Source of the DNA: Thermococcaceae archaeon
GTDB taxonomy: Archaea; Methanobacteriota_B; Thermococci; Thermococcales; Thermococcaceae
Assembly (NCBI GenBank): GCA_030156945.1
Contig: JASGLT010000001.1
Coordinates: forward strand, 62,001-126,000
DNA length: 64,000 nucleotides
Direction: 5' to 3'
In this document: positions 1 through 64,000 of the stretch, one piece after another
How positions within the stretch are numbered: the stretch's first letter is position 1
How the letters are laid out: every line of letters starts with the position of its first letter
Program-made: the position numbers and the translations under genes
The notes under the pieces: generated by a model
The model's input: the letters and a program-made list of their open reading frames with translations, nothing else
Databases searched by the model: none
Told to the model about the DNA's origin: nothing

Positions 1-100
1 CCGTATCGGGGACCTTTCCTTCAATCCTCGCCCTCATTATGGCCTCATCTATGGCCATCTGGACTTCGGGCCTTGCAACTATGAGGGGTATAAACCGCAT
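1..100 (-). CDS. lplA: lipoate-protein ligase A family, N-terminal fragment (cut by window edge)
   Basis: Not in the ORF track as a gene. Hand translation of the reverse strand from the ATG at 98-100 gives MRFIPLIVARPEVQMAID followed by an EAIMRAR helix and EGKVPDT, still open at the window edge after 33 codons. This opening (short strand, then the AIDEA helix) is what I remember of the N terminus of archaeal LplA, which attaches lipoate to carrier proteins through lipoyl-AMP. The start has a GGTGGTG ribosome site directly upstream, and a TATA-like GAATTTAAAAAC on the same strand at 135-146. Only the first seventh or so of the protein is visible, so catalytic residues cannot be checked. Confidence 0.7.
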   Translation of the reverse strand, partial: MRFIPLIVARPEVQMAIDEAIMRARIEGKVPDT

Positions 101-134
101 CACCACCGACCACCACGGTTAAAAATACCAGGGA

Positions 135-146
135 GTTTTTAAATTC
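135..146 (-). promoter_or_regulatory. TATA box for the lplA-like gene
   Basis: Reverse-strand GAATTTAAAAAC lies 35-46 bp before the ATG at 100, so transcription should begin around 110-115. It sits between the gene and the hairpin block at 200-820, so that block is upstream of this promoter rather than in the leader RNA, if this box is the one used. Confidence 0.45.
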
Positions 147-462
147 AGCGATGATGAGGCCAAGCCCTCCTGAGGGGTGATGAGAGCGATCACCACTGAG
201 CAACCTTTGCTTGCGCAAAGCTTGAGCAAAGGTTTTCGCACTGTTCACTTATTTTGGGGAGATTTGTGCGTGTTTAGTACTATGGGGGGCTGCAATGGGC
301 CTTCTCGAGTGGAACGGCCATCTTCATCGTGGTTCTCTTTTATCCGCCCTTCTGGGGCTTCTGAAAGTAAACACCTCTTGAAAGAATCTGCTAAATGGGG
401 CCACATACCTTGACCAAACTTCGGTATTAGAGTTCTGGGGGTGTGGGGGCGTTAGCCCCCGG

Positions 463-485
463 CAACCTTTGCTCCGCAAAGGTTG
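463..485. repeat. perfect hairpin CAACCTTTGC-TCC-GCAAAGGTTG
   Basis: A 10-bp perfect stem with a 3-nt loop, 2 bp after the GGGGGC/GCCCCC hairpin. The same stem, extended to 11 bp with a 2-nt loop, occurs at 53891-53914, again flanked by a GC-rich hairpin on the same relative side. Sharing of both the stem sequence and its neighbour argues for common descent rather than chance. Confidence 0.75.
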
Positions 486-607
486 ACCAAATTATTCCCT
501 CCTCAAATGAGGTCGAGTTTAGACAAGTTTTTCCTAAACCTACAAGGCTCTTTCTTGAGTGGAGAACACTTGCGAGGTGAGTTTTATGGTGGGCTTACAT
601 CTCTTTT

Positions 608-624
608 GACGCCCATAGGGCGTC
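608..624. repeat. hairpin GACGCCC-ATA-GGGCGTC followed by a T run
   Basis: A 7-bp stem with a 3-nt loop followed directly by TTTTTAATG. The counterpart at 53754-53768, read on the reverse strand, is GCGCCC-ATT-GGGCGC followed by TATTAAAAG. It begins 123 bp from the CAACCTTTGC hairpin in both copies. Hairpin plus T run also resembles an intrinsic terminator, but no gene on the plus strand ends here. Confidence 0.65.
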
Positions 625-801
625 TTTTTAATGTTAAACCTTAACTCTTAGAGCCAGTAAGAGGCGTTCTCACTTGATAACCTTTACTAAGTGAGCAGTG
701 GAAACACCCCAGCAAGAGGAGTAATTCAAAATAGTCAAGACTTTCCGCCAGCGCTTCCATCGGAAGCAAAGCTTCCGGGGTGTTGGGACAAAGTCCCAAC
801 A

Positions 802-817
802 TGCGAAGCAAAGGGCT
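802..817 (+). repeat. 16-bp direct repeat TGCGAAGCAAAGGGCT, copy A
   Basis: Exact 16-mer found again at 33709-33724 inside the mbhI-mbhJ insertion. Both copies are followed by a near-identical GATGG or CATATGG and lie at the edge of a non-coding element, so it may mark a conserved element end. Confidence 0.7.
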
Positions 818-873
818 GATGGTCAGGGGCCGATTAGCTCCTCATCGGGGGCCCTCAGGAACCTACCCTCACA

Positions 874-1347
874 TCATCCCAGCCCAAGCCATTCCCTAAT
901 CTCAAGGGGGATTATCCCGATCTTGGGAAACACGAGGAGAGCCTTGTTCTCCACAGCGTAAGCCGGAACGCAGGGTATCGCACCATAGGGCGTGGGGTAG
1001 CCCGGATCCGGCACCCAGTTGTTATCACCCCAAGTAACGAAGCATTTCTCAGTCTTATTCCCAAGCTTGACCTCCTCTATCCCCCTCACCCTGTGAATTA
1101 TCGGGTACTCGTAACCGGGTCGGGTGTAAACTACAACGTCCCCAACCTTTATCTCATCGATGTTGTTTTCATCAATGCCCTTCAAAAGAACCACGTCGCC
1201 CCTGTAGAAAACCGGCTCCATTGAGCCACTCACAACGATTACAAGGGGTTGATCTGTATGCAGCACAAATTTTAGGCCGTAATGTATCATGAACACGATG
1301 AGCACTGATGCGAGTATTACGTAAGCGTCCTTCTTCCACTCCTCCAT
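874..1347 (-). CDS. signal peptidase I, archaeal S26B type
   Basis: 157 aa. One N-terminal membrane helix (about residues 8-29) is followed by the catalytic box VSGSMEP (serine near 41), the RGDVVLLK strand, and YPIIHRVRG, whose histidine replaces the bacterial lysine as general base in archaeal and ER-type enzymes. A WGDNN box and a hydrophobic C terminus complete the fold. It removes signal peptides from exported proteins at the outer membrane face. Its start lies inside the upstream DUF531 gene (31-bp overlap), suggesting one transcript. A second, SipW-like peptidase is at 19990-20559, so this is probably the general enzyme. Confidence 0.9.
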   Translation of the reverse strand: MEEWKKDAYVILASVLIVFMIHYGLKFVLHTDQPLVIVVSGSMEPVFYRGDVVLLKGIDENNIDEIKVGDVVVYTRPGYEYPIIHRVRGIEEVKLGNKTEKCFVTWGDNNWVPDPGYPTPYGAIPCVPAYAVENKALLVFPKIGIIPLEIREWLGLG

Positions 1348-1871
1348 TTCAGCGCCTCCATCAGCGTTGCTATTTTAGTGGGTATAGCCCCTATGGCCGT
1401 GCAGGTTTCGAGGCTAACCTCCCTCCCCGTTATCTCCAGATGATACCTGGCAATCTTAAAGATTTCCCTTGGAAGACCATGCCTCCCCAGACCCACGAGC
1501 AGCAGAAAACTCTCTCCCCTAACGGCCCTTTCGGCAAGCTCCTCGGGAGTTATTCGTTTATCTTCGGAAGGCTTGCTCGTGGTAGCCACCGGAGCACCAA
1601 ACTGGGGCGGAAAACCACCCCTTGGAAATTCAAGAAGGTGAAGCTTATTCCCCCCGGCAAGCTCCAAAAGGTACCTGCCGCCCTCTCCTATTGTTGTGTG
1701 TTGGGCCACTCTCTCCGCCACCTCGAAGGGTCTACCCTCAACTGGAAATCCGATGAGGGCCATATGAAACCCGTAAGCATAGGCCACAGGTGCAGCCCGG
1801 GCTATTGCCCTCAAATGAGCCTCATGAAGTTTTTTTGAATCGTAGGTGTTGTAAAGGCCCAGGGTGAGCAT
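1317..1871 (-). CDS. DUF531 family protein
   Basis: About 184 aa. I recognise the opening LTLGLYNTYDSKK and the LLLVGLGRHGLP segment as those of DUF531, a family confined to euryarchaea that I recall as related to knotted SpoU-like folds; no function has been shown to my knowledge. The ORF track starts one codon earlier at a TTG, but the ATG at 1871 is preferred. The 3' end overlaps the signal peptidase start by 31 bp. It is divergent from the TPR gene and the two starts are only about 50 bp apart, so the promoters must overlap. Confidence 0.75.
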   Translation of the reverse strand: MLTLGLYNTYDSKKLHEAHLRAIARAAPVAYAYGFHMALIGFPVEGRPFEVAERVAQHTTIGEGGRYLLELAGGNKLHLLEFPRGGFPPQFGAPVATTSKPSEDKRITPEELAERAVRGESFLLLVGLGRHGLPREIFKIARYHLEITGREVSLETCTAIGAIPTKIATLMEALKWRSGRRTLT

Positions 1872-1890
1872 CAAATTGGGTACGACAAAC

Positions 1891-1900
1891 GTTTATAAAG
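1891..1900 (+). promoter_or_regulatory. TATA box of the TPR-like gene
   Basis: GTTTATAAAG centred about 28 bp before the ATG at 1924. With the usual archaeal TATA-to-start distance, the RNA would begin at or within a few bases of the start codon. There is no ribosome site before the ATG, so the message is probably leaderless. Confidence 0.65.
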
Positions 1901-1923
1901 ATTTTAGTTGTAATAACTATTTG

Positions 1924-3009
1924 ATGACCGCCCTCGACTACGTTCGATCCCTGATAGAGAGGGGCTATTATGAGGAAGCTCTTGAGGAGATAGGAAGGTT
2001 AGATGACAAACTGGATCAGCTCGTAGCCCTCAAAGAGATGATTTCACACATTATAAACCACCTTGGGCCCATCGAGTGGATTCCAGAAATCCTTGAAACG
2101 ATGGTGGACATCGCGGGAGACCTAAAAACCCCAAAGGAACGTGCAATAGGCTACAGCGTGGTCTCCTCGGCGTTTAAACTCAGTGGATACGACCAAGAAG
2201 CCTACGAGTTCATCGACGCGGCATTAAAAGAGAGCTCACGAGTAAAGGACAAGGTAGAGAGGGGACGGATACTCGGAGATATAGGTTACGAGCTTGCCGT
2301 TGGCGGACAGGCTCAGGATGCGATGAGCGCTTTCGATGCGGCTTTTGACCTCATAATAAACGCGGAAGTCGATTACAGAACAAAGGCCGATGCCGTTCTC
2401 TATCTCGGAGGCCTCCTCGAAAGGGCGGGAGATGCACTTTTCTCCGGTGAAGCCCTCGAATTTTACAGAACAGCCTTCGACATATTTGATAAGCTCGGTC
2501 TGAGTCAGAGAGCGGGGATAATTGAGAAAAAGCTGGAACTGTCCCGAAATACCATGGAATCCGGCCACCCCCTCGTCAGAAAGGCCCTTTTTGAAGGAAA
2601 ATATCATTATGCTCTGGCCCTTATAGAGAGGCTTTACGACGGAATCCCTCGAGTTTTGGGCACTCTAGAGACCGCAAATTGGATGAAAAGGATGGAAGAT
2701 CCCGAGTACCTCGATGTAATTAACAGGGCCTTTGAGAGCCTAAAGAAGGTAAGCCTCACAGAAGGGGGCGTGGAGAGAATAGCCAGATTGCTCGGCAAGA
2801 TTGGACACACCGGGAAGATCCTCCAGTTCGTGGAGATTCTCGACGACCCCCGCATGAGATACATTGCCCTGAAGGCGGCCGCAGTTGAGATGGCAAAGCT
2901 GGAGAAGCTTGAAGAGGCTGAAGAACTCCTGAGAATGATTGGTGACCGAGAAACCCGCATCTCCGCACTAGAGGAGATAAACGCGATTCTGAAAGGTGGG
3001 ATGAAGTGA
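1924..3009 (+). CDS. TPR-like helical repeat protein of unknown function
   Basis: 361 aa from the ATG at 1924 (MTALDYVRSLIERG); the ORF track's earlier start at 1864 would lie upstream of the TATA box, so I reject it. The chain is almost wholly amphipathic helix pairs, with recurring units such as YYEEALEEIGRL, AQDAMSAFDAAFD and KLEEAEELLRMI typical of degenerate TPR or HEAT-like scaffolds. There is no signal peptide, membrane segment or enzyme motif. Its stop overlaps the GTG start of the dipeptidase gene, so the two are likely cotranscribed and translationally coupled. Probable role is protein binding; partner unknown. Confidence 0.7.
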   Translation: MTALDYVRSLIERGYYEEALEEIGRLDDKLDQLVALKEMISHIINHLGPIEWIPEILETMVDIAGDLKTPKERAIGYSVVSSAFKLSGYDQEAYEFIDAALKESSRVKDKVERGRILGDIGYELAVGGQAQDAMSAFDAAFDLIINAEVDYRTKADAVLYLGGLLERAGDALFSGEALEFYRTAFDIFDKLGLSQRAGIIEKKLELSRNTMESGHPLVRKALFEGKYHYALALIERLYDGIPRVLGTLETANWMKRMEDPEYLDVINRAFESLKKVSLTEGGVERIARLLGKIGHTGKILQFVEILDDPRMRYIALKAAAVEMAKLEKLEEAEELLRMIGDRETRISALEEINAILKGGMK

Positions 3010-3941
3010 TATTCGATGCACATTCTGACCTCCCCACATTAGTTTACGATGAAAGAAAAGCCGGAAAAAACAGAGTTCTTGAGGAAAGCTTTCAGAGGTT
3101 CTTCGGAGAGTACGTTAGGGCCAGGCTGATGGCCATATGGACACGCCCGGATAAGAGAAAGGATGCAACGACCTATGGACTGGAGGTTCTAAACGCCCTC
3201 CTCAATGACGTTGATGAAAGCGAGAGCTTTGAAATCGTGAGAAACGTTAAAGAGATGGAAGATGCCATAAATTCAGGAAGGGTGGCCCTCTGGATCGGCA
3301 TGGAAGGTGGGGAACCCATAGGGGAAAGCCTGGCCCTGCTTGAGGTCTTCTACCGCCTGGGTCTTAGGGTTCTCACTCTAACATGGAGTCTAAGAAACGC
3401 CATAGGAGATGGAGTCTTTGAAAGGACCGACGGAGGACTGACCAACTTCGGGATCGAAGTCCTGGGAAAGGCCGAAGAACTTGGAATCCTGATTGACCTG
3501 AGCCACATAAACGAGGCAGGGTTCTGGGACGCCCTTGAGGTCACCTCATTCCCAGTTATGGCCTCACACTCAAACGCAAGAGCACTCTGCGACAACCCTA
3601 GAAACCTCACGGACGACCAGATACTCGCAATAGCGGAGAGGGACGGTGTCATTGGGGCGGTGGCGATACCCTCATTCGTTGACAGGGAGAGACCGACCAT
3701 AGAGAGGTACATAGAACACATAGCCTACATGGTCGATCTGGCGGGATACGAACACGTTGGACTCGGCTTCGACTTCGTCTACTACCTTCAAGGCTGGAGC
3801 GGCAAAAGCGTTGAAGGTTTTGAGGACGAATCGAAGATACCCGAACTCCTTGAAAGACTGAATGAGACTTTCAGCGAAAAGGAAGTCAAAGCTATAACCT
3901 TTGACAACCTCAAGAGGCTTTTTGAAAGGGTTGTCGGTTGA
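3006..3941 (+). CDS. membrane dipeptidase family protein (peptidase M19)
   Basis: 311 aa starting at GTG, 1 bp into the previous gene's stop. It opens directly with FDAHSDLP, the first zinc-binding motif of the renal dipeptidase family. The remaining metal and substrate motifs follow in order: WIGMEGGEP (bridging glutamate), LIDLSHINE, MASHSNARALCDNPRN, and GLGFDF near the C terminus. Family members hydrolyse dipeptides, including those with a C-terminal D-residue, with a binuclear zinc centre. No signal peptide is present, so the enzyme is cytosolic and fits a peptide-fermenting lifestyle. Confidence 0.9.
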   Translation: MIFDAHSDLPTLVYDERKAGKNRVLEESFQRFFGEYVRARLMAIWTRPDKRKDATTYGLEVLNALLNDVDESESFEIVRNVKEMEDAINSGRVALWIGMEGGEPIGESLALLEVFYRLGLRVLTLTWSLRNAIGDGVFERTDGGLTNFGIEVLGKAEELGILIDLSHINEAGFWDALEVTSFPVMASHSNARALCDNPRNLTDDQILAIAERDGVIGAVAIPSFVDRERPTIERYIEHIAYMVDLAGYEHVGLGFDFVYYLQGWSGKSVEGFEDESKIPELLERLNETFSEKEVKAITFDNLKRLFERVVG

Positions 3942-3944
3942 GTC

Positions 3945-4382
3945 TCAGATTCTTCTCAGAAACCCCGGCAAACCCATCCTCCTTCTTCTAAAAATCCCTC
4001 CCAACCCTACGAATCTGGCCATCTGAATAGATCTCGGGAGCTTGCCAACATCACTCCGGTAATTCTCCGGCCCAATGCTCACTCTAACACGTTTTGGCTT
4101 AATCTTAGGTATCTCCTCTTCGATGGATGATGAATAAATCCCTTCCCTGATATCCCGTTCTCTGCGCTCGCTTCCGGCCTTCTTTCCCTCTCTGTATGCC
4201 TTCAGAGCCTTTTCAAGAACCCCTGCAGACTCAGCTTCTTTCATGACCTTATCCCTGAGCTCTCTGGCCCATCCGCTCCATTCAGAATGCCCCCCGTAGC
4301 CTATAAGGTATCCTGCAAGGTAGGCCTTCTTAACTGGGTCTCTCTCCCCCAGAACCCTCTCAAGCTTTATCTCCCTCTCCAT
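3945..4382 (-). CDS. uncharacterized basic protein
   Basis: 145 aa, not recognised. The N-terminal half is helical and charged (MEREIKLERVLGERDPVKKAY); the C terminus is strongly basic (IFRRRRMGLPGFLRRI), which could bind nucleic acid or membrane. It lies 10 bp downstream of the KaiC-like ATPase gene on the same strand, so the two are likely cotranscribed and may work together. It converges with the M19 gene, 3 bp between stops. No catalytic motif or signal peptide is visible. Confidence 0.7.
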   Translation of the reverse strand: MEREIKLERVLGERDPVKKAYLAGYLIGYGGHSEWSGWARELRDKVMKEAESAGVLEKALKAYREGKKAGSERRERDIREGIYSSSIEEEIPKIKPKRVRVSIGPENYRSDVGKLPRSIQMARFVGLGGIFRRRRMGLPGFLRRI

Positions 4383-4392
4383 TTAGGTTCCC

Positions 4393-5097
4393 TCACAGAG
4401 GGGGCTTATCGAGAACCTCAAGGCCCCTGTCGGTGAATCGCATGAGGAACAGCCCGGTCTTGTGCTTTGTGCGGCGCATCTTCAGAACCTGGATAGCCCT
4501 GACCATGTCGGCCTTTTCCTCGTCCAGGAAGTAGTGAAGCATTATGACGCCGTGGGAGATGTAATGCTCTTCAGTGTACCTATCGAGTTCAGTCAACTCC
4601 GAGACAAAGAAAGTAGTCACACCCAGGTTTTCAACGGAGCGGGTGAAGCTCGAGAGCTCAGCCCTCTTTTCCGCAGGATTGTCCCCCCTGAACTCTATTG
4701 CACTCAGAGGATCAATCACAAGACGGGAAATCTTGCTCGTCTGGGCGAGCGTTCTTATCTCCGACAGGACACCTCCCCATGTTGGAGGCTTCCCAGCAGA
4801 CTTCCAAAGAACCTTCCCGAAGTCGTAGAGAATCAGGTTTCCCGAGTTCACGTAGACCCATATGGATGGGTCAAACCTCGCCATGTCCTTTGCAGCCTCT
4901 CGCGGGTCGTGAACGAGGGATACGTATGCAACCCTCTCCCCGTTTCTCGCACCCTCAAGGAGAAACTGCATGGCAAACGTTGTCTTCCCACTCCCAGGGG
5001 GGCCAACGATTAGGTAAACCTTCCCCGGAATAAGCCCGCCCTCAACAAGCTTATCAAACCCCTTAACTCCAGTAGAGATTCTCTCTTCAGACTCCAT
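4393..5097 (-). CDS. KaiC-like RecA-superfamily ATPase
   Basis: About 234 aa. ISTGVKGFDKLVEGGLIPG leads into Walker A GPPGSGKTTFAMQF; Walker B is the RLVIDPLSAIE strand; LKMRRTKHKTGLF near the end is the KaiC/RadA-type C-terminal strand. This is a single-domain GvpD/KaiC-type ATPase; archaeal relatives are thought to act as switches in signalling or motility, but no substrate can be read here. I chose the ATG at 5097 because GGTG lies 6 bp upstream; earlier starts at 5103 and 5127 are possible. Divergent from the methyltransferase gene. Confidence 0.8.
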   Translation of the reverse strand: MESEERISTGVKGFDKLVEGGLIPGKVYLIVGPPGSGKTTFAMQFLLEGARNGERVAYVSLVHDPREAAKDMARFDPSIWVYVNSGNLILYDFGKVLWKSAGKPPTWGGVLSEIRTLAQTSKISRLVIDPLSAIEFRGDNPAEKRAELSSFTRSVENLGVTTFFVSELTELDRYTEEHYISHGVIMLHYFLDEEKADMVRAIQVLKMRRTKHKTGLFLMRFTDRGLEVLDKPPL

Positions 5098-5146
5098 GAT
5101 CATCACCTTTAGTCCTACCTCCGACACTCATGTATTACCCCCCAAC

Positions 5147-5156
5147 TTATATAAAA
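5147..5156 (+). promoter_or_regulatory. TATA box of the methyltransferase gene
   Basis: TTATATAAAA on the plus strand, about 27 bp before the GTG at 5180. If used, all start codons in the ORF track upstream of about 5178 lie outside the transcript, which decides the start of the following gene. Confidence 0.6.
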
Positions 5157-5179
5157 ACATGACCCTAAAGCTGGGGCAG

Positions 5180-6040
5180 GTGACAGCGTTGGAGGAAGTG
5201 TATTTCGTTCTGCCACAGGATGCAAGAAGACTTCTGTTGGGGGGAGAACGGGTAAGTTTAAACCTCGATCTCCGTAAAACCAACCGAACCTGGGAGATTG
5301 AAAGAAGGGGCGAAAAGTTCATTTTCCCGGACGGAACGGCTGTTGAGCTTGAAATCATAAAGAGAATAGCCGAAGATGCAGATAGTCTGTACTTTGTATC
5401 CAGCGGAGGAGTCTACAAAGCGGCAATAGCAGGCGAATCAGGCTTTTACAAGCTCGTCCCCACGATTCCACCGACGATAGAGATAAACGGCATAAGGATG
5501 CACCGCACAAAGGAAGTGAACCCCCTCCAGGACACGAGGAACAAGGTGAACACAGTGAATCCAAAGGAGGGTGAAACAGTCCTCGACACCTGCATGGGAC
5601 TCGGATACACTGCCATAGAGGCCTCTAAGAGGGGGGCCTACGTCATAACCATAGAGAAAGACCCGAACGTCATAGAACTCGCCAGAATAAACCCATGGAG
5701 CAGGGGACTTTTTACGGGCGGAAAGATTCAGGTCATCCAGGGGGACGCCTTTGAGGTCGTTAAGAAGTTCAAGGATGAGAGCTTCGACGTAGTTATCCAC
5801 GATCCTCCCCGCTTCTCGTTGGCGGGCCACCTCTACTCAGAGGAATTTTATAGGGAGCTTTTCAGGGTCTTAAGACCCGGGGGAAGGCTCTTCCACTACG
5901 TTGGCAACCCTGGGAAGAAGTACAGGAAAAAAGACCTCCAAAAGGGGGTCATGGAAAGGCTGAGGAGAGTGGGTTTTGTCGGCGTTAGAAGGGTCGAGGA
6001 AGCACTTGGTGTAGTTGCGAAAAAACCAGAAAAGGGATAA
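5180..6040 (+). CDS. class I SAM-dependent methyltransferase
   Basis: About 286 aa. After an N-terminal domain of some 130 residues comes the Rossmann core: motif I VLDTCMGLGYTAIEASKRG, motif II acidic VITIEKDPN, QVIQGDAFE, and motif IV DVVIHDPPRFS, then RVLRPGGRLFHYVG. The DPPRFS box suits transfer to a nitrogen or small molecule, but the substrate is unknown; I recall this as the predicted archaeal methyltransferase group COG2521. The ORF track starts at 5096, inside the neighbouring ATPase gene; the promoter at 5147 points instead to GTG 5180 or TTG 5189 and a leaderless message. Confidence 0.8.
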   Translation: MTALEEVYFVLPQDARRLLLGGERVSLNLDLRKTNRTWEIERRGEKFIFPDGTAVELEIIKRIAEDADSLYFVSSGGVYKAAIAGESGFYKLVPTIPPTIEINGIRMHRTKEVNPLQDTRNKVNTVNPKEGETVLDTCMGLGYTAIEASKRGAYVITIEKDPNVIELARINPWSRGLFTGGKIQVIQGDAFEVVKKFKDESFDVVIHDPPRFSLAGHLYSEEFYRELFRVLRPGGRLFHYVGNPGKKYRKKDLQKGVMERLRRVGFVGVRRVEEALGVVAKKPEKG

Positions 6041-6056
6041 CAGTGAGCCAGCAGGA

Positions 6057-6278
6057 TTAAATCCCGCCGACCTCCTCCAGCTCTTCGAAGGCTTCCAGGT
6101 TGGTGTAGTAGTCCATTAGTTTGGCCAGTTCTTTTCTCAGCCTGATGCTCCTGACTATGGCTATTCCAAAGCCTATAATAGATGGCCAGATTAGGTAGAT
6201 GAGCAGCCTTGCGTCACTTATCGGTATCGGCCTCGGGTCCGTGAAGCGGTTGAAGTTCCATATCATAAGGGCTATCAT
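6057..6278 (-). CDS. small two-helix membrane protein, possibly 5'-truncated
   Basis: 73 aa from the ATG at 6278. Two hydrophobic stretches (about MIALMIWNF, and LLIYLIWPSIIGFGIAIVRSI) precede a charged cytoplasmic-looking tail ending EAFEELEEVGG. By hand translation the frame stays open for about 23 more codons upstream (EEISETFEKSGSGLTNF and so on) back to a TAG, without an ATG or GTG, so the true start may be lost or further out. I do not recognise the family. It lies at the end of the methyltransferase gene in convergent orientation. Confidence 0.5.
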   Translation of the reverse strand: MIALMIWNFNRFTDPRPIPISDARLLIYLIWPSIIGFGIAIVRSIRLRKELAKLMDYYTNLEAFEELEEVGGI

Positions 6279-6461
6279 GAGCCAGGCCGTTGAGAAGTTG
6301 GTAAGCCCACTGCCACTCTTCTCGAAAGTCTCTGAAATTTCCTCCTCGAGCTATGATGAGTTTGGAAAGACCTCATGAAAGGAAACATCGAGATCACGGA
6401 GTAAATGTAGAAGTCGTTCCTTACGTGCCAATAAGGGATAAGAGTAGAGGGCTGAAACCCC

Positions 6462-8333
6462 TCACTCCTTCTCCCCCTTCAGAATCTTCTCGACCTCAAA
6501 GCCCTCCTCATACTTCTTCAGCTTCCTCTCGAAGAACTCGATGAAGAGCTTGTAGCGCTTGGCCCTGTGCTTCGGGCTTCCGCGGATGCTGTGGCCGTGG
6601 GCACCGCGCCTGAATATGGCTATGTACGCCTCCTTTCCGAGGTCTTTCAGAACGTTGTAGAACATCAGGCTTTGGTCGAGCGGGCAACGGTAGTCCTCGA
6701 GGCTGTGGATCAGCATGAGCGGCGCCTTCACCCTCTCGGCGTAGAACAGGGGGCTGAGCTTCCTGTAGTTCTCGTTTTCGAGCGGGTTAGGGCCGATGAC
6801 CTCGACATCAAGCCATAGGCCAACGTCGGAGAATGCATAGCTGGTGAGCCAGTAGCTTATACCGTTCTCACTTATACCAGCCTTGAAGAGGTCTGACTGT
6901 GTTACCGCCCAGTTCGTCATATAACCTCCATAGCTTATGCCCGTTATACCAACCCTCTCGCGGTCTGCCTGGGGCTCGAGCTTGAAGAACTCCTCGATTC
7001 CAGCCATAATGTCCTCGAAGTCCTCCAAGCCCGTTCTTTCGAGAACTCTCAAAGCGAAGTCTTCTGTATAGCCGTTGCTCCCGCGCGGGTTCACAAAGAC
7101 GATGTAGTATCCTTTGCTTGCCATCAGCTGCATCTCGTACTTGAAGTAGTGGCCGTACATTCCCTTAGGCCCGCCGTGGACGAAGACTATAACGGGGGCT
7201 TTCTCGTCCTCCTTGAGTTCAGGCTTAATGTACCAGCCGTCTATCTCGAGGTCTTTGCTCTTGAACCTGAAGTGCCTCGGCTCGAAGGTCTTTAGCTTTT
7301 CAAAGATGGGCCCGTTGTAGTCTGTCAGCTGTCTCAGCTCGCCGTCGTAGAGGTAGAGCTCCCTTAGCCTCGTTGCAGTCTCGATGAGGAGTGCCACCCT
7401 TCCGTTGTGAACATCGAAGCCCATTACCCAGTGGTCGCCGACGATGAGCGGCTTAACCTCGCTGTCCCAGAGGTAAAGGTTGACCTTTCCAGCGTCGGGA
7501 ACCGTGAAGTATACCTTACCATCGTCGAGCTTTGCACTCCCGGTGTTGAGCGGGCCTTCGTACACGGGCTTAAGCTCGCCGTCCCAGAGATAGAGCCAGT
7601 CGTGCCCGCTCATGAACTTCTTCTCCCTCTTTCCGTGGAGGAGGATGGCCTTTCCGTCGGAATCAACGGCCTCGAATGAGACCCTCTCGAAGAGCTTTTC
7701 CTCCTCGCCGTCCTTCCAGAGGTAGATGTCGTAGAACTTGAAGAGCGCCGGCTTACTCCCCTCCCTGTGCGGGACGTTGATAACTACTCCATCGCCGTGC
7801 CATACCCCGCTGGAAAAGCGCGGCTTCTCGAACTCCTCAAGGATTTCTTCGCTCTCCGTGTCAAGTATCCAGAACGTAGTCTTCTCGCCGTCGAGAAAGC
7901 CCATGTTGTCGAACCAGACGGGAACGTCGTCGTCGAAGACGAAGTCCTCATCGTCCCTCCTCTTGAAGCCCACAACGAGAAGCCTCCTCGAGTCGTCGTT
8001 CCACTGGACTGAGCGGACGTTTTTGGCCGAGAGGACTTTCTTTGCGCTGAGGGTCTCCATGTCGGCAACCCATATCTCACTCTCCTTCTTCTCCTCGTTG
8101 GAACGCATGAAGGCGAGCTTTTTCCCGTCCGGAGAAATCCTCGGCATTGAGGCGTTCTCAACGAACCTCCTGGCACCGCTCTCAAGATCCTCAACGACGA
8201 CGGTGCTCTCGTATTTGTTGTCCTTCATGTTGACCTTCGTGAGAACGTAGGCAACTTTGCTCCCCCTTATCCTCGGGTCGCCGAGGTAGGCGAACTTAGA
8301 AAAGGTCTTATCGTTCCATTCGATACTGCTCAT
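6462..8333 (-). CDS. acylaminoacyl-peptidase, prolyl oligopeptidase family (S9C)
   Basis: 623 aa, the normal length for the family. Residues 1 to about 360 form the beta-propeller, with repeated WD-like strands (SPDGKKLAFMRS, WNDDSRRLLVV). The C-terminal alpha/beta hydrolase has VFVHGGPKGMYG (oxyanion region), nucleophile elbow GISYGGYMTNW, the Asp in SLEDYRCPLDQS and the His in RRGAHGHSI. It releases N-acylated amino acids or cleaves short peptides in the cytosol. The ATG at 8333 is divergent from the small membrane gene at 8416. Characterized Pyrococcus acylaminoacyl-peptidases look the same. Confidence 0.92.
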   Translation of the reverse strand: MSSIEWNDKTFSKFAYLGDPRIRGSKVAYVLTKVNMKDNKYESTVVVEDLESGARRFVENASMPRISPDGKKLAFMRSNEEKKESEIWVADMETLSAKKVLSAKNVRSVQWNDDSRRLLVVGFKRRDDEDFVFDDDVPVWFDNMGFLDGEKTTFWILDTESEEILEEFEKPRFSSGVWHGDGVVINVPHREGSKPALFKFYDIYLWKDGEEEKLFERVSFEAVDSDGKAILLHGKREKKFMSGHDWLYLWDGELKPVYEGPLNTGSAKLDDGKVYFTVPDAGKVNLYLWDSEVKPLIVGDHWVMGFDVHNGRVALLIETATRLRELYLYDGELRQLTDYNGPIFEKLKTFEPRHFRFKSKDLEIDGWYIKPELKEDEKAPVIVFVHGGPKGMYGHYFKYEMQLMASKGYYIVFVNPRGSNGYTEDFALRVLERTGLEDFEDIMAGIEEFFKLEPQADRERVGITGISYGGYMTNWAVTQSDLFKAGISENGISYWLTSYAFSDVGLWLDVEVIGPNPLENENYRKLSPLFYAERVKAPLMLIHSLEDYRCPLDQSLMFYNVLKDLGKEAYIAIFRRGAHGHSIRGSPKHRAKRYKLFIEFFERKLKKYEEGFEVEKILKGEKE

Positions 8334-8415
8334 GACGATATCACCGAATTATGTTTGAGCCGAAGCTTATATCGTTTGCGGAAGGTTTTAAACTCCTCAA
8401 ACCTATGTTCTCCTC

Positions 8416-8745
8416 ATGAAGGAGACAACAGCTGTTGGGCTCATACTCGCAGTGGGCGTCGGAATTGCCCTGCTAACAAGGAGCTATCTGGGAGTTGCAA
8501 TAGCAGCGCTCGGAATTCCAGCGTATCTGGCCTATACAGCGAGGGAGCAGAACATTCTGGCGAAGTCCAGGCTCTACGACAGAGACCTATTCGTCATGAT
8601 AATCATCGCAGTTGCAGTTATAGTCGCCTTCGACCGCCTGTGGGATCCAAGACTTGGGCTGATAGCCATGGCGATTGCAGCACCGCTGATAGCCCTATAC
8701 ACCGACAGGTTAAAGGCGAGAAAGGAGGGCGAAAAGTCCGGATAG
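8416..8745 (+). CDS. small integral membrane protein
   Basis: 109 aa with three to four hydrophobic helices (about AVGLILAVGVGIALL, VAIAALGIPAYLAY, VMIIIAVAVIVAF and GLIAMAIAAPLIALY) and a basic C terminus KARKEGEKSG. No recognisable family or functional motif. It is the only gene on its transcript. The 3' end overlaps the convergent kinase-like gene by 36 bp. A TATA-like GGTTTTAAAC lies about 30 bp before the start. Confidence 0.7.
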   Translation: MKETTAVGLILAVGVGIALLTRSYLGVAIAALGIPAYLAYTAREQNILAKSRLYDRDLFVMIIIAVAVIVAFDRLWDPRLGLIAMAIAAPLIALYTDRLKARKEGEKSG

Positions 8746-9357
8746 TGTCCTTTTTCTCTTGTATACCTTCAATTTTTCCCGCATTTCCCTTATAAATGCC
8801 TCATCAATACCGAACTTTTCCCTAACCCGTTTAGAAATGGCGTTGTCGCTTAGGAAGAGCATCGCCATAGCAGAAGTTAGATTTTTAGGCTTTCTCCATC
8901 CAGCTTTCTCGAAATCTATAATGTAAACCCTATCACCGATTATTATGTGCTTTCCCCCCTGTATCTGCCCGTGGTCAAGCCCCAACCTGTCCAAAAGGGC
9001 CGTTTTTTCGACTATCTCAAAGAGGTGTCGCTTTTCAATGTTAGCGTGAAGAAGCATCTCCCCATCGGCAAACTCTCTTATGAGGTATTCAAGCCCTTCA
9101 AAAGTGCCGTAGTCCACGAGAGAAGGTGTTACGCGGAAGGGTGCTATCCTTCTTATCACCTCGGCCTCCTTCGAGAAGTTGCGCCTCGGCGAGTCCGGCC
9201 TCTGGAGCTTTATTATGACTTCTTTTTCATGTAAGCGGCCCCTGAAGATAATACTCGTTGTACCCTTGCCGTAAGGTCTAAGGTTTTCGAATCCCTGGCT
9301 TTTTAGATGGGAGTAAAATCGCTCCAACCGAGCCCCACTTATCAGGTGTTCAAACAT
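8710..9357 (-). CDS. RIO/Bud32-like predicted serine/threonine kinase (COG2112-like)
   Basis: About 215 aa from the ATG at 9357 (MFEHLISGARLERF). A glycine-poor nucleotide loop YGKGTTSIIFRG precedes the invariant lysine in EVIIKLQRPD. The catalytic loop appears as LDRLGLDHGQIQGGKHIII and the metal-binding DFG equivalent as VYIIDFEKAG. This matches minimal archaeal kinases; I recall the group as COG2112. Substrate unknown. The catalytic loop lacks a full HxDxxxxN, so activity should be tested. The ORF track's longer start would overlap the divergent AsnC-domain gene, so I reject it. Confidence 0.7.
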   Translation of the reverse strand: MFEHLISGARLERFYSHLKSQGFENLRPYGKGTTSIIFRGRLHEKEVIIKLQRPDSPRRNFSKEAEVIRRIAPFRVTPSLVDYGTFEGLEYLIREFADGEMLLHANIEKRHLFEIVEKTALLDRLGLDHGQIQGGKHIIIGDRVYIIDFEKAGWRKPKNLTSAMAMLFLSDNAISKRVREKFGIDEAFIREMREKLKVYKRKRTLSGLFALLSRL

Positions 9358-9409
9358 ACGCCTCGATAAACTTAAATAGTCCGGGAATAAAATAGTTTTG
9401 GTGATACCC

Positions 9410-9640
9410 ATGGTGACGGCTTTTATTTTGATGATGGTTACGGCTGCCGGAAAAGAAAGGGAAGTTATGGAGAAGCTCCTCGCAATGCCCGAGGTTAAGG
9501 AGGCTTACTTTGTTTACGGGGAGTACGACCTCGTAGTTAAGGTCGAAACCAAGACGCTAAAGGACCTTGACCAGTTCATAACCGAGAAGATAAGGCGCAT
9601 GCCCGAGATCCAGATGACCTCGACGATGATAGCCATCTGA
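9410..9640 (+). CDS. stand-alone AsnC/Lrp ligand-binding (RAM) domain protein
   Basis: 77 aa from the ATG at 9410, preceded by GGTG. The sequence MVTAFILMMVTAAGKEREVM with EAYFVYGEYDLVVKVE and a C-terminal MTSTMIAI strand is a complete RAM domain without a DNA-binding helix-turn-helix. Such proteins form ring oligomers that bind amino acids and can mix with full-length Lrp/AsnC regulators. A TATA-like CTTAAATAG is about 30 bp upstream. Full AsnC regulators in the window (54929-55378 and 56582-57508) could be partners, but nothing here shows it. Confidence 0.85.
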   Translation: MVTAFILMMVTAAGKEREVMEKLLAMPEVKEAYFVYGEYDLVVKVETKTLKDLDQFITEKIRRMPEIQMTSTMIAI

Positions 9641-9651
9641 GTCTCCGTATC

Positions 9652-9657
9652 TTTTTT
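9652..9657 (+). terminator. oligo-T terminator after the RAM-domain gene
   Basis: Six consecutive T residues 12-17 bp after the stop codon, the typical archaeal T-tract termination signal; no hairpin is needed. Confidence 0.4.
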
Positions 9658-9706
9658 CTCATTGCTCGGTACCTTTTTTAGTCAGCTCCTGTCCCGACCA
9701 GACTCC

Positions 9707-11254
9707 TCACCTCAAGTCCGCCTTTCTAAACTTCAGCCACGAGGCCGCAAGGTAAAGCAGTGTTGGAATCACAATCAGTGATAGATTACTCTTGTGATTT
9801 AAAAGACTAACTAACGGCCCTGGCGGCAGTACTTTCTTCGGAGACACCGCCGATGCTAAGACAGAGTGCTGAACCTCTGGAACCGGGAAGTAGAGGGCCT
9901 TTCTCGTGAACTCTTCAGAGCGTCCAAACACTGCCATAAATGCTATCGGTACTGCGAAGTCCAGCAGGAAGGCCAGCAGGATTGAGGTTAGGAGTGCTTT
10001 TCTGCCCCCTGTGAGGGTTGAGAGCAGGTAGCCGAGGGCAAGGTAGTAGAGGAGCGAGAGGAAGACCAGAACTCCGAAGACGAGCCCAATTTCAACGGCC
10101 CTCCTTCCACCCCCGAGGTGAACGGCGTAGGCGATGAGAACCCCCGCGTAAAGGGCCGTTCCGAGGAAGACCGCCACCATGTCACTCAGGAGCGTTCCCA
10201 AGAAGAAGTCCTTTCTCCTTAGGGGCTTGCTGAGCAGGACTCTGGCAGTTCCGTTCTCTATGGTCGAGCTTATTGAAAGCGTCCCGAGCGGGAGAACCAC
10301 GAGGGGCAGGGGAACCCCGCTTAGGTTGAAAATGAGCGAGTTCAAAAGGCCTGCAGGGCCGTAGTGAGTGTAGCCTTTGCTGAGGGAGGGTAACTTCATC
10401 AGTGCCATCAAGCCTGAGAAAACTGCAAAGGCAATGAAGCGCTTGCTCTGCAGGCTCAGACCGAGGAAAACTCCGTAAAGCCCGCGCAGTGGGGAGGAGA
10501 CACCCACGGGCACTTCCGCGGGTAGGGATCTGGATCCTCTGAGCTCCGTCAGTCTGAAGAGCTCCATTCCAGCGATTGAGAGGGCAAGTGAGAGGGCTAA
10601 AAGCTCTCCAACGGGTCTGTGAGATATCAAGATTTCACTTTCAATAGAAAGAACCTTTCCAAGATAAACCGTCGGGATAAACGAATAGTCTAGCTCTCCC
10701 GCGAGGGCAAGGATGACGAAGGCCCCGAGGCCGAGAACGACTCCGAAGTCTCGGGAGGTCGCGAGCGGGAGCAGGAGGAGGGCGATTCCGATTACACCGA
10801 TCAGCGAGAGCGAGAGTGCGAGCGAGCCGAGAACGTAGTCCCTGACCTCGAAGCCGTGAAGGAACATCGCGAGCGCTCCGGAGAGTACCATCCCCGTGAT
10901 GGAAGCTAAGGCGAGCTTTAACCCCTCAATGACCCAGTTGAGGAAGTAGCGCCTTCTCGTTAGCGGCTTTGAGAGCATCAGGACCAAGTTGCCGCGCTCA
11001 AAGTCCGAGCCGAAGCGCGAGAGGAGCAGAACCAGGAAGACGGGAACCAAAAGATACTTGAAAAAGCTGGGAAGCCACTTCCTCAGAAGTTCGAGCGTCA
11101 CTAAGTAGCCAAGCTTTTCTGGGGGGAGTGTTATGTTGTGGACGCTGAAATAGTATAGCTCCAGCTCTACTCCGATGGCTGGGAAGAGGGAGATGAGGAA
11201 GACGATAACTGGATGGTTCGTTCTGATCCGTTTCATCAGTTTGATCCCTTTCAT
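9707..11254 (-). CDS. ABC-2 type transporter permease, internally duplicated
   Basis: 515 aa, about twelve hydrophobic helices. The motif VLMLSKPLTRRRYFLNW in the first half recurs as VLLSKPLRRKDFFLGT in the second, so the protein is two fused six-helix ABC-2 units. The ATG at 11254 overlaps the stop of the upstream permease (ATGA), giving translational coupling. Such proteins export drugs, lipids or peptides when paired with an ATPase. No ATPase gene lies next to the pair, which is unusual; the energizing subunit must be encoded elsewhere or lost. Confidence 0.8.
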   Translation of the reverse strand: MKGIKLMKRIRTNHPVIVFLISLFPAIGVELELYYFSVHNITLPPEKLGYLVTLELLRKWLPSFFKYLLVPVFLVLLLSRFGSDFERGNLVLMLSKPLTRRRYFLNWVIEGLKLALASITGMVLSGALAMFLHGFEVRDYVLGSLALSLSLIGVIGIALLLLPLATSRDFGVVLGLGAFVILALAGELDYSFIPTVYLGKVLSIESEILISHRPVGELLALSLALSIAGMELFRLTELRGSRSLPAEVPVGVSSPLRGLYGVFLGLSLQSKRFIAFAVFSGLMALMKLPSLSKGYTHYGPAGLLNSLIFNLSGVPLPLVVLPLGTLSISSTIENGTARVLLSKPLRRKDFFLGTLLSDMVAVFLGTALYAGVLIAYAVHLGGGRRAVEIGLVFGVLVFLSLLYYLALGYLLSTLTGGRKALLTSILLAFLLDFAVPIAFMAVFGRSEEFTRKALYFPVPEVQHSVLASAVSPKKVLPPGPLVSLLNHKSNLSLIVIPTLLYLAASWLKFRKADLR

Positions 11255-12483
11255 TTAACCACGCCCCTAAGCTCGATTCTGAGAGCGCGCAGGTGGATAA
11301 GGAGTATAACAGGTAGCGTGAGAATAAGGAACAAGACGGCAACGAGGATTGAGCTCTCCTGGAGCGTTGGACTCATCAAAAGCCCTAAAAACGGGAGCAC
11401 TACGAGCGCCAGTTTCCTGCTGAACAATCCTATGAGAAAAACGACTGAAGACGTGAACAGAACCACTGGGAAGGAGGGGCCAAAAACAGGTGTGAAAAGG
11501 GTAAAAACGGCCGAAACCACGAGGAAACGCCCAGTTATATATGTCCTTCTTACGGGTTTGCTGAGGATTAGGGAGTAATCTTCCGAGAGGACCTCCAGCA
11601 CTACCAGGGGGAGGAGGAATAGGGAGAAGAACGCCTTAAGAGTTCCCTCAACCGGAAGGATTAACACCATGAAGAGCGCGAGGAACGCTCTCGAAGCCCA
11701 GAGGGCCGCCACCTCCTTCCGAACCCACCAGGGGAGCGATTGGACGTACAGTGATGGGAGTGTCGGTCTTAGAAGTCCGCCTGGTTCGAGGCGGAGGAAA
11801 GTAAGGAGGGAAACCGCGAGTAGAAGGGCCGTAAAGCCAAGAGAAATCCCAAACCTGAGAAACGCGTCTTTCCAATCTCCATCCGCAACGTCGCGGGCAA
11901 AGAGTTCGAGCTGGACGCCGGGTGAGAAGAACGCCATATTGCCGTACTCCTTTTCGAGGGAGTGCACGATGGCAGAGTACTCAGCTTTTTTGGCCTCGTA
12001 ATCAGCAAAGGTCTCGATTCCCAGCGCTTTCTGAGCGTTGTCTTGGGCCTTCATATCTATGTAGCCCATTGGGACGAACGTCAGAAAGAGGAAAATCACA
12101 GTCCCCACGAGGACGACCTTCTTCGAGTTTTTGAGGAAAAACGCGGTTAGGTATCCCATTGGAAGGAAGGGGAGGGCAAACAAGGCATAGAGGGCGCTTA
12201 TGGGCTTTATGGCTGCAGGGAGGAATACAAAAAGGGACAGTGTGATGTGGGAGAGGAGGAGTCCAATGAAGAGCCTAATCCTTTGAATAGGTTTTGAAAG
12301 CAGTGTTTCAATCCCCTCGGAGATGCCCATCGGAAAAACCGAGGAAAGCAGGAAGCCGAGGACTAAGTAAGGAATTATGGGTGAGATTTCACTATCAATG
12401 AGCGTGGAGATTAGGGTTAAGACCGATGCAACCAGGAGGGGTCTTGAGAGCCGCCGTATTTCGATTTTGAGGATGGTCAGCAT
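11251..12483 (-). CDS. ABC-2 type transporter permease, partner of the next gene
   Basis: About 410 aa from the ATG at 12483 (MLTILKIEIRRLSR), which has GAGAGGTG upstream; the ORF-track start at 12549 is less likely. It shows the same internal repeat as its partner: ETLLSKPIQRIRLFIG and LILSKPVRRTYITG. Multiple membrane helices with one loop of about 60 polar residues (KAQDNAQKALGIETF). Upstream the frame is open with a possible relic ending SSLEVFRDV, reminiscent of ABC ATPase C termini, but too short to claim. It is first in a two-gene operon. Confidence 0.75.
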   Translation of the reverse strand: MLTILKIEIRRLSRPLLVASVLTLISTLIDSEISPIIPYLVLGFLLSSVFPMGISEGIETLLSKPIQRIRLFIGLLLSHITLSLFVFLPAAIKPISALYALFALPFLPMGYLTAFFLKNSKKVVLVGTVIFLFLTFVPMGYIDMKAQDNAQKALGIETFADYEAKKAEYSAIVHSLEKEYGNMAFFSPGVQLELFARDVADGDWKDAFLRFGISLGFTALLLAVSLLTFLRLEPGGLLRPTLPSLYVQSLPWWVRKEVAALWASRAFLALFMVLILPVEGTLKAFFSLFLLPLVVLEVLSEDYSLILSKPVRRTYITGRFLVVSAVFTLFTPVFGPSFPVVLFTSSVVFLIGLFSRKLALVVLPFLGLLMSPTLQESSILVAVLFLILTLPVILLIHLRALRIELRGVVK

Positions 12484-12779
12484 TTTATCACCTCTCGGAC
12501 GTAATCCGGATTTGGCGGGAAGCTTGAAGGCTAGTGGGCTACTTTTCACATCTCTAAAAACCTCAAGACTACTCCTAAGATGTCCTTCATTCCCATCGAG
12601 AAAAGTTAGAAGGGGGACTTAAAAATTTACCTCTCGTCTATTCCCCCCACGCGCTTTATCCCCCTCGGCATTCTTAGTCCCTTTGAACACCGCTAGGGAC
12701 ATGGGATAATGGACTGGCCGGCATCGTAGGGGGTACACTCAAATCTTGACTCTAATTTTGTAAGGAAGGTACGGCATGA

Positions 12780-13964
12780 TCACAGCCGTGGCTGCCACTG
12801 ATCAACGTCCTCCTTGAGCACGCTCGAAACCGCGATTGCAAAGAACGCTATTACCACCGCGGAGACTAGGACTGCCCACCAGTAGCGACCCATCAATGCT
12901 CCCTGCTTGAGAAGTTCTGAGGTGTAAGAGCCCCAATTAGTGCCCGGAATAATGTTGAACAGACCTAACACAGAAACAAACGCCACCACCCTGGGGAAGA
13001 GCATGCTGACGTAGGAAAGCGTATAACTGAGCACGAGGGGGAGAATGTGCCTGGATATTATGTAAACATCCGAGGCACCCATACTTTTGCTGGCCGCAAT
13101 GTACTCCTGAACTTTCTCATTTTCCACTATGCCCCGTACTGAGTTGGAGTACTGGCTGAAAAAGAAGAGCGCTATGATGATCCCGGCGAGCCAATCCGGA
13201 ATAATGAGTTTAGTGTACGCTCCCACCTTGGAAACGGCGTATATCATTACCAGGACGAGGGGGATTGCCGGTATTGAATGAAACGCCTCCACCAGCACCC
13301 TCGCAGCGTCACCGACAACGTTGGAGTAATAGCCGGACATCACGCCAAAGGGCAGGCCTATGACTATAACGAACAGCACTGCAAAGCCAGCGAGCACAAT
13401 AGTTCCCCATGTGGCCCGTACAAAGCCGACCCATAGGTCCCTGCCATATCCGTCGGTACCCAACAGGCCGTAGGCGTTGCCGAATAGAACTGACTCTCCA
13501 GATTCAACTCTAATTGTGTAGTCCCCCATCAAAAGAGTCCCATCTCCAGAGAGGAAGAGAATCTGAGCAGGCTCGTGAAGAACAATACTACCCTCATCGA
13601 GGCCCAGCTCCCTTCCGAAGGCTTTGACTTGGGCGGCCAAGGTGACGTTGGAGTTGATGCTTCCCGTTCCCGAAAGCCTGATTGAAAGGCCATCAGGACG
13701 GATTATGAGGAGGGTGGCGTTTGAAAGCACCAGGTTGGTCGGCAGGGTTCTCACTGACACAACGAGCTCTTCTCCCTCGCTCAATTTAAGCGACACCATG
13801 TCTGCCCTTGGATGCCAAACGGGGAGGGCGTTTTTTGGATAGTCGACCCAATAAAGCCTATCGTCCCAGTGCTTCATCTCCTCTGAAGAAACCGAGCTAC
13901 GTGCGCCCAGCATGAACACGATAAAAACGGCCACCATCATGAGCCCCCGCTTGTTCACCCTCAT
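12780..13964 (-). CDS. oligopeptide/dipeptide ABC permease, DppC-like
   Basis: 394 aa. One N-terminal helix is followed by an unusually long extracytoplasmic segment (about residues 30-170), then GTDGYGRDLWVGFVRATWGT, the DppC hallmark, five helices, and the coupling loop EYIAASKSMGASDVYIISRHILP (EAA motif). It forms the inner-membrane channel with the DppB-like partner, overlapping it by 4 bp. No solute-binding protein or DppD/F ATPases are adjacent on either side. The stop at 12780 is followed by 296 bp without a gene. Confidence 0.85.
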   Translation of the reverse strand: MRVNKRGLMMVAVFIVFMLGARSSVSSEEMKHWDDRLYWVDYPKNALPVWHPRADMVSLKLSEGEELVVSVRTLPTNLVLSNATLLIIRPDGLSIRLSGTGSINSNVTLAAQVKAFGRELGLDEGSIVLHEPAQILFLSGDGTLLMGDYTIRVESGESVLFGNAYGLLGTDGYGRDLWVGFVRATWGTIVLAGFAVLFVIVIGLPFGVMSGYYSNVVGDAARVLVEAFHSIPAIPLVLVMIYAVSKVGAYTKLIIPDWLAGIIIALFFFSQYSNSVRGIVENEKVQEYIAASKSMGASDVYIISRHILPLVLSYTLSYVSMLFPRVVAFVSVLGLFNIIPGTNWGSYTSELLKQGALMGRYWWAVLVSAVVIAFFAIAVSSVLKEDVDQWQPRL

Positions 13965-14974
13965 GCCGTAATCCCCCTCGGGTCTAGTCTGGTTTTAAGG
14001 AATTCAACTGCCATAGCGATAATGAGGTTCAGCACTATGAATGCCAAGAGCGGGAATGCAAAGAGGCTGGGGATGAAGTAGAAGGTTTCTGCCATTGAAC
14101 CGGAGAAGCTTGAACCAATCATTTGTCCCAGCCCTCCAAGCTTAAAGAGGTGGTCAACGACGATAACTATGCCCTCGACCTCGATTAGGTGCGAAAACCA
14201 TATGGACAGTGCCGGCACGGATATCGCCCTAAGGGCGGACATCAGAATCCTGTTTTCGGGAAGGCCCATAGCACGTTTGTAACTCACATAGGGGTTGAGA
14301 ACCTCCCTGCTTAACAGAAAGTAGAACTCGACCGCAAGGTACCAAAAAGAGGTCAGGACGACCGTAAGAACGGGAAATAACATGCTCTCAAGAATATCGA
14401 GCAGTTCTGCACCAGGGCCGGGGAATATTAAGAGATCGTTGGGGAGCGGCGAGTAAATGATGAGGAGGATGAAAACAACTCCCGGCCACCAGGCGGGAAT
14501 CCCCAAAACCACCCTGGCAAGGTTATTTAAGATCCCAGCCACCTTAGGACTTTTTAGTGCCCAAAAGGCAACCATGAGCGAGAGCGGGACTAAAATGATC
14601 TCGGAGATAAAGAGGAGAATCAAAGTTCGCAGAAGAGCCTCTTTTCTTGGAATCCTGAACTGATATAACTCAAGTTTTCTCCAAATTTTGTCCTGAGGGG
14701 GTTTTACCGACGATACTAGTGCATTGAAGCCCACAACCACGGAGGGTTTTGTGAGTTCCGGGTACTTCTTGGGAGCTATGTACTTCATGTAGTACTCCTC
14801 CGGCGTCATGCCTAACTTAGGGGCGTTTTTGTAAACCTCAGGATGTTTTAGGATATCGTTTTTTGCCATCTCCCTAAGTCCGGCCTTGACGCCCGTTCCC
14901 ACTAAAAAGGTCACCAGCAAGAGCGTCAGCGTGAACCTGACCGCCACCCGGAGCAGTCCCCGTGCGTTTCTCAA
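13961..14974 (-). CDS. oligopeptide/dipeptide ABC permease, DppB-like
   Basis: 337 aa. An N-terminal helix, then an external loop of about 85 residues, then five helices with the EAA-type loop YVSYKRAMGLPENRILMSALRAISVPAL and the typical GLGQMIGSSF before the last helix pair. First gene of a two-gene operon with the DppC-like subunit (ATGA overlap). In Thermococcales these permeases usually follow a binding-protein gene; here the upstream 300 bp hold only a decayed coding remnant (15028-15261). Confidence 0.85.
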   Translation of the reverse strand: MRNARGLLRVAVRFTLTLLLVTFLVGTGVKAGLREMAKNDILKHPEVYKNAPKLGMTPEEYYMKYIAPKKYPELTKPSVVVGFNALVSSVKPPQDKIWRKLELYQFRIPRKEALLRTLILLFISEIILVPLSLMVAFWALKSPKVAGILNNLARVVLGIPAWWPGVVFILLIIYSPLPNDLLIFPGPGAELLDILESMLFPVLTVVLTSFWYLAVEFYFLLSREVLNPYVSYKRAMGLPENRILMSALRAISVPALSIWFSHLIEVEGIVIVVDHLFKLGGLGQMIGSSFSGSMAETFYFIPSLFAFPLLAFIVLNLIIAMAVEFLKTRLDPRGITA

Positions 14975-15027
14975 TCAAATCCCTCCTATTGCACTCCCCT
15001 ATCAAAAAATAAAAAGTGAAAAACTAT

Positions 15028-15261
15028 TCAAATAATATCCAGCCTTAGGCAATCGGTATCCCTGACTGTTCCGCAGCTTTCCTCCGGACAGAGATCAATC
15101 ACACAGTTCCACTCGGGCTCCGCTGACTAGCTTCCGACATTCAGCTTCTTTAACACCAGGCATCAGCCCTTTAGGCTTTGCCTTATTGGAATCTCAGCTC
15201 CCATCGCCCTATAGAGGGGAAATGACCTTATCCAAAGGGCTTCATCCCGAATCACTTGACC
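15028..15261 (-). pseudogene. decayed cysteine-rich coding remnant
   Basis: Not in the ORF track. Reading the reverse strand by hand gives three protein-like stretches in three successive frames: GQVIRDEALWIRSFPLYRAM with GAEIPIRQ, then KPKGLMPGVKEAECRKLVSG, then AEPEWNCVIDLCPEESCGTV ending RDTDCLRLDII-stop. Each shift falls where the next stretch begins, as expected for one gene carrying two frameshifts. The cysteine-rich C terminus is not one I can name. It fills the gap between the DppB-like gene and a lipoprotein gene. Confidence 0.4.
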
Positions 15262-15275
15262 CGTCTAATCCTACC

Positions 15276-15623
15276 TCACTTTCCTTTTAGACTTATATCG
15301 AGACTTAGGGAATCCCCTCCCTCGTTCCTGATGATAACCTTCCAAGAACCCTCGGGGAGCTTCACGGTCTCCTTAACCTCGGTAACGTTCTCCTTCTTGA
15401 AGATTTCCTTTGATCCGTCCGAGGAGACTATCAGCAGGGTAAACGGGCCGTTTCCAGAGACCTTAACCTCCAAGTCCACCGGCCCCTTGAAGGAGTAACT
15501 GAGTTCCTTATGCGGCCCAACTATCTTGCCCTTTGAGTAGACGAAGTTTCCTCCCTCCATGCATCCGGCAACGAGAGCCACAAGGAGCAAACTGGTTAAA
15601 ACTACGAGGCCCCCTCTACTCAT
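15276..15623 (-). CDS. small lipoprotein
   Basis: 115 aa. Signal sequence with a lipobox, LLVALVAGC, so the protein is anchored through the cysteine near residue 21. The mature part (about 95 residues) is beta-strand rich (GPVDLEVKVSGNGPFTLLIV) and looks like a single small sandwich domain. Function unknown. It lies just upstream of the decayed remnant and of the orphan Dpp permeases on the same strand. Confidence 0.75.
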   Translation of the reverse strand: MSRGGLVVLTSLLLVALVAGCMEGGNFVYSKGKIVGPHKELSYSFKGPVDLEVKVSGNGPFTLLIVSSDGSKEIFKKENVTEVKETVKLPEGSWKVIIRNEGGDSLSLDISLKGK

Positions 15624-15771
15624 CCTTAATCCCCCGGCCGATAACTAAAATTTCCACAGCAGAAATGATCACGAGACATTATAAATTTTACCCCTCAAGT
15701 GAGATATTGCACTGTATGGATGAGAACAGATAAGTAGCAAAACTAAACAGAATAACAATAAAGAAAAATCC

Positions 15772-16446
15772 TCACTTATTCATCATCAGCCTTATCCTCT
15801 CGGCGGCGTCCTTCGCCTTGTCGGAGATGTTGCTCAGAGTTCTTGCTATGTTGAGGATGTAGAAGCCCTCGCTCCAGTCCATCCTCCCAGCGTTCTGGAA
15901 GACCAGCCTCATGAGCTCGGTGTCGAGGCCGTCGATCTTGTTCTCAACGCCCTCGATCTCGTGGATAATCTCGTGCTCCTTTTCAATCTCCTTCTCTGCA
16001 AACCCGCTCTCGATGACCCTGTCCATCTGGACTATTGCCTCATAGACAAGCTTAGCCGCTTTAATGCTCTCCGTACCCATCTTGAGGATCACTTCCTTTA
16101 TCTCATCCGGGATTTCTCCCGGCTCTTTAACGAGGAGCCACTTGGCGGTGTCCTCAGCCGCATCGGCCACCTTGTCCTGCATATGGAGGTAGATGAGGAC
16201 ATCTTCCCTCGCCACCGCCATCATGAGCTTCGAGCTGAGTGAATCCCTTATCTCCTCCTTTATCCTGTCGGCTACATCCTCAAGCCTGTCCACTTCAACG
16301 GCCAGCTTCCTCATCTCTTCGTAGTTCCCTTCCCTCCAAGCCTGGAGGGCCCTTTCGAGGGTTTCAACCGTCTGAAGGGCTACCTCGGCGTGCTTTATCA
16401 GAGGTTTGAAAGGGCTTTTCGCAAAGAGCTTCGTCCAGACCTGCAT
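15772..16446 (-). CDS. DUF47 / PhoU-like phosphate transport accessory protein
   Basis: About 224 aa from the ATG at 16446 (MQVWTKLFAKSPF), with GGGGTGAT upstream. The all-helical sequence contains the two PhoU-type metal-binding repeats: VDRLEDVADRIKEEIRDSL and, further on, HEIEGVENKIDGLDTELM. Such proteins are encoded with Pit phosphate permeases and are thought to modulate them. The gene starts 4 bp after the permease stop, so the two form an operon. No membrane segment; cytosolic. Confidence 0.85.
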   Translation of the reverse strand: MQVWTKLFAKSPFKPLIKHAEVALQTVETLERALQAWREGNYEEMRKLAVEVDRLEDVADRIKEEIRDSLSSKLMMAVAREDVLIYLHMQDKVADAAEDTAKWLLVKEPGEIPDEIKEVILKMGTESIKAAKLVYEAIVQMDRVIESGFAEKEIEKEHEIIHEIEGVENKIDGLDTELMRLVFQNAGRMDWSEGFYILNIARTLSNISDKAKDAAERIRLMMNK

Positions 16447-16450
16447 GCTA

Positions 16451-17662
16451 TCACCCCACAATCATCAAGACCTTAAACAGGAAGGCGCTTATCAGGGCCG
16501 CCACGGGGACCGTAACGAACCACGAAATGATTATATCCCTAACGATATCCTTGTTTATTGCTTTTACTCCCCTCGCCAAGCCAACGCCGATGACCGAACC
16601 AACTACAACGTGGGTCGTTGAGATTGGGAGACCGAGCCAGCTCGCCACGAGAACGACGGTAGCGGCCGAGAAGTCTATGGTAAAGCCGCGTGTGTTTGTA
16701 AGCTCGGTTATCTTCTTCCCAACTGTCTCCATAACGCGGTAGCCGTAGGTGGCAACTCCAAGCGCGATTCCAAGGCCGCCCATGGCCAATATCCACCTCG
16801 GAACTGGAACCTTCATCCCGGCCATGCCCATGCTGGCCACAGCATATACAGCTGCCACAGGCCCTATCGCGTTGGCGACGTCGTTTGCACCGTGGGCTAA
16901 GGCAACGTAGCCAGAGGTTATGACCTGGACCCTCTTGAAGATGCTCTCAACCCCAATGAAGGGGTCAGAGGACGGGAACTTAACCCTGAGGGTGAGGAAG
17001 AGAATCAGGAACACAACGAGGCCTGCCGGAATGCCGTAGAAGAGCACTCCAGTCTTCAGGCTCTTTCCGTGGAGAACCTTGATGTAGAACATCGTGCCTA
17101 TCACAACGAAGGCCAGCCCAATCCAGAAGGGCGACCAGATTTTGGAGCTTCTAACTGGGTCTTTTCTTTCAAAGATGCTCTTGGTCAGGGCCTTGAAGAC
17201 CAGGAAGGCTATTATTGCACCTATCATCGGAGAGAGTATCCAGCTGAGAACGACCTGCGTCATCTTGCCCCAGTTGACTATTGAGAACCCTGCGTAGACT
17301 ATTCCGTAGCCCACTATTCCGCCTATGATCGAATGGGTCGTTGAAACGGGCAGGCCGAACTTCGTCGCTATCACCAGCCAGATCGTAGCCGCCAGTAACG
17401 CCGCAACCGAACCGTATACAAGAACGTTTGGGTCGGTTATCCTGTCAGGATACAGTATACCCTTCCTTATCGTCTCAGTGACGCTCTTTCCAAAGAAATA
17501 CGCCCCAGTGAACTCCAGAACGCCGGCTATCAAAACCGCCTGTCTCGGAGTTATTGCCTTCGCACCCACTGCCGTGCTCATCGAGTTGGCCGCGTCGTTC
17601 GCTCCTATCGCCCAGGCCATTCCAAAACCAACGATTATAGTTATCAGCAACCAGGGATCCAT
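16451..17662 (-). CDS. inorganic phosphate transporter, PiT family
   Basis: About 404 aa from the ATG at 17662 (MDPWLLITIIVGFGMAW). It carries both signature repeats of the family: GANDAANSMSTAVGAKAI in the N-terminal half and GANDVANAIGPVAAVYA in the C-terminal half, plus the paired GLPVSTTHSIIGG and GLPISTTHVVVGS motifs. Ten or more membrane helices flank a central cytoplasmic loop (KSIFERKDPVRSSK). It imports phosphate by cation symport. The ORF-track start at 17764 runs through the promoter region and is rejected. Confidence 0.93.
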   Translation of the reverse strand: MDPWLLITIIVGFGMAWAIGANDAANSMSTAVGAKAITPRQAVLIAGVLEFTGAYFFGKSVTETIRKGILYPDRITDPNVLVYGSVAALLAATIWLVIATKFGLPVSTTHSIIGGIVGYGIVYAGFSIVNWGKMTQVVLSWILSPMIGAIIAFLVFKALTKSIFERKDPVRSSKIWSPFWIGLAFVVIGTMFYIKVLHGKSLKTGVLFYGIPAGLVVFLILFLTLRVKFPSSDPFIGVESIFKRVQVITSGYVALAHGANDVANAIGPVAAVYAVASMGMAGMKVPVPRWILAMGGLGIALGVATYGYRVMETVGKKITELTNTRGFTIDFSAATVVLVASWLGLPISTTHVVVGSVIGVGLARGVKAINKDIVRDIIISWFVTVPVAALISAFLFKVLMIVG

Positions 17663-17689
17663 GACCGCCACCGGAGGGAACAGAACCGG

Positions 17690-17702
17690 GCTATATAAAT
17701 AT
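17690..17702 (-). promoter_or_regulatory. TATA box of the pit operon
   Basis: Reverse-strand ATATTTATATAGC, centred about 34 bp before the ATG at 17662, leaving room for a short leader with a GGTGG ribosome site. Confidence 0.6.
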
Positions 17703-17760
17703 CTTGCCGCAGTAGAATATATCCAGCTACAAATATCTATATAGCCTAAATAGAAAATGG

Positions 17761-19395
17761 TCAAGGGGAGACCTTCACAGGCTCGACCTTGATGGAGCCG
17801 CCGTCCCCCATGAAGAGCCTCACGTAGTGGTAGAAGCCGCCCTCTTCGGGCTTTGCATAGAGAGGAGCACCTCCACCGCCTGTTATGACGAAGGGGACAT
17901 CTTCGTATGTCCCGTACCAGTATATGTGGATGTGGCCGAAGATTCCAAAGGCTTTGTACTCCCTCATTAGCCCAAGGAGCCTCTTGGCGTCCGAAGGATC
18001 GAGGGTGTGCTCATCGCTCGGTCTCGGATCGTAGGGCGGCGCGTGCATAACTATCACAGGCCTCTCCCCCCGCTCCTTAGCCAGCTCAAGCTCCTTCTCA
18101 ATCCATTCCCACTGTTCATCCTTGAGCCTATACCCGTTCATGACGTTGTTGGCAAAGATGAAACGATAGCCTCCAAGGCTGAAGGCGTAGTCGGTTGGAC
18201 CGAAGAAGTAGTGATAGATGTTGACGCCCTCCCCATTGTACTCGTGGTTCCCAACGGCCACGAATACAGGCTTGTTCCACTTCCAGGCCTTCATGAGCTC
18301 CGCCCACTGGTAGATAGTGCCTGAATACACGAGGTCGCCGCTGTCAATAACAAAGGCACCGTCTTCCCCGTTAATGGCATCCCTGATCTTGAAGAAGATT
18401 TCAGGCTGTTCATCACCGCTTCCCGGCCGGTGGTCGCCGAATGCAAGGACCTTGTAGCCACTCACGTTCTTCGGGACCACCGAGAACTCTCCCCGAGAGA
18501 CAACCACAACCTCAGTTCCCCCGAAATCCGATGACTCAATATGGTCTCCAACAAGCTCCACGTAGTTGGGGTTGATGTTGTCTATCACGTAGGTGAGGGT
18601 TACCCCTTTGTTGTTCTCCACCTTAACGCTCACGTTGAAGCCGAGGGCACGGATGTAGACCTTGGTATCGTTCACAAGCCTGATGAATCCTCCGCTCACC
18701 GTTATATTCTCTCCCTTAACGACACGCCAGTAGTACTGGAATGGCTCGTCGAATATTATCTGGTGGAGAGTAACGAACTCATCCTCCCCTGCGATTCCGT
18801 CGAGGTTAGTGTCACCTATCTCCTTCACGAGTATCCCCTCGAAGTTCCCCGAGCGAACAACCGCCGTCCTGTCGAGCTGGACTTTTCCAGATTTTATGCC
18901 CGAGAGGAAGTTGAGTGCCGCGCCGACCCCCGCCCTGCTCGTGCCGGAGACCACCATTACGGCATTTTCTTCCTTGGAGTTGAATATTGCAACGATGCCG
19001 TGCCAGGGGCCGACGTAGTGCATGCCGTTCCTGTAGGCTATGTAACCGAAAGGCTCGAGCTTCTGGACCTGCACCGGCTTTCCGAAGAGTATTTTCTTCG
19101 AGTAAACGTCCTTCGGAGAGAGAACGAGGATGCCAGTGCCCGGATACTCGGAAGCCGCCCTCACTTCAGCATCGGGGAAGTAGTGCTTCACGAGGTCTTC
19201 GTAGCCATCACTGGCGTAGAAGGTCCCGTTGAAAATTTCATGCCAAGCTGAGAGGACCTTTCCAGGGGCGTAGTCCCTGAAGTTCAACCCATTGCCCTGA
19301 GTGCTCGTTGTTGTGGTCGTGCCCGTGCTGGATTCCCCTATGCAACCGGCTGTGAACACGACGGCCATTATCAAAAGGACAGCAAATTTTTTCAT
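17761..19395 (-). CDS. lipoprotein metallophosphoesterase
   Basis: About 544 aa from the ATG at 19395, 6 bp after GGTG. A signal peptide with lipobox FTAGC is followed by a threonine-rich linker (GTTTTTSTQ). Residues to about 320 form an unassigned beta-rich domain. The C-terminal half is a calcineurin-like phosphoesterase: FGDHRPGSG, DSGDLVYSG, VGNHEYNG, MHAPPYD and GHIHIYWY supply the two-metal site. It probably hydrolyses phosphoesters outside the cell. It lies about 70 bp upstream of the convergent-free pit promoter region on the same strand, so a role in scavenging phosphate for Pit is plausible but inferred. Confidence 0.85.
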   Translation of the reverse strand: MKKFAVLLIMAVVFTAGCIGESSTGTTTTTSTQGNGLNFRDYAPGKVLSAWHEIFNGTFYASDGYEDLVKHYFPDAEVRAASEYPGTGILVLSPKDVYSKKILFGKPVQVQKLEPFGYIAYRNGMHYVGPWHGIVAIFNSKEENAVMVVSGTSRAGVGAALNFLSGIKSGKVQLDRTAVVRSGNFEGILVKEIGDTNLDGIAGEDEFVTLHQIIFDEPFQYYWRVVKGENITVSGGFIRLVNDTKVYIRALGFNVSVKVENNKGVTLTYVIDNINPNYVELVGDHIESSDFGGTEVVVVSRGEFSVVPKNVSGYKVLAFGDHRPGSGDEQPEIFFKIRDAINGEDGAFVIDSGDLVYSGTIYQWAELMKAWKWNKPVFVAVGNHEYNGEGVNIYHYFFGPTDYAFSLGGYRFIFANNVMNGYRLKDEQWEWIEKELELAKERGERPVIVMHAPPYDPRPSDEHTLDPSDAKRLLGLMREYKAFGIFGHIHIYWYGTYEDVPFVITGGGGAPLYAKPEEGGFYHYVRLFMGDGGSIKVEPVKVSP

Positions 19396-19478
19396 ATCCA
19401 TCACCTTCTCGAGTCCTTCTTTCAAATCAGCGGGGAACGTTTAAATATGATTCGATTCAAGTTTCAAACGGTGATACC

Positions 19479-19835
19479 ATGTTCGTAGGGCACTATAAGG
19501 AGGTTCCGGAAAAGGACACCGGTTTTGAAGGAGTGACCATCCGATGGCTCGTTTCTCCGAAACTCGGGGCGAAGAACTTCGCGATGCGCTATTTCGTCAT
19601 GAAAAAGGGCTCCGAGATACCAATACACCAGCACGACTGGGAGCACGAGATATTCATCGTGAAGGGCGAGGGAGTGATAACGGACGGAAAGGAAGAGTAC
19701 CCCGTGAAGGCCGGGAACTTCCTCTACGTTCCGCCAAACGAGCCGCACGGATACAAGGCAACGGGGGAGACTTTTGAGTTCCTATGCATAATTCCGGCCA
19801 AGAAGGAAGCTATTCCTGAGGACGAGTGGGCCTGA
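19479..19835 (+). CDS. cupin domain protein
   Basis: 118 aa single-domain cupin. Motif 1 is PIHQHDWEHEIFIVKGEGVI (two histidines and a glutamate for metal), motif 2 is FLYVPPNEPHGYKATG. About the usual length for small archaeal cupins, which include phosphomannose isomerase-like and sensor proteins; nothing here fixes the substrate. Preceded by GGTGATACC. A GATTCGATTC/ TTTAAATATG stretch about 30 bp upstream likely carries the promoter. Confidence 0.85.
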   Translation: MFVGHYKEVPEKDTGFEGVTIRWLVSPKLGAKNFAMRYFVMKKGSEIPIHQHDWEHEIFIVKGEGVITDGKEEYPVKAGNFLYVPPNEPHGYKATGETFEFLCIIPAKKEAIPEDEWA

Positions 19836-19841
19836 CTTTGA

Positions 19842-19847
19842 TTTTTT
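19842..19847 (+). terminator. oligo-T terminator after the cupin gene
   Basis: Six T residues 7 bp after the stop codon, suitable for archaeal T-tract termination. Confidence 0.4.
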
Positions 19848-19989
19848 CCCTTAAAAAAGCATGGGAGTTCAAAGTCCACCCCCCTGTTTTTATCCCATTG
19901 TCTGTTGAGACCATTTAGAACCCTTAAATCCATTTGCTCCGCTCCACCAAGAGGATTTGCTAAATCCAGAATAGAAAGAGCCCAGAAAG

Positions 19990-20559
19990 CTAACGGCGCC
20001 GATAGCTGTGGAACTTTATCTTTTTCCTCCTCAGGACCTCTACCTCAGGCTTCCTGCTCTTCGGGCGCGGGGTTTCAGACCAGAGGATGGAAAACAGCTC
20101 ATAGGCCACCATGAAGATGAAGACGAGCACTAGGAACAGGATTATGAGGGGTGCGTAGGGCCATATGGCCCCAACCTTGGGGATCACAAGAACAGGCCTG
20201 CCAACCACCTGCTCCGGGTAAACCCTCCATGGATCGGTGTAGTTCCTGTTGTCGCCTTTAGTCCTGTAATAGAGCCTCCCACTCTCATCAACCCCAACGT
20301 CCACGATTCGGTGGAGTATTTGAAAGGTTCCGTTGCCAATCTCCATCCTGTAGAGGATCACGTCGCCCTTACGCAGCTCCTCTGGGGAGACCGGCCTCGT
20401 GACAACGAGGTCGTTGGGGTTTATGTGGGGCTTCATGGAATCGGTCAGAATCACGACGTACTTGAAGCCAAAAACGAAGTTCAGAACCACCACTAATATG
20501 ACGAAGATGAGTAGAGCGTAGGAGACGAGAGAGAGCAGGTCAGTACGACGTTTGAACAT
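19990..20559 (-). CDS. SipW-like signal peptidase (S26B)
   Basis: 189 aa. N-terminal helix, then catalytic VVILTDSMKPHINPNDLVV (serine in DSM), GDVILYRM, and ILHRIVDV whose histidine is the expected general base, then a GDNRNYTDPWRV box. Unlike the short peptidase at 874-1347 it has a second helix near the C terminus (LIILFLVLVFIFMVAY) and a basic tail. ER/SipW-type enzymes of this shape often serve dedicated substrates; the secreted protein encoded next upstream on the same strand (20798-21184) is the obvious candidate, by position only. Confidence 0.85.
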   Translation of the reverse strand: MFKRRTDLLSLVSYALLIFVILVVVLNFVFGFKYVVILTDSMKPHINPNDLVVTRPVSPEELRKGDVILYRMEIGNGTFQILHRIVDVGVDESGRLYYRTKGDNRNYTDPWRVYPEQVVGRPVLVIPKVGAIWPYAPLIILFLVLVFIFMVAYELFSILWSETPRPKSRKPEVEVLRRKKIKFHSYRRR

Positions 20560-20797
20560 TCAACCACCACCCGATTCCATCTACCGGTACTTACCCAAGG
20601 CCTCCATGGGAATCCAGCGTCCAGCATATAAGCTCACTCAAAGGAGGCTAAAAGGTTGACGGTGGGAAGGCATTCAGCCGGAAATCTTAGAAGAGAGTTA
20701 AACCAAGAAAACCACAAGAACAGCCCATTACCAAAAATTAATTGTTAAGAGGCGAAAGGAAAAACTAAAGATACCTCTTCTAAGGCCAGATGTCAAA

Positions 20798-21184
20798 TCA
20801 CTGCCCCTGGTAGACTACATAGACGGTGTCAAATGAGTCCAGAGAGACACTGTTTCCGAAGTTTACATTATAAGTACCGCTACCGTCCAAGTTTATAGTG
20901 TAGTAGTTAACAAGGGTGTTGCCGTCATAGAGCTTGAGGTAAAGCGTTCCTGAGCCAGGGTCTCCGGTTACAGTGACAGTAGCACCCGCAACGTAGTCCG
21001 GATTGCTGGAGTCCATAGTCCACTTAACATCCACGGCACTCACACTGCTTGCTATGACCTTACTTCCCTGGCCAAGCTCTTGGACACTCACATTAATTGT
21101 CGGCACGGCCAGTGCGGCTCCAATTATGGCCAGTACGAGGGCAAGGGCGAGCGGCATTATCTTCTTTTTAGTCGACCTCCTCAT
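20798..21184 (-). CDS. small secreted beta-rich protein, possible SipW-type filament subunit
   Basis: 128 aa. A basic start and one hydrophobic segment (LALALVLAIIGAALA) look like a cleavable signal, with cleavage probably after ALA. The mature part (about 100 residues, VPTINVSVQELGQGSK onward) has no cysteine, is rich in Ser/Thr/Val/Gly and predicted beta strands (TLYLKLYDGNTLVNYYTIN), as in TasA/camelysin-like filament subunits. I cannot confirm that family from sequence alone. It has a strong ribosome site AGGAGGGTGG and its own TATA box, suggesting high expression. Confidence 0.65.
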   Translation of the reverse strand: MRRSTKKKIMPLALALVLAIIGAALAVPTINVSVQELGQGSKVIASSVSAVDVKWTMDSSNPDYVAGATVTVTGDPGSGTLYLKLYDGNTLVNYYTINLDGSGTYNVNFGNSVSLDSFDTVYVVYQGQ

Positions 21185-21232
21185 TTACATCCACCCTCCT
21201 AAAGTTGACCTTGGTGGTAACTCATTACAAAC

Positions 21233-21244
21233 GCCTATAAATAG
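21233..21244 (-). promoter_or_regulatory. TATA box of the secreted protein gene
   Basis: Reverse-strand CTATTTATAGGC about 50-60 bp before the ATG at 21184, which allows a leader of about 25-30 nt containing the AGGAGGGTGG ribosome site. Confidence 0.6.
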
Positions 21245-21355
21245 TTTTCGATATAGAACCTCTTTGGTTCATCTAACGCTTTTGTAGGTTTTACAATCGA
21301 ATCAATTTCTATTTGGGGTGAATTCAATCGTCATCAAATAATTTCCAAAAGATGG

Positions 21356-22633
21356 CTACCCATCCAAATCTCCCCGCAGGTAAGTTGACCCGGCCCACGT
21401 AATCTTGGCCCGGGTTATTTCCCCTTTCTCGCCAGTATCGAGGATTATCTCCTTGTAGTTGAAAGTTCTGGCATCAATTCCGCCCTTTTCACCCGGGCCG
21501 TGCACCAAAACCTCAACTCTCTTCCCCACGTATGTCTGGTTTATCTCGTAGGCTATCTGAAGGCGGAGCCTGTGCAAAATCCTGGAGCGCTCCTTAACCT
21601 TCCACCCCGGCAGCTGTTTCCATTTAGCCGCGATCGTTCCAGGTCTCGGGGAGTACCGGGAGACGTTTATCTTGTCGGGCCTGACCCTCCTCACGAGATC
21701 AACCGTGTTCTGAAAGGCTTCCTCGCTCTCACCCGGGAAACCGACTATTATGTCAGTGTTGAGGTTCAAACCGGGGATTTTCCTCCGAAACTCCCTAACT
21801 ATTTCCTCGAACTCCTCGACGGTGTAGGTCCTGCCCATTCTCTTCAGGACTTCGTTGTCGCCGCTCTGAACGGGCAGGTGGAGGAACTTGTAGACCTTTG
21901 GGTTTTGGTAAGCCTCTATCAGCTCGTCGAGGAACTTTATCACGTGGTTCGGGTTCATCATGCCGACCCTGACGCGGAAGTCCCCCTCGATGGCCGTTAT
22001 TTCTTCGAGGAGCTCTGCCAGGTTCGTTCCGATGTCAAAACCGTAGCAACCTGTGTCCTCGCTAGAAAGCTGGATTTCCTTGTATCCCTTCGCAAGGGCC
22101 TCTTTTATCCACTTGACTACGAGTTCTGGCTTGTAACTCTTGAGGACTCCACGAGCAAACCTCGTCGCACAGTAGGTGCACCCGTTGAGGCAACCCTCAC
22201 TTATCGGGACGACGAAAACTACACCCGACTTCCAGAGGCGTGGGAGTTCGAGCTTGTCTAAGTTTCCCTCCTTCCAGCCCTCAACTGAGACCAGCTTCCC
22301 CCCTCTTTCGGCAACGTCTATCGCCTCAGAGATTCTATCTATGCTCTTGACACCGAGCATCCCGGAGACGCGGGGGTCAATGACGTCCGGATTAACGTGG
22401 ACGAGGCATCCTGTAGCGATGACCTTCTTTCCAGAATCGAGGAGCTCCTTGATTCTCCTCGCCATCTTGTGCTCCGTTGGATCCTTGACGGCACAGGTGT
22501 TTACCACAACGTAGTCAGCACTTTCCGGAGTCTCGGTCAACTCATAGCCCCCTCTAAGCAGAATAGCTTCCATAATCTCCCCGTCTGCTCTGTTCCTAGT
22601 GCAGCCGTAGCTCTCAACGTAAACCCTGACCAT
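21356..22633 (-). CDS. tRNA t6A37 methylthiotransferase, MiaB/e-MtaB family
   Basis: 425 aa, full length. N-terminal UPF0004 domain starts VYVESYGCTRNRADGEIM with further cluster cysteines in VVNTCAVKDPTEHK and ATGCLVH. The radical SAM motif is SEGCLNGCTYCATRFARG (CxxxCxxC). A C-terminal TRAM domain (about residues 360-420) binds tRNA. The archaeal and eukaryotic branch converts t6A to ms2t6A at position 37 of ANN-decoding tRNAs. The ATG at 22633 has no clear ribosome site. It is a single-gene transcript. Confidence 0.9.
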   Translation of the reverse strand: MVRVYVESYGCTRNRADGEIMEAILLRGGYELTETPESADYVVVNTCAVKDPTEHKMARRIKELLDSGKKVIATGCLVHVNPDVIDPRVSGMLGVKSIDRISEAIDVAERGGKLVSVEGWKEGNLDKLELPRLWKSGVVFVVPISEGCLNGCTYCATRFARGVLKSYKPELVVKWIKEALAKGYKEIQLSSEDTGCYGFDIGTNLAELLEEITAIEGDFRVRVGMMNPNHVIKFLDELIEAYQNPKVYKFLHLPVQSGDNEVLKRMGRTYTVEEFEEIVREFRRKIPGLNLNTDIIVGFPGESEEAFQNTVDLVRRVRPDKINVSRYSPRPGTIAAKWKQLPGWKVKERSRILHRLRLQIAYEINQTYVGKRVEVLVHGPGEKGGIDARTFNYKEIILDTGEKGEITRAKITWAGSTYLRGDLDG

Positions 22634-22797
22634 CGGAGCTGGCTAAGGGCAGGGGTTTAAAAAAGGTGCGGGTCATATGTGGGGAACGATAAAACCTTGG
22701 CTAAATCGTTTAGGTTTTAAAAACTGCGTAAGTACCACGAAATAGCACAAAAGACCCAGTTTGAGATCCGGAATATAAGAGAAGAAGAGGGAAGAAA

Positions 22798-23013
22798 TCA
22801 GATTACCTGAGCGAAAGCAAACTTCCTCTTGACTGAGTTTATAACTATGTCCACCTCGTCCCCAACCTGGGTGTTGGGAACAAAGATCACGAAACCCTTT
22901 ATCTTGGCGATTCCATCGCCACCCTTTCCAAGGCTCTCAATCTTAACTCTGTACCTTTCTCCAACCTTAACTGGGGCTTCGTAGCCTCCACCAAACCTAT
23001 CTCCACCATACAT
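22798..23013 (-). CDS. stand-alone TRAM domain protein
   Basis: About 71 aa from the ATG at 23013 ([15 protein letters not shown]), preceded by GGTGTTGG. A glycine-rich start leads into a complete TRAM fold: [20 protein letters not shown], then [19 protein letters not shown]. Small archaeal TRAM proteins bind RNA and have been described as cold-shock-like RNA chaperones. It is separated by 160 bp from the tRNA methylthiotransferase gene, which carries its own TRAM domain. Confidence 0.85.
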
Positions 23014-23106
23014 ATCCAACACCAACTTTTCAACTTTCGGGGCTCTTCTGAAGACTCCAGAAGAGTCCCGTTGTTGGGTCAGCGGTAGAGTATATAAAGC
23101 TTTGGG

Positions 23107-23553
23107 TCACTTCGCCAGTTTCTCGGCAAGCTCGACCGCTTTTTGGACCCCTGCTTTTACCTCGTCACTCAGCTCCATGCCCAGGTCTATTTCTCTCGCG
23201 ACTATTCCAATAAAGTAAATCTCCGCCTTTTTCAGCCTCTCATCGAGCGCCATGAGGAGTTTGAGCCCGTCAATGGCACCCATGAAGTGGGCGCTCCTGA
23301 TTTCGGCCTTCAGCTTCTCGAAAATCTCCTCTCCCTTGAAGTGAACCACCTCACCGGGCTTCAGCTTATCGCTCAGGATGGCGTCGATGATTATTATCCT
23401 CTCCTCGCCGTTGTAGTGGTTCGCCAGGCGGAAGATGTCCGTACCAACCTCAAGGACGTTGTAACCCTTCTCAAGCAGAATTCTGCCCGCTTTTAGCCCG
23501 GCTCCGTCATCTTTCATCAGCTCGTTGCCGAGGGCGAGGATGAGTGTTTTCAA
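23107..23553 (-). CDS. NiFe hydrogenase maturation protease
   Basis: About 148 aa. LILALGNELMKDDGAGLKAG is the N-terminal GNxLxxDDG motif whose acidic residues bind nickel, VGTDIFRLANHY and IIIIDAI supply the second acid, and IRSAHFMGAIDG the metal-binding histidine. The enzyme trims the C terminus of a hydrogenase large subunit after nickel insertion. The likely clients are HydA (24812-26098, ending [13 protein letters not shown]) and MbhL. Start uncertain: the TTG at 23553 has GGTGAG 4 bp upstream; the ORF track uses TTG 23565. Confidence 0.88.
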   Translation of the reverse strand: MKTLILALGNELMKDDGAGLKAGRILLEKGYNVLEVGTDIFRLANHYNGEERIIIIDAILSDKLKPGEVVHFKGEEIFEKLKAEIRSAHFMGAIDGLKLLMALDERLKKAEIYFIGIVAREIDLGMELSDEVKAGVQKAVELAEKLAK

Positions 23554-23621
23554 ACTGCTCACCAATTGGGACTCAATTTCCCCCTTAAAAATCCTCGTGA
23601 AAAGACTTAAATAACATGTTG

Positions 23622-23642
23622 ATGACGATTTTTAGTCGTCAT
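23622..23642. promoter_or_regulatory. 21-bp palindromic operator candidate ATGACGA-N7-TCGTCAT
   Basis: Perfect 7-bp inverted repeat with a 7-bp centre, lying just downstream of a TATA-like ACTTAAATAAC (23606-23614 region) and 25 bp before the lipoprotein ATG at 23668. It would cover the transcription start, the classic place for an archaeal repressor. It could also fold as an RNA hairpin. Confidence 0.5.
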
Positions 23643-23667
23643 TAGCATTCAAAGTGGGGGTGTAACA

Positions 23668-24408
23668 ATGAAAAAACGCTGGAAGGTCCTCATCCCCATC
23701 TTACTAATCCTCGTTGCATCAAGCGGGTGCGTAATCAAAATTGAGAACAAAAGAGACTCCGGCTTTACCCTGCTCACCGAGCCCAGAGACGTCAAATTGC
23801 TCACTGATTGGAAAGCGGTGAATCTTGAGCTCCAAGAGACCTTCCTATTCCCCGAAGAAAACCGTTCTCTTAGGGTCACCAGAAACTGGACCCTGATTCT
23901 CATTAAAGTCGGCGATGAGGTTGCAAACTTGAGCGCCCTTCCCCTCGGCAACAGCGTCTACCTCATACCACCTCAAAAAGTGGTTGACGGGCCAAAAAGG
24001 GGCTGGAAGCGTGCAGTTCTATCTGTCGAGCTCAAAAACGGTTCTTCCATCACTTTAGAAGTCTTATGGAGGGGTAAGGCGACCGAAACAATAGGAGCCG
24101 GCCTCAACTTTGAGGCCATAAAGGAGGGAGGAAGCTACACTCTCGTGCCCATTGGAGTTGGAAAGCCAACTTTTTGGGCATTCAACCAAACTTACACACT
24201 CCTTATCCTTCCGGAGGATGTTCCCTCGAGCCAGGCATCCAATTGGGAAGAGCTATTGAGCCTTTGGGCAAATAGAAAGCTTCAGCTCCCAATTAACAAT
24301 GGTAGGACAGATAAGCGACCTATAGCAACCATCTACATCGCCGCAAACGAGAGCCTTGCCTTTTTTGACAGGGTATACTTCCCTTACGAGGAGCTTGAAA
24401 AGGGTTGA
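23668..24408 (+). CDS. lipoprotein of unknown function
   Basis: 246 aa. Signal sequence with lipobox LVASSGC, then a single beta-rich domain beginning KIENKRDSGFTLLTEP. No enzymatic motif; no close family recognised. The ATG at 23668 has GGGGGTG upstream. A perfect palindrome covers the probable transcription start (23622-23642), so expression is likely repressed or switched. Neighbours (hydrogenase protease, VapB) give no functional clue. Confidence 0.75.
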   Translation: MKKRWKVLIPILLILVASSGCVIKIENKRDSGFTLLTEPRDVKLLTDWKAVNLELQETFLFPEENRSLRVTRNWTLILIKVGDEVANLSALPLGNSVYLIPPQKVVDGPKRGWKRAVLSVELKNGSSITLEVLWRGKATETIGAGLNFEAIKEGGSYTLVPIGVGKPTFWAFNQTYTLLILPEDVPSSQASNWEELLSLWANRKLQLPINNGRTDKRPIATIYIAANESLAFFDRVYFPYEELEKG

Positions 24409-24438
24409 GGCCTTTTCTTTCGTTTTCCGGATTTAAAC

Positions 24439-24579
24439 TTAAGTGACCGTTATGACCTCAACTTCCTCCTTCCCAGCCAGAACCTTGAAGTTCTGTGGCC
24501 AAGGAAAAGTCGTGCTCGATGCAGGAGGCAAGAACAGGATCTCAACCAGAACGGAGGTGTCTACCAACGTGTGCCTCAT
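24439..24579 (-). pseudogene. VapC-type PIN toxin, internally deleted
   Basis: Too short for the ORF track. Hand translation from the ATG at 24579 gives MRHTLVDTSVLVEI, an exact PIN-domain opening with the first catalytic aspartate, then jumps to LFLPPASSTTFPWPQNFKVL and ends AGKEEVEVITVT-stop after 46 codons. A functional VapC has about 130 residues; the middle with the other catalytic acids is missing. It overlaps the end of the VapB-like gene in the usual VapBC layout. Confidence 0.6.
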
Positions 24580-24757
24580 AGTATTCCTCCTTCAGCTCTT
24601 TCCATGACTTGTCTGTCTTCAGGATGCCTTTTAGCTTTTTCATCTCTTCCCATAGAGCTTTTCTATTCCTGAGGTATTTTGCCATCTCCTCAACTTCCCG
24701 CCGGAACTCCTCTGCGTATTCCTTTGGAACTTCAACCTCAATCACAATTCTCTCCAT
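24542..24757 (-). CDS. VapB-like antitoxin
   Basis: 71 aa, highly charged and helical: MERIVIEVEVPKEYAEEFRR then REVEEMAKYLRNRKALWEEM. This N-terminal strand plus long helix is the common design of Thermococcales VapB antitoxins paired with PIN toxins. Its 3' end overlaps the start of a truncated VapC reading frame by 38 bp. With no intact toxin the antitoxin may be an orphan, retained as a DNA-binding or cross-neutralizing protein. Confidence 0.65.
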   Translation of the reverse strand: MERIVIEVEVPKEYAEEFRREVEEMAKYLRNRKALWEEMKKLKGILKTDKSWKELKEEYYEAHVGRHLRSG

Positions 24758-24811
24758 ACATTCACCACTGAAAAATAGGTTTGAAAACTTAAAAAGTTGA
24801 AAGTTGAGAAA

Positions 24812-26098
24812 CTAAAGCCTCACCACGTGGACTGAACAGGAGATGCACGGGTCGTATGCTCTAACCACCATCTCGGCGAGGAGCTTGAGCTTCTCTGGAT
24901 CGTCGTTGTAGTGCTTCTCAGCCATCATCCTCACGTGCTGCTCCATCTGGGCGAAGTTGAAGGCCGTTGGAGTGATTATGTCGGCGTAGCTGACCCTTCC
25001 GTTCTCGACCTTGAGCGCGTAAACGAGCACTCCACGCGGGGCCTCCGTTGTAGAGACGCCGAATCCGTCCCTTATCTCAACCTCGTCCCTCGGCCTTATC
25101 GGCCACTTCGCGAGGGCCTCGTCAATCAGGTCTATCGCCCTCTCCGTGAAGTAGACGAGCTCAAGCGCCTGCGCGAGGTTGTTGGCGAATGGGTTTGTAG
25201 GCCTGAGCAGGTCTTTGTGGCTCTCATAGAGCTCCTTGGCCCTTCCGTAGAGGGTATCGGCGTTGTTCACGACGCGCGAGATGGCACCGACCATGAAGGG
25301 CTTCCCGTGGTAGTGACTGTGCTTGGCGAAGCTGTGCTCAACGACGAACTCCTTTATGTGCTCCTTGTATTCCTCACTCGGGAACTCCATCCCATCCGAG
25401 GCCTTGAGGTAGTCGCCGTATATTCCATAGACTCCATTCCGCGGCTTGACCGCTATGTGGGTGATCGGCCCCTCGACTTCCTCGTACTGCTCAAGCTTCG
25501 CGAAGAGCTCGAAGGTGTACTCTGCCTTCGGAAGGGCTTCCTTAAGGCGTCTCTTCATATCCTCAAGGACGCTCTTGTCCGGGAGCTTTCCAAAGCCGCC
25601 CAAAACCGCGTTCTCCTGGTGGATGGCTCTGCTTCCGAGTTCGTCCATCATCCAGCTTCCGAGGTTCTTGAGCTCGAGGGCAATCCCTATCTCCTTCTTG
25701 TACTCGTCCACCATCTTGAGCGGGCTGGAGTAGCCCATGTAATCAGGCAGGACAAGAAGGTAGAGGTGTAGGGCGTGGCTCTCTATCATGTCGCCGATGT
25801 AGAGGACTTCCCTGAGGGCTTGGATTTCCTCGCGCGGGGTGAAGCCTACCGCCTTCTCCGCCGCTTCAACGGCAGTCAGCTTGTGGGCCGCGGAGCAGAA
25901 GGAGCATATTCTTGGGTAAATCGCTAAAGCCTCGTCGAGCTTCTTGCCGAGGGTTATGGCCTCGAAAAACCTCGGCCCCTCGATGATGTTGAGCTTGACC
26001 TCCTTCACCCCATCGTCGCCGACAACGATCTCAACGCCGCCCTTGCCCTCGACCCTCGCTATGTGGTCAACGGTGATAGGAAGATAAACGTTCTTCAT
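24812..26098 (-). CDS. hydA: cytosolic NiFe hydrogenase (sulfhydrogenase), large subunit alpha
   Basis: 428 aa. Nickel-binding motif 1 is [21 protein letters not shown] near residue 60, motif 2 is the C-terminal [13 protein letters not shown]; the residues after the last cysteine motif are the peptide removed on maturation. This group 3b enzyme uses NADPH to make hydrogen or reduces polysulfide. Last gene of the hydBGDA operon, start overlapping hydD by 4 bp. The maturation protease gene lies 1.3 kb downstream on the same strand. Confidence 0.95.
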
Positions 26099-26886
26099 TC
26101 TTTCACCTCCTGGAAGATTTTGTTAACCATCTCCTCGAGCTTCGGGTTGTGGGCGTTGAATATCTTCATGCGCTCTATTATCTCCTCCTTGGTGTAGCCC
26201 TTCTCCTTGAACGTCTTGGCGAGGGAGTCGAACCAGGCAACGTCGTAGCCTATCGCTCCGCGGCAACCAATGCAGGCAACGTTAAATGCTGGGCATCTCG
26301 CGTCGCAGCCAGCCCTCGTTATCGGGCCGAGGCAGGGCTCGCCCCTCTCAATGAGGACGCAGGTGTTGCCCCTGAGCCTGCACTCCAAGCAGACTGGATA
26401 GTCAATGTCCTCGGGCCACGAGCCAACGAGGAAGGTTCCTATGGCATAGAGGAAGTCCCTCTTCTCAGGCGGGCAGCCGTAGAGCCTGTAGTCCACCTTG
26501 ATGTACTCCTCAACGGGCTTGGCCATCCTAGGCTGGAACTTCACCTTTCCGTCGCCGTAAACGGTCTTCCAGAGCTCGTCGAGGGGCTTGTCCGTCCAGC
26601 TCTGCACTCCCCCCTGGGTGGCGCAGGCTCCCACCGCAACAACTATCTTGGACTTCTCGCGAACTTCCTTGACAAGCTCGACCTCTTCCTCCGTTGAGAC
26701 GCTCCCTTCGATGAAGGCTATGTCAACGGGCTCTACCTCCTTGCTGTCCCTCTCAAGCATGTACCAGCAGACGATTTCCGCGTTAGGGATGAGCTGGAGT
26801 ATCTCGTCCATCATCGCAAACTGGAGCTGGCAGCCGTAGCACGAGGTCAGAGCGTAAAACCCAATCCTTATCTTCTTCTCGCTCAT
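26095..26886 (-). CDS. hydD: cytosolic NiFe hydrogenase, small subunit delta
   Basis: About 263 aa from the ATG at 26886 ([20 protein letters not shown]), with GAGGTGATGG upstream. Cysteines for the proximal and further 4Fe4S clusters appear in [28 protein letters not shown] and the C-terminal set [29 protein letters not shown] and CIGCRGAI. It carries electrons between the NiFe site in HydA and the diaphorase part (HydB/HydG). Cotranscribed with overlaps or short gaps on both sides. Confidence 0.94.
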
Positions 26887-26896
26887 CTCCATCACC

Positions 26897-27784
26897 TCAG
26901 TCGAGCAGGCCCGGTGTTGATATTATGTCGAAGTATCCGAAGACAGGCCCGTCTTTGCAGATGTACTTCCAGCTCGTGCTCGTTCCGACGTTGCAGTGGC
27001 CGCACTTGCCAATTCCGCACTTCATCTTCCTCTCAAGGGTCACGTAGATGTTCTCCGGCCGGTAGCCGTAGTTGATCAGGGACTCAAAGACGGCCTTGTA
27101 CATCCTCGGCGGACCGCAGATTGCCACTGCCGTCTTCTTCGGGTTCGTGTTTGCCTCGGGAATGAAGTTCTGAGGCCTGCCTTTTCTTCCTGGCCAGTCC
27201 GGATCACGCGTAACGCTCTGGATTATCTTGACGTTCTCAGCCTCAGCTAAGTCCTTCATAGCCTCAAGCTCCTTATAGAAGAGCAGGTCTTTGCCATACC
27301 TTGCCGTGTTGATGAAGGTTATGTTGCCGTACTTCCAGCGGTTGTCCATGGCATACAAGAAGACGCTCCTGAGCGGTGCAGTTCCAAGGCCCGCCGCTAT
27401 GAGGAGGAGATCCATTCCCTCCCACTCGTCAACAGGGAAGCCGTTTCCGTAGGGGCCGCGGACGAGGACTGTATCTCCAGGCTTGAGGCGGTGAACAACA
27501 GTGGTCACCCTTCCAGCCTTCCTGATGCACAGCTCGAAGAAACCCTTCCTCATCGCTGAGGAGCAGATGCTTATCGGAACCTCGCCGACGCCGGGGATGG
27601 TGAGCTGGACGAACTGCCCCGGCCTGAAGGTCCAGTTTTCTGCTAAATTGGGATCCTCAAAGCGGAACAGGAAGAGCTTTTCCGTCTCCGTGAGGTCATA
27701 AACCTTGAGCACCTTAGCTTTGTGGAGGGCGTAGGGGTTCTCCTCGGGCATCATTATCTCCTTCGGGAGGATGAGCTCGCTCAT
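26897..27784 (-). CDS. hydG: cytosolic NiFe hydrogenase, gamma subunit (FAD/NAD(P)-binding)
   Basis: 295 aa. Ferredoxin-reductase fold: FAD-binding [20 protein letters not shown], nucleotide-binding [20 protein letters not shown], and [15 protein letters not shown]. The C-terminal [12 protein letters not shown] with a following cysteine binds the 2Fe2S cluster. It moves electrons between NADP(H) and the FeS chain of the hydrogenase. Start at 27784 overlaps hydB by 4 bp. Confidence 0.94.
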
Positions 27785-28884
27785 ATGTCCTCACCCCTTA
27801 TCCCGGTCGCGTAGGCAAAGCCCCTCTTCGGAATCTCCTCACTCAACTCTGGCGGGCAGGACTTCTCCTCAAGCCCCATGATCGTCCTCAGGTTCCTCAC
27901 GAAGCTTATGCCAGCGGGGCAGAAGTAGGTGCACCTTCCGCAGCCGACGCAGTAGCTCAGGCCGAGCTTCTCGTTGTAAGAGTTCTTACAGAGGTAGCGG
28001 TTCCTGAAGCGGTCTTTCTTCGTCGGCCTGAAGTTGTGGTTTCCAGCGACCAGACCGTGACTCCTGAACTGGCATGAATCCCAGCGCCTCTCGCGGTAGC
28101 CGGTGTTCCCGTCGAGGTTGACTATGTCCTGCACCTCATAGCAACGGCAGGTGGGGCAGGTGGTGTTGCAGATTCCACAGGCGAGGCATATATCGCTCTG
28201 TTCGTCCCACATCGGGTGCTCCATCTCGAGCTCAAGGAGGTAGCGCAGGTTGCCCCAGTCCTCGTGGTACTTGAAAGCCTGAGCGCGCTTGTTCTCAAAG
28301 TCCCTGAAGTTGCAGATGTCCTCGGTGGTTACCTCCTCGAAGAGCTTGATGTTCTTGTCAACTATCCTGTGGCCCGTCGGTGAGCCGACCCTGACGAGCC
28401 AGCCGTCGGGGAGCTCGTGGAGGAAGAGGTCGAAGCCGTCATCCGCGAAATCGGTCTCCCTCAGGTTGCAGAAGCAGTACTCATCCGGCATGCAGCTTAT
28501 GCCGATGATTACCCCCTTCTCGCGCCTCACCTTATAGTACTTGTCCGGGAGCTCGTCGAGGTATATTGTGTCCATTATCTTGAGGCCAAAGATGTCGCAG
28601 GCGTGGACTCCGAAGACCACGAAGGGCTCAACGTCCTCGAGGGTTTCCCTGTATTCGGCATCCTTTATGCTGAACTCGAAGAGCTTCTCCCTCGGCTGGA
28701 AGAAGAACTTCTTCGGTGGCATTATCGTTCTGTTGTAGTGGAACTCAACTTTCCTTACGTCGTCTATCTCCCTGAAGTCGTAGAACTTCTCCGAAATCTT
28801 CACGGGGGCGTAGAGCCTGCCCCACTCCTTCAAACGCTCAAGGAATGTGTACGTGTTCTCCTTCGGGAGCTTAACGTATCTCAA
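27781..28884 (-). CDS. hydB: cytosolic NiFe hydrogenase, beta subunit (4Fe4S)
   Basis: About 367 aa starting at TTG 28884, giving (M)[17 protein letters not shown] as in characterized relatives; GGAGGTGG lies 7 bp upstream, and the longer ORF-track start is rejected. Two ferredoxin-type motifs, [18 protein letters not shown] and [14 protein letters not shown], bind 4Fe4S clusters. First gene of the hydBGDA operon, divergent from mbhA; the shared 305-bp upstream region holds the SurR-like sites. Confidence 0.93.
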
Positions 28885-28989
28885 CCTCACCACCTCCAAT
28901 GAACATAAACATGCATGTGCCCATTTCCGTTCCCTCACTCCCCGTTAGGCTTAAGGGCTAAAAAAGCGTTTTTTAACCCGAAAATTCTA

Positions 28990-29000
28990 AACCAAAGGTT
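28990..29000. promoter_or_regulatory. partial SurR site AACn5GTT, hyd side
   Basis: AAC-CAAAG-GTT, the AACn5GTT part of the SurR motif, forms with 29062-29073 a 12-bp perfect inverted repeat (AAACCAAAGGTT and AACCTTTGGTTT) about 61 bp apart. It lies roughly 30 bp before the presumed hyd TATA region. The third half-site is degenerate (TAG instead of AAC). Confidence 0.45.
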
Positions 29001-29055
29001 CAATAGCACTTTTAGGCTGACCTAACTTTTGTTGTCTTTTTGAGTTGTCCTAAGG

Positions 29056-29072
29056 GTTGTAAACCTTTGGTT
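29056..29072 (+). promoter_or_regulatory. extended SurR binding motif GTTn3AACn5GTT
   Basis: GTT-GTA-AAC-CTTTG-GTT matches every fixed base of the extended motif known for SurR, the redox-sensing regulator that activates hydrogenase genes and represses sulfur-response genes in Pyrococcus furiosus. It sits about 50-60 bp upstream of the mbh TATA-like GCGTTTTAAGC (near 29124), a good position for an activator, and upstream of hydB on the other strand. Confidence 0.7.
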
Positions 29073-29189
29073 TAAAACAGGCTGTTTGATACTTCCTTTT
29101 GCCAAACAAAAGCTTGGGAAAAGCGTTTTAAGCAGAATGAGAAATCGGAAGTGAGGGGTACTAAAAATGTCTTATCTGGAGGTGGTAGT

Positions 29190-29693
29190 TTGCCGTTCAT
29201 AGTGGCGTTCCTCTTTGCGTACATCGTGTGGTTGCTCTTAACAGCGGGAAGCAACGGACTGCTGTGGAGCACGGAAGAGCTAGTGGCCGGACTGATATTT
29301 GCGGCAATAATCGGCTATGCGACGAAGGACATTGTGGGTGAAAACTCAACTCGCTTCCTGAACCCGGTGAAGTGGCTCGGCTTCATAGCCTATGCACCTG
29401 TTCTCTTCTGGGGCATGGTAAAGGCCAACTTTGACGTCGCTTACAGGGTCATAACGGGAAAAATAAGGCCTGGAATAGTCCGCGTCCCTGTTGACCTTGA
29501 AAACGACGCCCAGTACACAATCCTCAGCAACTCAATCACCCTCACCCCTGGAACCCTAACAGTTGAAGCCGATCCTGAAGAAAAGGCGCTCTACGTTCAC
29601 TGGATTAACGTGCCGAAGGGCCTTGAGAGGCCCGAAAGCTCGGAGCCAGTTACGGGGCCCTTTGAAAAGTGGGCAAGGAGGCTGGGAAGATGA
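29190..29693 (+). CDS. mbhA: membrane-bound hydrogenase subunit A (MnhE-like)
   Basis: About 167 aa starting at TTG 29190 (LPFIVAFLFAYIVWLLL), 6-7 bp after GGAGGTGG; the ORF-track start at 29151 has no ribosome site. Two to three helices, then the MnhE-type soluble tail YTILSNSITLTPGTLTVEAD. It belongs to the Mrp antiporter-like module that converts the redox energy of hydrogen evolution to a sodium gradient. First gene of mbhA-N. Confidence 0.9.
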   Translation: MPFIVAFLFAYIVWLLLTAGSNGLLWSTEELVAGLIFAAIIGYATKDIVGENSTRFLNPVKWLGFIAYAPVLFWGMVKANFDVAYRVITGKIRPGIVRVPVDLENDAQYTILSNSITLTPGTLTVEADPEEKALYVHWINVPKGLERPESSEPVTGPFEKWARRLGR

Positions 29694-29947
29694 TGGCATT
29701 CTTCTACGCGATGGTTCTCGTTGGGATAGCAGGTCTAATCTCGGTGCTAAGGCTCATACTCGGGCCAACAGTTCCCGACAGGGTAGTCGGCGTTGACACT
29801 CTCAACACGCTCGTCGTCGCGGGCATGGTTCTTCTCGGAGCGGCCTACGACAGGACAATCTACATCGACATCGCAATAGTCTATGCCCTTCTGAGCTACA
29901 TAGGCACGCTGGTGATAGCGAAGTACCTCCAGGGGGGATTGGCATGA
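29690..29947 (+). CDS. mbhB: membrane-bound hydrogenase subunit B (MnhF-like)
   Basis: 85 aa from the ATG at 29690 (MMAFFYAMVLVGIAGL), overlapping the mbhA stop. Three helices with the MnhF-type loop RLILGPTVPDRVVGVDTLNT between helices 1 and 2. Part of the antiporter-like membrane arm. Confidence 0.9.
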   Translation: MMAFFYAMVLVGIAGLISVLRLILGPTVPDRVVGVDTLNTLVVAGMVLLGAAYDRTIYIDIAIVYALLSYIGTLVIAKYLQGGLA

Positions 29948-30315
29948 ACTACGTTGAGACGCTCATTTACATCTTCCTCGGAATAAGCGTGGCCTTCAAC
30001 CTTCTCGGAAGCTTCGCGCTCCTCCGCTTCCCCGACGTTTACACGAGGCTCCACGGCGCTACCAAGTGCACGACCTTCGGGACGATCTTCGCGGTTTTTG
30101 CAGTCGTTACCCATGCCCTCTACCAGCTCCACAGGACAGGGGACTCCAAGTACCTCCAGATGGCCCTCCACAGCTTCATCGCCCTCATAGCGCTCCTCCT
30201 GACCAACCCGACGGGAGCGCACGCGATAGCTAAGGCTGCACACCTCAGCGGGGTGAAGCCGGTTAGGGCGGTTGTTGATGCCTACGAGGAGAAGCTCGGG
30301 GGTGGTTCCGAATGA
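29944..30315 (+). CDS. mbhC: membrane-bound hydrogenase subunit C (MnhG-like)
   Basis: 123 aa, three helices. The segment LLGSFALLRFPDVYTRLHGATKCTTFG is the MnhG/PhaG signature. ATGA overlaps on both sides tie it to mbhB and mbhD. Antiporter-like arm. Confidence 0.9.
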   Translation: MNYVETLIYIFLGISVAFNLLGSFALLRFPDVYTRLHGATKCTTFGTIFAVFAVVTHALYQLHRTGDSKYLQMALHSFIALIALLLTNPTGAHAIAKAAHLSGVKPVRAVVDAYEEKLGGGSE

Positions 30316-30578
30316 ACGCCGTTGACCTTGACATGCTCATCCAGGCCATAATCCTCTTAGGAGTGCTCATCACGGCCTACCTTACGATACGCTACCGCGA
30401 CCTTCTGTCTGCTGCTTTAGCCTCGGCAGCGATGAGCCTCCTGCTCAGCCTTGAGTTCTACACCCTGCACGCGCCGGACGTTGCCATAGCCGAGGCTGCC
30501 GTTGGAGCGGGCGTTGTTACTGCCGTGGTTGTTTACGGCATCGCGAAGACTGAAAGGTGGGAGAGTGAGGCACCATGA
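30312..30578 (+). CDS. mbhD: membrane-bound hydrogenase subunit D
   Basis: 88 aa, three helices, with the motif YTLHAPDVAIAEAAVGAGVV typical of the DUF4040/MnhB-related subunit that is part of fused MnhA proteins in bacteria. ATGA-coupled to neighbours. Confidence 0.9.
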   Translation: MNAVDLDMLIQAIILLGVLITAYLTIRYRDLLSAALASAAMSLLLSLEFYTLHAPDVAIAEAAVGAGVVTAVVVYGIAKTERWESEAP

Positions 30579-30871
30579 AGAGAACCTTAGCTTATCTGTC
30601 GCTCCTGTTCATACTCGGTGCGCTCCTCTACATAGCGAACCCCAACTACGGCCTTAAATTCGGGCCTGGCGGAGAAGACTGGCTGAAGTACCGCTACACC
30701 GACAACTACTACATCGAGCACGGTGTTGAGGAAGTCGGAGGAACAAACATCGTCACCGACATCGTGTTCGACTACCGTGGCTACGATACACTTGGAGAGG
30801 CAACCGTTCTCTTCACGGCCATAGCTGGTGCAGTTGCCCTTCTAAGGCCCTGGAGGAGGGATGAGGAATGA
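30575..30871 (+). CDS. mbhE: membrane-bound hydrogenase subunit E
   Basis: 98 aa, a helix at each end and a polar middle. TNIVTDIVFDYRGYDTLGEA is the conserved MbhE/MnhA C-terminal motif seen in Mrp modules. ATGA-coupled to mbhD and mbhF. Confidence 0.9.
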   Translation: MKRTLAYLSLLFILGALLYIANPNYGLKFGPGGEDWLKYRYTDNYYIEHGVEEVGGTNIVTDIVFDYRGYDTLGEATVLFTAIAGAVALLRPWRRDEE

Positions 30872-31317
30872 ACGACTTCGACATGGGAGTGATCGTTAGG
30901 ACTGCCGCTAGGGCTACGATACCGCTCATCGGGATATTCGGAGCCTACGTTGTCATGCACGGCCACCTAACCCCCGGTGGCGGCTTCCAAGGGGGAGCTA
31001 CCATAGCTGGAGCCGGAATCCTGTTCCTGATAGCCTTTGGATTAGGCGAGATGAAAAAGCGCTACAACAAGCACCTTTACTCTGCCCTCGAAGGAGTCGG
31101 CGGCCTCGTCTTCCTTGGTGCGGCGATGCTGGGTATAGGAACGGCCTTCTTCTACAATACCCTCTGGCACAACGGCCCGTTCTTCAACGGAAAGCCAGGG
31201 ACTCTGCTCTCAGCCGGATTCCTGCCGATAATGAACCTCGCAGTTGGACTGAAGGTCTTTACCGGCCTCGTTAGTGCCCTAACGGCAATAGCCCTCTGGA
31301 GGAGGTGGAAGTCTTGA
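30868..31317 (+). CDS. mbhF: membrane-bound hydrogenase subunit F (MnhB-like)
   Basis: 149 aa, four helices. GHLTPGGGFQGGATIAGAGI is the MnhB signature. Antiporter-like arm; overlaps mbhG by 4 bp if mbhG starts at TTG 31314. Confidence 0.92.
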   Translation: MNDFDMGVIVRTAARATIPLIGIFGAYVVMHGHLTPGGGFQGGATIAGAGILFLIAFGLGEMKKRYNKHLYSALEGVGGLVFLGAAMLGIGTAFFYNTLWHNGPFFNGKPGTLLSAGFLPIMNLAVGLKVFTGLVSALTAIALWRRWKS

Positions 31318-31673
31318 TTCAGTTCCAGTTCATAGTTGCGTTCCTTATGATAGCCCTCGGAATCTACGCTTTCCTCGCGAAGAGGAACCTGCTCAAGCTC
31401 GTGTTGGCGCTGAACATAATAGACTCTGGAATTCACCTGCTCCTCATCAGCTTGGGTTACAGGATGGAGCTCAACGAAGTCCCGACCGCTCCAATCTACA
31501 CGGGCTACGAGACGCTCAAAAGCCCGATGGTCGGCCCGCTGCCGCAGGCGCTCGTCCTCACGAGCATAGTCATCGGCGTCTGTGTGCTCTCCCTCGCGGT
31601 TGCCCTGACGATAAACGCCTACCGCCACTACGGAACCCTTGACGTGAGAGCCCTGAGGAGGTTGAGGGGATGA
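31314..31673 (+). CDS. mbhG: membrane-bound hydrogenase subunit G (MnhC/NuoK-like)
   Basis: About 119 aa, three helices, starting at TTG 31314 (LIQFQFIVAFLMIALG) after GGAGGTGG; the ORF-track GTG at 31305 lies within that ribosome site. The NuoK-like motif LALNIIDSGIHLLLIS and the glutamate-poor first helix identify MnhC type. ATGA overlap with mbhH. Confidence 0.9.
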   Translation: MIQFQFIVAFLMIALGIYAFLAKRNLLKLVLALNIIDSGIHLLLISLGYRMELNEVPTAPIYTGYETLKSPMVGPLPQALVLTSIVIGVCVLSLAVALTINAYRHYGTLDVRALRRLRG

Positions 31674-33211
31674 ACGGCGAGACGATCTTACCCTACCTGA
31701 TTATCGTCCCGCTCTTCGGAGCGTTCTCAATGCCCATAATCAGCCTTGCAGGAAGGAAGGCCAGAGAAGCGTGGGCAGTTATTATCTCTGGAATAACTCT
31801 CCTAGTCGGCTCCGCGGTCTTCCATTCAGTCTATGAAAACGGCCCGATGCTCTACACCCTCGGCGCCAAGAGCCCGTTCGGCAAGGCTAACTTCCCGGTC
31901 AGGATAGTCTGGGAGGTTGACCTGCTCTCAGCTTTAATGGTGCTCATGGTGACCCTCGTCGCGTTCCTAGCGGTGCTCTACTCGCTCGGCTACATGAAGC
32001 ACGACACGGGTCTGGACAAGTACTACACCCTAATCCTGATCCTCGAACTCGGAATGCTGGGCATAGCGATAACCGGCGACCTCTTCAACTTCTACGTCTT
32101 CCTGGAGATAATGAGTATAGCCAGCTATGCCCTCGTCGCCTTCAGGAACGACACGTGGGAGGGCATCGAGGCTGGCATAAAGTACATGTTCGTCGGCTCG
32201 ATAGCGAGCTCGCTCGTCCTCCTCGGGATAGCGCTCCTCTACGGCCAGTACGGGACGCTGACGATGGGCTACCTCGCGGTCAAGATCGCCCAGAATCCAA
32301 CTGTAGTGGCTAAGGTGGCTTTAGCATTTTTCATAGCGGGTCTGCTCTTCAAGAGCGGTGCATCGCCGGTGCACATGTGGCTGGCCGATGCCCACCCGGC
32401 GGCACCGAGCTCAATCTCGGCTATGCTTTCAGGCCTGGTCATCAAGATAGGCGGTGTCTACGCCCTGGCGAGGATACTCTTCAGCATCTACGGATCTAGT
32501 GTGAACATGAAGACCGTCGGCTGGGTGATCATAATTTTCGCCTGCATAACCCTCATCGTCGGCAACGCGATGGCGGTAATACAGACCGATATGAAGCGCC
32601 TTCTGGCCTACTCCTCCGTCGGGCAGATAGGCTACATCCTCCTCGGCATCGGAATAGGCTTAGCGGCCTATGGAAGCAGAACTGGAGATATTGCCCTCGC
32701 TGGAGCGATATACCACACCTTCAACCACGCCCTCATGAAGGCCCTCCTCTTCCTCATAGCTGGAGCGGTTATACACGAACTTGGAACTAGGAACCTCAAC
32801 GAGCTTAGCGGTTTGGCCAAGACCATGCCAAAAACAACGTTCGCATTCCTCATTGGCGCTGCCGCGATAGTTGGACTGCCGCCGCTGAACGGCTTCGCGA
32901 GCAAGTGGCTCATCTACGAGAGCTCCGCAATGTTCAACCCGATACTTGCAACAATAGCCGTTATAGGAACGGCCTTCTGTACCGCGGCCTACGTTAGGGT
33001 TCTCTACACGTTCTTCGGAAAGCCGAGCGAGAAGGTCATGAACGCCAGAGACCCGGATGCGACCATGCTCTGGCCGATGATAATCCTGGCTTTGGCAATA
33101 ATCGTCATGGGGCTCTTCCCGTGGCAGATAAGCGATAAGGTCATGATTCCAGTGGCTAAGGCCCTAGAAAACCAGCTTGGATACATAGCAACACTGATGG
33201 GAGGTGCTTGA
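31670..33211 (+). CDS. mbhH: membrane-bound hydrogenase subunit H (MnhD/NuoN-like ion-pumping subunit)
   Basis: 513 aa, about fourteen helices, the antiporter-like ion-translocating subunit. Conserved charged residues appear in YVFLEIMSIASYALVAF (glutamate in helix 5), GLLFKSGASPVHMWLADAHP (lysine in helix 7) and YHTFNHALMKALLFL. Homologous to MnhD and complex I NuoL/M/N. Longest gene of the operon. Confidence 0.95.
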   Translation: MNGETILPYLIIVPLFGAFSMPIISLAGRKAREAWAVIISGITLLVGSAVFHSVYENGPMLYTLGAKSPFGKANFPVRIVWEVDLLSALMVLMVTLVAFLAVLYSLGYMKHDTGLDKYYTLILILELGMLGIAITGDLFNFYVFLEIMSIASYALVAFRNDTWEGIEAGIKYMFVGSIASSLVLLGIALLYGQYGTLTMGYLAVKIAQNPTVVAKVALAFFIAGLLFKSGASPVHMWLADAHPAAPSSISAMLSGLVIKIGGVYALARILFSIYGSSVNMKTVGWVIIIFACITLIVGNAMAVIQTDMKRLLAYSSVGQIGYILLGIGIGLAAYGSRTGDIALAGAIYHTFNHALMKALLFLIAGAVIHELGTRNLNELSGLAKTMPKTTFAFLIGAAAIVGLPPLNGFASKWLIYESSAMFNPILATIAVIGTAFCTAAYVRVLYTFFGKPSEKVMNARDPDATMLWPMIILALAIIVMGLFPWQISDKVMIPVAKALENQLGYIATLMGGA

Positions 33212-33212
33212 A

Positions 33213-33560
33213 ATGTTAGGGTACTGGGACGCTCTCTACTTTGTCTTCGTCTTTATCATTGGCCTGATCCTGGCTTATCTGCTCGACAAGTGGGCCAAGA
33301 GAAGCGGAATGGGAACGAGGGAAACCGGAGATGGGACGAAGATATTCATCAGCGGCGAAGATCCGGACAGGATAATTCCCGGCTTCGAGCACCTTGAGGG
33401 TAACTACACAGGAAGGAACGTCATGTGGGGTCTAACCTACGCCCTCAAGAACTTCTTCGCCGTGCTCAGGAGAGACCACACAGGCCTGCTCACCGACTAT
33501 GCGAGCTACTTGGTGATAACGACGGCCTTCGTGCTCGGTGTTCTGTTAATCTGGGGGTGA
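33213..33560 (+). CDS. mbhI: membrane-bound hydrogenase subunit I
   Basis: 115 aa from the ATG at 33213 (MLGYWDALYFVFVFIIGL) after GGGAGGTG; the ORF track begins 9 bp earlier. One helix at each end and a soluble middle (TKIFISGEDPDRIIPGF). It bridges the antiporter arm to the hydrogenase arm. It ends LIWG-stop, and the same LIWG-stop coding sequence recurs 177 bp later at the end of the inserted element, so the next gene is displaced from its usual close position. Confidence 0.9.
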   Translation: MLGYWDALYFVFVFIIGLILAYLLDKWAKRSGMGTRETGDGTKIFISGEDPDRIIPGFEHLEGNYTGRNVMWGLTYALKNFFAVLRRDHTGLLTDYASYLVITTAFVLGVLLIWG

Positions 33561-33737
33561 ATGAGGGTGAAGCAACTTGATGAGGTTCGCATTCACTTCC
33601 CGTCCGAAGAACGGACCAAACGTGCGAACATTAAAAATGGTGCCAGTATGGGCCACTCTCGCTGGAAAGAAGAGGGTTTTGAGAGTGAAAATGTTTCCGC
33701 GAGCGCTTTGCGAAGCAAAGGGCTCATATGGGGGTGA
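33561..33737 (+). mobile_element. 177-bp insertion between mbhI and mbhJ, hairpin-element relative
   Basis: The 9-mer TGGGGGTGA occurs at 33552-33560 (end of mbhI) and again at 33729-33737, exactly 177 bp later, as a target-duplication-like pair. Between them lies non-mbh sequence containing a hairpin (AGCGCTTTGCGAAGCAAAG region) and the 16-mer TGCGAAGCAAAGGGCT (33709-33724) shared with 802-817. The unit is open as a 58-codon frame from the ATG at 33561 to its own LIWG-stop, but the composition is not protein-like. The right edge restores a GGGGGTGAGG ribosome site for mbhJ. No transposase; if mobile it is non-autonomous. Confidence 0.6.
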
Positions 33738-33743
33738 GGTAAG

Positions 33744-34274
33744 ATGGCGATAACCGTTCCCGCTAACCAAAACGAGCAGAAATCAAACCCATCGGAGCGC
33801 GAGAGGCTTGAAAAGAGGATAGCCCAGCTCTGCAGGTTCCTTGGCAGGTCACCCTGGGTCTTCCACATAAACAGCGGCTCGTGCAACGGCTGTGACATCG
33901 AGATAATAGCAGCTCTAACGCCGCGCTACGACGCTGAGCGCTTTGGAGTTAAGCTCGTCGGCAGCCCAAGACACACTGATATACTCCTCGTAACTGGGCC
34001 TGTAACCAACCAGAGCCTTGAGAGGGTTAAACTCGTCTACGAGCAGACGCCAGAGCCTAAAATAGTCATAGCCGTGGGAGCGTGCCCGACCGGCGGAAGC
34101 GTCTTCTACGAGAGCCCCTTCACGAACGCCCCGCTGGACAGGGTTATCCCCGTGGACGTTTATGTTCCCGGCTGCCCGCCGAGGCCTGAGGCCATTCTTC
34201 ACGGCGTCGTTCTAGCCTTGGAGAAGCTCGCCAGGATGATTAAGGGGGAGGTTCCTGAGGAGGTGAACGAGTGA
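33744..34274 (+). CDS. mbhJ: membrane-bound hydrogenase small subunit J
   Basis: 176 aa. NuoB-like: NSGSCNGCDIEIIAALTPRY, then VIAVGACPTGGSVF and VPGCPPRPEAI provide the four cysteines of the proximal 4Fe4S cluster. Its ribosome site GGGGGTGAGG is part of the right edge of the 177-bp insertion. Couples the NiFe site in MbhL to the ferredoxin-oxidizing MbhN. Overlaps mbhK. Confidence 0.94.
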   Translation: MAITVPANQNEQKSNPSERERLEKRIAQLCRFLGRSPWVFHINSGSCNGCDIEIIAALTPRYDAERFGVKLVGSPRHTDILLVTGPVTNQSLERVKLVYEQTPEPKIVIAVGACPTGGSVFYESPFTNAPLDRVIPVDVYVPGCPPRPEAILHGVVLALEKLARMIKGEVPEEVNE

Positions 34275-34846
34275 TGAGTGAAGCTAATCCCATAACAGAG
34301 GTTAACGAGGTCAAAGAGCCGACGAAGGCAGAGGAAGTGGCGAAAAGAATAGCCGAGCGCTTCCCGAGCGCGAGCGTTGAGGTGAGGACCAATAAGTGGG
34401 GCAGGCAGAGGGTCTGGGTAAGGGTTCCGAGGGAGGACTACAAGGCTCTGATAAGTTTCATCAAGGGGCTCGACCCAGAGGCCCACTACTCGATAGGAAT
34501 AGAGCAGGACTGGGGAGAAGAGCTGGGCTTTCTCAGTCACCTTGTAATTCACTACAGGGACGCTCCTGCGGTTTCACTCATCGTGGATGTCCACGCTCCA
34601 AAGGACGACCCGGTGCTCCCAGATATCAGCGACGTCTTCCCGATAGCGCTCCAGTTCGAGAGAGAGGGAATTGAGATGGTCGGACTTGACTTCGAGGGTG
34701 CCCCGGACAAGAGGAGGCTATTCCTTCCAGATGATTTCCCTGAGGACATCTACCCGCTCCGCCTCGACGATAAGGGTATTTCAGAGGAGATGGTGAAGAA
34801 CGCGGGCCATCCATACCTGGTAAAGAAGGGAGGTGACTCAAAATGA
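34274..34846 (+). CDS. mbhK: membrane-bound hydrogenase subunit K (NuoC-like)
   Basis: 190 aa from the ATG at 34274, overlapping the mbhJ stop. NuoC-type features: RVPREDYKALISFIKG, DPEAHYSIGIEQDWGEELGF and the final DDFPEDIYPLRLDDKG. Soluble structural subunit of the peripheral arm with MbhJ, L and N. Confidence 0.92.
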   Translation: MSEANPITEVNEVKEPTKAEEVAKRIAERFPSASVEVRTNKWGRQRVWVRVPREDYKALISFIKGLDPEAHYSIGIEQDWGEELGFLSHLVIHYRDAPAVSLIVDVHAPKDDPVLPDISDVFPIALQFEREGIEMVGLDFEGAPDKRRLFLPDDFPEDIYPLRLDDKGISEEMVKNAGHPYLVKKGGDSK

Positions 34847-36123
34847 CAGAGAAAGTCGAGTACTGGGTCAAGATACCCTTCGGTCCAATTCATCCGGGCC
34901 TTGAAGAGCCCGAGAAGTTCATACTCACCCTCGACGGCGAGAGGATAGTTGACGTTGACGTCAAGCTCGGTTACAACCTTCGCGGAATCCAGTGGATAGC
35001 CCTCAGGAGAAACTACATCCAAATAATGTACCTCGCCGAGAGGATGTGCGGAATCTGCTCCTTCTCCCACAACCACACCTACACTAGGGCCGTTGAGGAG
35101 GCTGGCAACATAGAAGTTCCAGAGAGAGCTGAATACATCCGCGTAATCATCGGCGAGCTTGAGAGGATTCACTCCCACCTCCTCAACCTCGGTGTACTCG
35201 CTCACAACATAGGCTACGACACCCTGCTCCACCTCACCTGGCTCGCCCGTGAGAAGGTCATGGACACCCTTGAGGCCGTCTCCGGAAACCGTGTGAACTA
35301 CTCGATGGTTACGATAGGCGGCGTCAGGAGGGACATCGACGAGAAGAAGAGGAGGGTCATCGAGGAGATGATAAAGTACTACAAGGAAGCCTTCCCGCAG
35401 ATAGAGGAGGCCTTCCTCCACGACCCGACGATAGAGGCCCGTTTCAGGGACACGGCAGTGATAAGCAAGCGCGTTGCCCTGGAGCAGGGAGCCGTTGGCC
35501 CAACGGGAAGGGGGAGCGGAATCAGGGACGACGCCCGCTGGAGCGAGGGGCTTGGGGTTTATCCGGACCTCGGCATAAAGCCGGTCATGCCCCAGGACGT
35601 AACAGGAGAGAAGCCGAGGGGGGACGTCTTCGACAGGATGGCCGTCAGGATAGGGGAGCTCTGGCAGAGCCTTGAGCTCATAGAGCACGCCCTCGATGCC
35701 ATGCCAGATGGGCCGATAAAGACCTTCCCCAAGGACAATGTCCTCTACGCCAAGCTGAGGCTGATGGTTGACGGTGAGGGAATAGGCAGGTACGAGGCGC
35801 CGAGGGGGGAGCTGGTGCACTACGTCCGCGGAAAGAAGGGAAGCGATAAGCCGCTCCGCTGGAAGCCGAGGGAGCCGACGTTCCCGAACCTCTTCTCAGT
35901 TGCAAAGGGCGTCATCGGCGACCAGATGGCGGACTTCGTTGTGGCGGTGGCATCGATAGACCCGTGCCTGAGCTGTACCGACAGGGTTGCCGTTGTGCAG
36001 GACGGCAAGAAGAAAATCCTGACTGAGAAGGACCTGCTAAAGGCCTCAATAAAGAAGACGCGCGAGATCAACCCGGAGATCAAGGGAGACCCGAGCCCAC
36101 TTGGTGTTGGCTGTGTGAGGTGA
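34843..36123 (+). CDS. mbhL: membrane-bound hydrogenase large (NiFe) subunit L
   Basis: 426 aa. Nickel ligands are in ERMCGICSFSHNHTYTRAVE near residue 68 and in DPCLSCTDRVAVVQDGKKK near residue 377; unlike HydA the second motif is followed by about 50 residues, which are retained or processed in this family. NuoD-like. Active site for hydrogen evolution with ferredoxin as donor. ATGA overlap with mbhK. Confidence 0.95.
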   Translation: MTEKVEYWVKIPFGPIHPGLEEPEKFILTLDGERIVDVDVKLGYNLRGIQWIALRRNYIQIMYLAERMCGICSFSHNHTYTRAVEEAGNIEVPERAEYIRVIIGELERIHSHLLNLGVLAHNIGYDTLLHLTWLAREKVMDTLEAVSGNRVNYSMVTIGGVRRDIDEKKRRVIEEMIKYYKEAFPQIEEAFLHDPTIEARFRDTAVISKRVALEQGAVGPTGRGSGIRDDARWSEGLGVYPDLGIKPVMPQDVTGEKPRGDVFDRMAVRIGELWQSLELIEHALDAMPDGPIKTFPKDNVLYAKLRLMVDGEGIGRYEAPRGELVHYVRGKKGSDKPLRWKPREPTFPNLFSVAKGVIGDQMADFVVAVASIDPCLSCTDRVAVVQDGKKKILTEKDLLKASIKKTREINPEIKGDPSPLGVGCVR

Positions 36124-36127
36124 TAGC

Positions 36128-37120
36128 ATGGACGTGGTAAGTAACGTAGTTTATCCCGTTGCGGGCCTGCTCGGCCTCTACGCCTTCGTCTCACTCGCTT
36201 CACTCGTCTGGGAGGGAATAGACAGGAAGTTAGTGGCCAGAATGCAGAGGAGGATCGGTCCGCCGATACTCCAGCCGATCTATGACTTCCTCAAACTGGC
36301 CAGCAAGGAGACGATAATCCCGAACACCGCGAACTACATGTTCAGGGCCGCTCCTATCCTGGCTTTAGCAACGGCCATAGCCCTGTTAGCATACACGCCA
36401 GTGGGCTTTGAGCCGATACTGTCCGGAAAAGGCGACGTTATCGTCTTTATCTACCTCTTAACCCTCATCAGCTTCTTCAAGGTACTTGGTGCCGTAAGTT
36501 CAGGGAACCCGTACGCCAAGATAGGTGCAGCGAGGGAAGCGGCCCTAATGGTTTCAAGGGAACCAGCTATGATGCTGGCGATATTCACCATAATGTGGCG
36601 CATTGGGAAGCTCGGAGTTGACAAGCCCTTCAGCATGGCGACATTCTATCAGCACAACATATGGGAGATAGGAACCCCAATGAGCTTCGTGGGGGCCCTT
36701 ATACTCCTCTACGTCTTCGCCGTCTGGCTGGCGAGCGAGATAGAGGTCGGGTTCTTCAACATACCCGATGCCGAGGAGGAGATAGCGGAGGGACTCCTCG
36801 TCGAGTACAGCGGAAGGTACCTGGCACTCCTCAAGCTCACCAAGGCACTCAAAGGATACATAGCGGCATCCCTCGTTGTCGCGATATTCTTCCCGTGGGG
36901 AATCTCGGGCTACTTCGGGCTGAGTGGCCTCTCAGCGAACGTCGTTGACCTGCTATTCCACACTCTTAAGGTGTTCGTAGTCCTCTTCGTCGTTCAGAGC
37001 GTTTTCAGAGCAGTGACGGGGAGGCTGAAGATAACGCAGGCCGTTGACTTCCTCTGGAAGAACGCCTTCCTGGCCTCACTGATCGGCTCGCTCCTCATAG
37101 CGATGGAGGTGATAATGTGA
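36128..37120 (+). CDS. mbhM: membrane-bound hydrogenase subunit M (NuoH-like)
   Basis: 330 aa, about eight helices. NuoH hallmarks: RMQRRIGPPILQPIYDFLKL, AAREAALMVSREPAMM, and FFNIPDAEEEIAEGLLVEYS with its acidic cluster. It links the hydrogenase arm to the membrane. Overlaps mbhN by 4 bp. Confidence 0.95.
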   Translation: MDVVSNVVYPVAGLLGLYAFVSLASLVWEGIDRKLVARMQRRIGPPILQPIYDFLKLASKETIIPNTANYMFRAAPILALATAIALLAYTPVGFEPILSGKGDVIVFIYLLTLISFFKVLGAVSSGNPYAKIGAAREAALMVSREPAMMLAIFTIMWRIGKLGVDKPFSMATFYQHNIWEIGTPMSFVGALILLYVFAVWLASEIEVGFFNIPDAEEEIAEGLLVEYSGRYLALLKLTKALKGYIAASLVVAIFFPWGISGYFGLSGLSANVVDLLFHTLKVFVVLFVVQSVFRAVTGRLKITQAVDFLWKNAFLASLIGSLLIAMEVIM

Positions 37121-37548
37121 AGGCCCCAATTCTCGTCCCAGTGGTGCTCAGAAACCTCTTCAAGAAGCCAGCGACAAACCGTTTCCCGCAGACGGAGCCG
37201 GTTCCGATTCCCGAGGACTTCAGGGGAATAATAGCCTACAACGTGGACAAGTGCGTCGGCTGCAGGATGTGCGTCAACGTCTGTCCAGCTGGGGTCTTCG
37301 TTTACCTGCCGGAGATAAGGAAGGTTGCCCTCTGGACCGCTCGCTGTGTCTACTGCGGTCAGTGCGTTGACGTCTGCCCTACCGGGGCGCTCCAGTTAAG
37401 CAAGGACTTCCTGCTGGCCAGCTACGACAACCACGATGACAAGTTTATCCCGCTGAAGCCTGAAAAAGTCGAGGAGATAAAGAGGAAGCTGGAAGAACAG
37501 AAGAAGGCCAAAGAGGCCACGAAGAAGGAGAAGGAAGGGAAGGCTTGA
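37117..37548 (+). CDS. mbhN: membrane-bound hydrogenase ferredoxin-like subunit N (NuoI-like)
   Basis: 143 aa. Two 4Fe4S motifs, CVGCRMCVNVCPAG and CVYCGQCVDVCPTG, in the NuoI arrangement, receiving electrons from reduced ferredoxin. A long charged helix ends the protein (EEIKRKLEEQKKAKEATKKE). Last gene of the operon, with a T run right after the stop. Confidence 0.94.
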   Translation: MKAPILVPVVLRNLFKKPATNRFPQTEPVPIPEDFRGIIAYNVDKCVGCRMCVNVCPAGVFVYLPEIRKVALWTARCVYCGQCVDVCPTGALQLSKDFLLASYDNHDDKFIPLKPEKVEEIKRKLEEQKKAKEATKKEKEGKA

Positions 37549-37553
37549 TTTTT
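37549..37553 (+). terminator. oligo-T terminator after mbhN
   Basis: Five T residues directly after the stop, with a second T4 run at 37561; separates the mbh operon from the convergent ferritin-like genes. Confidence 0.4.
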
Positions 37554-37556
37554 CCT

Positions 37557-38042
37557 TTACTTTTCGTTGATTCCCATTTTACTTGCAAGGGCCTTCAGGG
37601 ACTCATAGTGGCCTCTCTCAACGTCCGCCAGCGTGAGGTAAACCTTTTTGAGCTCCTCGTTTTTGCACTCCTCTGCGAGCTTTCTGTATATCGTCTCGGC
37701 CAGCTTTTCGCTCTCCATCGCCGTCTCTAAAACGTCCTTCAAATCCTCGACCTTCCAGAACTTGCCCAAGACGTTGAGTGATTCAACGTTCGCTATTTTT
37801 ACCTCGACCAGCTCGTCCCCGTAGTTCTGGCGGTAGATTTTGTAGAGCTCGTCGCCGTGCCCTTTAGATTCATCTCCGAGCCTCTTGAAGGTGTTCACGA
37901 CTTCTTCAGGAAGTCTAAGCTCCTTGGCGCGCTCGGCGAGCTTCCAGTACGTTTCGGCTTCCTCGTATTCACCTTTAATCCAGTAGCTTAACAGCTCCCT
38001 CTCGTCCAGCTTTCTTATCTCGTTAAGAATTTCCACGACCAT
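37557..38042 (-). CDS. ferritin-like/rubrerythrin-type diiron protein, second of pair
   Basis: About 161 aa from the ATG at 38042, with GGTGATTG upstream. Four-helix design with diiron ligand candidates in GEYEEAETYWKLAERA, LGDESKGHGDELYKIY, TAMESEKLAETIYRKL and ADVERGHYESLKAL (the ExxH pairs). There is no rubredoxin domain, unlike classic rubrerythrin. Paralogue of the next gene upstream (same motifs throughout), from tandem duplication. Probably in oxidative-stress or iron handling. Confidence 0.8.
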   Translation of the reverse strand: MVVEILNEIRKLDERELLSYWIKGEYEEAETYWKLAERAKELRLPEEVVNTFKRLGDESKGHGDELYKIYRQNYGDELVEVKIANVESLNVLGKFWKVEDLKDVLETAMESEKLAETIYRKLAEECKNEELKKVYLTLADVERGHYESLKALASKMGINEK

Positions 38043-38043
38043 T

Positions 38044-38523
38044 TCAATCACCCAGCTTTTCGTATTCCGCCTTCAGGGCCTCGTAATGGGTCTTCTCAAC
38101 CTCAGCGAGTTTGAGGTAAAGCTCCTTCAGCCGTTCATCTTCCACTTTCTCGGCGAGGAGCTTGTAGACCTTATGGGCCGTCAGCTCGCTCTCCATCGCC
38201 GCCTCAAGAACCTCCTTTATCTGATCCGCCCTCTCGAACTTGTTGAGAACCGGGAGAACTTCCACAGGCGGGATATCCACCTTCGGCTCCCTCAAAAAGC
38301 TCTCCCTGAAAACCTTTGTGAGCTCCTCGGCGTGTTTCAGTGAGTCTCTGGAGAGCTTTTCAAAGACCCTGACTATGCTCTCTCCAAGCCCGAGGGCCTT
38401 TGCCCTCTCGGCGAGCTCTTTGTAGAGCTTTGCCTCCTCCTTCTCCCCGCTTATCCAGTAGGCTAAGGCCTCTTCGTAGCTCAGCTTTGATAACATTTCG
38501 ATGACATCATCAACGTCCATCAT
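38044..38523 (-). CDS. ferritin-like/rubrerythrin-type diiron protein, first of pair
   Basis: About 159 aa from the ATG at 38523. Same fold and ligands as its neighbour: SGEKEEAKLYKELAERA, LSRDSLKHAEELTKVF, AMESELTAHKVYKLL and AEVEKTHYEALKAEY. In the second ligand motif the acid before the histidine is shifted (DSLKH versus DESKGH), so the two copies may differ in metal binding. First gene of a two-gene operon facing the mbh operon. Confidence 0.8.
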   Translation of the reverse strand: MMDVDDVIEMLSKLSYEEALAYWISGEKEEAKLYKELAERAKALGLGESIVRVFEKLSRDSLKHAEELTKVFRESFLREPKVDIPPVEVLPVLNKFERADQIKEVLEAAMESELTAHKVYKLLAEKVEDERLKELYLKLAEVEKTHYEALKAEYEKLGD

Positions 38524-38562
38524 ATCAACCACGGTAAGGGAGACGGTGTAGCCCTAATAAGC

Positions 38563-39048
38563 CTATTCCTTTACCTCAAAGCGGAGAAGTTCCCGACGTC
38601 CGAGCACTCCAACCCCCGCTTTCTTTCCCAGAACTTCAACTAAAACCGTGTAGTCGGGATCGCTCAGGTTTACGGGGTGCCCATAGCGCTCGACTATGAG
38701 AGAGCCGAGCTTCACCTCAAGCTCCCTCTGGGATAGCTTTTTGTTCCCCCTCACCTTTGCCCGGACCGCAAAGGTGCCATTGATTTTCTCCGCAAGCTTC
38801 AAAACTGCCTCCGCTATATCCTCAAAATCAGCTTTGACCATAACTTCCAGGGGAACTGCCCTCTGAATGGCCTGAGTCTCGAAGTTTTTCAACCTTTTGA
38901 GAATTTCCTCCTTTGGAAGGGGCGTCTCGGCCAATAAAACCCCCCTCCAGTTAGTTCCATGGACTCTAACCCTTTCAAGAGCCCATTCAAGCTCCAGTAT
39001 TGCATCCCCCTCCCTAACTGGCTCCGTAGTTACGAGAATGAACGCCAT
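38563..39048 (-). CDS. THUMP-domain protein, TAN1-like
   Basis: About 161 aa from the ATG at 39048 (MAFILVTTEPVREGDAI) after GGGGGTTGG; TATA box at 39070-39080 on the same strand excludes the ORF-track start. THUMP features: HGTNWRGVLLAETPLPKEE, GTFAVRAKVRGNKKLSQREL and VNLSDPDYTVLVEV, the RNA-binding fold of tRNA modification enzymes. No catalytic domain is attached, as in TAN1, the adaptor for tRNA acetylation. Divergent from the AAA ATPase. Confidence 0.82.
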   Translation of the reverse strand: MAFILVTTEPVREGDAILELEWALERVRVHGTNWRGVLLAETPLPKEEILKRLKNFETQAIQRAVPLEVMVKADFEDIAEAVLKLAEKINGTFAVRAKVRGNKKLSQRELEVKLGSLIVERYGHPVNLSDPDYTVLVEVLGKKAGVGVLGRRELLRFEVKE

Positions 39049-39069
39049 CGACCAACCCCCAACGGACAA

Positions 39070-39080
39070 ACTTTTATATT
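39070..39080 (-). promoter_or_regulatory. TATA box of the THUMP gene
   Basis: Reverse-strand AATATAAAAG about 25-32 bp before the ATG at 39048, implying a very short leader. Confidence 0.55.
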
Positions 39081-39110
39081 CCGACCTCAAAGTTATTGCG
39101 GTGGGATAAA

Positions 39111-40313
39111 ATGGAACCTGCAAAACTTAAGCTTTATTCACCTCAACTGTACGAAGTTTACGGTCTTTCTCGAAATCCATTTGAGCAGCTTGCAAGCGAA
39201 GGTATAAGAGATGTGGAGAGCATACACGTTTATCAGGAAGTCGACATGAGAATTCAGATGATAATCTCCGAGGTAATAGGACACAAAAGCTCAATAGCTC
39301 TCAGCATCGTGGGACCCCTCGGAATGGGCAAGACCCAGAGGCTGAAGACCATAGCCAAGGCGATAGAGGAAAACGGTGGCAAAGCTCTCTACGTAAAGGT
39401 CGATACCCACGACATCCTCAAGCTCACGAGGGACATCTTCTACGCCCTCAAACCGCCAAAGAGCCGGACGAACATATTCCTGGAAAACCTGAGCCGGAAA
39501 CTCGGCTTCATAGACAGGCTTGAGAAGATGCTGAGCGACACAAAAGAGTACAAGAGCAGGGACATCGCCGAACTTCTCACGGAGGAGCTGAGCAAATACC
39601 GCTACTCCGCCCTACTCCTCGACGAACTGGAGAACATGAGGGGGGCTTCCGAGAAGGAGAAGATACAGTTCTTTGAGATGCTGAGGCATTTCATAAGCAA
39701 CATGCCAAAAGGCTGCATAGTGGCCTTCGCAAGCATCCCGGAGGCCTACGAGGAGTACTCCCAGATATTCCCGGCCTTTTTCATGCGCCTTCACTACGAG
39801 TTCAAACTGAGGCCAATGAGCCTCGACGAGGCCTACGAGCTCGTAAAGAAGAGGCTAAACAGAGTGAGGATAAAGGACACCGACGACCCACTGTATCCTT
39901 TCACCGAGGATGCAATCAAGCTCATCCACAGGCTCGGTAAAGGCAATCCAAGGCAGACCCTCAGACTCCTTCACTACGTGTTGACCGAGGCCGCAAAGCA
40001 CCGCTTCGACCCGATAGACGACCTCGTAATCACGACGATACTCGAGGAACCCAAGAGCCTTGAGGAGTACCTCACGAGAATACCCAAGGATTACAAAGAC
40101 CTCATAAACGCCATCGTGTTCGAGTTCATGGGCGGGCCGGTGAGCTACATCCAGGTGGCAAAGGCGGTCAAAAAACCTGGAGTGCAAGTGTATGAGAGCC
40201 TAAACGAACTCGTGAGGCTGGGCTTTCTTGTTGGAGACCCCGGGGGAAACTACAAGGTTCCAGATTACGTCAGGAAGTTCCTTGAGGAAGGCCAAGGTCA
40301 GAGTGAAGAGTGA
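39111..40313 (+). CDS. AAA ATPase with winged-helix end, Orc1/Cdc6- or ExeA-like
   Basis: 400 aa from the ATG at 39111 (MEPAKLKLYSPQLYEVYG) after GGTGGG. NPFEQLASEG opening, Walker A VGPLGMGKTQRL, Walker B SALLLDELENM, sensor motifs in CIVAFASIPEAYEE, and the RLGKGNPRQTLRLLHYV arginine-containing lid of the Orc/Cdc6/TniB group. Residues from about 315 form a winged helix (GGPVSYIQVAKAVKKPGVQV). It is shorter in the initiator motif than true Cdc6, so I treat it as a paralogue of unknown role rather than the replication initiator. Confidence 0.75.
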   Translation: MEPAKLKLYSPQLYEVYGLSRNPFEQLASEGIRDVESIHVYQEVDMRIQMIISEVIGHKSSIALSIVGPLGMGKTQRLKTIAKAIEENGGKALYVKVDTHDILKLTRDIFYALKPPKSRTNIFLENLSRKLGFIDRLEKMLSDTKEYKSRDIAELLTEELSKYRYSALLLDELENMRGASEKEKIQFFEMLRHFISNMPKGCIVAFASIPEAYEEYSQIFPAFFMRLHYEFKLRPMSLDEAYELVKKRLNRVRIKDTDDPLYPFTEDAIKLIHRLGKGNPRQTLRLLHYVLTEAAKHRFDPIDDLVITTILEEPKSLEEYLTRIPKDYKDLINAIVFEFMGGPVSYIQVAKAVKKPGVQVYESLNELVRLGFLVGDPGGNYKVPDYVRKFLEEGQGQSEE

Positions 40314-40319
40314 TGCCCA

Positions 40320-40850
40320 ATGCCCAACTACGAGGAACACGTCCTCAGCGGGCTGGTTAGTTACCCCTTTATCGTTTTGCTCTGTGGCTTCCTCACATCG
40401 AAGGTGATTCCTGTTGAGCTGACACCCCTCTCCCTCATTATTGGATACGCTTTTTACGTCCTTGGAAGCGATTTACCGGACATGGACCACCCCAACGCCC
40501 TCCTCCACAGGGGAGCAAAGGCCATAGTGGCGGTTTTAGTTGGGGGTGTTGCCTATCTGAACCTGGCTGGAAGTTTTAAGTTAGGCCCGCCATGGCTGGA
40601 CGTTGCAGTGACGTGGGGCGTTAGTGCGCTTGCCGCTCTGGGGGCATGGTACGTCTTTACGCTCATGATGCCAAACCACAGGGGAGTGATGCATTCCCTC
40701 CTTTTTGCATCCATATACGGACTACTGGCCTTTCTAACAGTTGAATACGGACTGAGGATGAGGTCTGGAGAAGCTTTATACGTGGCTATAGTCTCTTTCT
40801 GTGGCTACACTCTCCACTTGCTCCTTGACAGGGAGATAAAGCTACTCTAA
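40320..40850 (+). CDS. membrane-bound metal-dependent hydrolase, YdjM/DUF457-like
   Basis: 176 aa, about four helices. Histidine and acid motifs of the YdjM family in order: NYEEHVLSGL, LGSDLPDMDHPNALLHRG, MPNHRGVMHSLLF and TLHLLLDREIK. The conserved H, D and HRG..H residues would bind a metal at the membrane. Starts 7 bp after the AAA ATPase stop, so probably cotranscribed. Substrate unknown. Confidence 0.82.
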   Translation: MPNYEEHVLSGLVSYPFIVLLCGFLTSKVIPVELTPLSLIIGYAFYVLGSDLPDMDHPNALLHRGAKAIVAVLVGGVAYLNLAGSFKLGPPWLDVAVTWGVSALAALGAWYVFTLMMPNHRGVMHSLLFASIYGLLAFLTVEYGLRMRSGEALYVAIVSFCGYTLHLLLDREIKLL

Positions 40851-40883
40851 GGGTAAGAAGCAGATACACATCTATGACCCACA

Positions 40884-40897
40884 ATGCTTTTAAGCAT
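40884..40897 (+). promoter_or_regulatory. TATA region of trxB within palindrome ATGCTTTTAAGCAT
   Basis: Near-perfect 14-bp dyad surrounding the TATA-like CTTTTAAG, about 45 bp before the ATG at 40936. A protein binding this dyad would block TBP; it may also be a coincidental symmetric TATA box. Confidence 0.45.
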
Positions 40898-40935
40898 GCC
40901 CCTTTACCTCCGCTTAGAAACTGGAGGTGAGAAAA

Positions 40936-41928
40936 ATGTTCAGCCTTGGAGGGTTCTCGCGCGGGGGGGAGTATGAGAATAAAACTTGGGACGTTCTCAT
41001 CATTGGAGCGGGGCCTGCTGGCTTCACAGCGGCAATCTACGCAGCAAGATACGGGCTCGACACTCTCATCATCAGCAAAGACCTCGGAGGAAACATGGCG
41101 CTTACTGACCTCATAGAGAACTATCCCGGCTTTCCCGAGGGGATCAGCGGTTCAGAGCTCACCAACAGGATGCACGAGCAGGTGAAGAAGCTCGGCGTCG
41201 ACGTGGTCTTTGACGAGGTAGTCCGGATAGACCCTGCCGAGTGCGCCTACTACGAAGGGCCCTGCAAGTTCACAGTGAAGACTGCAAACGGGAAGGAATA
41301 CAGAGGGAGGACGATCATTATAGCCGTGGGTGCCGCACCCAGGAAGCTCCACGTTCCAGGAGAGGAGGAGCTCACCGGAAGGGGCGTCAGCTACTGCGCA
41401 ACCTGCGACGGTCCCCTCTTCAAGGGCAAGAAGGTTATAGTCGTAGGCGGTGGAAACACGGCCCTTCAGGAGGCTTTGTATCTTAAAAGCATCGGGGTTG
41501 ACGTCACCCTCGTCCACAGGAGAAAGGAGTTCAGGGCGGACAAGATACTTCAGGACAGGTTTAAGGAGAGCGGCATTCCGGCGATACTCGACACTGTCGT
41601 TACCGAGATCATCGGAAAGGACAAGGTCGAGGCAGTTAGGCTGAAGAACGTCAAGACCGGCGAAGAAACCGAGATGAAGGTCGATGGAGTGTTCATCTTC
41701 ATCGGCTACGAGCCGAAGACCGACTTCGTGAAGCACCTCGGCATAACAGACGAGTACGGCTACATCCCGGTTGACATGCACATGCGCACCAAGGTGAAGG
41801 GCATCTTCGCAGCGGGCGACATAACCAACGTCTTCAAGCAGATAGCGGTGGCAGTCGGGCAGGGAGCGATAGCGGCCAACTCGGTCAAGGAACTCCTCGA
41901 GGAATGGAAGAGCAAGAACGAGGAGTGA
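40936..41928 (+). CDS. trxB: thioredoxin reductase
   Basis: 330 aa from the ATG at 40936 (MFSLGGFSRGGEYEN), preceded by GGAGGTGAG. FAD motif VLIIGAGPAGFTAAIYAARYG, redox disulfide SYCATCDGPLFKG (CATC), NAD(P) motif VIVVGGGNTALQEALYL followed by VHRRKEFRA, and C-terminal GIFAAGDITN. Reduces thioredoxin or glutaredoxin-like PDO proteins in the cytosol. From memory its orthologue also neighbours the same aminotransferase in T. kodakarensis. Confidence 0.95.
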   Translation: MFSLGGFSRGGEYENKTWDVLIIGAGPAGFTAAIYAARYGLDTLIISKDLGGNMALTDLIENYPGFPEGISGSELTNRMHEQVKKLGVDVVFDEVVRIDPAECAYYEGPCKFTVKTANGKEYRGRTIIIAVGAAPRKLHVPGEEELTGRGVSYCATCDGPLFKGKKVIVVGGGNTALQEALYLKSIGVDVTLVHRRKEFRADKILQDRFKESGIPAILDTVVTEIIGKDKVEAVRLKNVKTGEETEMKVDGVFIFIGYEPKTDFVKHLGITDEYGYIPVDMHMRTKVKGIFAAGDITNVFKQIAVAVGQGAIAANSVKELLEEWKSKNEE

Positions 41929-42212
41929 CTATCTTTTTCAGCTTTTCCTCTAGCTCCTTTTTCGACAGGCAAACAACCTCTTTTGAATCTCCAATAACGT
42001 AGGGTTCCTTTCCATTTGAGTTCTGGGCCCCAAGTGAGAAGATAGCTGAGGCTAAGGCATTAATCACCACTACAACCAAGTTCCCACCGAGAAGATAAGA
42101 AAATACCAGACCGGAAGCAACTCCAACCCCTACAAGGATTAGGAACCTCCGAAGCCCCGTACCAGATTCCCTGTAGGGAAGTCCATCACGAGTTGCTGGA
42201 TTTCCACCCCAT
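41885..42212 (-). pseudogene. two-helix membrane protein with EPYVIGD motif, 5' frameshifted
   Basis: The ORF track shows only 64 aa from a TTG. By hand the frame is open further upstream: RESGTGLRRFLILVGVGVAS and a second helix lead to GKEPYVIGDSKEVVCLSKKE. The only plausible start, ATG 42212 with GGTG 7 bp upstream (MGWKSSNS-stop), is one frame off, so a single-base indel near codon 8 breaks the gene, or the TTG is used. The same C-terminal motif occurs in 61039-61287 and 61463-61786. The 3' end overlaps trxB by 44 bp. Confidence 0.5.
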
Positions 42213-42262
42213 TGGCTTCACCACTATACCACCGAATTCTGAAACTCATTGATAGTTATTAA

Positions 42263-43741
<1,479 letters not shown>

Positions 43742-43809
43742 GAACCTTTTCTTATTTCCATTCCTAAAAAATTTTAAAGCCACTCCCCAAACTGGTTCTT
43801 GGTGATAAC

Positions 43810-44409
43810 ATGGGTGACCCCACTGAAGCCCTCGCACCTTTCGCACCCTACGTGATAGCCACTGCGATAATAATCTTCGGTGTGTATGCCTTCATCATCA
43901 GGAAGAAGTTCGCAAACCCAGTGGTCATAGCGATGTCAGGAATAACCGCTGCCCTCGTTGCCGTTGCGACCTCTGTAATAAAAATAACGATACCAACAAC
44001 CGGAGGCTACCTTAACTTCGGAGACACCATGGTCATGTTCACAGCCATGACGTTTGGTCCGGTCATCGGAGCTTTTGCGGGTGGCGTCGGTTCGGCCCTC
44101 GGCGATGTTATCGTCGGAGCACCCGGCTGGGCCCCAGTAACCCTCGTGGTCAAGGGGCTGGAAGGTCTCGCTATAGGATACCTAGCAAAAAGGCTTAAGG
44201 GCACCGGAGGCCTCATAGTGGCCGGAGCCGTTGGCGGCCTAATAATGGTGGCCGGGTACTTTTTCTTCGAGCTATACGCTTTTGGCTTTTCGATAGCCTA
44301 CAGCGAGATTCCAGTAAATCTTCTTCAGGCAGTGACTGGCATAATAGTGGGAACAGGACTGACAACAGCAATAAAAAGAAGGTATCCGGAGTTGGAAGAC
44401 CTGGTTTAG
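43810..44409 (+). CDS. ECF transporter substrate-binding (S) component
   Basis: 199 aa, five to six helices. TTGGYLNFGDTMVMFTAMTF with GPVIGAFAGGVGSALGDVI is the S-component signature (substrate-facing loop and glycine-rich helix). These membrane proteins bind a vitamin or metal cofactor and share an energizing module encoded elsewhere; the specificity is not evident. Preceded by GGTGATAAC and a TATA-like ATTTTAAAGC. No riboswitch or vitamin gene next to it. Confidence 0.85.
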   Translation: MGDPTEALAPFAPYVIATAIIIFGVYAFIIRKKFANPVVIAMSGITAALVAVATSVIKITIPTTGGYLNFGDTMVMFTAMTFGPVIGAFAGGVGSALGDVIVGAPGWAPVTLVVKGLEGLAIGYLAKRLKGTGGLIVAGAVGGLIMVAGYFFFELYAFGFSIAYSEIPVNLLQAVTGIIVGTGLTTAIKRRYPELEDLV

Positions 44410-44702
44410 ACTTCAAGCTTCTGAAGCTCTTCCCACCTCTCCTTTTCCTCCACCAAGGGCTCAATGGAGATCCTTCTGGAGGCCTTCCTCAGCTGTCCAA
44501 GATAGGACGAGTCCGCGAGAACAGCATCATAGCCGAGCTCGTCTATTTTGTAGATTTTGAGTTTTGATGCGTACTCCCTGAGGACCTCCTTGCAGCTCTC
44601 AAGGAAGTCGGGACCAACCAGGAAAATGTCCGGTTCCAGGCCATCCTCTCTCATCTCATTTATCGCGTTTTCTATAAGGTTTTTAACTTCAAGCCTCTCC
44701 AT
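44406..44702 (-). CDS. DUF1884 / A-domain (family 4) encapsulin-like protein
   Basis: 98 aa from the ATG at 44702 ([20 protein letters not shown]). [40 protein letters not shown] and the basic [15 protein letters not shown] match my memory of DUF1884 proteins such as P. furiosus PF0899, whose structure resembles the A-domain of HK97-type capsid proteins. These were later grouped as family 4 encapsulins, found beside deoC or other enzyme genes. Here it overlaps the end of deoC by 14 bp, exactly such a pair. It may form an oligomer that organizes or stabilizes the aldolase. Confidence 0.72.
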
Positions 44703-45387
44703 TCTTCCTTCCCTCCACAATCTTAACACCACTCGAGGTTCCAATCCGGTTAGCACCGGCCTTTATCATCTCAAGGGCCGCCTCATAAGTCCTTATGCCC
44801 CCCGCAGCCTTTACACCCATATCTGGCCCTACCACCTTTCTCATGAGCCTTACATCATCCACAGTCGCTCCCCCAGTTCCAAAGCCGGTGGAAGTCTTAA
44901 CGAAGTCCGCTCCAGCCTCTTTGGCAAGTTCGCAGGCCTTGATTTTTTCCTCTTCGGTCAGGTAACAGGTCTCGATTATGACCTTCACAATGGCACCGCG
45001 TTCGTGGGCGACTTTAACGACCTCCTCTATATCCCTCTTCACGTAGTCGTAGTCCCGGTCCTTTAGGGCCCCGATGTTTATCACCATATCAAGCTCATCC
45101 GCACCGTCCTCGAGGGCCCTCATTGCCTCGAAAACCTTGACCTCTGTTGGGGTTGCCCCCAGAGGGAATCCGATCACGCTGGCAACCTTAACATCTGCGC
45201 CCCTCTCCCTGAGGTAGCTCTTGGCAAGCCTGACCCTGTAGGGATTGACGCACACAGCGTAGAACCCGTACTTAATAGCCTCATCGCAGAGCCTTATTAT
45301 GTCTTCCCGAGTAGCGTAGGGCTTTAAGTTCGTGTGATCTATGTAACGAGCTATATTGATGTCATTCTCTGGCACAGCCCTCACCAT
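44689..45387 (-). CDS. deoC: deoxyribose-phosphate aldolase
   Basis: 232 aa class I aldolase TIM barrel. [17 protein letters not shown] opening, [19 protein letters not shown], the Schiff-base lysine in [16 protein letters not shown] and the second lysine in [11 protein letters not shown]. Cleaves deoxyribose 5-phosphate to glyceraldehyde 3-phosphate and acetaldehyde. Its 3' end overlaps the A-domain encapsulin-like gene by 14 bp, implying translational coupling. TATA-like CTAAATATG about 25 bp upstream suggests a leaderless message. Confidence 0.94.
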
Positions 45388-45461
45388 AAAAGAATATCCC
45401 GGCTCATATTTAGAACTTTTTCCTCAAAAATGAGGGGAAGACATGAAAATATGGGGAAAGT

Positions 45462-46670
45462 TTATTTGGACCTCTGAAATCTTGCCGCCAGTACCAGGAG
45501 GGAAAACAACGCAAGTACTCCTGGACCACAGGTGCTGTTAGTCGAATTAGAAGCCGTTTCTGAGGTCTCCTCCCCAAATACACTCACTGGGGCTTCAGAA
45601 CTATTCTTAACCCCCAAATTCCCGGTGTTGCTTTCCTCTCCTCCAGTGCCGTTTCCAGCGGAGCCACACCTAACCAAGAGCGGGTTCTTGCTTTCATCGT
45701 AGGGTATCCAGGCGTAGGTGTCTTTGTCGGTTTCATACCATCCTATGTGAGAGTTCGGACCGGCTTTTCCCCATTCGGCCACGGCAGCGATTTCCTCAAT
45801 ATCCTCCTCCGAGAGGCCTTCAACAGCCCCGTATTCGACGAGAAGCTTGAGGGCCGCTTTTATAACCTCCCCAGCATCGACCTGGGAAGTATTGTAGGCA
45901 TAGCCCTCTTTTGAGCCAGATTTGATCTCAATCTCAGTACAGTTGACCCCAAACACAGCAAAAAACTCCTTAAGCGCCCTGGAGAGTTCCTCCGGGGATG
46001 GCCCAGTGGCCTCCACCCGGGAAGGGCCAATCCTTATCACCTTACTTGGATCGATTCCGTGCTTTTTAAGGCAGTTCTCAAAGTTCTCGTTCGGTTTCCA
46101 TGTGCAAATCCCGTTAACACAGCCGCATGAAGTCAACTCGAAGCAGGAGTACCAGGGTTTGTACACACACGGCGTCACCACCTTGGCCGCCTCCCCCCTC
46201 GGAAGGCAGAGTTCTCCGGAGCATCCCCCTGTGGAGCAGTCGCGGTCTGAAGTGCACTCCCGCGAAGAATTTGAGGGAGGACTAACCTCGATGGTGACGT
46301 TGCCCTTTATGAAGACCATCGGAGAGCCGTTCTCCCCCAGAGATTTCAGCTCCCATCCAAGTTCCTTGAGCTCAGTGATGTTGCTCTCCGCTATCAGCAG
46401 GATTCCTGAGTAATTCCAGTAAGCTCCAAGCCTTCTTGTCCTGGGTATTTCCACTCTCACGTGGGGATATTCATCCTCCCAAACGCGCAGCAAAAAAGTC
46501 TTTTCTCCCACTTTAAGAAGGGTGGGGAGTTCTACAGTTGGATCGTAGGTTATTCCTGGCTTGTTGAGAACAACTTCAACAGCGTAAAGGTCTGCAGGGC
46601 TGAAACAGGCCACCACAAGCGGGGCCGACAACATGAGGAGGATTATAAGCACGCCCCAAGTCCGTCTCAC
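45462..46670 (-). CDS. CGP-CTERM surface protein with eight-cysteine cluster
   Basis: About 402 aa from GTG 46670, 4 bp after GGTGAG; the GTG at 46679 is possible. Signal sequence LLMLSAPLVVACFSP, a central cysteine-rich region ECTSDRDCSTGGCSGELCLP then SCFELTSCGCVNGICTWKP, a Ser/Thr/Asn-rich stalk, and the C-terminal sorting signal CGPGVLALFSLLVLAARF with basic tail. CGP-CTERM is a Thermococcales protein-sorting tag. Extracellular function unknown. Confidence 0.85.
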   Translation of the reverse strand: MRRTWGVLIILLMLSAPLVVACFSPADLYAVEVVLNKPGITYDPTVELPTLLKVGEKTFLLRVWEDEYPHVRVEIPRTRRLGAYWNYSGILLIAESNITELKELGWELKSLGENGSPMVFIKGNVTIEVSPPSNSSRECTSDRDCSTGGCSGELCLPRGEAAKVVTPCVYKPWYSCFELTSCGCVNGICTWKPNENFENCLKKHGIDPSKVIRIGPSRVEATGPSPEELSRALKEFFAVFGVNCTEIEIKSGSKEGYAYNTSQVDAGEVIKAALKLLVEYGAVEGLSEEDIEEIAAVAEWGKAGPNSHIGWYETDKDTYAWIPYDESKNPLLVRCGSAGNGTGGEESNTGNLGVKNSSEAPVSVFGEETSETASNSTNSTCGPGVLALFSLLVLAARFQRSK

Positions 46671-46723
46671 GGCACTCACCGGGACAAATTAGGGCAAACT
46701 CCTATATAAGAACCTCCATCACT

Positions 46724-47059
46724 TCAACGGATTTTGAAGTCATCACTTATGAGAACCCGCAACGTTTCCAAAAAGGCCCTTTCTACCGACGGATCGTCGA
46801 ACATGGGCTTCTCTTCCCCTGCGACAATTTTCTCAAGGAGTTTGACCGCATTGTCCCAGCCCTCCTCAAGGGTTCTCCCTTTGGGGATGGAGTTCCTTAG
46901 AACATGCCAGCGGCCATCCTCCTCCCAGAAAACGGCTATTCGGGGAATGTAATCAATATCCATAAAGGTGTTTTCGAGGGTAAGCTCTATCCTGAAGCCC
47001 CCCACTTCGATAAAACCATTCTCACGGAGCTGCCTTTTCCAGCTGACTGTCATTGTCAT
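46724..47059 (-). CDS. uncharacterized small protein
   Basis: 111 aa, no family recognised. MTMTVSWKRQLRENGFIEVG followed by strands (RIELTLENTFMDIDYIPRI) and a helical C terminus. No cysteines, membrane helices or signal peptide. A TATA-like GCTTTTAAACC lies about 27 bp before the ATG, so a leaderless transcript is likely; that supports it being a real gene. Confidence 0.6.
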   Translation of the reverse strand: MTMTVSWKRQLRENGFIEVGGFRIELTLENTFMDIDYIPRIAVFWEEDGRWHVLRNSIPKGRTLEEGWDNAVKLLEKIVAGEEKPMFDDPSVERAFLETLRVLISDDFKIR

Positions 47060-47224
47060 CCAGAGTAAAAATCGGCAGGAGGTTTAAAAGCTCATCCATC
47101 ACCATGAAGGATAAGCTCCACGGTAGAGGAGGGAATCTCGACTCTATGGCATTTTGGGCAAGGTTTAGGGGTACATGTGGCAGTCCGTTTTCTGGCCTTT
47201 AAGGGCATTCAACGCCCAACCATT

Positions 47225-47236
47225 AGGATTATAAGA
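47225..47236 (+). promoter_or_regulatory. TATA box of eno
   Basis: AGGATTATAAGA region about 35-45 bp before the ATG at 47269, with a GAGGTGAT ribosome site between. Confidence 0.5.
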
Positions 47237-47268
47237 GCAACGCTGGAATATCACCCGAGGTGATTAGC

Positions 47269-48561
47269 ATGGAGAACCCGTTTGAGATAACCAACGTTAT
47301 AGCGAGGGAAATCCTCGACAGCAGGGGAAACCCAACGGTTGAGGTCGAGGTCTACACCCCGATAAGCATGGGGAGAGCAGCGGTTCCGAGCGGAGCTTCA
47401 ACCGGAACCCACGAGGCTCTTGAGCTCCGCGACGGAGGAAGCCGCTACCACGGAAAGGGTGTCAGAAGGGCCGTCGAGAACGTGAACAAGATAATAGCGC
47501 CTGAAATCATCGGAATGGACGTCACCTGGCAGAGGGACATCGACACCCTCATGCTCGAGCTCGATGGGACAGAGAACAAGAGCAACCTCGGTGCCAACGC
47601 CATCCTCGGCGTTTCCCTGGCAGTTGCCAAGGCAGCCGCCAACGCACTTGGCTTGCCCCTCTACCAGTACATAGGCGGAACCAACGCCTACGTCATGCCC
47701 GTTCCAATGAGCAACGTCATAAACGGAGGTGTGCATGCTGGCAACGAGCTCGACTTCCAGGAGTTCATGATCATGCCCGTGGGAGCGGACAGCTTCCGCG
47801 AGGCTATAAGGTGGGTATCTGAAACCTACCACGTCCTCAAGAAAGTCATCATGGAGAAGTACGGGAGAAATGCTGTGAACGTTGGCGACGAAGGTGGCTT
47901 CGCCCCGCCGATGAAGGAAGTAACTGAACCGCTCGAAGTCCTCATCAAGGCCATCGAGGAGGCAGGCTACAAGCCTGGTGACGAGATAGCCTTCGCCCTC
48001 GATGCAGCATCAAGTGAGTTCTTCGAGGGCGAGAAGGGCAAGTACGTGGTTGCTGGCAAGGAGTACGACAAGGGCGAGCTCCTTGAGCTCTACCGCGAGC
48101 TCGTCACGATGTATCCGATAGTCTCAATCGAGGATCCCTTCCACGAGGAGGACTGGGAAGGCTTCGTCATGATAACCAAGGAGCTTGGAAACAAGGTCCA
48201 GATAGTTGGCGATGACCTCTTCGTCACCAATCCGAAGAGGATAAGGAAGGGAATAGAGATGGGTGCTGCGAACGCGCTCCTCCTCAAGGTGAACCAGATC
48301 GGAACCCTCAGCGAGGCAATAGATGCCGCCTACACATCCTTCAGGGCAGGCTACGGCGTCGTTGTTTCGCACAGGAGCGGAGAGACGGAGGACGCAACAA
48401 TAGCTGATTTAGCGGTTGCTCTCAACGCGGGTCAGATAAAGACCGGTGCCCCGGCCAGGAGCGACAGGAACGCCAAGTACAACCAGCTCATAAGGATAGA
48501 GGAGGAGCTCGAGGGCATAGCGGTCTATCCAGGAAAGAAGTTCAGGAACCCGTTCCTGTGA
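47269..48561 (+). CDS. eno: enolase
   Basis: 430 aa from the ATG at 47269 ([20 protein letters not shown]), after GAGGTGAT. Diagnostic motifs: [67 protein letters not shown] and [16 protein letters not shown]. Converts 2-phosphoglycerate to phosphoenolpyruvate in glycolysis and gluconeogenesis. Its last 20 bp overlap the convergent PadR gene. Confidence 0.97.
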
Positions 48562-49048
48562 CTTCTTCTCCTTCTTCCAGCATTTTTTCCAGCTGTTCCC
48601 TCTTTGTCTGGAGGATCTGAATTATGCCGTCGAGGATTTTAAGGTACTCCTTAATCGCTTCCCTTTCGAACTCCTGCCTGCTGTAGCCCTTCTCCTGGAG
48701 CTTCTTCCTCATTCTCTCGTGGTACTCGATGGCCACGTAGAGGGATTTAAGGGCCAGCTCGTTGGCCTCTTGGAGCCACCTCCAGCCCTTCTCGGTAAGC
48801 CTGTACTTTACGCGCCTCCGCTTTCCCTGGTACTCTTCCTTGGGCTCTATAAGGCCCTCCTCGACCATTTTGTTGAGCATGGTGTAGAGGTTCCCGTGGC
48901 TCGGCTTCCATATCCCCCAGGCTATCTTCTCTATCTCCTTGAGGATTTCGTAGCCGTGCGTCTCTCCCCTAAGCCCGATTATCAGCAGTATCATGTTCTT
49001 TATTGGAACCGTGAACATGTCCCTCACTATTCTCTCCTCGGGCAACAT
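48542..49048 (-). CDS. PadR family transcriptional regulator
   Basis: About 168 aa from the ATG at 49048 ([20 protein letters not shown]), after GGCGGTGAG. Winged-helix N terminus with [20 protein letters not shown] and [20 protein letters not shown], the PadR recognition helix and wing, then a long coiled-coil dimerization helix. Divergent from an RND exporter; PadR proteins commonly repress efflux pumps and are released by drugs. The inverted repeat at 49092-49112 between the two genes is the likely operator. Confidence 0.85.
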
Positions 49049-49070
49049 ATACTCACCGCCCTCGAAAGGC

Positions 49071-49079
49071 TTATAAATC
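49071..49079 (-). promoter_or_regulatory. TATA box of the padR-like gene
   Basis: Reverse-strand ATTTATAAG about 25-30 bp before the ATG at 49048; the operator candidate at 49092-49112 lies directly upstream. Confidence 0.5.
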
Positions 49080-49091
49080 GCAGTCCACCAC

Positions 49092-49112
49092 ATATGTTTG
49101 GATTAAACATAT
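49092..49112. promoter_or_regulatory. operator candidate ATATGTTT-N5-AAACATAT
   Basis: Perfect 8-bp inverted repeat around GGATT in the divergent region between the padR-like gene and the exporter. PadR proteins bind AT-rich dyads of this shape. Located between the TATA box of padR and the exporter promoter, so one binding event could control both. Confidence 0.6.
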
Positions 49113-49178
49113 TTTAATCAGACAGATTTGCTATTGACATATAACTGTCAACCTCTTAAAAAGGTTGGGGTGGTAGTA

Positions 49179-52100
49179 ATGGCGTGGAACGACTGGATAG
49201 CGAAGCATCCCAAAATTGTGCTGGCAGTTTGGGTGGTGCTCATAGTCACAATGGCACCGCTTGCCGGGAGGATAAGCGAGCTGACGGACTACAGCACCGA
49301 GCAGATGGTTTCTCACGAGATAGAATCCATCAAAGTCCAGGATTTGATGACCCAGGAGTTCACGGGAGCACAGAACGAAAACCTGACCTATCTCCTCATA
49401 ACGAACATCAGCGTTAACGACGAGAGCGCAAGGAAGGCCTACTACTCATTCAAAGACCGTGTTGAGGGCAAATACGCGTCCAACGTAAGCTCATACTACG
49501 ATGCCCTCGATATGCTATGGAACCTCGACTACGAGCTCACCCTCAACGTAACTAAGATGACCGCCAATATGACAGGGCTTATCTACACGAGCGTTAAAGG
49601 CGCCCACGACGGCTATGGAGCTGTTTTAAACCAGGTTCTCCTCCTCAAGAACACAACTGACATGGTAAAAACCAGCCTCCTTGGGGCTGCCCAGGGATAC
49701 CTCTCCATTAAGAACAACCTCACGTCCCTTTACACACAGCTAAACGCTACTTCAGGACTTCTCCAGATGGCCGACGGCATCTACGTCCAGCTCTGCATCC
49801 AGAACCCGAACATGACAGCACAGGAGAGGGCACAGGCACTCCAGAACGAGCTGATGGCCAGGCTCCCTGAAAGCCAGCAGGCCATTGTTCCCGCGGTTGT
49901 TCAAACGGTTATGGCCGCCGACCCCTACTGCACGGGAACGCTCCTCTCCAACGAGGAGCTTCTCAAGAACACAACTGTCGAACTCGTTTACAGCATGATA
50001 ACGAGTGCTGGAACTCCCCTCCCGTTTGAGATTCCGAAAGAAGTTCTCTTCCAGCTCTACGAGAGCGGAGGAAACGAGAATGTAATCGATACCATGGCAG
50101 GGAACATGCTCAAGGCCCAAATAGCAGAGCAGATGAGGGGCCTTGCTCCAAACCCGGAGGCCCTTGCAGAGGTAATCGTGAGCGAGGTCGTAAAAGACCC
50201 CTATGGAATAATAAGTGGCGAAAAACTCGAAGATGCAACTGTCAGTGTGGTTCTTGCCCTGTCCCCGCAGAAGACTGAAGACACCGAAGAACTCGTGAGG
50301 GCACTTTACAACGGTGCAGACCCAAAGGAGCTCGCCAAGGGGGTGTTCATGAAGGGAATGCAGGAGCAGATGGCCGGCCAGGAAATTCCTGAAGAGTTCG
50401 CGGGAGTTATGAACAACCTAATCGAGCAGGCCATCCAGAACTACCCGATGAGCGAGGAAGCGCTCGAAAAACTCGTGAAGTATGCCGTCAAGTCCATGGT
50501 GTCCGAATACGCCAAGAACAACCCCTACGGAGTGGAGCTTAACTTCGATCAGGATCTTCTCGTGGAAATAGCCTTCAAGTTCAAGGACAACCCCGAGGCC
50601 ATAACCCGCGAGGACGTCAAACCCCTCGCGGAGCAGCTCTGGCCAGTTGTTAGGGAAAAGGCAGGAACCTACCTGGACATGCCCAAGAGCGAGGACAATA
50701 CAACGCTCCTGATAACCTTCGTCCCCTTCGGAAAGCCCGGTCCGAGTGGGGACGAGTTCAGGTACCTTGCCCAGAACGCGACGAAGGTGAAGGAAATCGC
50801 GCTTGAGGAGTTCGGAAAGTACTTCCCAGAGGTCAAAGGCGCCCTCGGCGGTATTCCCGTCCAGATGCACGAAATGACGAAGTACGGCCAGGAGGACAAC
50901 CAGAAGACGAGTCAGGCGAGTGTAGTCGGTGCGCTGGTAGTCCTATTCATCCTGATGGGCGGGGCCCTGCTGGCAACCTTCATGCCGTTCACGGGAGTAG
51001 CAACATCGGCACTCACGGCCCTGGGAATAACCTACCTCCTCGCAAGGGGCGGAATAATCAACGTTGGAAGCTGGGCTCAGATGCTGACTATAACCACGGC
51101 TCTCGGTCTCGGTATCGACTACTCAACCTACTACATCCACCGCTTCAAGGAATACATAGCTGAAGGCTACGAGCACGAGAAAGCCGTAGCGGAGGCCCTT
51201 AAGAGGGCAAAAGATGCCGTCCTGGCGAGTGCTTTCACAGACATCATAGCCTTCGCTTCATTCGTCCTCGCCTGGGAGTTCCCGATATTCCAGCAGATGG
51301 GCATCATAGTCCCACTGGCGGTTGTTGCAGTCCTCCTCGCGAGCCTGACGTTCATCCCGGCAATAACCGCACTCATAGGCGACAAGAGCTGGTTCTGGTG
51401 GCCGAGGCAGGTAAAGCACATTGAGACAATGGACGTCCACGAGAGGAGCAGGATAGCGGAGTGGGTCGTTAAACACGCCAAGGTAGTCCTGCTTATCGGC
51501 CTGCTCATAGCGGTTCCGGCAACGTACACGTTCTTCACGTTTGAAGGAACCCACGACATCAGCCTCTTCCTTCCGGAGGGGAGCGATACCCTCACCTTCA
51601 TGGAGCTGAGCCAGGGGAAGCTCGGTGCCTCAATAACCTCTCCAAACTACGTGATCATAGACCTCGGACACAAGATTACCGACGACGACCTTAAGCTGAT
51701 CGACGAGATAACCGCTCAAGTGGCAGGAATGGATGGTGTCAAGGTAGTTTATTCGCCGACCAGACCCTACGGTGACCCCATCAGCAATCTAACTCTCTCA
51801 GCCATGAAGGCCTTCGGCGGAGACAGGTTCATCTCAAAGGGCGGCAACATGGTCATGATACAGATCGACCCAGTCTACGCTCCGACCGACGAGAGGGCCA
51901 AGGAGCTCGTCAAGAGTCTCAGAAGCTATATGGCAGAGCTTGAGAAGGAAGGCAAAATAAAGGAGGGCCTCATCGGCGGCGGGGCAGCTCTTTCAATGGA
52001 CCTCACGGACAGAATCAACGACATCTTCTGGCACAGGATAATCCCAGTGGCGCTGGTCCTCATGTTCCTGTCCCTCATACCGACGCTCAAGGGACTCCCA

Positions 52101-52562
52101 GCGGTCGTCTCGACGATGATCACCATCTTCATGGGCGTCATGACGAGCATCTGGGTCTCAACGTGGCTCTTCGGCAAGGTCTTCAACCAGGAAGTCATGT
52201 GGTTCCTGCCGCTGATGGTCTTCGTCGTTCTCATGGGGGTCGGCATCGACTACAACAGCTTCTACCTCGTGAAGGCCAGGGACGAGTTCGAGCGCAGGAA
52301 GCCCGAGGAAGCGCTGATAGTCGCGGCAGGAACGATGGACATGCTCGTTATAGGGCTGGCAGTAGTCCTCGCAAGCACATATGGAGCTCTGATGCTCAGT
52401 TCGACGTGGGGAACGAGGGAGATGGGCTTTGCCCTCTCAGCGGGAATCCTCCTGACGGCAACGATGGCAGTGTACTTCATTGGGCCAGCCTTCATGAGCC
52501 TCTTCGGGGAGAAGGCCTGGTGGCCGCTGTTCAAGAACCAGAAGGATGCAAAGAAGGAGTAA
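49179..52562 (+). CDS. RND superfamily exporter, HAE3/MMPL type
   Basis: About 1127 aa from the ATG at 49179 (MAWNDWIAKHPKIVLAVWVV), after GGGGTGG. One helix, an external domain of roughly 550 residues, then six helices, a second external domain and six more helices. The RND ion-coupling motifs are duplicated: LGIDYSTYYIHRFKE and MGVGIDYNSFYLVKARDEF. The first external domain is unusually long and repetitive (EIPEEFAGVMNNLIEQAIQN). Probably exports lipids, drugs or hydrophobic compounds; control by the divergent PadR protein is likely. Confidence 0.88.
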   Translation: MAWNDWIAKHPKIVLAVWVVLIVTMAPLAGRISELTDYSTEQMVSHEIESIKVQDLMTQEFTGAQNENLTYLLITNISVNDESARKAYYSFKDRVEGKYASNVSSYYDALDMLWNLDYELTLNVTKMTANMTGLIYTSVKGAHDGYGAVLNQVLLLKNTTDMVKTSLLGAAQGYLSIKNNLTSLYTQLNATSGLLQMADGIYVQLCIQNPNMTAQERAQALQNELMARLPESQQAIVPAVVQTVMAADPYCTGTLLSNEELLKNTTVELVYSMITSAGTPLPFEIPKEVLFQLYESGGNENVIDTMAGNMLKAQIAEQMRGLAPNPEALAEVIVSEVVKDPYGIISGEKLEDATVSVVLALSPQKTEDTEELVRALYNGADPKELAKGVFMKGMQEQMAGQEIPEEFAGVMNNLIEQAIQNYPMSEEALEKLVKYAVKSMVSEYAKNNPYGVELNFDQDLLVEIAFKFKDNPEAITREDVKPLAEQLWPVVREKAGTYLDMPKSEDNTTLLITFVPFGKPGPSGDEFRYLAQNATKVKEIALEEFGKYFPEVKGALGGIPVQMHEMTKYGQEDNQKTSQASVVGALVVLFILMGGALLATFMPFTGVATSALTALGITYLLARGGIINVGSWAQMLTITTALGLGIDYSTYYIHRFKEYIAEGYEHEKAVAEALKRAKDAVLASAFTDIIAFASFVLAWEFPIFQQMGIIVPLAVVAVLLASLTFIPAITALIGDKSWFWWPRQVKHIETMDVHERSRIAEWVVKHAKVVLLIGLLIAVPATYTFFTFEGTHDISLFLPEGSDTLTFMELSQGKLGASITSPNYVIIDLGHKITDDDLKLIDEITAQVAGMDGVKVVYSPTRPYGDPISNLTLSAMKAFGGDRFISKGGNMVMIQIDPVYAPTDERAKELVKSLRSYMAELEKEGKIKEGLIGGGAALSMDLTDRINDIFWHRIIPVALVLMFLSLIPTLKGLPAVVSTMITIFMGVMTSIWVSTWLFGKVFNQEVMWFLPLMVFVVLMGVGIDYNSFYLVKARDEFERRKPEEALIVAAGTMDMLVIGLAVVLASTYGALMLSSTWGTREMGFALSAGILLTATMAVYFIGPAFMSLFGEKAWWPLFKNQKDAKKE

Positions 52563-52598
52563 CCTGCTATCCCTATGAGTATCCCCACTTTTTATGTT

Positions 52599-53094
52599 TT
52601 AAACTCTCCATTTGTATTTTTCCCTTAAGTGCTCCAAGAATTCTGAATCCTTGAGGATGTAAAACCAATGGCGCTTTAAGCTGAACTTGAGGGTCTTTGG
52701 ATCCCTCAGCTTTATCAAGTGTTTTGTGTTCATACTAACCAAGTATCGAGCCTTTGAAGAGTAAACCACGTCGAGGAATTTTAACATCATCCTCATGACC
52801 GACCTCTTTAACAAGGTTCGCATCATCCCCAAACTTCACTCTCGGAGATACCTCCTTAGTGCGATTCAGAACGAGGTTGTAAATAGCCCTCGCCTTCTGG
52901 GTTTTCCCAGTTAGTAATCCGATGATCGCCAAGGTCTCTTTCATCTCCTTGAGAGTTTCCTTGGAACCGTAATTCACAAGCTTGTCTTCTCTGAGAAGAC
53001 CGAGAATCTTAACCGCAGGACTCCTCTTAGAGTTCCTGGATTTCAGAGCGCTTATTAGAATAGAAGTGTCCAGTACCACCTTTATTTTACCCAT
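52599..53094 (-). pseudogene. PIN-domain toxin (COG1569-like), frameshifted
   Basis: The ORF track splits it in two: N-terminal part MGKIKVVLDTSILISALKSR through RVKFGDDANLVKEVGHEDD (frame from 53094) and C-terminal part KFLDVVYSSKARYLVSMNTKHL onward (52599-52832). Removing one base from the T4 run at 52779-52782 joins them as ...EDDVKFLDVVYSSKARYLVS, the usual PIN order. The motif normally SGDxHLL reads SMNTKHL, so a catalytic aspartate is also lost. Partner of the gene just upstream. Confidence 0.65.
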
Positions 53095-53385
53095 TCAAAT
53101 CACTCCAAGCTTTTTGAGCTTCCCCTCGATCCTCCTGAACTTCTTAAGCTCTGCACGAGCAATTTCCATTAGCCGGGGGGTACTTAGTTTAACGGACTTT
53201 TTGTCCTCTATGATGACCTTCCAGGCCTCATCATCACTCATGGGATTATCCATGCTTGCCATAACTTCCCTAACCTGGAAGAACCAAATGACATCTTCAG
53301 GTTTCTCTCCAATGGCCCTTGCAACGCCATCCACGATGGATTCAAACACTTTCACATCAGAACTTTTTACGGCCACTCTTCCCAC
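53095..53385 (-). CDS. antitoxin-like partner of the PIN pseudogene
   Basis: 96 aa starting at GTG 53385 (CGGTGGG context). Helical, charged protein, SSDVKVFESIVDGVARAIGE in the N-terminal half and RAELKKFRRIEGKLKKL at the end. No named family recognised. It directly abuts the PIN gene start, the arrangement of a toxin-antitoxin operon. The intact antitoxin beside a broken toxin suggests relaxed selection on the toxin. Confidence 0.55.
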   Translation of the reverse strand: MGRVAVKSSDVKVFESIVDGVARAIGEKPEDVIWFFQVREVMASMDNPMSDDEAWKVIIEDKKSVKLSTPRLMEIARAELKKFRRIEGKLKKLGVI

Positions 53386-53495
53386 CGTTTTCTACTTCGT
53401 CTTTTTGCTCTTAAGATTAACTCTAGCACACGTTGCAACCTCCCAAAATCATTGTTCTTCAGGGTGGAGGCCTTTTCCCATTTTTGTTCCAAAAG

Positions 53496-53506
53496 GGTTA
53501 TATCTT
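53496..53506 (+). promoter_or_regulatory. TATA box upstream of the broken lipS-like start
   Basis: GGTTATATCTT about 35 bp before the ATG at 53537. No comparable box lies at the right distance before the intact gene at 54027, so this promoter may drive a long RNA crossing the hairpin block into that gene. Confidence 0.45.
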
Positions 53507-53536
53507 CCGGACACTGCTTTTCTGTGGAGGGTGAGA

Positions 53537-53590
53537 ATGGAACGAAAAAGGCTCAAGATTTACATTCCGGGCACCAAATTCCCCTCGCAG
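53537..53590 (+). pseudogene. truncated duplicate of the lipoyl-synthase-like gene start
   Basis: ATG at 53537 encodes MERKRLKIYIPGTKFPS, parallel to KKLKIYIPGIKFPS at the start of 54027-54866, then the similarity stops abruptly at the edge of the hairpin block. It has its own promoter and GAGGGTGAG ribosome site. The two DNA segments differ at about a quarter of positions, so it is an old paralogue remnant or a drifted duplication, not a recent target duplication. The frame stays open to 54016 but the rest is not protein-like. Confidence 0.6.
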
Positions 53591-53753
53591 GACCGGGGGG
53601 TTTCACCCCCCACGTCCTTGCTAACCCCCTCCCCCCAAGGAAACTTTTCTAGCGAAAAGTTTCATCAAAGTTCCTACGTGCTTATTAGGAATTCCCGTTC
53701 CAAATGGGCTTTAGAGTCCAAGTTGCTTTTCCAGGGGGAGTTTACTTTTAATA

Positions 53754-53768
53754 GCGCCCAATGGGCGC
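53754..53768. repeat. hairpin GCGCCC-AAT-GGGCGC
   Basis: Counterpart of 608-624. On the reverse strand it is preceded by TTTG and followed by TATTAAAAGTAAAC; the plus strand of copy 1 reads TTTG before its hairpin and TTTTTAATGTTAAAC after it. Confidence 0.6.
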
Positions 53769-53890
53769 AAACGAGAAAAAACTCAAAGGGAACTGGTAAA
53801 ATTCTCACCAAAGCCCATCCTATAAAATCCAAATTTGAAAAGCACGTAGAAACTCATGTCCACGATTTTGCACATCTAAACACTTTTGAT

Positions 53891-53914
53891 CAACCTTTGC
53901 TTCAGCAAAGGTTG
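53891..53914. repeat. perfect hairpin CAACCTTTGCT-TC-AGCAAAGGTTG
   Basis: 11-bp stem with 2-nt loop, sharing its 10-bp outer stem exactly with 463-485. A GC hairpin follows 4 bp later, as in copy 1 when read in the other orientation. Confidence 0.75.
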
Positions 53915-54026
53915 TTAGGGGGCTTCGCCCCACATAAACCGGGAAACTGCGTTTCCCAGACCCTTCCTTCTTTTTTGAACGCCGGAGGGGGCTCCGCCCC
54001 CTGCAAACCCTTCTGAGGTGAGCTAA

Positions 54027-54866
54027 ATGGTAGAGACAAGAAAAAAGCTCAAAATCTACATCCCCGGTATCAAGTTCCCTTCAATCTCGCTCACGGGCAA
54101 CGCCTGTGCTCTGAACTGTGCCCACTGCGGGAGGCACTACCTCCAGGGAATGAGGAAGCCGGAGCGCGGGGAGCTTTTGAACTACTGTCTCAAGCTCGCC
54201 GAAGAGGGTTACAGCGGTTGCCTCCTCAGCGGCGGCATGGATGGCCGTCTAAAGGTTCCGCTCGACTTCTACGCCGACGAGATAAGGGAGATTAAGAGGA
54301 GGACTAACCTCAAGCTCAACGCCCACGTGGGTTTTATTGATGAGAGCGACCTGGAGTGGGTGAAGTACGTTGACGCGGTCTCCCTTGACTTCGTGGGCGA
54401 TGATGACGTTATAAGGCGCGTTTACAAGATAGACAAGACCCTGGAGGACTATCTGAGAGTCCTGGACCTACTCACCGAAACCGGCTTGAGGGTTGCTCCC
54501 CACATAACAATCGGCCTCGATTTCGGAAAGATCTGGTGGGAGTATAAAGCCATAGACCTGCTGGTGGAATACCCTATAGACGTAATCGTTCTCGACGTCC
54601 TGATCCCGACGAAGGGGACTGAGATGGAGAACGTACCAAAGCCGAGCGTTGAAGAGAGCCTTGAAGTAGTTAAGTATGCGCGCGAGAAGTTTGACGGCGA
54701 GCTGAGCGTAGGCTGTATGAGACCCCTTGGGAAGTGGAGGCTGGAGTTCGACAGGGGTGCGGTTTTGGCAGGCGTTGATAGGCTTACAAACCCCCCAAGG
54801 AAAATCATCGAATGGGCAAAAAGAGTAAGGGACGTTGAAATAATCTACGAGTGCTGCGTTATGTAG
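54027..54866 (+). CDS. radical SAM protein, probable archaeal lipoyl synthase subunit (LipS1/LipS2 type)
   Basis: 279 aa. Starts MVETRKKLKIYIPGIKFPSI; the 4Fe4S/SAM site is GNACALNCAHCGRHYLQGM (CxxxCxxC). Then GYSGCLLSGGMDGRLKVPLD, the APHITIGLDFGK strand, and a C-terminal SVGCMRPLGKWR and YECCVM whose cysteines could bind the auxiliary cluster of a sulfur-inserting enzyme. From memory and gene order (close to enolase) it matches T. kodakarensis TK2109, one of two proteins making lipoyl groups. GAGGTGAG ribosome site; the upstream 430 bp is a hairpin block. Confidence 0.68.
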   Translation: MVETRKKLKIYIPGIKFPSISLTGNACALNCAHCGRHYLQGMRKPERGELLNYCLKLAEEGYSGCLLSGGMDGRLKVPLDFYADEIREIKRRTNLKLNAHVGFIDESDLEWVKYVDAVSLDFVGDDDVIRRVYKIDKTLEDYLRVLDLLTETGLRVAPHITIGLDFGKIWWEYKAIDLLVEYPIDVIVLDVLIPTKGTEMENVPKPSVEESLEVVKYAREKFDGELSVGCMRPLGKWRLEFDRGAVLAGVDRLTNPPRKIIEWAKRVRDVEIIYECCVM

Positions 54867-54928
54867 GGCTCACCTAACCTCGCATCATCACAAATCAGGA
54901 AGGAGAACGCCGATCATCGCCCCGCCCA

Positions 54929-55378
54929 TTAAAGCTCCTCTTTAACGGTCACGAAGGATACCATGGTAACCGTCTGTCCGATGCCCTTTATCTCCCTGAG
55001 TTTATCAACGACTATCCTGCCGACCTCTTCCGCATTGGGGGCGCGCACTTTTATCAGGATGTCCCACTCACCGGAGATTATATGGACTTCATAAACTCCA
55101 TCAAGTGAGGCAACCCTTCTAGCCACCTCTTTCTGGCTCATCCCAGAATCTGGCTCGTAGCGGGCGAGTATGAATGCCGTTGTCCCAAGATCAAGCTTCT
55201 TGTAGTTCGGTTTTACCGTGAATTTCTCTATAATACCCTCTTCAACAAGCTTCTTTATCCTGTAGTGAACAGTGGTACGGGGTATGCCCAGCTTCTTGCT
55301 GAGGGATGCTATGTTCTCCCTCGCGTTCTCCTTAAGTTCCTTCAACAGCGCCGCATCTATCGCATCCAATCCCGGCAT
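54929..55378 (-). CDS. Lrp/AsnC family transcriptional regulator
   Basis: About 149 aa from the ATG at 55378 (MPGLDAIDAALLKELKENAR). N-terminal helix-turn-helix (LSKKLGIPRTTVHYRIKKL) and C-terminal RAM domain (ILARYEPDSGMSQ..., DGVYEVHIISGEWDILIKV, MVSFVTVKEEL). Binds DNA as dimers or octamers and senses amino acids or metabolites. Targets unknown; the palindrome at 42341 and the RAM protein at 9410 are conceivable partners. Confidence 0.9.
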   Translation of the reverse strand: MPGLDAIDAALLKELKENARENIASLSKKLGIPRTTVHYRIKKLVEEGIIEKFTVKPNYKKLDLGTTAFILARYEPDSGMSQKEVARRVASLDGVYEVHIISGEWDILIKVRAPNAEEVGRIVVDKLREIKGIGQTVTMVSFVTVKEEL

Positions 55379-55430
55379 GGTGATCCCCTTTGTCATTAAT
55401 TCAAGATAAACCATATCGTTTGAAACTATT

Positions 55431-55988
55431 TCAGTATTTAAGGTTTTCTTTCAACCAATTTGAAAACGCTCTAAGTGCGTTTCCCCTATGAGATATTTCG
55501 TTCTTTTCCTCTGTTGTCATTTCGGCAAAGGTCTTATCGAAACCATCGGGTACGAATATCGGGTCAAAGCCAAAGCCACCCGTTCCCCTCGGCTCATTCG
55601 TTATTCTCCCGTGAACCTCACCGGTGAACAGGTGAAGCTTTCCGTCCCAGTAAGCAACCACACTCTTGAAGAAGGCCCTCCTGTTGGACTCCCCCGCCAG
55701 GAGCTTCAGAATGCCCCAGTAACCAATAGTCCTGTACACGTAGGCCGAATAGACCCCTGGAAAGCCGCCTAAGGCTTCCACGAAAAGGCCAGAGTCATCA
55801 AGGAAGAAGGGACCCTCAACTCTCTCAGAGAGCCATTCAACAGCGTATTTTGCAACTTCTTCAAGGGTATCGGCCTGAATCTCGGGATAACTCATCTTAA
55901 GCTGGTAGACCCTAACCCCAAAGCCCTCAAAGTACCTCCTCGCCTCCTCGACTTTTCCAGGGTTAGAAGTTACAAAGGCAAGCTCCAT
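55431..55988 (-). CDS. XTP/dITP pyrophosphatase (RdgB/HAM1 family)
   Basis: 185 aa, family length. [77 protein letters not shown] and the final [15 protein letters not shown] are the full set of substrate and metal motifs. Hydrolyses ITP, dITP and XTP to keep deaminated purines out of nucleic acids. Separate transcript, 16 bp beyond the AsnC gene region. Confidence 0.94.
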
Positions 55989-56030
55989 GAGACCACCTTA
56001 GAAAAATGTAATGAGTGTCTAAAAAGTTTG

Positions 56031-56519
56031 TCACTCTATCCTGTAGCCTATCCTTTCAACGAGCTCCCTGCGCTCTTTCCTCTGCTCCTCTGTCTCAATC
56101 TTGTTCGCGGCCTTGCCGTCAACAACCCCCAGAACGCTCCTCCCGAGGTCCGTCTCTGCCACTATGACCTGGAAGGGGTTCTCGCTGGCACCGTAGACCA
56201 TGGCAACTGCTGGATGGTTCTTTACCGTGTTCAAGACGTTTATTGGGAAGGCGTTCTTCATGAGGATTACAAAAACATGGCCGGCCCCTATTTTGACGGC
56301 GTTCTTCGCGGCAAGCTCTTCAAGCTCTTTGTCGTTTCCAGTGTAACGTGTGAGCTGTGGTTTCGCCTCATTCATGGCAATGCCAAATTTTATTCCCGGC
56401 ACGGCCGTTAAGAGGGCTCTGGCAAGGTCGTCTACCGTGAATATCGAGAAGTTGCCCTGACCGATTATGACTTCAACGCCCTCCGGTTTTTCGATCTCAA
56501 CTACCTCTATCTTAACCAT
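56031..56519 (-). CDS. adenosine-specific kinase (DUF355 family)
   Basis: About 162 aa from the ATG at 56519 (MVKIEVVEIEKPEGVEVIIG). The family pattern is visible: QGNFSIFTVDDLARALLTAV, GIKFGIAMNEAKPQLTRYTG, AGHVFVILMKNAFPINVLN, MVYGASENPFQVIVAETDLG and GRSVLGVVDGKAA. Characterized archaeal members bind adenosine and have been called adenosine-specific kinases. Divergent from the AsnC-like gene; back-to-back TATA boxes at 56535-56560. Confidence 0.9.
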   Translation of the reverse strand: MVKIEVVEIEKPEGVEVIIGQGNFSIFTVDDLARALLTAVPGIKFGIAMNEAKPQLTRYTGNDKELEELAAKNAVKIGAGHVFVILMKNAFPINVLNTVKNHPAVAMVYGASENPFQVIVAETDLGRSVLGVVDGKAANKIETEEQRKERRELVERIGYRIE

Positions 56520-56534
56520 CACCCACCACCGGTA

Positions 56535-56560
56535 AGGTTTATAATCGGTCTAAATATAAT
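56535..56560. promoter_or_regulatory. divergent TATA boxes of the adenosine kinase and AsnC-like genes
   Basis: Reverse-strand ATTATAAACC (about 56535-56545) serves the gene starting at 56519, plus-strand TAAATATAAT (56551-56560) the gene starting at 56582. The two boxes are only about 10 bp apart. Confidence 0.5.
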
Positions 56561-56581
56561 CTTTTCGCGGGCTGGTGAGTG

Positions 56582-57508
56582 ATGAGCAGGTTTTCAATGG
56601 AAGAGCTGGAATTTCTTACGAATATCCTGCAAAAGCATCCCCTCGACAGCCTCAGAAAAATCTCAAAGGAGGAGAGGGTGGATTATTACAAGCTCAAACG
56701 GCTTTACGACAAGTACTACGGGAAACACGTCACAGTAAGCGCAATCTACAACCCAAGGAAACTCGGGCTAAAGAGCTATGTAACATTTCTAAGCGTCCCC
56801 TCCGATTCGATTCTTGAAGTGGCTAAAAAAATGTCTTCAAACCCCTACGTATCATACCTCAATCCTGCATTTGGGTTCAAAAACGGTCTCACAGCTTTCA
56901 TGGCAGTTCCCAAGGATCAAGTCAACCTTATCGATGAGTTCCTTTCAAGGTACTCTGACGATTACGAGTGGTATGAAATGCAACCGTATTCTTACTCCAT
57001 AGACGACTCTGAGGATGGAGGCTGGAAATTCAGCTACGACTACGCCATCCTGATGGATATTCTAAAGGAGGACGCCCGAACTCCCATATCCGAGATAGCA
57101 AACAAACTCGGAAAGACGGGACCCACCGTCAGGTACATGATAGAGAGGCTAAAAAAAGAAGGCGTAATCCTCGCGTTCGAGGCCGTAGTGGATATGACAA
57201 CCCACGACAGGGGAGTAATCGGGATAACCCGCGAGCTGAAAGAGGAAGTTATCCAAAAGTTCCAAGATTACGAGATGTTGATAGCAGTGCTGCCCGGCCA
57301 TGGCTACATGATCGAGTGGTACTTCTCATCAAGTGAAGATTTGGGGCTGAAAGTGATGGAATTCAGCCGATACGTGGATAAGCTCCTGATTGAATACTTC
57401 GATGAAACCTTCAAGAAGATGAACGACGAGAGAATGAAAAGAAGGTTCAGGATGATAGTAAAAAAGGACGGGAGTGGCTACAGGTCCCTTCTGGATTTCA
57501 TGGGCTAA
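56582..57508 (+). CDS. AsnC-like regulator with two helix-turn-helix units
   Basis: 308 aa from the ATG at 56582 (MSRFSMEELEFLTNILQKHP), after GGTGAGTG. An N-terminal DNA-binding-like unit (LDSLRKISKEERVDYYKLKR) and RAM-like segment are followed by a second complete HTH (DARTPISEIANKLGKTGPTV, RYMIERLKKEG) and RAM domain. Twice the usual AsnC length, so an internal duplication. No target known. Its 3' end overlaps the convergent SPASM gene by 4 bp. Confidence 0.8.
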   Translation: MSRFSMEELEFLTNILQKHPLDSLRKISKEERVDYYKLKRLYDKYYGKHVTVSAIYNPRKLGLKSYVTFLSVPSDSILEVAKKMSSNPYVSYLNPAFGFKNGLTAFMAVPKDQVNLIDEFLSRYSDDYEWYEMQPYSYSIDDSEDGGWKFSYDYAILMDILKEDARTPISEIANKLGKTGPTVRYMIERLKKEGVILAFEAVVDMTTHDRGVIGITRELKEEVIQKFQDYEMLIAVLPGHGYMIEWYFSSSEDLGLKVMEFSRYVDKLLIEYFDETFKKMNDERMKRRFRMIVKKDGSGYRSLLDFMG

Positions 57509-58437
57509 AAAACTATTGGGCAGTACTCAACTCCCCCCAGGTCTCCCGTGGCCTGGAACTCGAGTGCCCTGCAGTCGTGGCATATGTATTTGAAGGGGCA
57601 TTTAGAGCAGGTTCCTATTCTGTCCTTTGTCAGCGTCCAGAAATCGTTGACCGCCTTTCTCCTGAGAATGTCCCTCAGCTTTCCGGTTTTTAAATCCCCA
57701 AGCACGAACCCCCGCAGGAGGGGACAGGGGAGTACGTAACCATCGGCAGTTACCGCCAGAGTGTCGGCGAGGCACGGGCTGTATTTTTCCAGGTTTGGGC
57801 TGAAGACCCTCCTGAGCTCAACGACATTGAAGTCGAGCTTTCTGTAGGAGCCGGGGAAGAGCACGTCCACGTATACTTCTCCCTCAAAACCTATATTCAT
57901 GCCCAAAAGTTCGTCAAGGTCCTTCCCCCTAACCGTCACCAACGCGCCGTGAAGCCAGTCAAAAACCTCAAGCTCCTTGATGTTGTCCCGATAGTAATCC
58001 ACCTCGGCCACGAACTTAACACCTTCTACGGGAGAAGCCTTTTTCACATCCTCGAGAAGTGCCACTGCGTAAACTTCGGGAATTCCCAGCTCCACGGCGT
58101 AGGAAGACACCATGAGGAGCTGTTCAAGAGTGTCGTAATTGGTGAGCCAGAGCTCCTTTCCCCCCATTTTAGCGAACTCCCTTAAAATCTCCTGGATTTC
58201 CTCAACGCTCATTGGCTCACGGCGCAGGATGAATCTGTTGTTGCCGATGCATCCTATAGAACGAGGTATACCCTCGGTTTCCGAAAATCTCCCCTTTCCC
58301 TCACCCAGCTGCACTATAAGCCTCTCAAGCTTCCCTTTTTTGGGTTTGACTGTCCACGGAGGTTTTGCCACCGATACAACCCTCAGCTTAGAGTTGCCTC
58401 TCAAACTAATTACGGCACTTTCAACTGCCTCTTCCAT
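57505..58437 (-). CDS. SPASM-domain radical SAM-like protein without the SAM cluster
   Basis: 310 aa. The C-terminal SPASM module is intact: LEKYSPCLADTLAVTADGYVLPCPLL, FVLGDLKTGKLRDIL and RIGTCSKCPFKYICHDCRALEF with the expected spread of cysteines. The middle has radical-SAM TIM-barrel features (GGKELWLTNYD). At the place of CxxxCxxC, the sequence reads RSIGCIGNNRFILRREPMSV with a single cysteine, so the SAM cluster is missing. It sits upstream of moaE in the pterin-cofactor region. Possibly an inactive partner or a cofactor-assembly scaffold. Confidence 0.7.
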   Translation of the reverse strand: MEEAVESAVISLRGNSKLRVVSVAKPPWTVKPKKGKLERLIVQLGEGKGRFSETEGIPRSIGCIGNNRFILRREPMSVEEIQEILREFAKMGGKELWLTNYDTLEQLLMVSSYAVELGIPEVYAVALLEDVKKASPVEGVKFVAEVDYYRDNIKELEVFDWLHGALVTVRGKDLDELLGMNIGFEGEVYVDVLFPGSYRKLDFNVVELRRVFSPNLEKYSPCLADTLAVTADGYVLPCPLLRGFVLGDLKTGKLRDILRRKAVNDFWTLTKDRIGTCSKCPFKYICHDCRALEFQATGDLGGVEYCPIVF

Positions 58438-58469
58438 GCTGCCTCCCCCAGGAGGGGATGGAAGGGAAC

Positions 58470-58481
58470 CTATAAATACTT
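58470..58481 (-). promoter_or_regulatory. TATA box of the SPASM gene
   Basis: Reverse-strand AAGTATTTATAGG about 35 bp before the ATG at 58437. Confidence 0.5.
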
Positions 58482-58537
58482 TTTCTATTCATATTTTGCA
58501 TACTATCAAAAATAGTTAGCAAAAAATGAAGAACCCC

Positions 58538-58963
58538 TTAACCCCTGACAACCCTATCCCCCTCGATCCAGAACTCCCCTTCCTCCGTCACCTCTTTCTT
58601 CCAAACGGGGACGCGCCTTTTTACCTCATCAACTATCCACGAACAGGCCTCAAAAGCCTCCTTTCTGTGGGCAGAACTTACTACGACCAAAATAGTGTCC
58701 TCTCCAACCGGTAAATCTCCATATCGGTGCCATATTACGGCGTCAAATATGGGGAACTTCCTCAGAGCCTCTTCCCTGATTTTTGCCATCTCAGAAACAG
58801 CCATCTCCCCATAGACCTCGTAGATGAGCCTTTCAACTTTCCTGCCCCGGTTGTGCGCCCTGACCTTACCCAGAAAGACAACGTAAGCTCCAGACTCGGG
58901 ATTACTAATGAGCTCAATTGCCCTATTAACGTCAAACGACTCCTGGGTCACCATGACCTTCAT
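58538..58963 (-). CDS. moaE: molybdopterin synthase large subunit
   Basis: About 141 aa from the ATG at 58963 (MKVMVTQESFDVNRAIELIS) with GGTGAGGG upstream. MoaE motifs: GAYVVFLGKVRAHNRGRKVE, LIYEVYGEMAVSEM, VIWHRYGDLPVGEDTILVVV, SSAHRKEAFEACSWIVDEVK and the lysine-rich VPVWKKEVTEEGEFWIEGD. Converts cyclic pyranopterin to molybdopterin with sulfur from MoaD; in these organisms the cofactor usually carries tungsten. The moeB-like and moaD genes lie 0.9 kb upstream. Confidence 0.93.
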   Translation of the reverse strand: MKVMVTQESFDVNRAIELISNPESGAYVVFLGKVRAHNRGRKVERLIYEVYGEMAVSEMAKIREEALRKFPIFDAVIWHRYGDLPVGEDTILVVVSSAHRKEAFEACSWIVDEVKRRVPVWKKEVTEEGEFWIEGDRVVRG

Positions 58964-59055
58964 AACCCTCACCAAAAAGCCCTGAGATTCAGACCTATTA
59001 AAACCTGCCGCCCAAAACTTCAAAAGGTCTCGGACTATCAGAGGATGGTGGTAGG

Positions 59056-59883
59056 ATGAAAAGGCTGGGCATAATCCTCGTGATCATCCTCCTGACTGCA
59101 AGCTTAAGCGGATGCATCGGAAATAGTCACGAAGAGACTCAAACGCCGCCTTCTCCAAGCACTACAAGCACCACAGGGGCGTCCCATACCAGTACGTCGA
59201 GCACTGAAAGGCCGATTAACGATATTGAAGGGGCAAAATCCTCGCTGGAATCAGTAAAACAGTTCACATATGAGCTCAAAACTGCCTTAAGCATGAACAT
59301 AAGCCTCCAAACTTCCGGGATAAGTCAAAACTCCTCAATAAAACTCATCGTTCTTGAGAAGGGGTATCTGGACTTTGAATCGAAAGAGGCGTGGATAAAC
59401 ACGACAACCGTAAGCCTTCCAGACAACGTCTCAGTAAGCCTTACTCAGGTCGTTAAGGGAGGGAAAACTTACATAAAAACCAATCTTGGCATCCTCAACG
59501 TTTCAAACGAGGAAAATCCGGTATGGGAGTACAACGCCGTTTCCCTTGCCAGAAAATACCTACAGCAGGTGCCCCTGGAGAGCGAGAGCGGGGAGGAGCT
59601 AAAAATAACCTACATACTCGATCGGGAGGATGTTAAGGGCCTCGCAACCCCCTACATTGCCATCGACAATGGCACGGGAATCGAAGTCAAGAAAGGAAGG
59701 ATAACATTCTTTTTCAGAGACGGAAGTTTGTCGGAGGTGGAGATAGAGTACATCCTCGTGACTCGGACCCCCATAGAAGACCCCGTTCTCGGAAGCGGAG
59801 AAATAATCCAGGAAGTGGAAGGGAGGAGCACGATAAAAATCACTTCCTTCAACAAAAAGGTTGAAGTCAGCCCACCTACTTGA
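59056..59883 (+). CDS. lipoprotein of unknown function
   Basis: 275 aa. Signal sequence and lipobox LTASLSGC, then a Ser/Thr linker (PSPSTTSTTGASHTSTSST) and a beta-rich domain of about 210 residues (KQFTYELKTALSMNISLQTS onward). The overall design resembles LppX/LolA-type lipid-binding lipoproteins, but I cannot confirm that. Oriented opposite to moaE and moeB, between them. Its last 8 bp overlap the convergent moeB-like gene. Confidence 0.75.
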   Translation: MKRLGIILVIILLTASLSGCIGNSHEETQTPPSPSTTSTTGASHTSTSSTERPINDIEGAKSSLESVKQFTYELKTALSMNISLQTSGISQNSSIKLIVLEKGYLDFESKEAWINTTTVSLPDNVSVSLTQVVKGGKTYIKTNLGILNVSNEENPVWEYNAVSLARKYLQQVPLESESGEELKITYILDREDVKGLATPYIAIDNGTGIEVKKGRITFFFRDGSLSEVEIEYILVTRTPIEDPVLGSGEIIQEVEGRSTIKITSFNKKVEVSPPT

Positions 59884-60574
59884 GCTCCACGACGTCAAAG
59901 ATGTTCAGAGCGAGGTCTATCAGGAGGAGCTTGTTAATCAAAGGCTCCCCAATGCCAGTGAGCAGTTTAATAACCTCCATGGCCTGTATTGAGCCAACAA
60001 CTCCGGCAGTTGCCCCGATTATCGGGAATTTTTCCTCCTTTTCTTTAACTTTCGGGAAGAGCTCCTTTAGGCTCTTGGTGAGACCCGGTACTATCGTTGT
60101 GATCTGCCCGTGCATCCCCTCAACCGCCCCGTGAACGAGGGGAATTTTCTTCCTGTGCACGTAGTCATCGAGCAGGTAGCGGGTCTCGAAGTTGTCGAGA
60201 CAATCGACCACGACATCAACGCCTTTAAGGACTTCTTCAACGTTCTCCTCCGTGAGTCTGCCACTGAAGGTTTCTATTTTTATGTCGGAGTTGAAGCGCT
60301 CAAGCTTCCATCTGGCGGACTCTGGCTTTGGTCTCTCCCCCACGTCTTCCTCCCAGTGGAGTATCTGTCTGTTGAGGTTGCTCAGCTCGGGCCTCTGCTC
60401 GTCAACAAGCAGGAGAGTTCCCACACCAGCGGCTGCAAGGTAGTAAGCAACGGGGCTACCCAACCCACCAACACCCACCACGGCAACCTTTGCACCCTTG
60501 AGCTTCTCCTGACCCTCCTTCCCGAAGATCATTATCTGCCGGTCATACCTTTCAATTTCCCTTTCACTCAACAT
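59876..60574 (-). CDS. moeB: MoeB/ThiF/HesA-family adenylyltransferase
   Basis: About 232 aa from the ATG at 60574 (MLSEREIERYDRQIMIFGKE). E1-like fold: VAVVGVGGLGSPVAYYLAAAGVG nucleotide loop, DEQRPELSNLNRQILHWEED with the catalytic arginine, VVDCLDNFETRYLLDDYVHR and GQITTIVPG. It lacks the zinc CxxC pairs of many MoeB proteins. Adenylates the C-terminal glycine of MoaD for sulfur transfer. Follows moaD with 1 bp between stop and start. Confidence 0.88.
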   Translation of the reverse strand: MLSEREIERYDRQIMIFGKEGQEKLKGAKVAVVGVGGLGSPVAYYLAAAGVGTLLLVDEQRPELSNLNRQILHWEEDVGERPKPESARWKLERFNSDIKIETFSGRLTEENVEEVLKGVDVVVDCLDNFETRYLLDDYVHRKKIPLVHGAVEGMHGQITTIVPGLTKSLKELFPKVKEKEEKFPIIGATAGVVGSIQAMEVIKLLTGIGEPLINKLLLIDLALNIFDVVELK

Positions 60575-60575
60575 A

Positions 60576-60842
60576 TCAACCACCACTCACAGGCGGGAAT
60601 ATCGCCACCACATCCCCATCCTGAAGAGCCTCATCAAACTTAACGTAGCGACCGTTTCTTGAGACGTTTACATCAGCCAAATCATCCTCCTCAGCAAAGA
60701 CCTCATTCTTCAGTTCAGGATGCCTCTCCTTCAGGAATTCAATCAGCTCCCCCACAGTTATCCCATCGGGCACTTCAAGCTCTTCCTCACTCTTGCCCAC
60801 TAGAGAGCGGTAACGGGCGAAGTATCTGACCCTTATTTTCAT
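60576..60842 (-). CDS. moaD: molybdopterin synthase small subunit (sulfur carrier)
   Basis: 88 aa ubiquitin-like protein. MKIRVRYFARYRSLVGKSEE, LEVPDGITVGELIEFLKERHP and the C terminus VAIFPPVSGG; the terminal glycine pair becomes a thiocarboxylate. Directly upstream of moeB. Supplies sulfur for MoaE. Confidence 0.93.
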   Translation of the reverse strand: MKIRVRYFARYRSLVGKSEEELEVPDGITVGELIEFLKERHPELKNEVFAEEDDLADVNVSRNGRYVKFDEALQDGDVVAIFPPVSGG

Positions 60843-61038
60843 TGAATTCCCCCAAAGGAAACTAATACGCGAGAGTTAAAAAATATTGCTCGATGTAATC
60901 AACCCACGAGAAATCACGCCCAACTTCTGAGAGCTTCAAGGCATTGTTGCCAAAGATATTGCTACTAACTTCCCCTATCCACTACTTTTGTTTTTCCAAG
61001 TCTGTCCAAACCCAGTTGGCCCCCAATACTTGGGATTT

Positions 61039-61287
61039 TTAAGCCTCCCCCAGCATCTTTGATTCACTTCCCACCCTTTTCACAAGTTCTTCCGGAGTCA
61101 TGTATTCGACTCTACCGTGCTCTCCTATGATGTAGGGCTCTTTCTTAGTCCTGTTCTTTTTCTGATCCGCCATGAACGCGATTACAAGAACCCCAAAGCC
61201 CACGAGATCCCATGTACTAACTGCCTCCTGAACGATCAGGGCGAGAATATAGAAAACAAAAATGAGAATCCAATATTTGACTTTCAT
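61039..61287 (-). CDS. two-helix membrane protein with EPYIIG C-terminal motif
   Basis: 82 aa from the ATG at 61287, after GGGGTGAT. Two hydrophobic helices (about YWILIFVFYILALIV and VGFGVLVIAFMA), a basic stretch KKNRTKKEPYIIGEHGRVEY and MTPEELVKRVGSESK. The same layout and motif occur in 61463-61786 and in the broken gene 41885-42212. Family unknown to me; the polar motif would face the cytoplasm. Confidence 0.65.
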   Translation of the reverse strand: MKVKYWILIFVFYILALIVQEAVSTWDLVGFGVLVIAFMADQKKNRTKKEPYIIGEHGRVEYMTPEELVKRVGSESKMLGEA

Positions 61288-61462
61288 CTGAGTATCACCC
61301 CTCTGTTGTTTTCATGCTCCTCTTTCACGCTTAAATTACAACCACGTAAAACCTAACCTCGTACGAGTGCTCACCCTCACTCGCCAACCATTGAAGGGTG
61401 AAGCTTTTAGTGGAGCCAGCACTAACGCTCCCGCTCAATGGGTCATCCTCCTGATCTTCAAT

Positions 61463-61786
61463 TCATGACTCTCCAGTTTTTCCATGCTTAAGACGTTGTT
61501 CCAGCTCTTCTTCTGTAAGATACTCAATTTCCTTTGAATCACCAATGATGTAGGGTTCTCGTGGAACTTTCTTACATCGCTCATAATGTTTCATATCGCA
61601 AAGTACCCAGAGTACGAACAGCGGCCAAGTGGGCAAGATTGCAATTAAGATACTCCACGGAATAGATCCAATTACGTAAACAGCCAATAGAAAGATAAAG
61701 ACAAAAGGGACGACAAACTCTGCAAAACGTTTACTCATACTCGCCTCTTGCAATCTAGTTGTTAAGTATAATTCAACATCATTCAT
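61463..61786 (-). CDS. membrane protein with EPYIIGD C-terminal motif
   Basis: About 107 aa from the ATG at 61786 (MNDVELYLTTRLQEASMSKR) after GGTGAGG. A short polar N terminus, two helices (VVPFVFIFLLAVYVIGSI and LIAILPTWPLFVLWVL), then VPREPYIIGDSKEIEYLTEE and LEQRLKHGK. Its start overlaps the stop of the next gene upstream, so they are cotranscribed. Paralogue of 61039-61287. Confidence 0.65.
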   Translation of the reverse strand: MNDVELYLTTRLQEASMSKRFAEFVVPFVFIFLLAVYVIGSIPWSILIAILPTWPLFVLWVLCDMKHYERCKKVPREPYIIGDSKEIEYLTEEELEQRLKHGKTGES

Positions 61787-62297
61787 TTTCCTCACCTTGG
61801 TTTTTGAATTCTAGGGTGAAGTCTAGTATGTGTAGTCCTAGTAGTGCTAGAGCTTGAAGCCCATAAATTGTGCGATAGTAGAGGACGAGAGTGAGGGGGA
61901 GGATAATCATTAAGAGCACGGGTCTCTTAAGATCCTCCTTCAGCTTAAAATCATAAGCTAAATCACTAATAAACCTCAACACCCTATCCATGTAAAACAA
62001 AGGCAAAAACATCCACAAAAACCACAAAAGTGCAAAAGACTTTCCCAAAACTAAGATCAACGCGGCTATTGCGAGCCATATTGGGAAGAATAGTTTTGCC
62101 TCGAACTTGAACTTCTCTTTTTCAATCTCTTTATTAAACCACGCGCTCATAAGAGTGAATACTACAGAATAATACAAGTTAAGATGAACTATAGGGTATG
62201 CATTCGAAGAATAATTATCCCCCGTAATGAACACTAAAATAAGAGAAACAAGACCAGCCAGAGTCATGGCAATTCGAAGTACTTCTCTAACCTGCAT
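61779..62297 (-). CDS. multi-helix membrane protein of unknown function
   Basis: 172 aa with about five hydrophobic helices (IAMTLAGLVSLILVFITG, LYYSVVFTLMSAW, LFFPIWLAIAALILVLG, FALLWFLWMFLPLFY, LLMIILPLTLVLYY). Charged loop NKEIEKEKFKFEAK between. No family recognised. Part of the same-strand run 64.0-61.0 kb; stop overlaps the next gene's start. Confidence 0.6.
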   Translation of the reverse strand: MQVREVLRIAMTLAGLVSLILVFITGDNYSSNAYPIVHLNLYYSVVFTLMSAWFNKEIEKEKFKFEAKLFFPIWLAIAALILVLGKSFALLWFLWMFLPLFYMDRVLRFISDLAYDFKLKEDLKRPVLLMIILPLTLVLYYRTIYGLQALALLGLHILDFTLEFKNQGEENE

Positions 62298-62301
62298 GGC
62301 A

Positions 62302-63198
62302 CTACCCTCCTACGACATCATTATTGTCAAATCCTGAGTCTGGATCTGGAGCAAAAAGCCAGTCGTAGATGTCCACTCCTATCAATAAGACAGTAAACGC
62401 TATGCCCCCAAATTTTGCTACTTTACTCCCAGCCTTTAACATGAGTAACCCTGCTGCCACATATTTCTCTGCCTCAATGTCGTTTTTAATATAACTAACG
62501 AAAGCTTTAGCCTCTTCCACGACTCCTTTATCTTTAACCACAAGATCCTCACTTATCACGTCATCTTCAAAGACGAACTTAATTTTATATATGTAACCCC
62601 CAAGTTGCTCCTTATATGAGGCATCTAATGGATCCAACGGATCCTTTCCAAAGTACCAGTTGGCGAAATCGTCATAAAGTATAATCCTCACTTGGATTGT
62701 GTCTGAGGGAGTTAAAGTATAACTTTTGCTATCCATGATAACACTTTTCACGCTGGATGTTCCTTCTTCCCAAACCTTCTTTCCACCGAACCATATCTGA
62801 CGAAGTTCAAGGGAATTAACAGAAATTTGAGGATTCCACGAAGCAACACACGTAATGGGCTCCCCGGGATACACCTCTTTTGTGCAGTCTAAATTCGGAG
62901 AAACAATCTTTCCAACAACTTCCACAGTCACTTCCGCCCAGTGTTCTTCTCCTGCACCGTTCGGTTCACCATCATAATTGTCGAGGAAGAGTTTGAACGT
63001 GTGGTTGCCAACACCCTGGATAGTGTAACTGAAACTAACGTTCCTCCCGCCATTCGCTGGAACTCTACCCTCAAAACCATCAAAATTCCGAACCTGTGAG
63101 GTTGAGTATACCATCACATCTCCCTCAAAAACCGAGTTGAGAGAACTGAGGGCAACACTCTTATTCGGACTGTCAGCAGGGGATATCCGATGATACAT
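62302..63198 (-). CDS. beta-domain protein with C-terminal membrane helix, start uncertain
   Basis: About 298 aa if started at ATG 63198 (GGGGTGAGG upstream); the ORF track extends to 63237. Two beta-sandwich-like domains (VGNHTFKLFLDNYDGEPNGA; YPGEPITCVASWNPQISVNS) resemble CARDB-type extracellular modules; then helix VAKFGGIAFTVLLIGVDIY near the C terminus. No signal peptide, which is odd for such domains; the N terminus may have been lost or be joined to the preceding membrane gene. Not recognised. Confidence 0.5.
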   Translation of the reverse strand: MYHRISPADSPNKSVALSSLNSVFEGDVMVYSTSQVRNFDGFEGRVPANGGRNVSFSYTIQGVGNHTFKLFLDNYDGEPNGAGEEHWAEVTVEVVGKIVSPNLDCTKEVYPGEPITCVASWNPQISVNSLELRQIWFGGKKVWEEGTSSVKSVIMDSKSYTLTPSDTIQVRIILYDDFANWYFGKDPLDPLDASYKEQLGGYIYKIKFVFEDDVISEDLVVKDKGVVEEAKAFVSYIKNDIEAEKYVAAGLLMLKAGSKVAKFGGIAFTVLLIGVDIYDWLFAPDPDSGFDNNDVVGG

Positions 63199-63565
63199 CC
63201 ACAATATCCTCACCCCTCTCATCTCCCCCAGAGACACCGCCCCTTGCCCACTTCATATAATAACTCCTGAGAAGGTAAGCATAAACCCCAGCCCAGATGA
63301 TATTGTCCAAATAAGTCCTGAGACCGGGATTCATGCTGTCGACAACAAGGCCCAAATACATGATGATAAACGCTGAAGCCACCACTGGGGCAGGCATCTG
63401 TCTGGTTTTAAACACCCACCACACAGTAAAACTCCAAAGCAAAAGCAGAGAAATCTGAAGAACAAAAGAAAAATCAAAGTACCAATAGTAGATATTAACG
63501 AAACTCTCCCATGATAATAACAAAAGGGGGAGCAAGAGGAGCACTTTAAATGTGAAGCTACCCAT
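63173..63565 (-). CDS. multi-helix membrane protein of unknown function
   Basis: 130 aa with four helices (VLLLLPLLLLSW, VLQISLLLLWSFTVWWV, VVASAFIIMYLGLVV, NIIWAGVYAYLLRSYY) and a short acidic tail GGDERGEDIVDVSSDIPC. It overlaps the beginning of the next gene by 26-65 bp depending on the start chosen. No family recognised. Confidence 0.55.
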   Translation of the reverse strand: MGSFTFKVLLLLPLLLLSWESFVNIYYWYFDFSFVLQISLLLLWSFTVWWVFKTRQMPAPVVASAFIIMYLGLVVDSMNPGLRTYLDNIIWAGVYAYLLRSYYMKWARGGVSGGDERGEDIVDVSSDIPC

Positions 63566-63571
63566 TAGGCA

Positions 63572-64000
63572 TCACCCCCAGAAGCTCTTTACGAATTCCC
63601 ACAGCTTGTCTCCTGACTTAGATATCAATATTATTGTCACTATGATTTTTATTACGTTTTTGCCAAAGTTTTTCAGCCTTTGAACTCTCATGTCATGGTC
63701 GTATTTCTCCTGAGCACTTCCAGTGTAGAATAACGTTGTAGACGCTTTTAGAGCTTTATTGTTAAAGATAACGCCGTCGTTCTCATCAAAAACATCAAAC
63801 CTGAGAATGATGCTGTATTCTGTATCCCAATAAGCAATCTGATATATTGTGTACGTATTGATATTGCCCCGGACTGTCGAGGACAATAAGTCATGATTGT
63901 CGGAGAGGCCAAAATGGGAAGCAAACCCATCATCCACCTTGCCGAGGTTTATCGGAATTTCCCGGGACGAGTGTGGGGGCACTTCTTTAAATGTGCTTAG
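63572..64000 (-). CDS. C-terminal part of a probable exported protein (cut by window edge)
   Basis: The ORF track starts at GTG 63982, but by hand the frame is open to the window edge (LSTFKE before VPPHSSREIPINLGKV), so the gene most likely continues beyond 64000. The visible part has beta strands (TVRGNINTYTIYQIAYWDTE, YSIILRFDVFDENDGV) and a helix NVIKIIVTIILISK near the C terminus. Downstream neighbours are membrane proteins. Function unknown. Confidence 0.5.
   Translation of the reverse strand, partial: LSTFKEVPPHSSREIPINLGKVDDGFASHFGLSDNHDLLSSTVRGNINTYTIYQIAYWDTEYSIILRFDVFDENDGVIFNNKALKASTTLFYTGSAQEKYDHDMRVQRLKNFGKNVIKIIVTIILISKSGDKLWEFVKSFWG

Follow-up and report, generated by a model that had tools for sequence, protein, structure and literature searches.

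The window analysed here, a stretch of 64,000 nucleotides (C46:62001-126000) from a 2.08-Mb genome, contains three copies of a repeated element of about 270 bp (Table 1). Copy 2 is complete and occupies the leader of lipS1, copy 1 has lost the integrity of its right half, which ends near position 720, and a third, decayed copy extends to about position 414. The first-pass annotation had correctly identified the lipS-like gene, which is lipS1. It had overlooked the third copy, the second end hairpin that makes copy 2 complete, and the placement of copy 1 between two convergent C/D-box sRNA genes. One of these genes encodes sR36; its trailer hairpin is of a type that also lies directly after many tRNAs. 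The other, an unnamed apparent C/D-box sRNA, is conserved upstream of lplA in most genomes of the genus, and Rfam gives no match to it at the gathering score.

Table 1. Coordinates of the element copies and neighbouring features in the window.
Feature	Position	Strand	Basis or remark
Copy 2 upstream of lipS1, complete as a fold-back element, in this genome only	53640..53914	-	R1 match 1-272/272, 158.5 bits; empty sites in G009, G021, G011 and others
Left end hairpin of copy 2 (CAACCTTTGC/GCAAAGGTTG)	53891..53914	-	
Central GCGCCC/GGGCGC hairpin of copy 2	53754..53768	-	sequence and folding
Right end hairpin of copy 2 (GAAACTTTTC/GAAAAGTTTC)	53640..53663	-	
Copy 1, degraded in its right half but with an intact left half and central hairpin	463..720	+	model match 463-659; right boundary approximate
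End hairpin of copy 1 (CAACCTTTGC/GCAAAGGTTG)	463..485		
Central hairpin of copy 1 (GACGCCC/GGGCGTC)	608..624	+	
Third, decayed copy, begins 1-2 nt past box D of the C/D-box sRNA	201..414	+	R1 match 201-397, 60 bits; reverse match 205-414
GC-rich hairpin GGGGGC/GCCCCC, second, GC-rich repeat family	445..460	.	abuts the left end of many copies
Trailer hairpin CAGCCCTTTGC..AGCGCTGGCGGAAAG at the sR36 3' end, interrupted by two small hairpins	742..815	-	
C/D-box sRNA (C GATGATGA, D' CTGA, C' TGATGAG, D CTGA); 3' end abuts the array	149..200 (151-199)	+	pattern and conservation upstream of lplA
C/D-box sRNA sR36; 3' end abuts the opposite side of the array	821..881	-	Rfam RF01124, 64.5 bits
GC-rich hairpin block from copy 2 to lipS1, also present at the empty site	53919..54005	-	
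lipS1	54027-54866		NF053742

The element is a nearly palindromic fold-back DNA with precise ends, which are formed by the terminal hairpins themselves. Its left part consists of an end hairpin (CAANCTTTGC../..GCAAAGNTTG), the motif AYCAAA and an arm of about 120 nt; a central GCGCCC/GGGCGC hairpin leads into the complementary arm, the motif TTTGAT and a second end hairpin (GAAACTTTGC../..GCAAAGTTTC), so that the AYCAAA/TTTGAT feet face inward. Compensatory changes on both sides were found in all seven of the arm pairs counted, and standard pairs fill 95.4% of the cells of the whole structure, as against 88.1% for shuffled and 25–50% for slid arrangements. Complementarity of the arms is higher within a copy than between copies (p 3e-8, 103 full copies). 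The fold of copy 2 has a z score of about -6.7 both for DNA and for RNA from either strand (RNA z -6.6 and -6.7). At the gathering score, Rfam has no match in the element copies searched, and only the neighbouring tRNA, sR36 and sR47 genes are recognized.

The hairpins first described in copies 1 and 2 are all borne out at their stated positions, and the CAACC hairpin is not expected by chance, being matched 0 times in 100 shuffles. The spacer between this hairpin and the central one is indeed equal in the two copies, at 122 nt and not the 123 originally given. This equality is a family trait, because the spacer has a median of 119 nt and nearly all values fall between 117 and 123 across 58 copies. 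The spacers of the two blocks align weakly, with 12 of 1000 shuffles scoring equally well.

A model of the element (R1) was built from eight copies and run against 41 genomes of the genus. It matches in 39; the two genomes with no matches (G003 and G019) each have a complete set of 44 tRNAs. The two similar blocks in the window are members of this genus-wide, REPIN-like fold-back element and do not constitute a lipoate element, which bears out the second option of the first-pass annotation, a REP-like repeat that had landed twice. In the genome containing the window (G000), the model gives 68 matches, which come down to about 35–39 separate places grouped in 23 clusters; the nearly palindromic sequence makes most copies match on both strands. 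The named records that carry the same repeat are all from Thermococcus or Thermococcaceae, one being labelled only Thermococci, which places the genome of the window in Thermococcus. Searches of plasmids, phages and IMG/VR gave no matches, and a plasmid or viral origin was rejected accordingly. A literature search, with full text limited to open licences, found no paper describing this repeat. We also observed a second, GC-rich repeat family (CGAAAGACAAGGGGGCTCCGCCCCCTT..GTGGGGCTTCGCCCCAC) that is found immediately 3' of tRNAs and of sR36, interspersed with the fold-back elements. It occurs at L002 (3' of tRNA-Arg), L028, L029 and L030, and in the window at 53919-54005 and 445-460.

The element strongly prefers the 3' ends of tRNA and C/D-box sRNA genes. 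In three genomes (G000, G031 and G034), a copy lies within 300 bp of the tRNA 3' end for 18 of 42, 15 of 44 and 22 of 44 tRNAs, respectively (55/130 in total), compared with 0 of 42, 2 of 44 and 2 of 44 at the 5' end (4/130). Sixteen of the 23 clusters in G000 follow a tRNA, and two more follow the intron-containing tRNA-Trp and tRNA-Ser; together with the lplA cluster, which follows C/D-box sRNAs, 19 of 23 stand behind RNA genes, and two of the remaining four are near contig ends. For most tRNA types the end hairpin typically begins 1–6 nt past the encoded CCA. tRNA-Leu, tRNA-Thr and tRNA-Gly are among the tRNAs followed by a copy, and the C/D-box hosts are sR36, sR47 and the unnamed sRNA of the window. 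Tandem arrays of copies are built between convergent RNA genes. Orientation relative to the host RNA gene is not fixed, and either end of the element can abut it. The element was also seen directly at the 3' end of sR47 at L189:5685-5742 and at L035:1439-1496 (with a gap of 4–5 nt in L035), with tRNA-Arg nearby.

In the window, lplA and lipS1 are each preceded by a copy in the same orientation relative to the gene, and on this arrangement the first-pass annotation had based its main proposal, regulation of lipoate metabolism genes by a cis element or a leader RNA. The gene surveys and the genome-wide distribution contradict this link; copies beside unrelated genes are the outcome that the first-pass annotation itself had set as refuting it. 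Among the 40 of 41 genomes in which lipS1 was found, the upstream regions of the 39 others contain no element, except for a remnant in G028 that is internally deleted and retains both end hairpins, and most copies genome-wide stand behind tRNA genes. Upstream of lplA, elements are present in about 15 of 37 other genomes, with up to four or five in tandem, and the distance from lplA to sigP is 570–1127 bp with elements compared with 19–350 bp without them. At these sites the elements abut the 3' ends of C/D-box sRNAs or tRNAs, and the gene beyond them is not constant: the partner of lplA across the array is tRNA-Gln, tRNA-Pro, tRNA-Gly or tRNA-Ala in other species, not sigP, and it is to these far-side RNA genes that the element belongs. 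The lplA block of the window lies between two convergent sRNA genes, and its place upstream of lplA is therefore incidental. A lipoate regulon is ruled out by the lipS1 and lplA surveys, and a leader RNA or riboswitch by the absence of an Rfam match and by a palindrome that folds on both strands; the lipoate proposal as a whole is almost certainly wrong. As a separate feature, the lipS1 leader carries at 53540-53636 a truncated second copy of the lipS1 start (MERKRLKIYIPGTKFPS) and, after it, a structured GC-rich stretch that hardly varies. This segment occurs at 84–93% identity in about 23 of 39 other genomes and is missing elsewhere, for example in G029, whose promoter is joined directly to lipS1.

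The blocks are probably copies of a non-autonomous, REPIN-like mobile fold-back element that prefers the 3' ends of RNA genes. This interpretation is supported by dispersal to unrelated loci and by a clean empty site at lipS1, where other genomes have CCCCCC-GAACGT-GGGGC and this genome has CCCCCC-AAG-(element)-TTAG-GGGGC. No target site duplication is visible in this comparison, the sole site resolved to the base. An empty site also exists at tRNA-Gln/lplA. Copies in G064 and G031 reach 97.4% identity over 270 bp, their flanks being unrelated on either side, and 24 copy pairs of at least 80% identity have at least 800 bp of unrelated flank on each side. Alignments of near-identical copies end exactly at both hairpins, with the caution that similarity sometimes runs about 40–100 bp into neighbouring GC-rich hairpins. 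The copies would move via a single-stranded or cruciform intermediate, which a candidate enzyme may recognize through the end hairpins, with insertion predicted next to RNA-gene 3' ends; copy 2 would then be an off-target insertion in the lipS1 leader.

Several observations weigh against a mobile element. A recent burst within one genome was not seen, the best same-genome pair being about 81% alike over more than 200 bp, and a search for Y1 transposases revealed no moving enzyme: the Y1 transposase (PF01797) occurs in nine of 41 genomes and is absent from G000 and from 32 of 41 in total. The Thermococcus Y1 loci have no ends of the element type and include no parent transposon, and an IS200/IS605 origin was rejected on account of the rarity of the transposase and the lack of element ends at its loci. 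At tRNA-Gln, the empty site in G036 and G003 contains 89 nt that are replaced by an array of about 930 bp in G021. This is no clean addition, and recombination, which could also produce such a replacement, may therefore be part of the process there. Compensatory change in the arms of long-lived copies likewise also fits a function in the host.

Gene order is frequently broken at the arrays. Adjacency is kept across them in 7 of 41 comparisons, while neighbouring segments inside a single flank keep it in 64 of 85; the associated p value of 6e-10 is optimistic, as the compared pairs share loci and are non-independent. An element-free tRNA control by BLAST included too few loci; by tRNA coordinates, one element-free tRNA block has nearly the same spacing in G000, G003, G019, G031, G034 and G036. 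The order sigP–lipS1–tRNA-Gln is collinear in G000 and G021, with lplA at the opposite end, as would be expected from a rearrangement ending in the array of the window. A single two-break inversion between the lplA and tRNA-Gln arrays was rejected: what follows the tRNA-Gln array on its right shows no match to the sequence that adjoins sR36 on the left in G021, and more than one event is therefore needed. Inversions in Thermococcus end at tRNA pairs of opposite orientation, and the pTN3 integrase has been proposed to cause them (Cossu et al., PMC5495485). The crossover sequenced in vitro lies within the tRNA 3' half and the conserved sequence just after it, and in vitro the integrase failed to recombine tRNA-Leu with tRNA-Thr, two different tRNAs (PMC5495485). 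Near-identical element copies stand behind tRNA-Leu and tRNA-Thr (L143 and L180, 85.5% over 303 bp). Arrays common to different tRNA loci may thus serve as homologous substrates for these inversions, and copy 1 would mark such a junction in the window. A repeat of about 270 bp behind different tRNA and C/D-box sRNA genes would supply shared sequence that those loci otherwise lack, and homology between tRNA loci makes the element a candidate cause of Thermococcus inversions. Elsewhere on C46, two inverted duplicated coding fragments about 87 kb apart, L045:3-206 (C46:60003-60206) and L047:3640-3843 (C46:147139-147342), each adjoin an element array.

The same data can be read in terms of function at the RNA genes themselves. 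A host 3'-flanking element that terminates or processes tRNA and sRNA transcripts, shields RNA 3' ends or takes up supercoils in the wake of strongly transcribed RNA genes would account for the strict 3' polarity, for a first hairpin placed 1–6 nt past CCA or a few nt past box D, and for stable folds on both strands with arms maintained by compensatory change. Supercoil and 3'-end roles of this kind have been proposed for bacterial REP/BIME sequences. Such a function does not readily explain why about half of the tRNAs in the same genome have no element, why G003 and G019 have no matches to it, why an orthologous site can be filled in one species yet empty in the next, why copy number at one site ranges from 0 to 4–5, or why one copy sits in the lipS1 leader. 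We consider it unlikely, yet the arm pairing preserved in old copies keeps it a serious rival. That the element is the template of a family of structured non-coding RNAs, a reading for which the strong RNA folds and the covariation might be cited, is highly improbable: a nearly palindromic sequence folds equally well on either strand, and as DNA too, the copies searched have no Rfam match, and the element is variably oriented to the host RNA gene, with either end abutting it.

Spread by recombination without transposition has to be considered as well. Crossovers in tRNA 3' halves, made by native recombination or a pTN3-type integrase, could carry existing arrays between tRNAs, in line with inversion ends at tRNA pairs and the in vitro crossover (PMC5495485), with synteny broken at arrays and with the replaced 89 nt at tRNA-Gln. 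The copies behind C/D-box sRNAs, the copy after a protein gene (L209) and the lipS1-leader copy, which keeps both original flanks, are left unexplained by such crossovers, and we judge recombination quite improbable as the only means of spread. If the repeat is instead a mobile element, it would represent an archaeal REPIN-like family with an unusual target. A broader proposal is tentative and on balance doubtful: that the repeat is an archaeal mobile element of a new class, with a moving enzyme unrelated to RAYTs, that targets the 3' ends of genes for small structural RNAs and, through the homology it lends to different tRNA loci, provides the main substrate for the frequent chromosome inversions of Thermococcus. 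Genomes G003 and G019 could serve as natural controls. Blocks of this kind should not be taken as regulators of the adjacent protein gene.

REPINs and BIMEs are REP doublets that form hairpins and are mobilized by RAYT transposases (PMC3116915). The Thermococcus element resembles them in its two inverted end hairpins, its spacer with arm-to-arm pairing and compensatory changes, and its extragenic, clustered and non-autonomous character, and its two inverted palindromic units form one larger hairpin. At about 270 bp it is clearly longer than the REPINs of that study, in which 71 bp separate the conserved 16-mers of a GI doublet (PMC3116915); its foot is AYCAAA/TTTGAT and not the GTAG- or CGTC-type tag of REPINs; and it is archaeal and sited at the 3' ends of stable RNAs. 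The architecture is REPIN-like, yet the tag and the absence of a Y1/RAYT gene from this genome, together with the Y1 distribution described above, place the element outside the REPIN/RAYT system. MITEs are likewise short, non-coding and dispersed with inverted-repeat ends. The element differs from these in ends that are hairpins, imperfectly inverted, and not simple terminal inverted repeats; no target site duplication was visible at lipS1, the one site resolved to the base, and no parent transposon was found among the Y1 loci.

PATEs, palindrome-associated elements derived from IS200/IS605, are archaeal, with palindromic ends and no obvious target duplication, features that the element shares. 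They are mentioned for Haloquadratum (PMC3119063). The comparison diverges in that the Y1 loci of Thermococcus are without ends of this kind. The pTN3 integrase inversion system (PMC5495485) operates in the same genus and at the same places, the ends of oppositely oriented tRNA genes; it differs in being an enzyme that acts on tRNA and other repeated sequences (PMC5495485).

Follow-up and report, generated by a model that had tools for sequence, protein, structure and literature searches.

Hairpin-bounded repeats of Thermococcus between the genes of the mbh operon: inserted small cistrons that probably keep translation unbroken

Palindromic repeats that enter coding DNA in frame are known from Rickettsia, where the elements are about 150 bp long (PMC10969869). 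Prokaryotic MITEs and REP-BIME sequences are likewise short, multi-copy and hairpin-bearing, encode no enzyme, and show compensatory changes in their stems and a conserved mismatch. On the side of translation, stop-start overlaps of the ATGA type couple neighbouring genes by termination-reinitiation (PMC6728339, PMC10666635). In Haloferax such overlapping gene pairs are enriched for subunits of complexes, and in H. volcanii no reinitiation takes place at the downstream gene across a gap of 22 nt (PMC10666635). A further system related to the locus described here is the palindrome TCCGCGAGAGCTCTGCGGA in the 37-bp mbhI/J spacer of T. kodakarensis, which was described as a non-coding stem-loop and whose disruption raised MbhL 1.74-fold, with specific H2 production little changed and not raised (PMC4549637).

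The window, i.e. the whole stretch of 64,000 nucleotides that was analysed, holds an mbh operon on the plus strand in which mbhI (33213..33560) and mbhJ (33744..34274), the first gene of the hydrogenase module mbhJ-N, are set apart by 177 additional bp, while at the remaining mbh junctions within the window the genes overlap or have no more than 4 nt between them. The reading frame of mbhI ends in ...LLIWG-TGA, and its final 9 nt, TGGGGGTGA, comprise the stop codon and a Shine-Dalgarno-like sequence. This 9-mer forms a direct repeat on the plus strand with a left copy at 33552..33560 and a right copy at 33729..33737, a start-to-start distance of 177; in a 12-nt form from 33549 the repeat has one mismatch (ATCTGGGGGTGA vs ATATGGGGGTGA, 11/12 identical). 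The insert (33561..33737, plus strand) begins immediately 3' of the mbhI stop and is a single small cistron of 58 codons, MRVKQLDEVRIHFPSEERTKRANIKNGASMGHSRWKEEGFESENVSASALRSKGLIWG-stop. Both copies of TGGGGGTGA encode the end of L-I-W-G-stop, the second LIWG-stop closing the 58-codon ORF, and the right copy serves as the stop of the small cistron and as the Shine-Dalgarno-like sequence of mbhJ. All of this agrees with the initial annotation, which had read the bracketed 177 bp as an insertion that restores the end of mbhI and a ribosome site for mbhJ; the openness of the insert and its length in a multiple of three, pointed out there as well, turned out to matter. The cistron starts at +0 and stops 6 nt before mbhJ, a close abutment without a 4-nt overlap.

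Within the insert, all on the plus strand, are a left compound hairpin (33585..33629) with the outer stem GTTCGC (33585-33590)/GCGAAC (33624-33629) and the inner stem GTCCG/CGGAC, a middle inverted repeat CACTCTC/GAGAGTG (33654..33687) that belongs to the window copy and is not conserved across the family, and a right-end hairpin (33695..33725) with the family signature TTCCGCGAGCGCTTTGCGAAGCAAAGGGCTC, an invariant G.G mismatch and an outer pair that is compensated between G-C and C-G. An exact second copy of the 16-mer at 33709-33724 lies at 802-817. For the spacer as a whole, a strong RNA fold was considered and dropped, because the MFE z-scores were only -1.8 and -1.5; the individual hairpins, not a global fold, carry the signal.

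The 9-mer by itself is weak evidence for an insertion. TGGGGGTGA occurs three times in the window vs 0.7 expected, a count equalled in 5 of 100 shuffles, it is the stop and Shine-Dalgarno ending of mbhI in many relatives, and the flanking-repeat score at the site (9.5) is barely above the local null of 9.0. The flanking repeat is present as initially annotated, but it does not prove a classical target duplication, since it coincides with the stop/SD motif and better duplications (18-52 bp) exist at mbhK/L and pyrB/I. The mbhI/J feature is nevertheless real, because at the same place relatives have a homologous spacer or else a junction that is empty and holds TGGGGGTGA only once.

For this comparison, mbhJ relatives were located in 93 of 94 Thermococcaceae genomes, and 80 mbh regions were fetched and their junctions measured. 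Long spacers of about 77-250 nt occurred only at the I/J, J/K and K/L junctions and only in the genus of the window as grouped by the tool; none was present at the A-H and M/N junctions of the 80 regions. The spacer is not private to the genome of the window. Homologous spacers are found at I/J, J/K and K/L in many Thermococcus, that of the window being 91% identical in G016 and 85% identical over 140 nt in G030. Their presence is patchy on the mbh protein tree, and the close sisters G058 and G059 differ. An exact-match scan of the genome collection returned matches in Thermococcaceae metagenome-assembled genomes only. An apparent 556-nt gap between mbhL and mbhM in L090 (G017) goes back to an apparent break in the mbhL frame, which is either a frameshift or a gene-calling artefact. 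In several mbh spacers (L088, L095, L098, L105, L106, L107, L109) the right hairpin contains a sub-insertion of 33-36 nt, GATCCGTCAAGGACGTTCGAACGATAGTGAGAACGG, that keeps the frame. It is found at different mbh junctions of one genome, which may reflect either homogenisation within the genome or a mobile piece of second order.

Judged by its sequence, the 177-bp spacer belongs to a family of hairpin-bounded repeats that most Thermococcus genomes contain and is not a one-off insert, as the shared 16-mer had led the initial annotation to propose. The right hairpin is nearly identical among copies (TTCCGCSAGCGCTT...AAGGGCTS). Operon copies have a left compound hairpin, at near-fixed spacing in most, with an outer stem that covaries among relatives between GTTCGC/GCGAAC and GTTCAC/GTGAAC. 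Of 29 distinct right hairpins, 19 have C-G and 10 have G-C as the outer pair, none has a mispair there, and inner pairs switch too. The G.G mismatch of the right stem is kept in 29/29 distinct sequences, including the right hairpin of the window copy (33701-33725), which suggests recognition by a protein or RNA. The signature TTCCGCVAGYGCT was detected in 60 of 61 genomes of the genus with up to 20 copies; counts mostly exceed those of the reversed-pattern control (0-2 per strand), and the own genome of the window has 17 right-end copies. A stricter right-end pattern had zero control matches and was present in 50 of the 74 family genomes of good quality; it was missing from the nine genomes of group g3, which we take to be Pyrococcus.

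The operon form of the element spans about 80-250 nt and encodes no enzyme. Spacer cistrons yielded no convincing match or family in Pfam/NCBIfam. With Rfam, sR36 alone reached the gathering score in the window and relaxed thresholds gave no element family either; at the gathering score there was also no element match in L187, L254, L102 and L030. In the literature examined, no description of a hairpin repeat, MITE or tRNA-linked element of Thermococcus was found, which does not prove absence. The Thermococcus family appears not to have been reported before; it has a preference for the 3' ends of tRNAs, and we would file it among the non-autonomous palindromic repeats adapting to a coding context, with no named family assigned. 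The window contains a second copy in the long non-operon form (463..822, plus strand). It has the left-end hairpin CAACCTTTGCTCCGCAAAGGTTG (463-485), its right end reads TTCCGCCAGCGCTT (743) ... AAGGGCTGATGG (811-822), the loop of this end holds two additional hairpins, and the copy abuts the sR36 C/D RNA gene (821-881, minus strand). Family copies adjoin sR36 likewise in G015 (L218) and G002 (L040).

The preference for tRNA genes is seen in 30 of 36 intact right ends, counted in G000 and parts of G003, G008, G010, G012 and G015, which abut the 3' CCA of an opposite-strand tRNA of one of many isotypes. The tRNA-linked copies are longer, have one more hairpin at the left end with AYCAAA behind it, and are frequently arranged in tandem; no target-site duplication was found at them. 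One tRNA-Ser site is filled in the own genome and elsewhere is empty or occupied by other hairpin sequence. Tandem copies of the own genome (L188, L190, L193, L195, L197) lie in several cases downstream of tRNA genes. In these copies the loop of the right end is replaced by the hairpin of the next unit, GAAGCTTTTNGAAAAAGCTTC-ACCAAA, as if new units entered between the old unit and the tRNA. Downstream of tRNA-Ser in L295, L297 and L303 it is a left-end-type hairpin, CAAACTTTGC..GCAAAGTTTG-ATCAAA, that abuts the CCA, so either end or orientation may face the tRNA.

The second class of sites consists of junctions between co-directional genes, namely mbhI/J, J/K and K/L, mbxL/M, pyrB/I and others. 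A profile of the mbh cistrons retrieved the mbxL/M junction, where 4-nt overlaps exist on both sides (-4/-4) in L254 and L268, and junctions in an FeS/FAD oxidoreductase operon, an M42-peptidase/TauE-like pair, an FAD-oxidoreductase pair and others, gene names outside mbh being taken from reading the sequences and not from a family search; the pyrB/I copy was found by DNA search. In mbh, 43 of 43 long spacers contain an ORF that opens close to or directly at the upstream stop and extends as far as the next start or beyond it. These small cistrons usually overlap or abut both neighbours, many of them with ATGA overlaps on both sides. K/L cistrons start at -4 and stop at +4 or +7 relative to the next start. 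All 18 K/L spacers are in one phase in spite of ten different lengths ranging from 109 to 250, while all 39 empty K/L junctions are in the other phase, as is expected if one extra ATGA-overlapping cistron was inserted. Because the ORFs were chosen as the longest near the upstream stop, their freedom from internal stops follows in part from that choice, whereas the reach to the next start and the constant phase do not; the phase and the control with tRNA-linked copies are the stronger tests, and since the spacer copies are related, the counts are not independent. The shortest ORFs belong to the reduced copies L101 and L102, which are I/J remnants. Empty I/J junctions mostly have 4-14 nt between the genes and no tight overlap. 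Coupling pressure should therefore be weaker at I/J than at J/K and K/L.

These data make it probable that the 177 bp are a copy of an enzyme-less, hairpin-bounded family whose operon copies survive only if the chain of translation stays unbroken. If a gap of 22 nt blocks reinitiation, an untranslated insert of 170 nt at mbhK/L would uncouple the catalytic subunits and an overlapping cistron would not. This argument is carried over from another archaeon and would be weaker for the I/J site of the window.

How the copies reached their sites was approached through empty and filled alleles. The empty junction L079 reads ...ATCTGGGGGTGAATGGAGATGgca with a single copy of the junction sequence; the filled L080 reads ...TGGGGGTGAATGGAGATG as in L079 before the element and has a second stop/SD/start behind it. 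Flanking repeats measure 18-19 bp at K/L in L081, L088 and L093, and those at pyrB/I in L038 are 18 bp long. At K/L in L121 and L125 they reach about 52 bp, and there the mbhK end itself is present twice. Overall only 26 of 43 copies have flanking repeats above a crude local null, and many others are short or decayed. Filled K/L alleles have an mbhK tail of their own, GGAKK, distinct from the displaced native tail. The empty K/L junctions L113 and L123 have the GGAKK tail usual for filled alleles and look like clean loss between flanking repeats, i.e. candidate excision scars.

An IS200/IS605 route, hinted at by insertion 3' of CCA and by the subterminal hairpins, was rejected because the own genome (G000) has no Y1 transposase; the gene is absent from it and 45 others and present in 15 of 61 genomes. 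Reverse transcription, for which the precise right ends, the apparently shortened 5' parts and the varying flanking repeats had spoken, was rejected because PF00078 was found in 0 of 61 genomes of the genus sample with a positive control. The Y1 search of the 61 genomes did not identify an autonomous partner sharing the ends of the element. Without an enzyme of its own or these enzymes in its genome, the copy fits the non-autonomous element that had been proposed. Family copies are also present in G007, presumably T. gammatolerans. That species was reported to be without transposase genes (PMC2718504).

As empty and filled alleles differ in the ends of the neighbouring genes, interspecies recombination may mimic insertion. 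Spread mainly by homologous recombination and gene conversion, both from species to species and among the junctions of one operon, would make the flanking repeats by-products and would do without transposition; the GGAKK tail of filled alleles, the occurrence of the same 36-nt internal insertion in right ends at different junctions (G056, G048, G047) and the lack of a resident Y1 transposase or reverse transcriptase in most genomes fit such a route. Yet the independent sites at mbx, pyr, M42-TauE and many tRNAs require a primary insertion route, and we are inclined to doubt that recombination was the main one. It is a rival for the route only and compatible with the coupling constraint.

The element may also affect expression. 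In G012, taken as T. kodakarensis on account of its 37-bp mbhI/J spacer, 22 of 24 nt of this spacer are identical with the right end of the element at the same junction, and its palindrome looks like a truncated right-end relic. By extension from the T. kodakarensis mutation, the full hairpin in the window probably lowers the output of mbhJ-N somewhat. One might then suppose that the element is kept because its hairpin regulates the ratio of mbhA-I (antiporter) to mbhJ-N (hydrogenase), with translation through it being secondary. Hairpins that are conserved and compensated, the position at the module boundary in the window, and the 1.74-fold rise of MbhL without higher specific H2 production upon disruption of the palindrome (PMC4549637) speak for this. 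On the other hand, the element is patchy among close relatives, is also found within the module, at J/K and K/L, and keeps the same hairpin at tRNA-linked sites where there is no operon to regulate, which makes a regulatory purpose rather unlikely. Unbroken translation stays the preferred reading of the operon copies. The earlier suggestion of a tuning of MbhI:MbhJ has gained indirect published support from T. kodakarensis (PMC4549637). The openness of the insert is no neutral accident; it is the rule in operon copies and rare in tRNA-linked ones.

If the peptide were the selected product, its sequence should be conserved. The dN/dS of the spacer peptides was 0.59-0.72 with flat divergence across codon positions, while mbhK, mbhL and mbhJ of the same genomes gave 0.13, 0.07 and 0.09 with an excess at third positions. 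Depending on the frame of the copy, the right hairpin is translated as FRERFAEQRA, FPRALCEAKGS or SASALRSKGL. Constant phase and openness together with a drifting peptide look like selection for unbroken translation that preserves stop-start coupling, and not for the peptide product. A true gene for a small protein, be it an accessory subunit of Mbh or an assembly peptide, that was duplicated at several junctions could draw on the N-terminal frame EV[RH]xHxxPEGRxxxxN, which is constant in I/J, J/K and K/L copies, on the cistron's own SD and start and on its recovery by the profile in other redox operons. However, the conserved motif coincides exactly with the left hairpin and is explicable by nucleic-acid structure, the C-terminal half is read in differing frames, presence is patchy (G058/G059), no Pfam/NCBIfam family was matched, and dN/dS near 0.65 with flat codon positions, vs 0.07-0.13 in the neighbours, gives no support for purifying selection on amino acids. 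A conserved small protein family was rejected on these grounds and a small protein gene is very improbable. The outcome that would have spoken against an insertion, a gene conserved in most relatives or a lack of copies elsewhere, did not occur: the peptide is barely conserved, presence is patchy and copies exist elsewhere. A plain neutral MITE/REP insertion with target-site duplication, open by chance or composition, would suit a hairpin-bounded repeat family with empty sites and flanking repeats but is scarcely credible, as only 3 of 30 tRNA-linked copies have an open sense frame over 171 nt vs all mbh copies and the K/L phase is conserved in 18/18.

We therefore favor the view that an enzyme-less repeat is tolerated in operons as long as it is translated. 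Copies would land in or between genes by a trans-acting or now lost route. An operon insert has an SD and a start codon at its head and forms stop, SD and start anew at its tail. Where an operon encodes a multisubunit complex, only inserts that sustain the flow of ribosomes from gene to gene by termination-reinitiation would survive, clean loss would be possible through recombination of the flanking repeats, and, one step further, a settled hairpin might modestly lower the output of the downstream hydrogenase module. Generic insertion plus selection do not account for the concentration of copies in mbh. A bolder interpretation, which we put forward tentatively and hold to be possible at best, is that the operon form is an insertable cistron: by duplicating the stop/SD/start of a junction it would join the termination-reinitiation chain without breaking it, and this would be a way to spread through overlapping essential operons and to shift subunit ratios between sister species via the hairpin. 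In essence the initial annotation was right in seeing an insertion that restores both ends; its interpretation as a whole is partly supported.

New here are the family with its preference for tRNA ends, the cistron rule that holds at operon junctions, and the connection with the palindrome of T. kodakarensis. Dozens of inserts occur only in the form that keeps translation unbroken, and they constitute a natural test, over many junctions and species, of the need for unbroken translation between overlapping genes in archaeal operons. An origin can be offered for a palindrome whose effect on hydrogenase levels is known from an archaeon open to genetic work. For annotation there is a warning, as small spacer ORFs look translated and yet are not conserved proteins.

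Compared with the known systems, Rickettsia palindromic elements extend one protein internally, whereas the Thermococcus element is a separate cistron between genes; it also differs from them in the repeated stop/SD/start on both sides and in belonging to a family that occurs beside tRNA genes as well. In contrast to MITEs and REP-BIME sequences, the Thermococcus family has no autonomous partner that was found, the Y1 gene is missing in most carriers, and the cistron rule at operon junctions was not found described in the literature examined. The T. kodakarensis mbhI/J palindrome was, in its 37-nt spacer, not recognised as a relic of a repeat family or cistron (PMC4549637). The ATGA coupling by termination-reinitiation resembles the stop-start overlaps at both ends of many inserted cistrons; PMC6728339 and PMC10666635 treat native gene pairs, while the Thermococcus case is one of inserted elements that fit the coupling rule.
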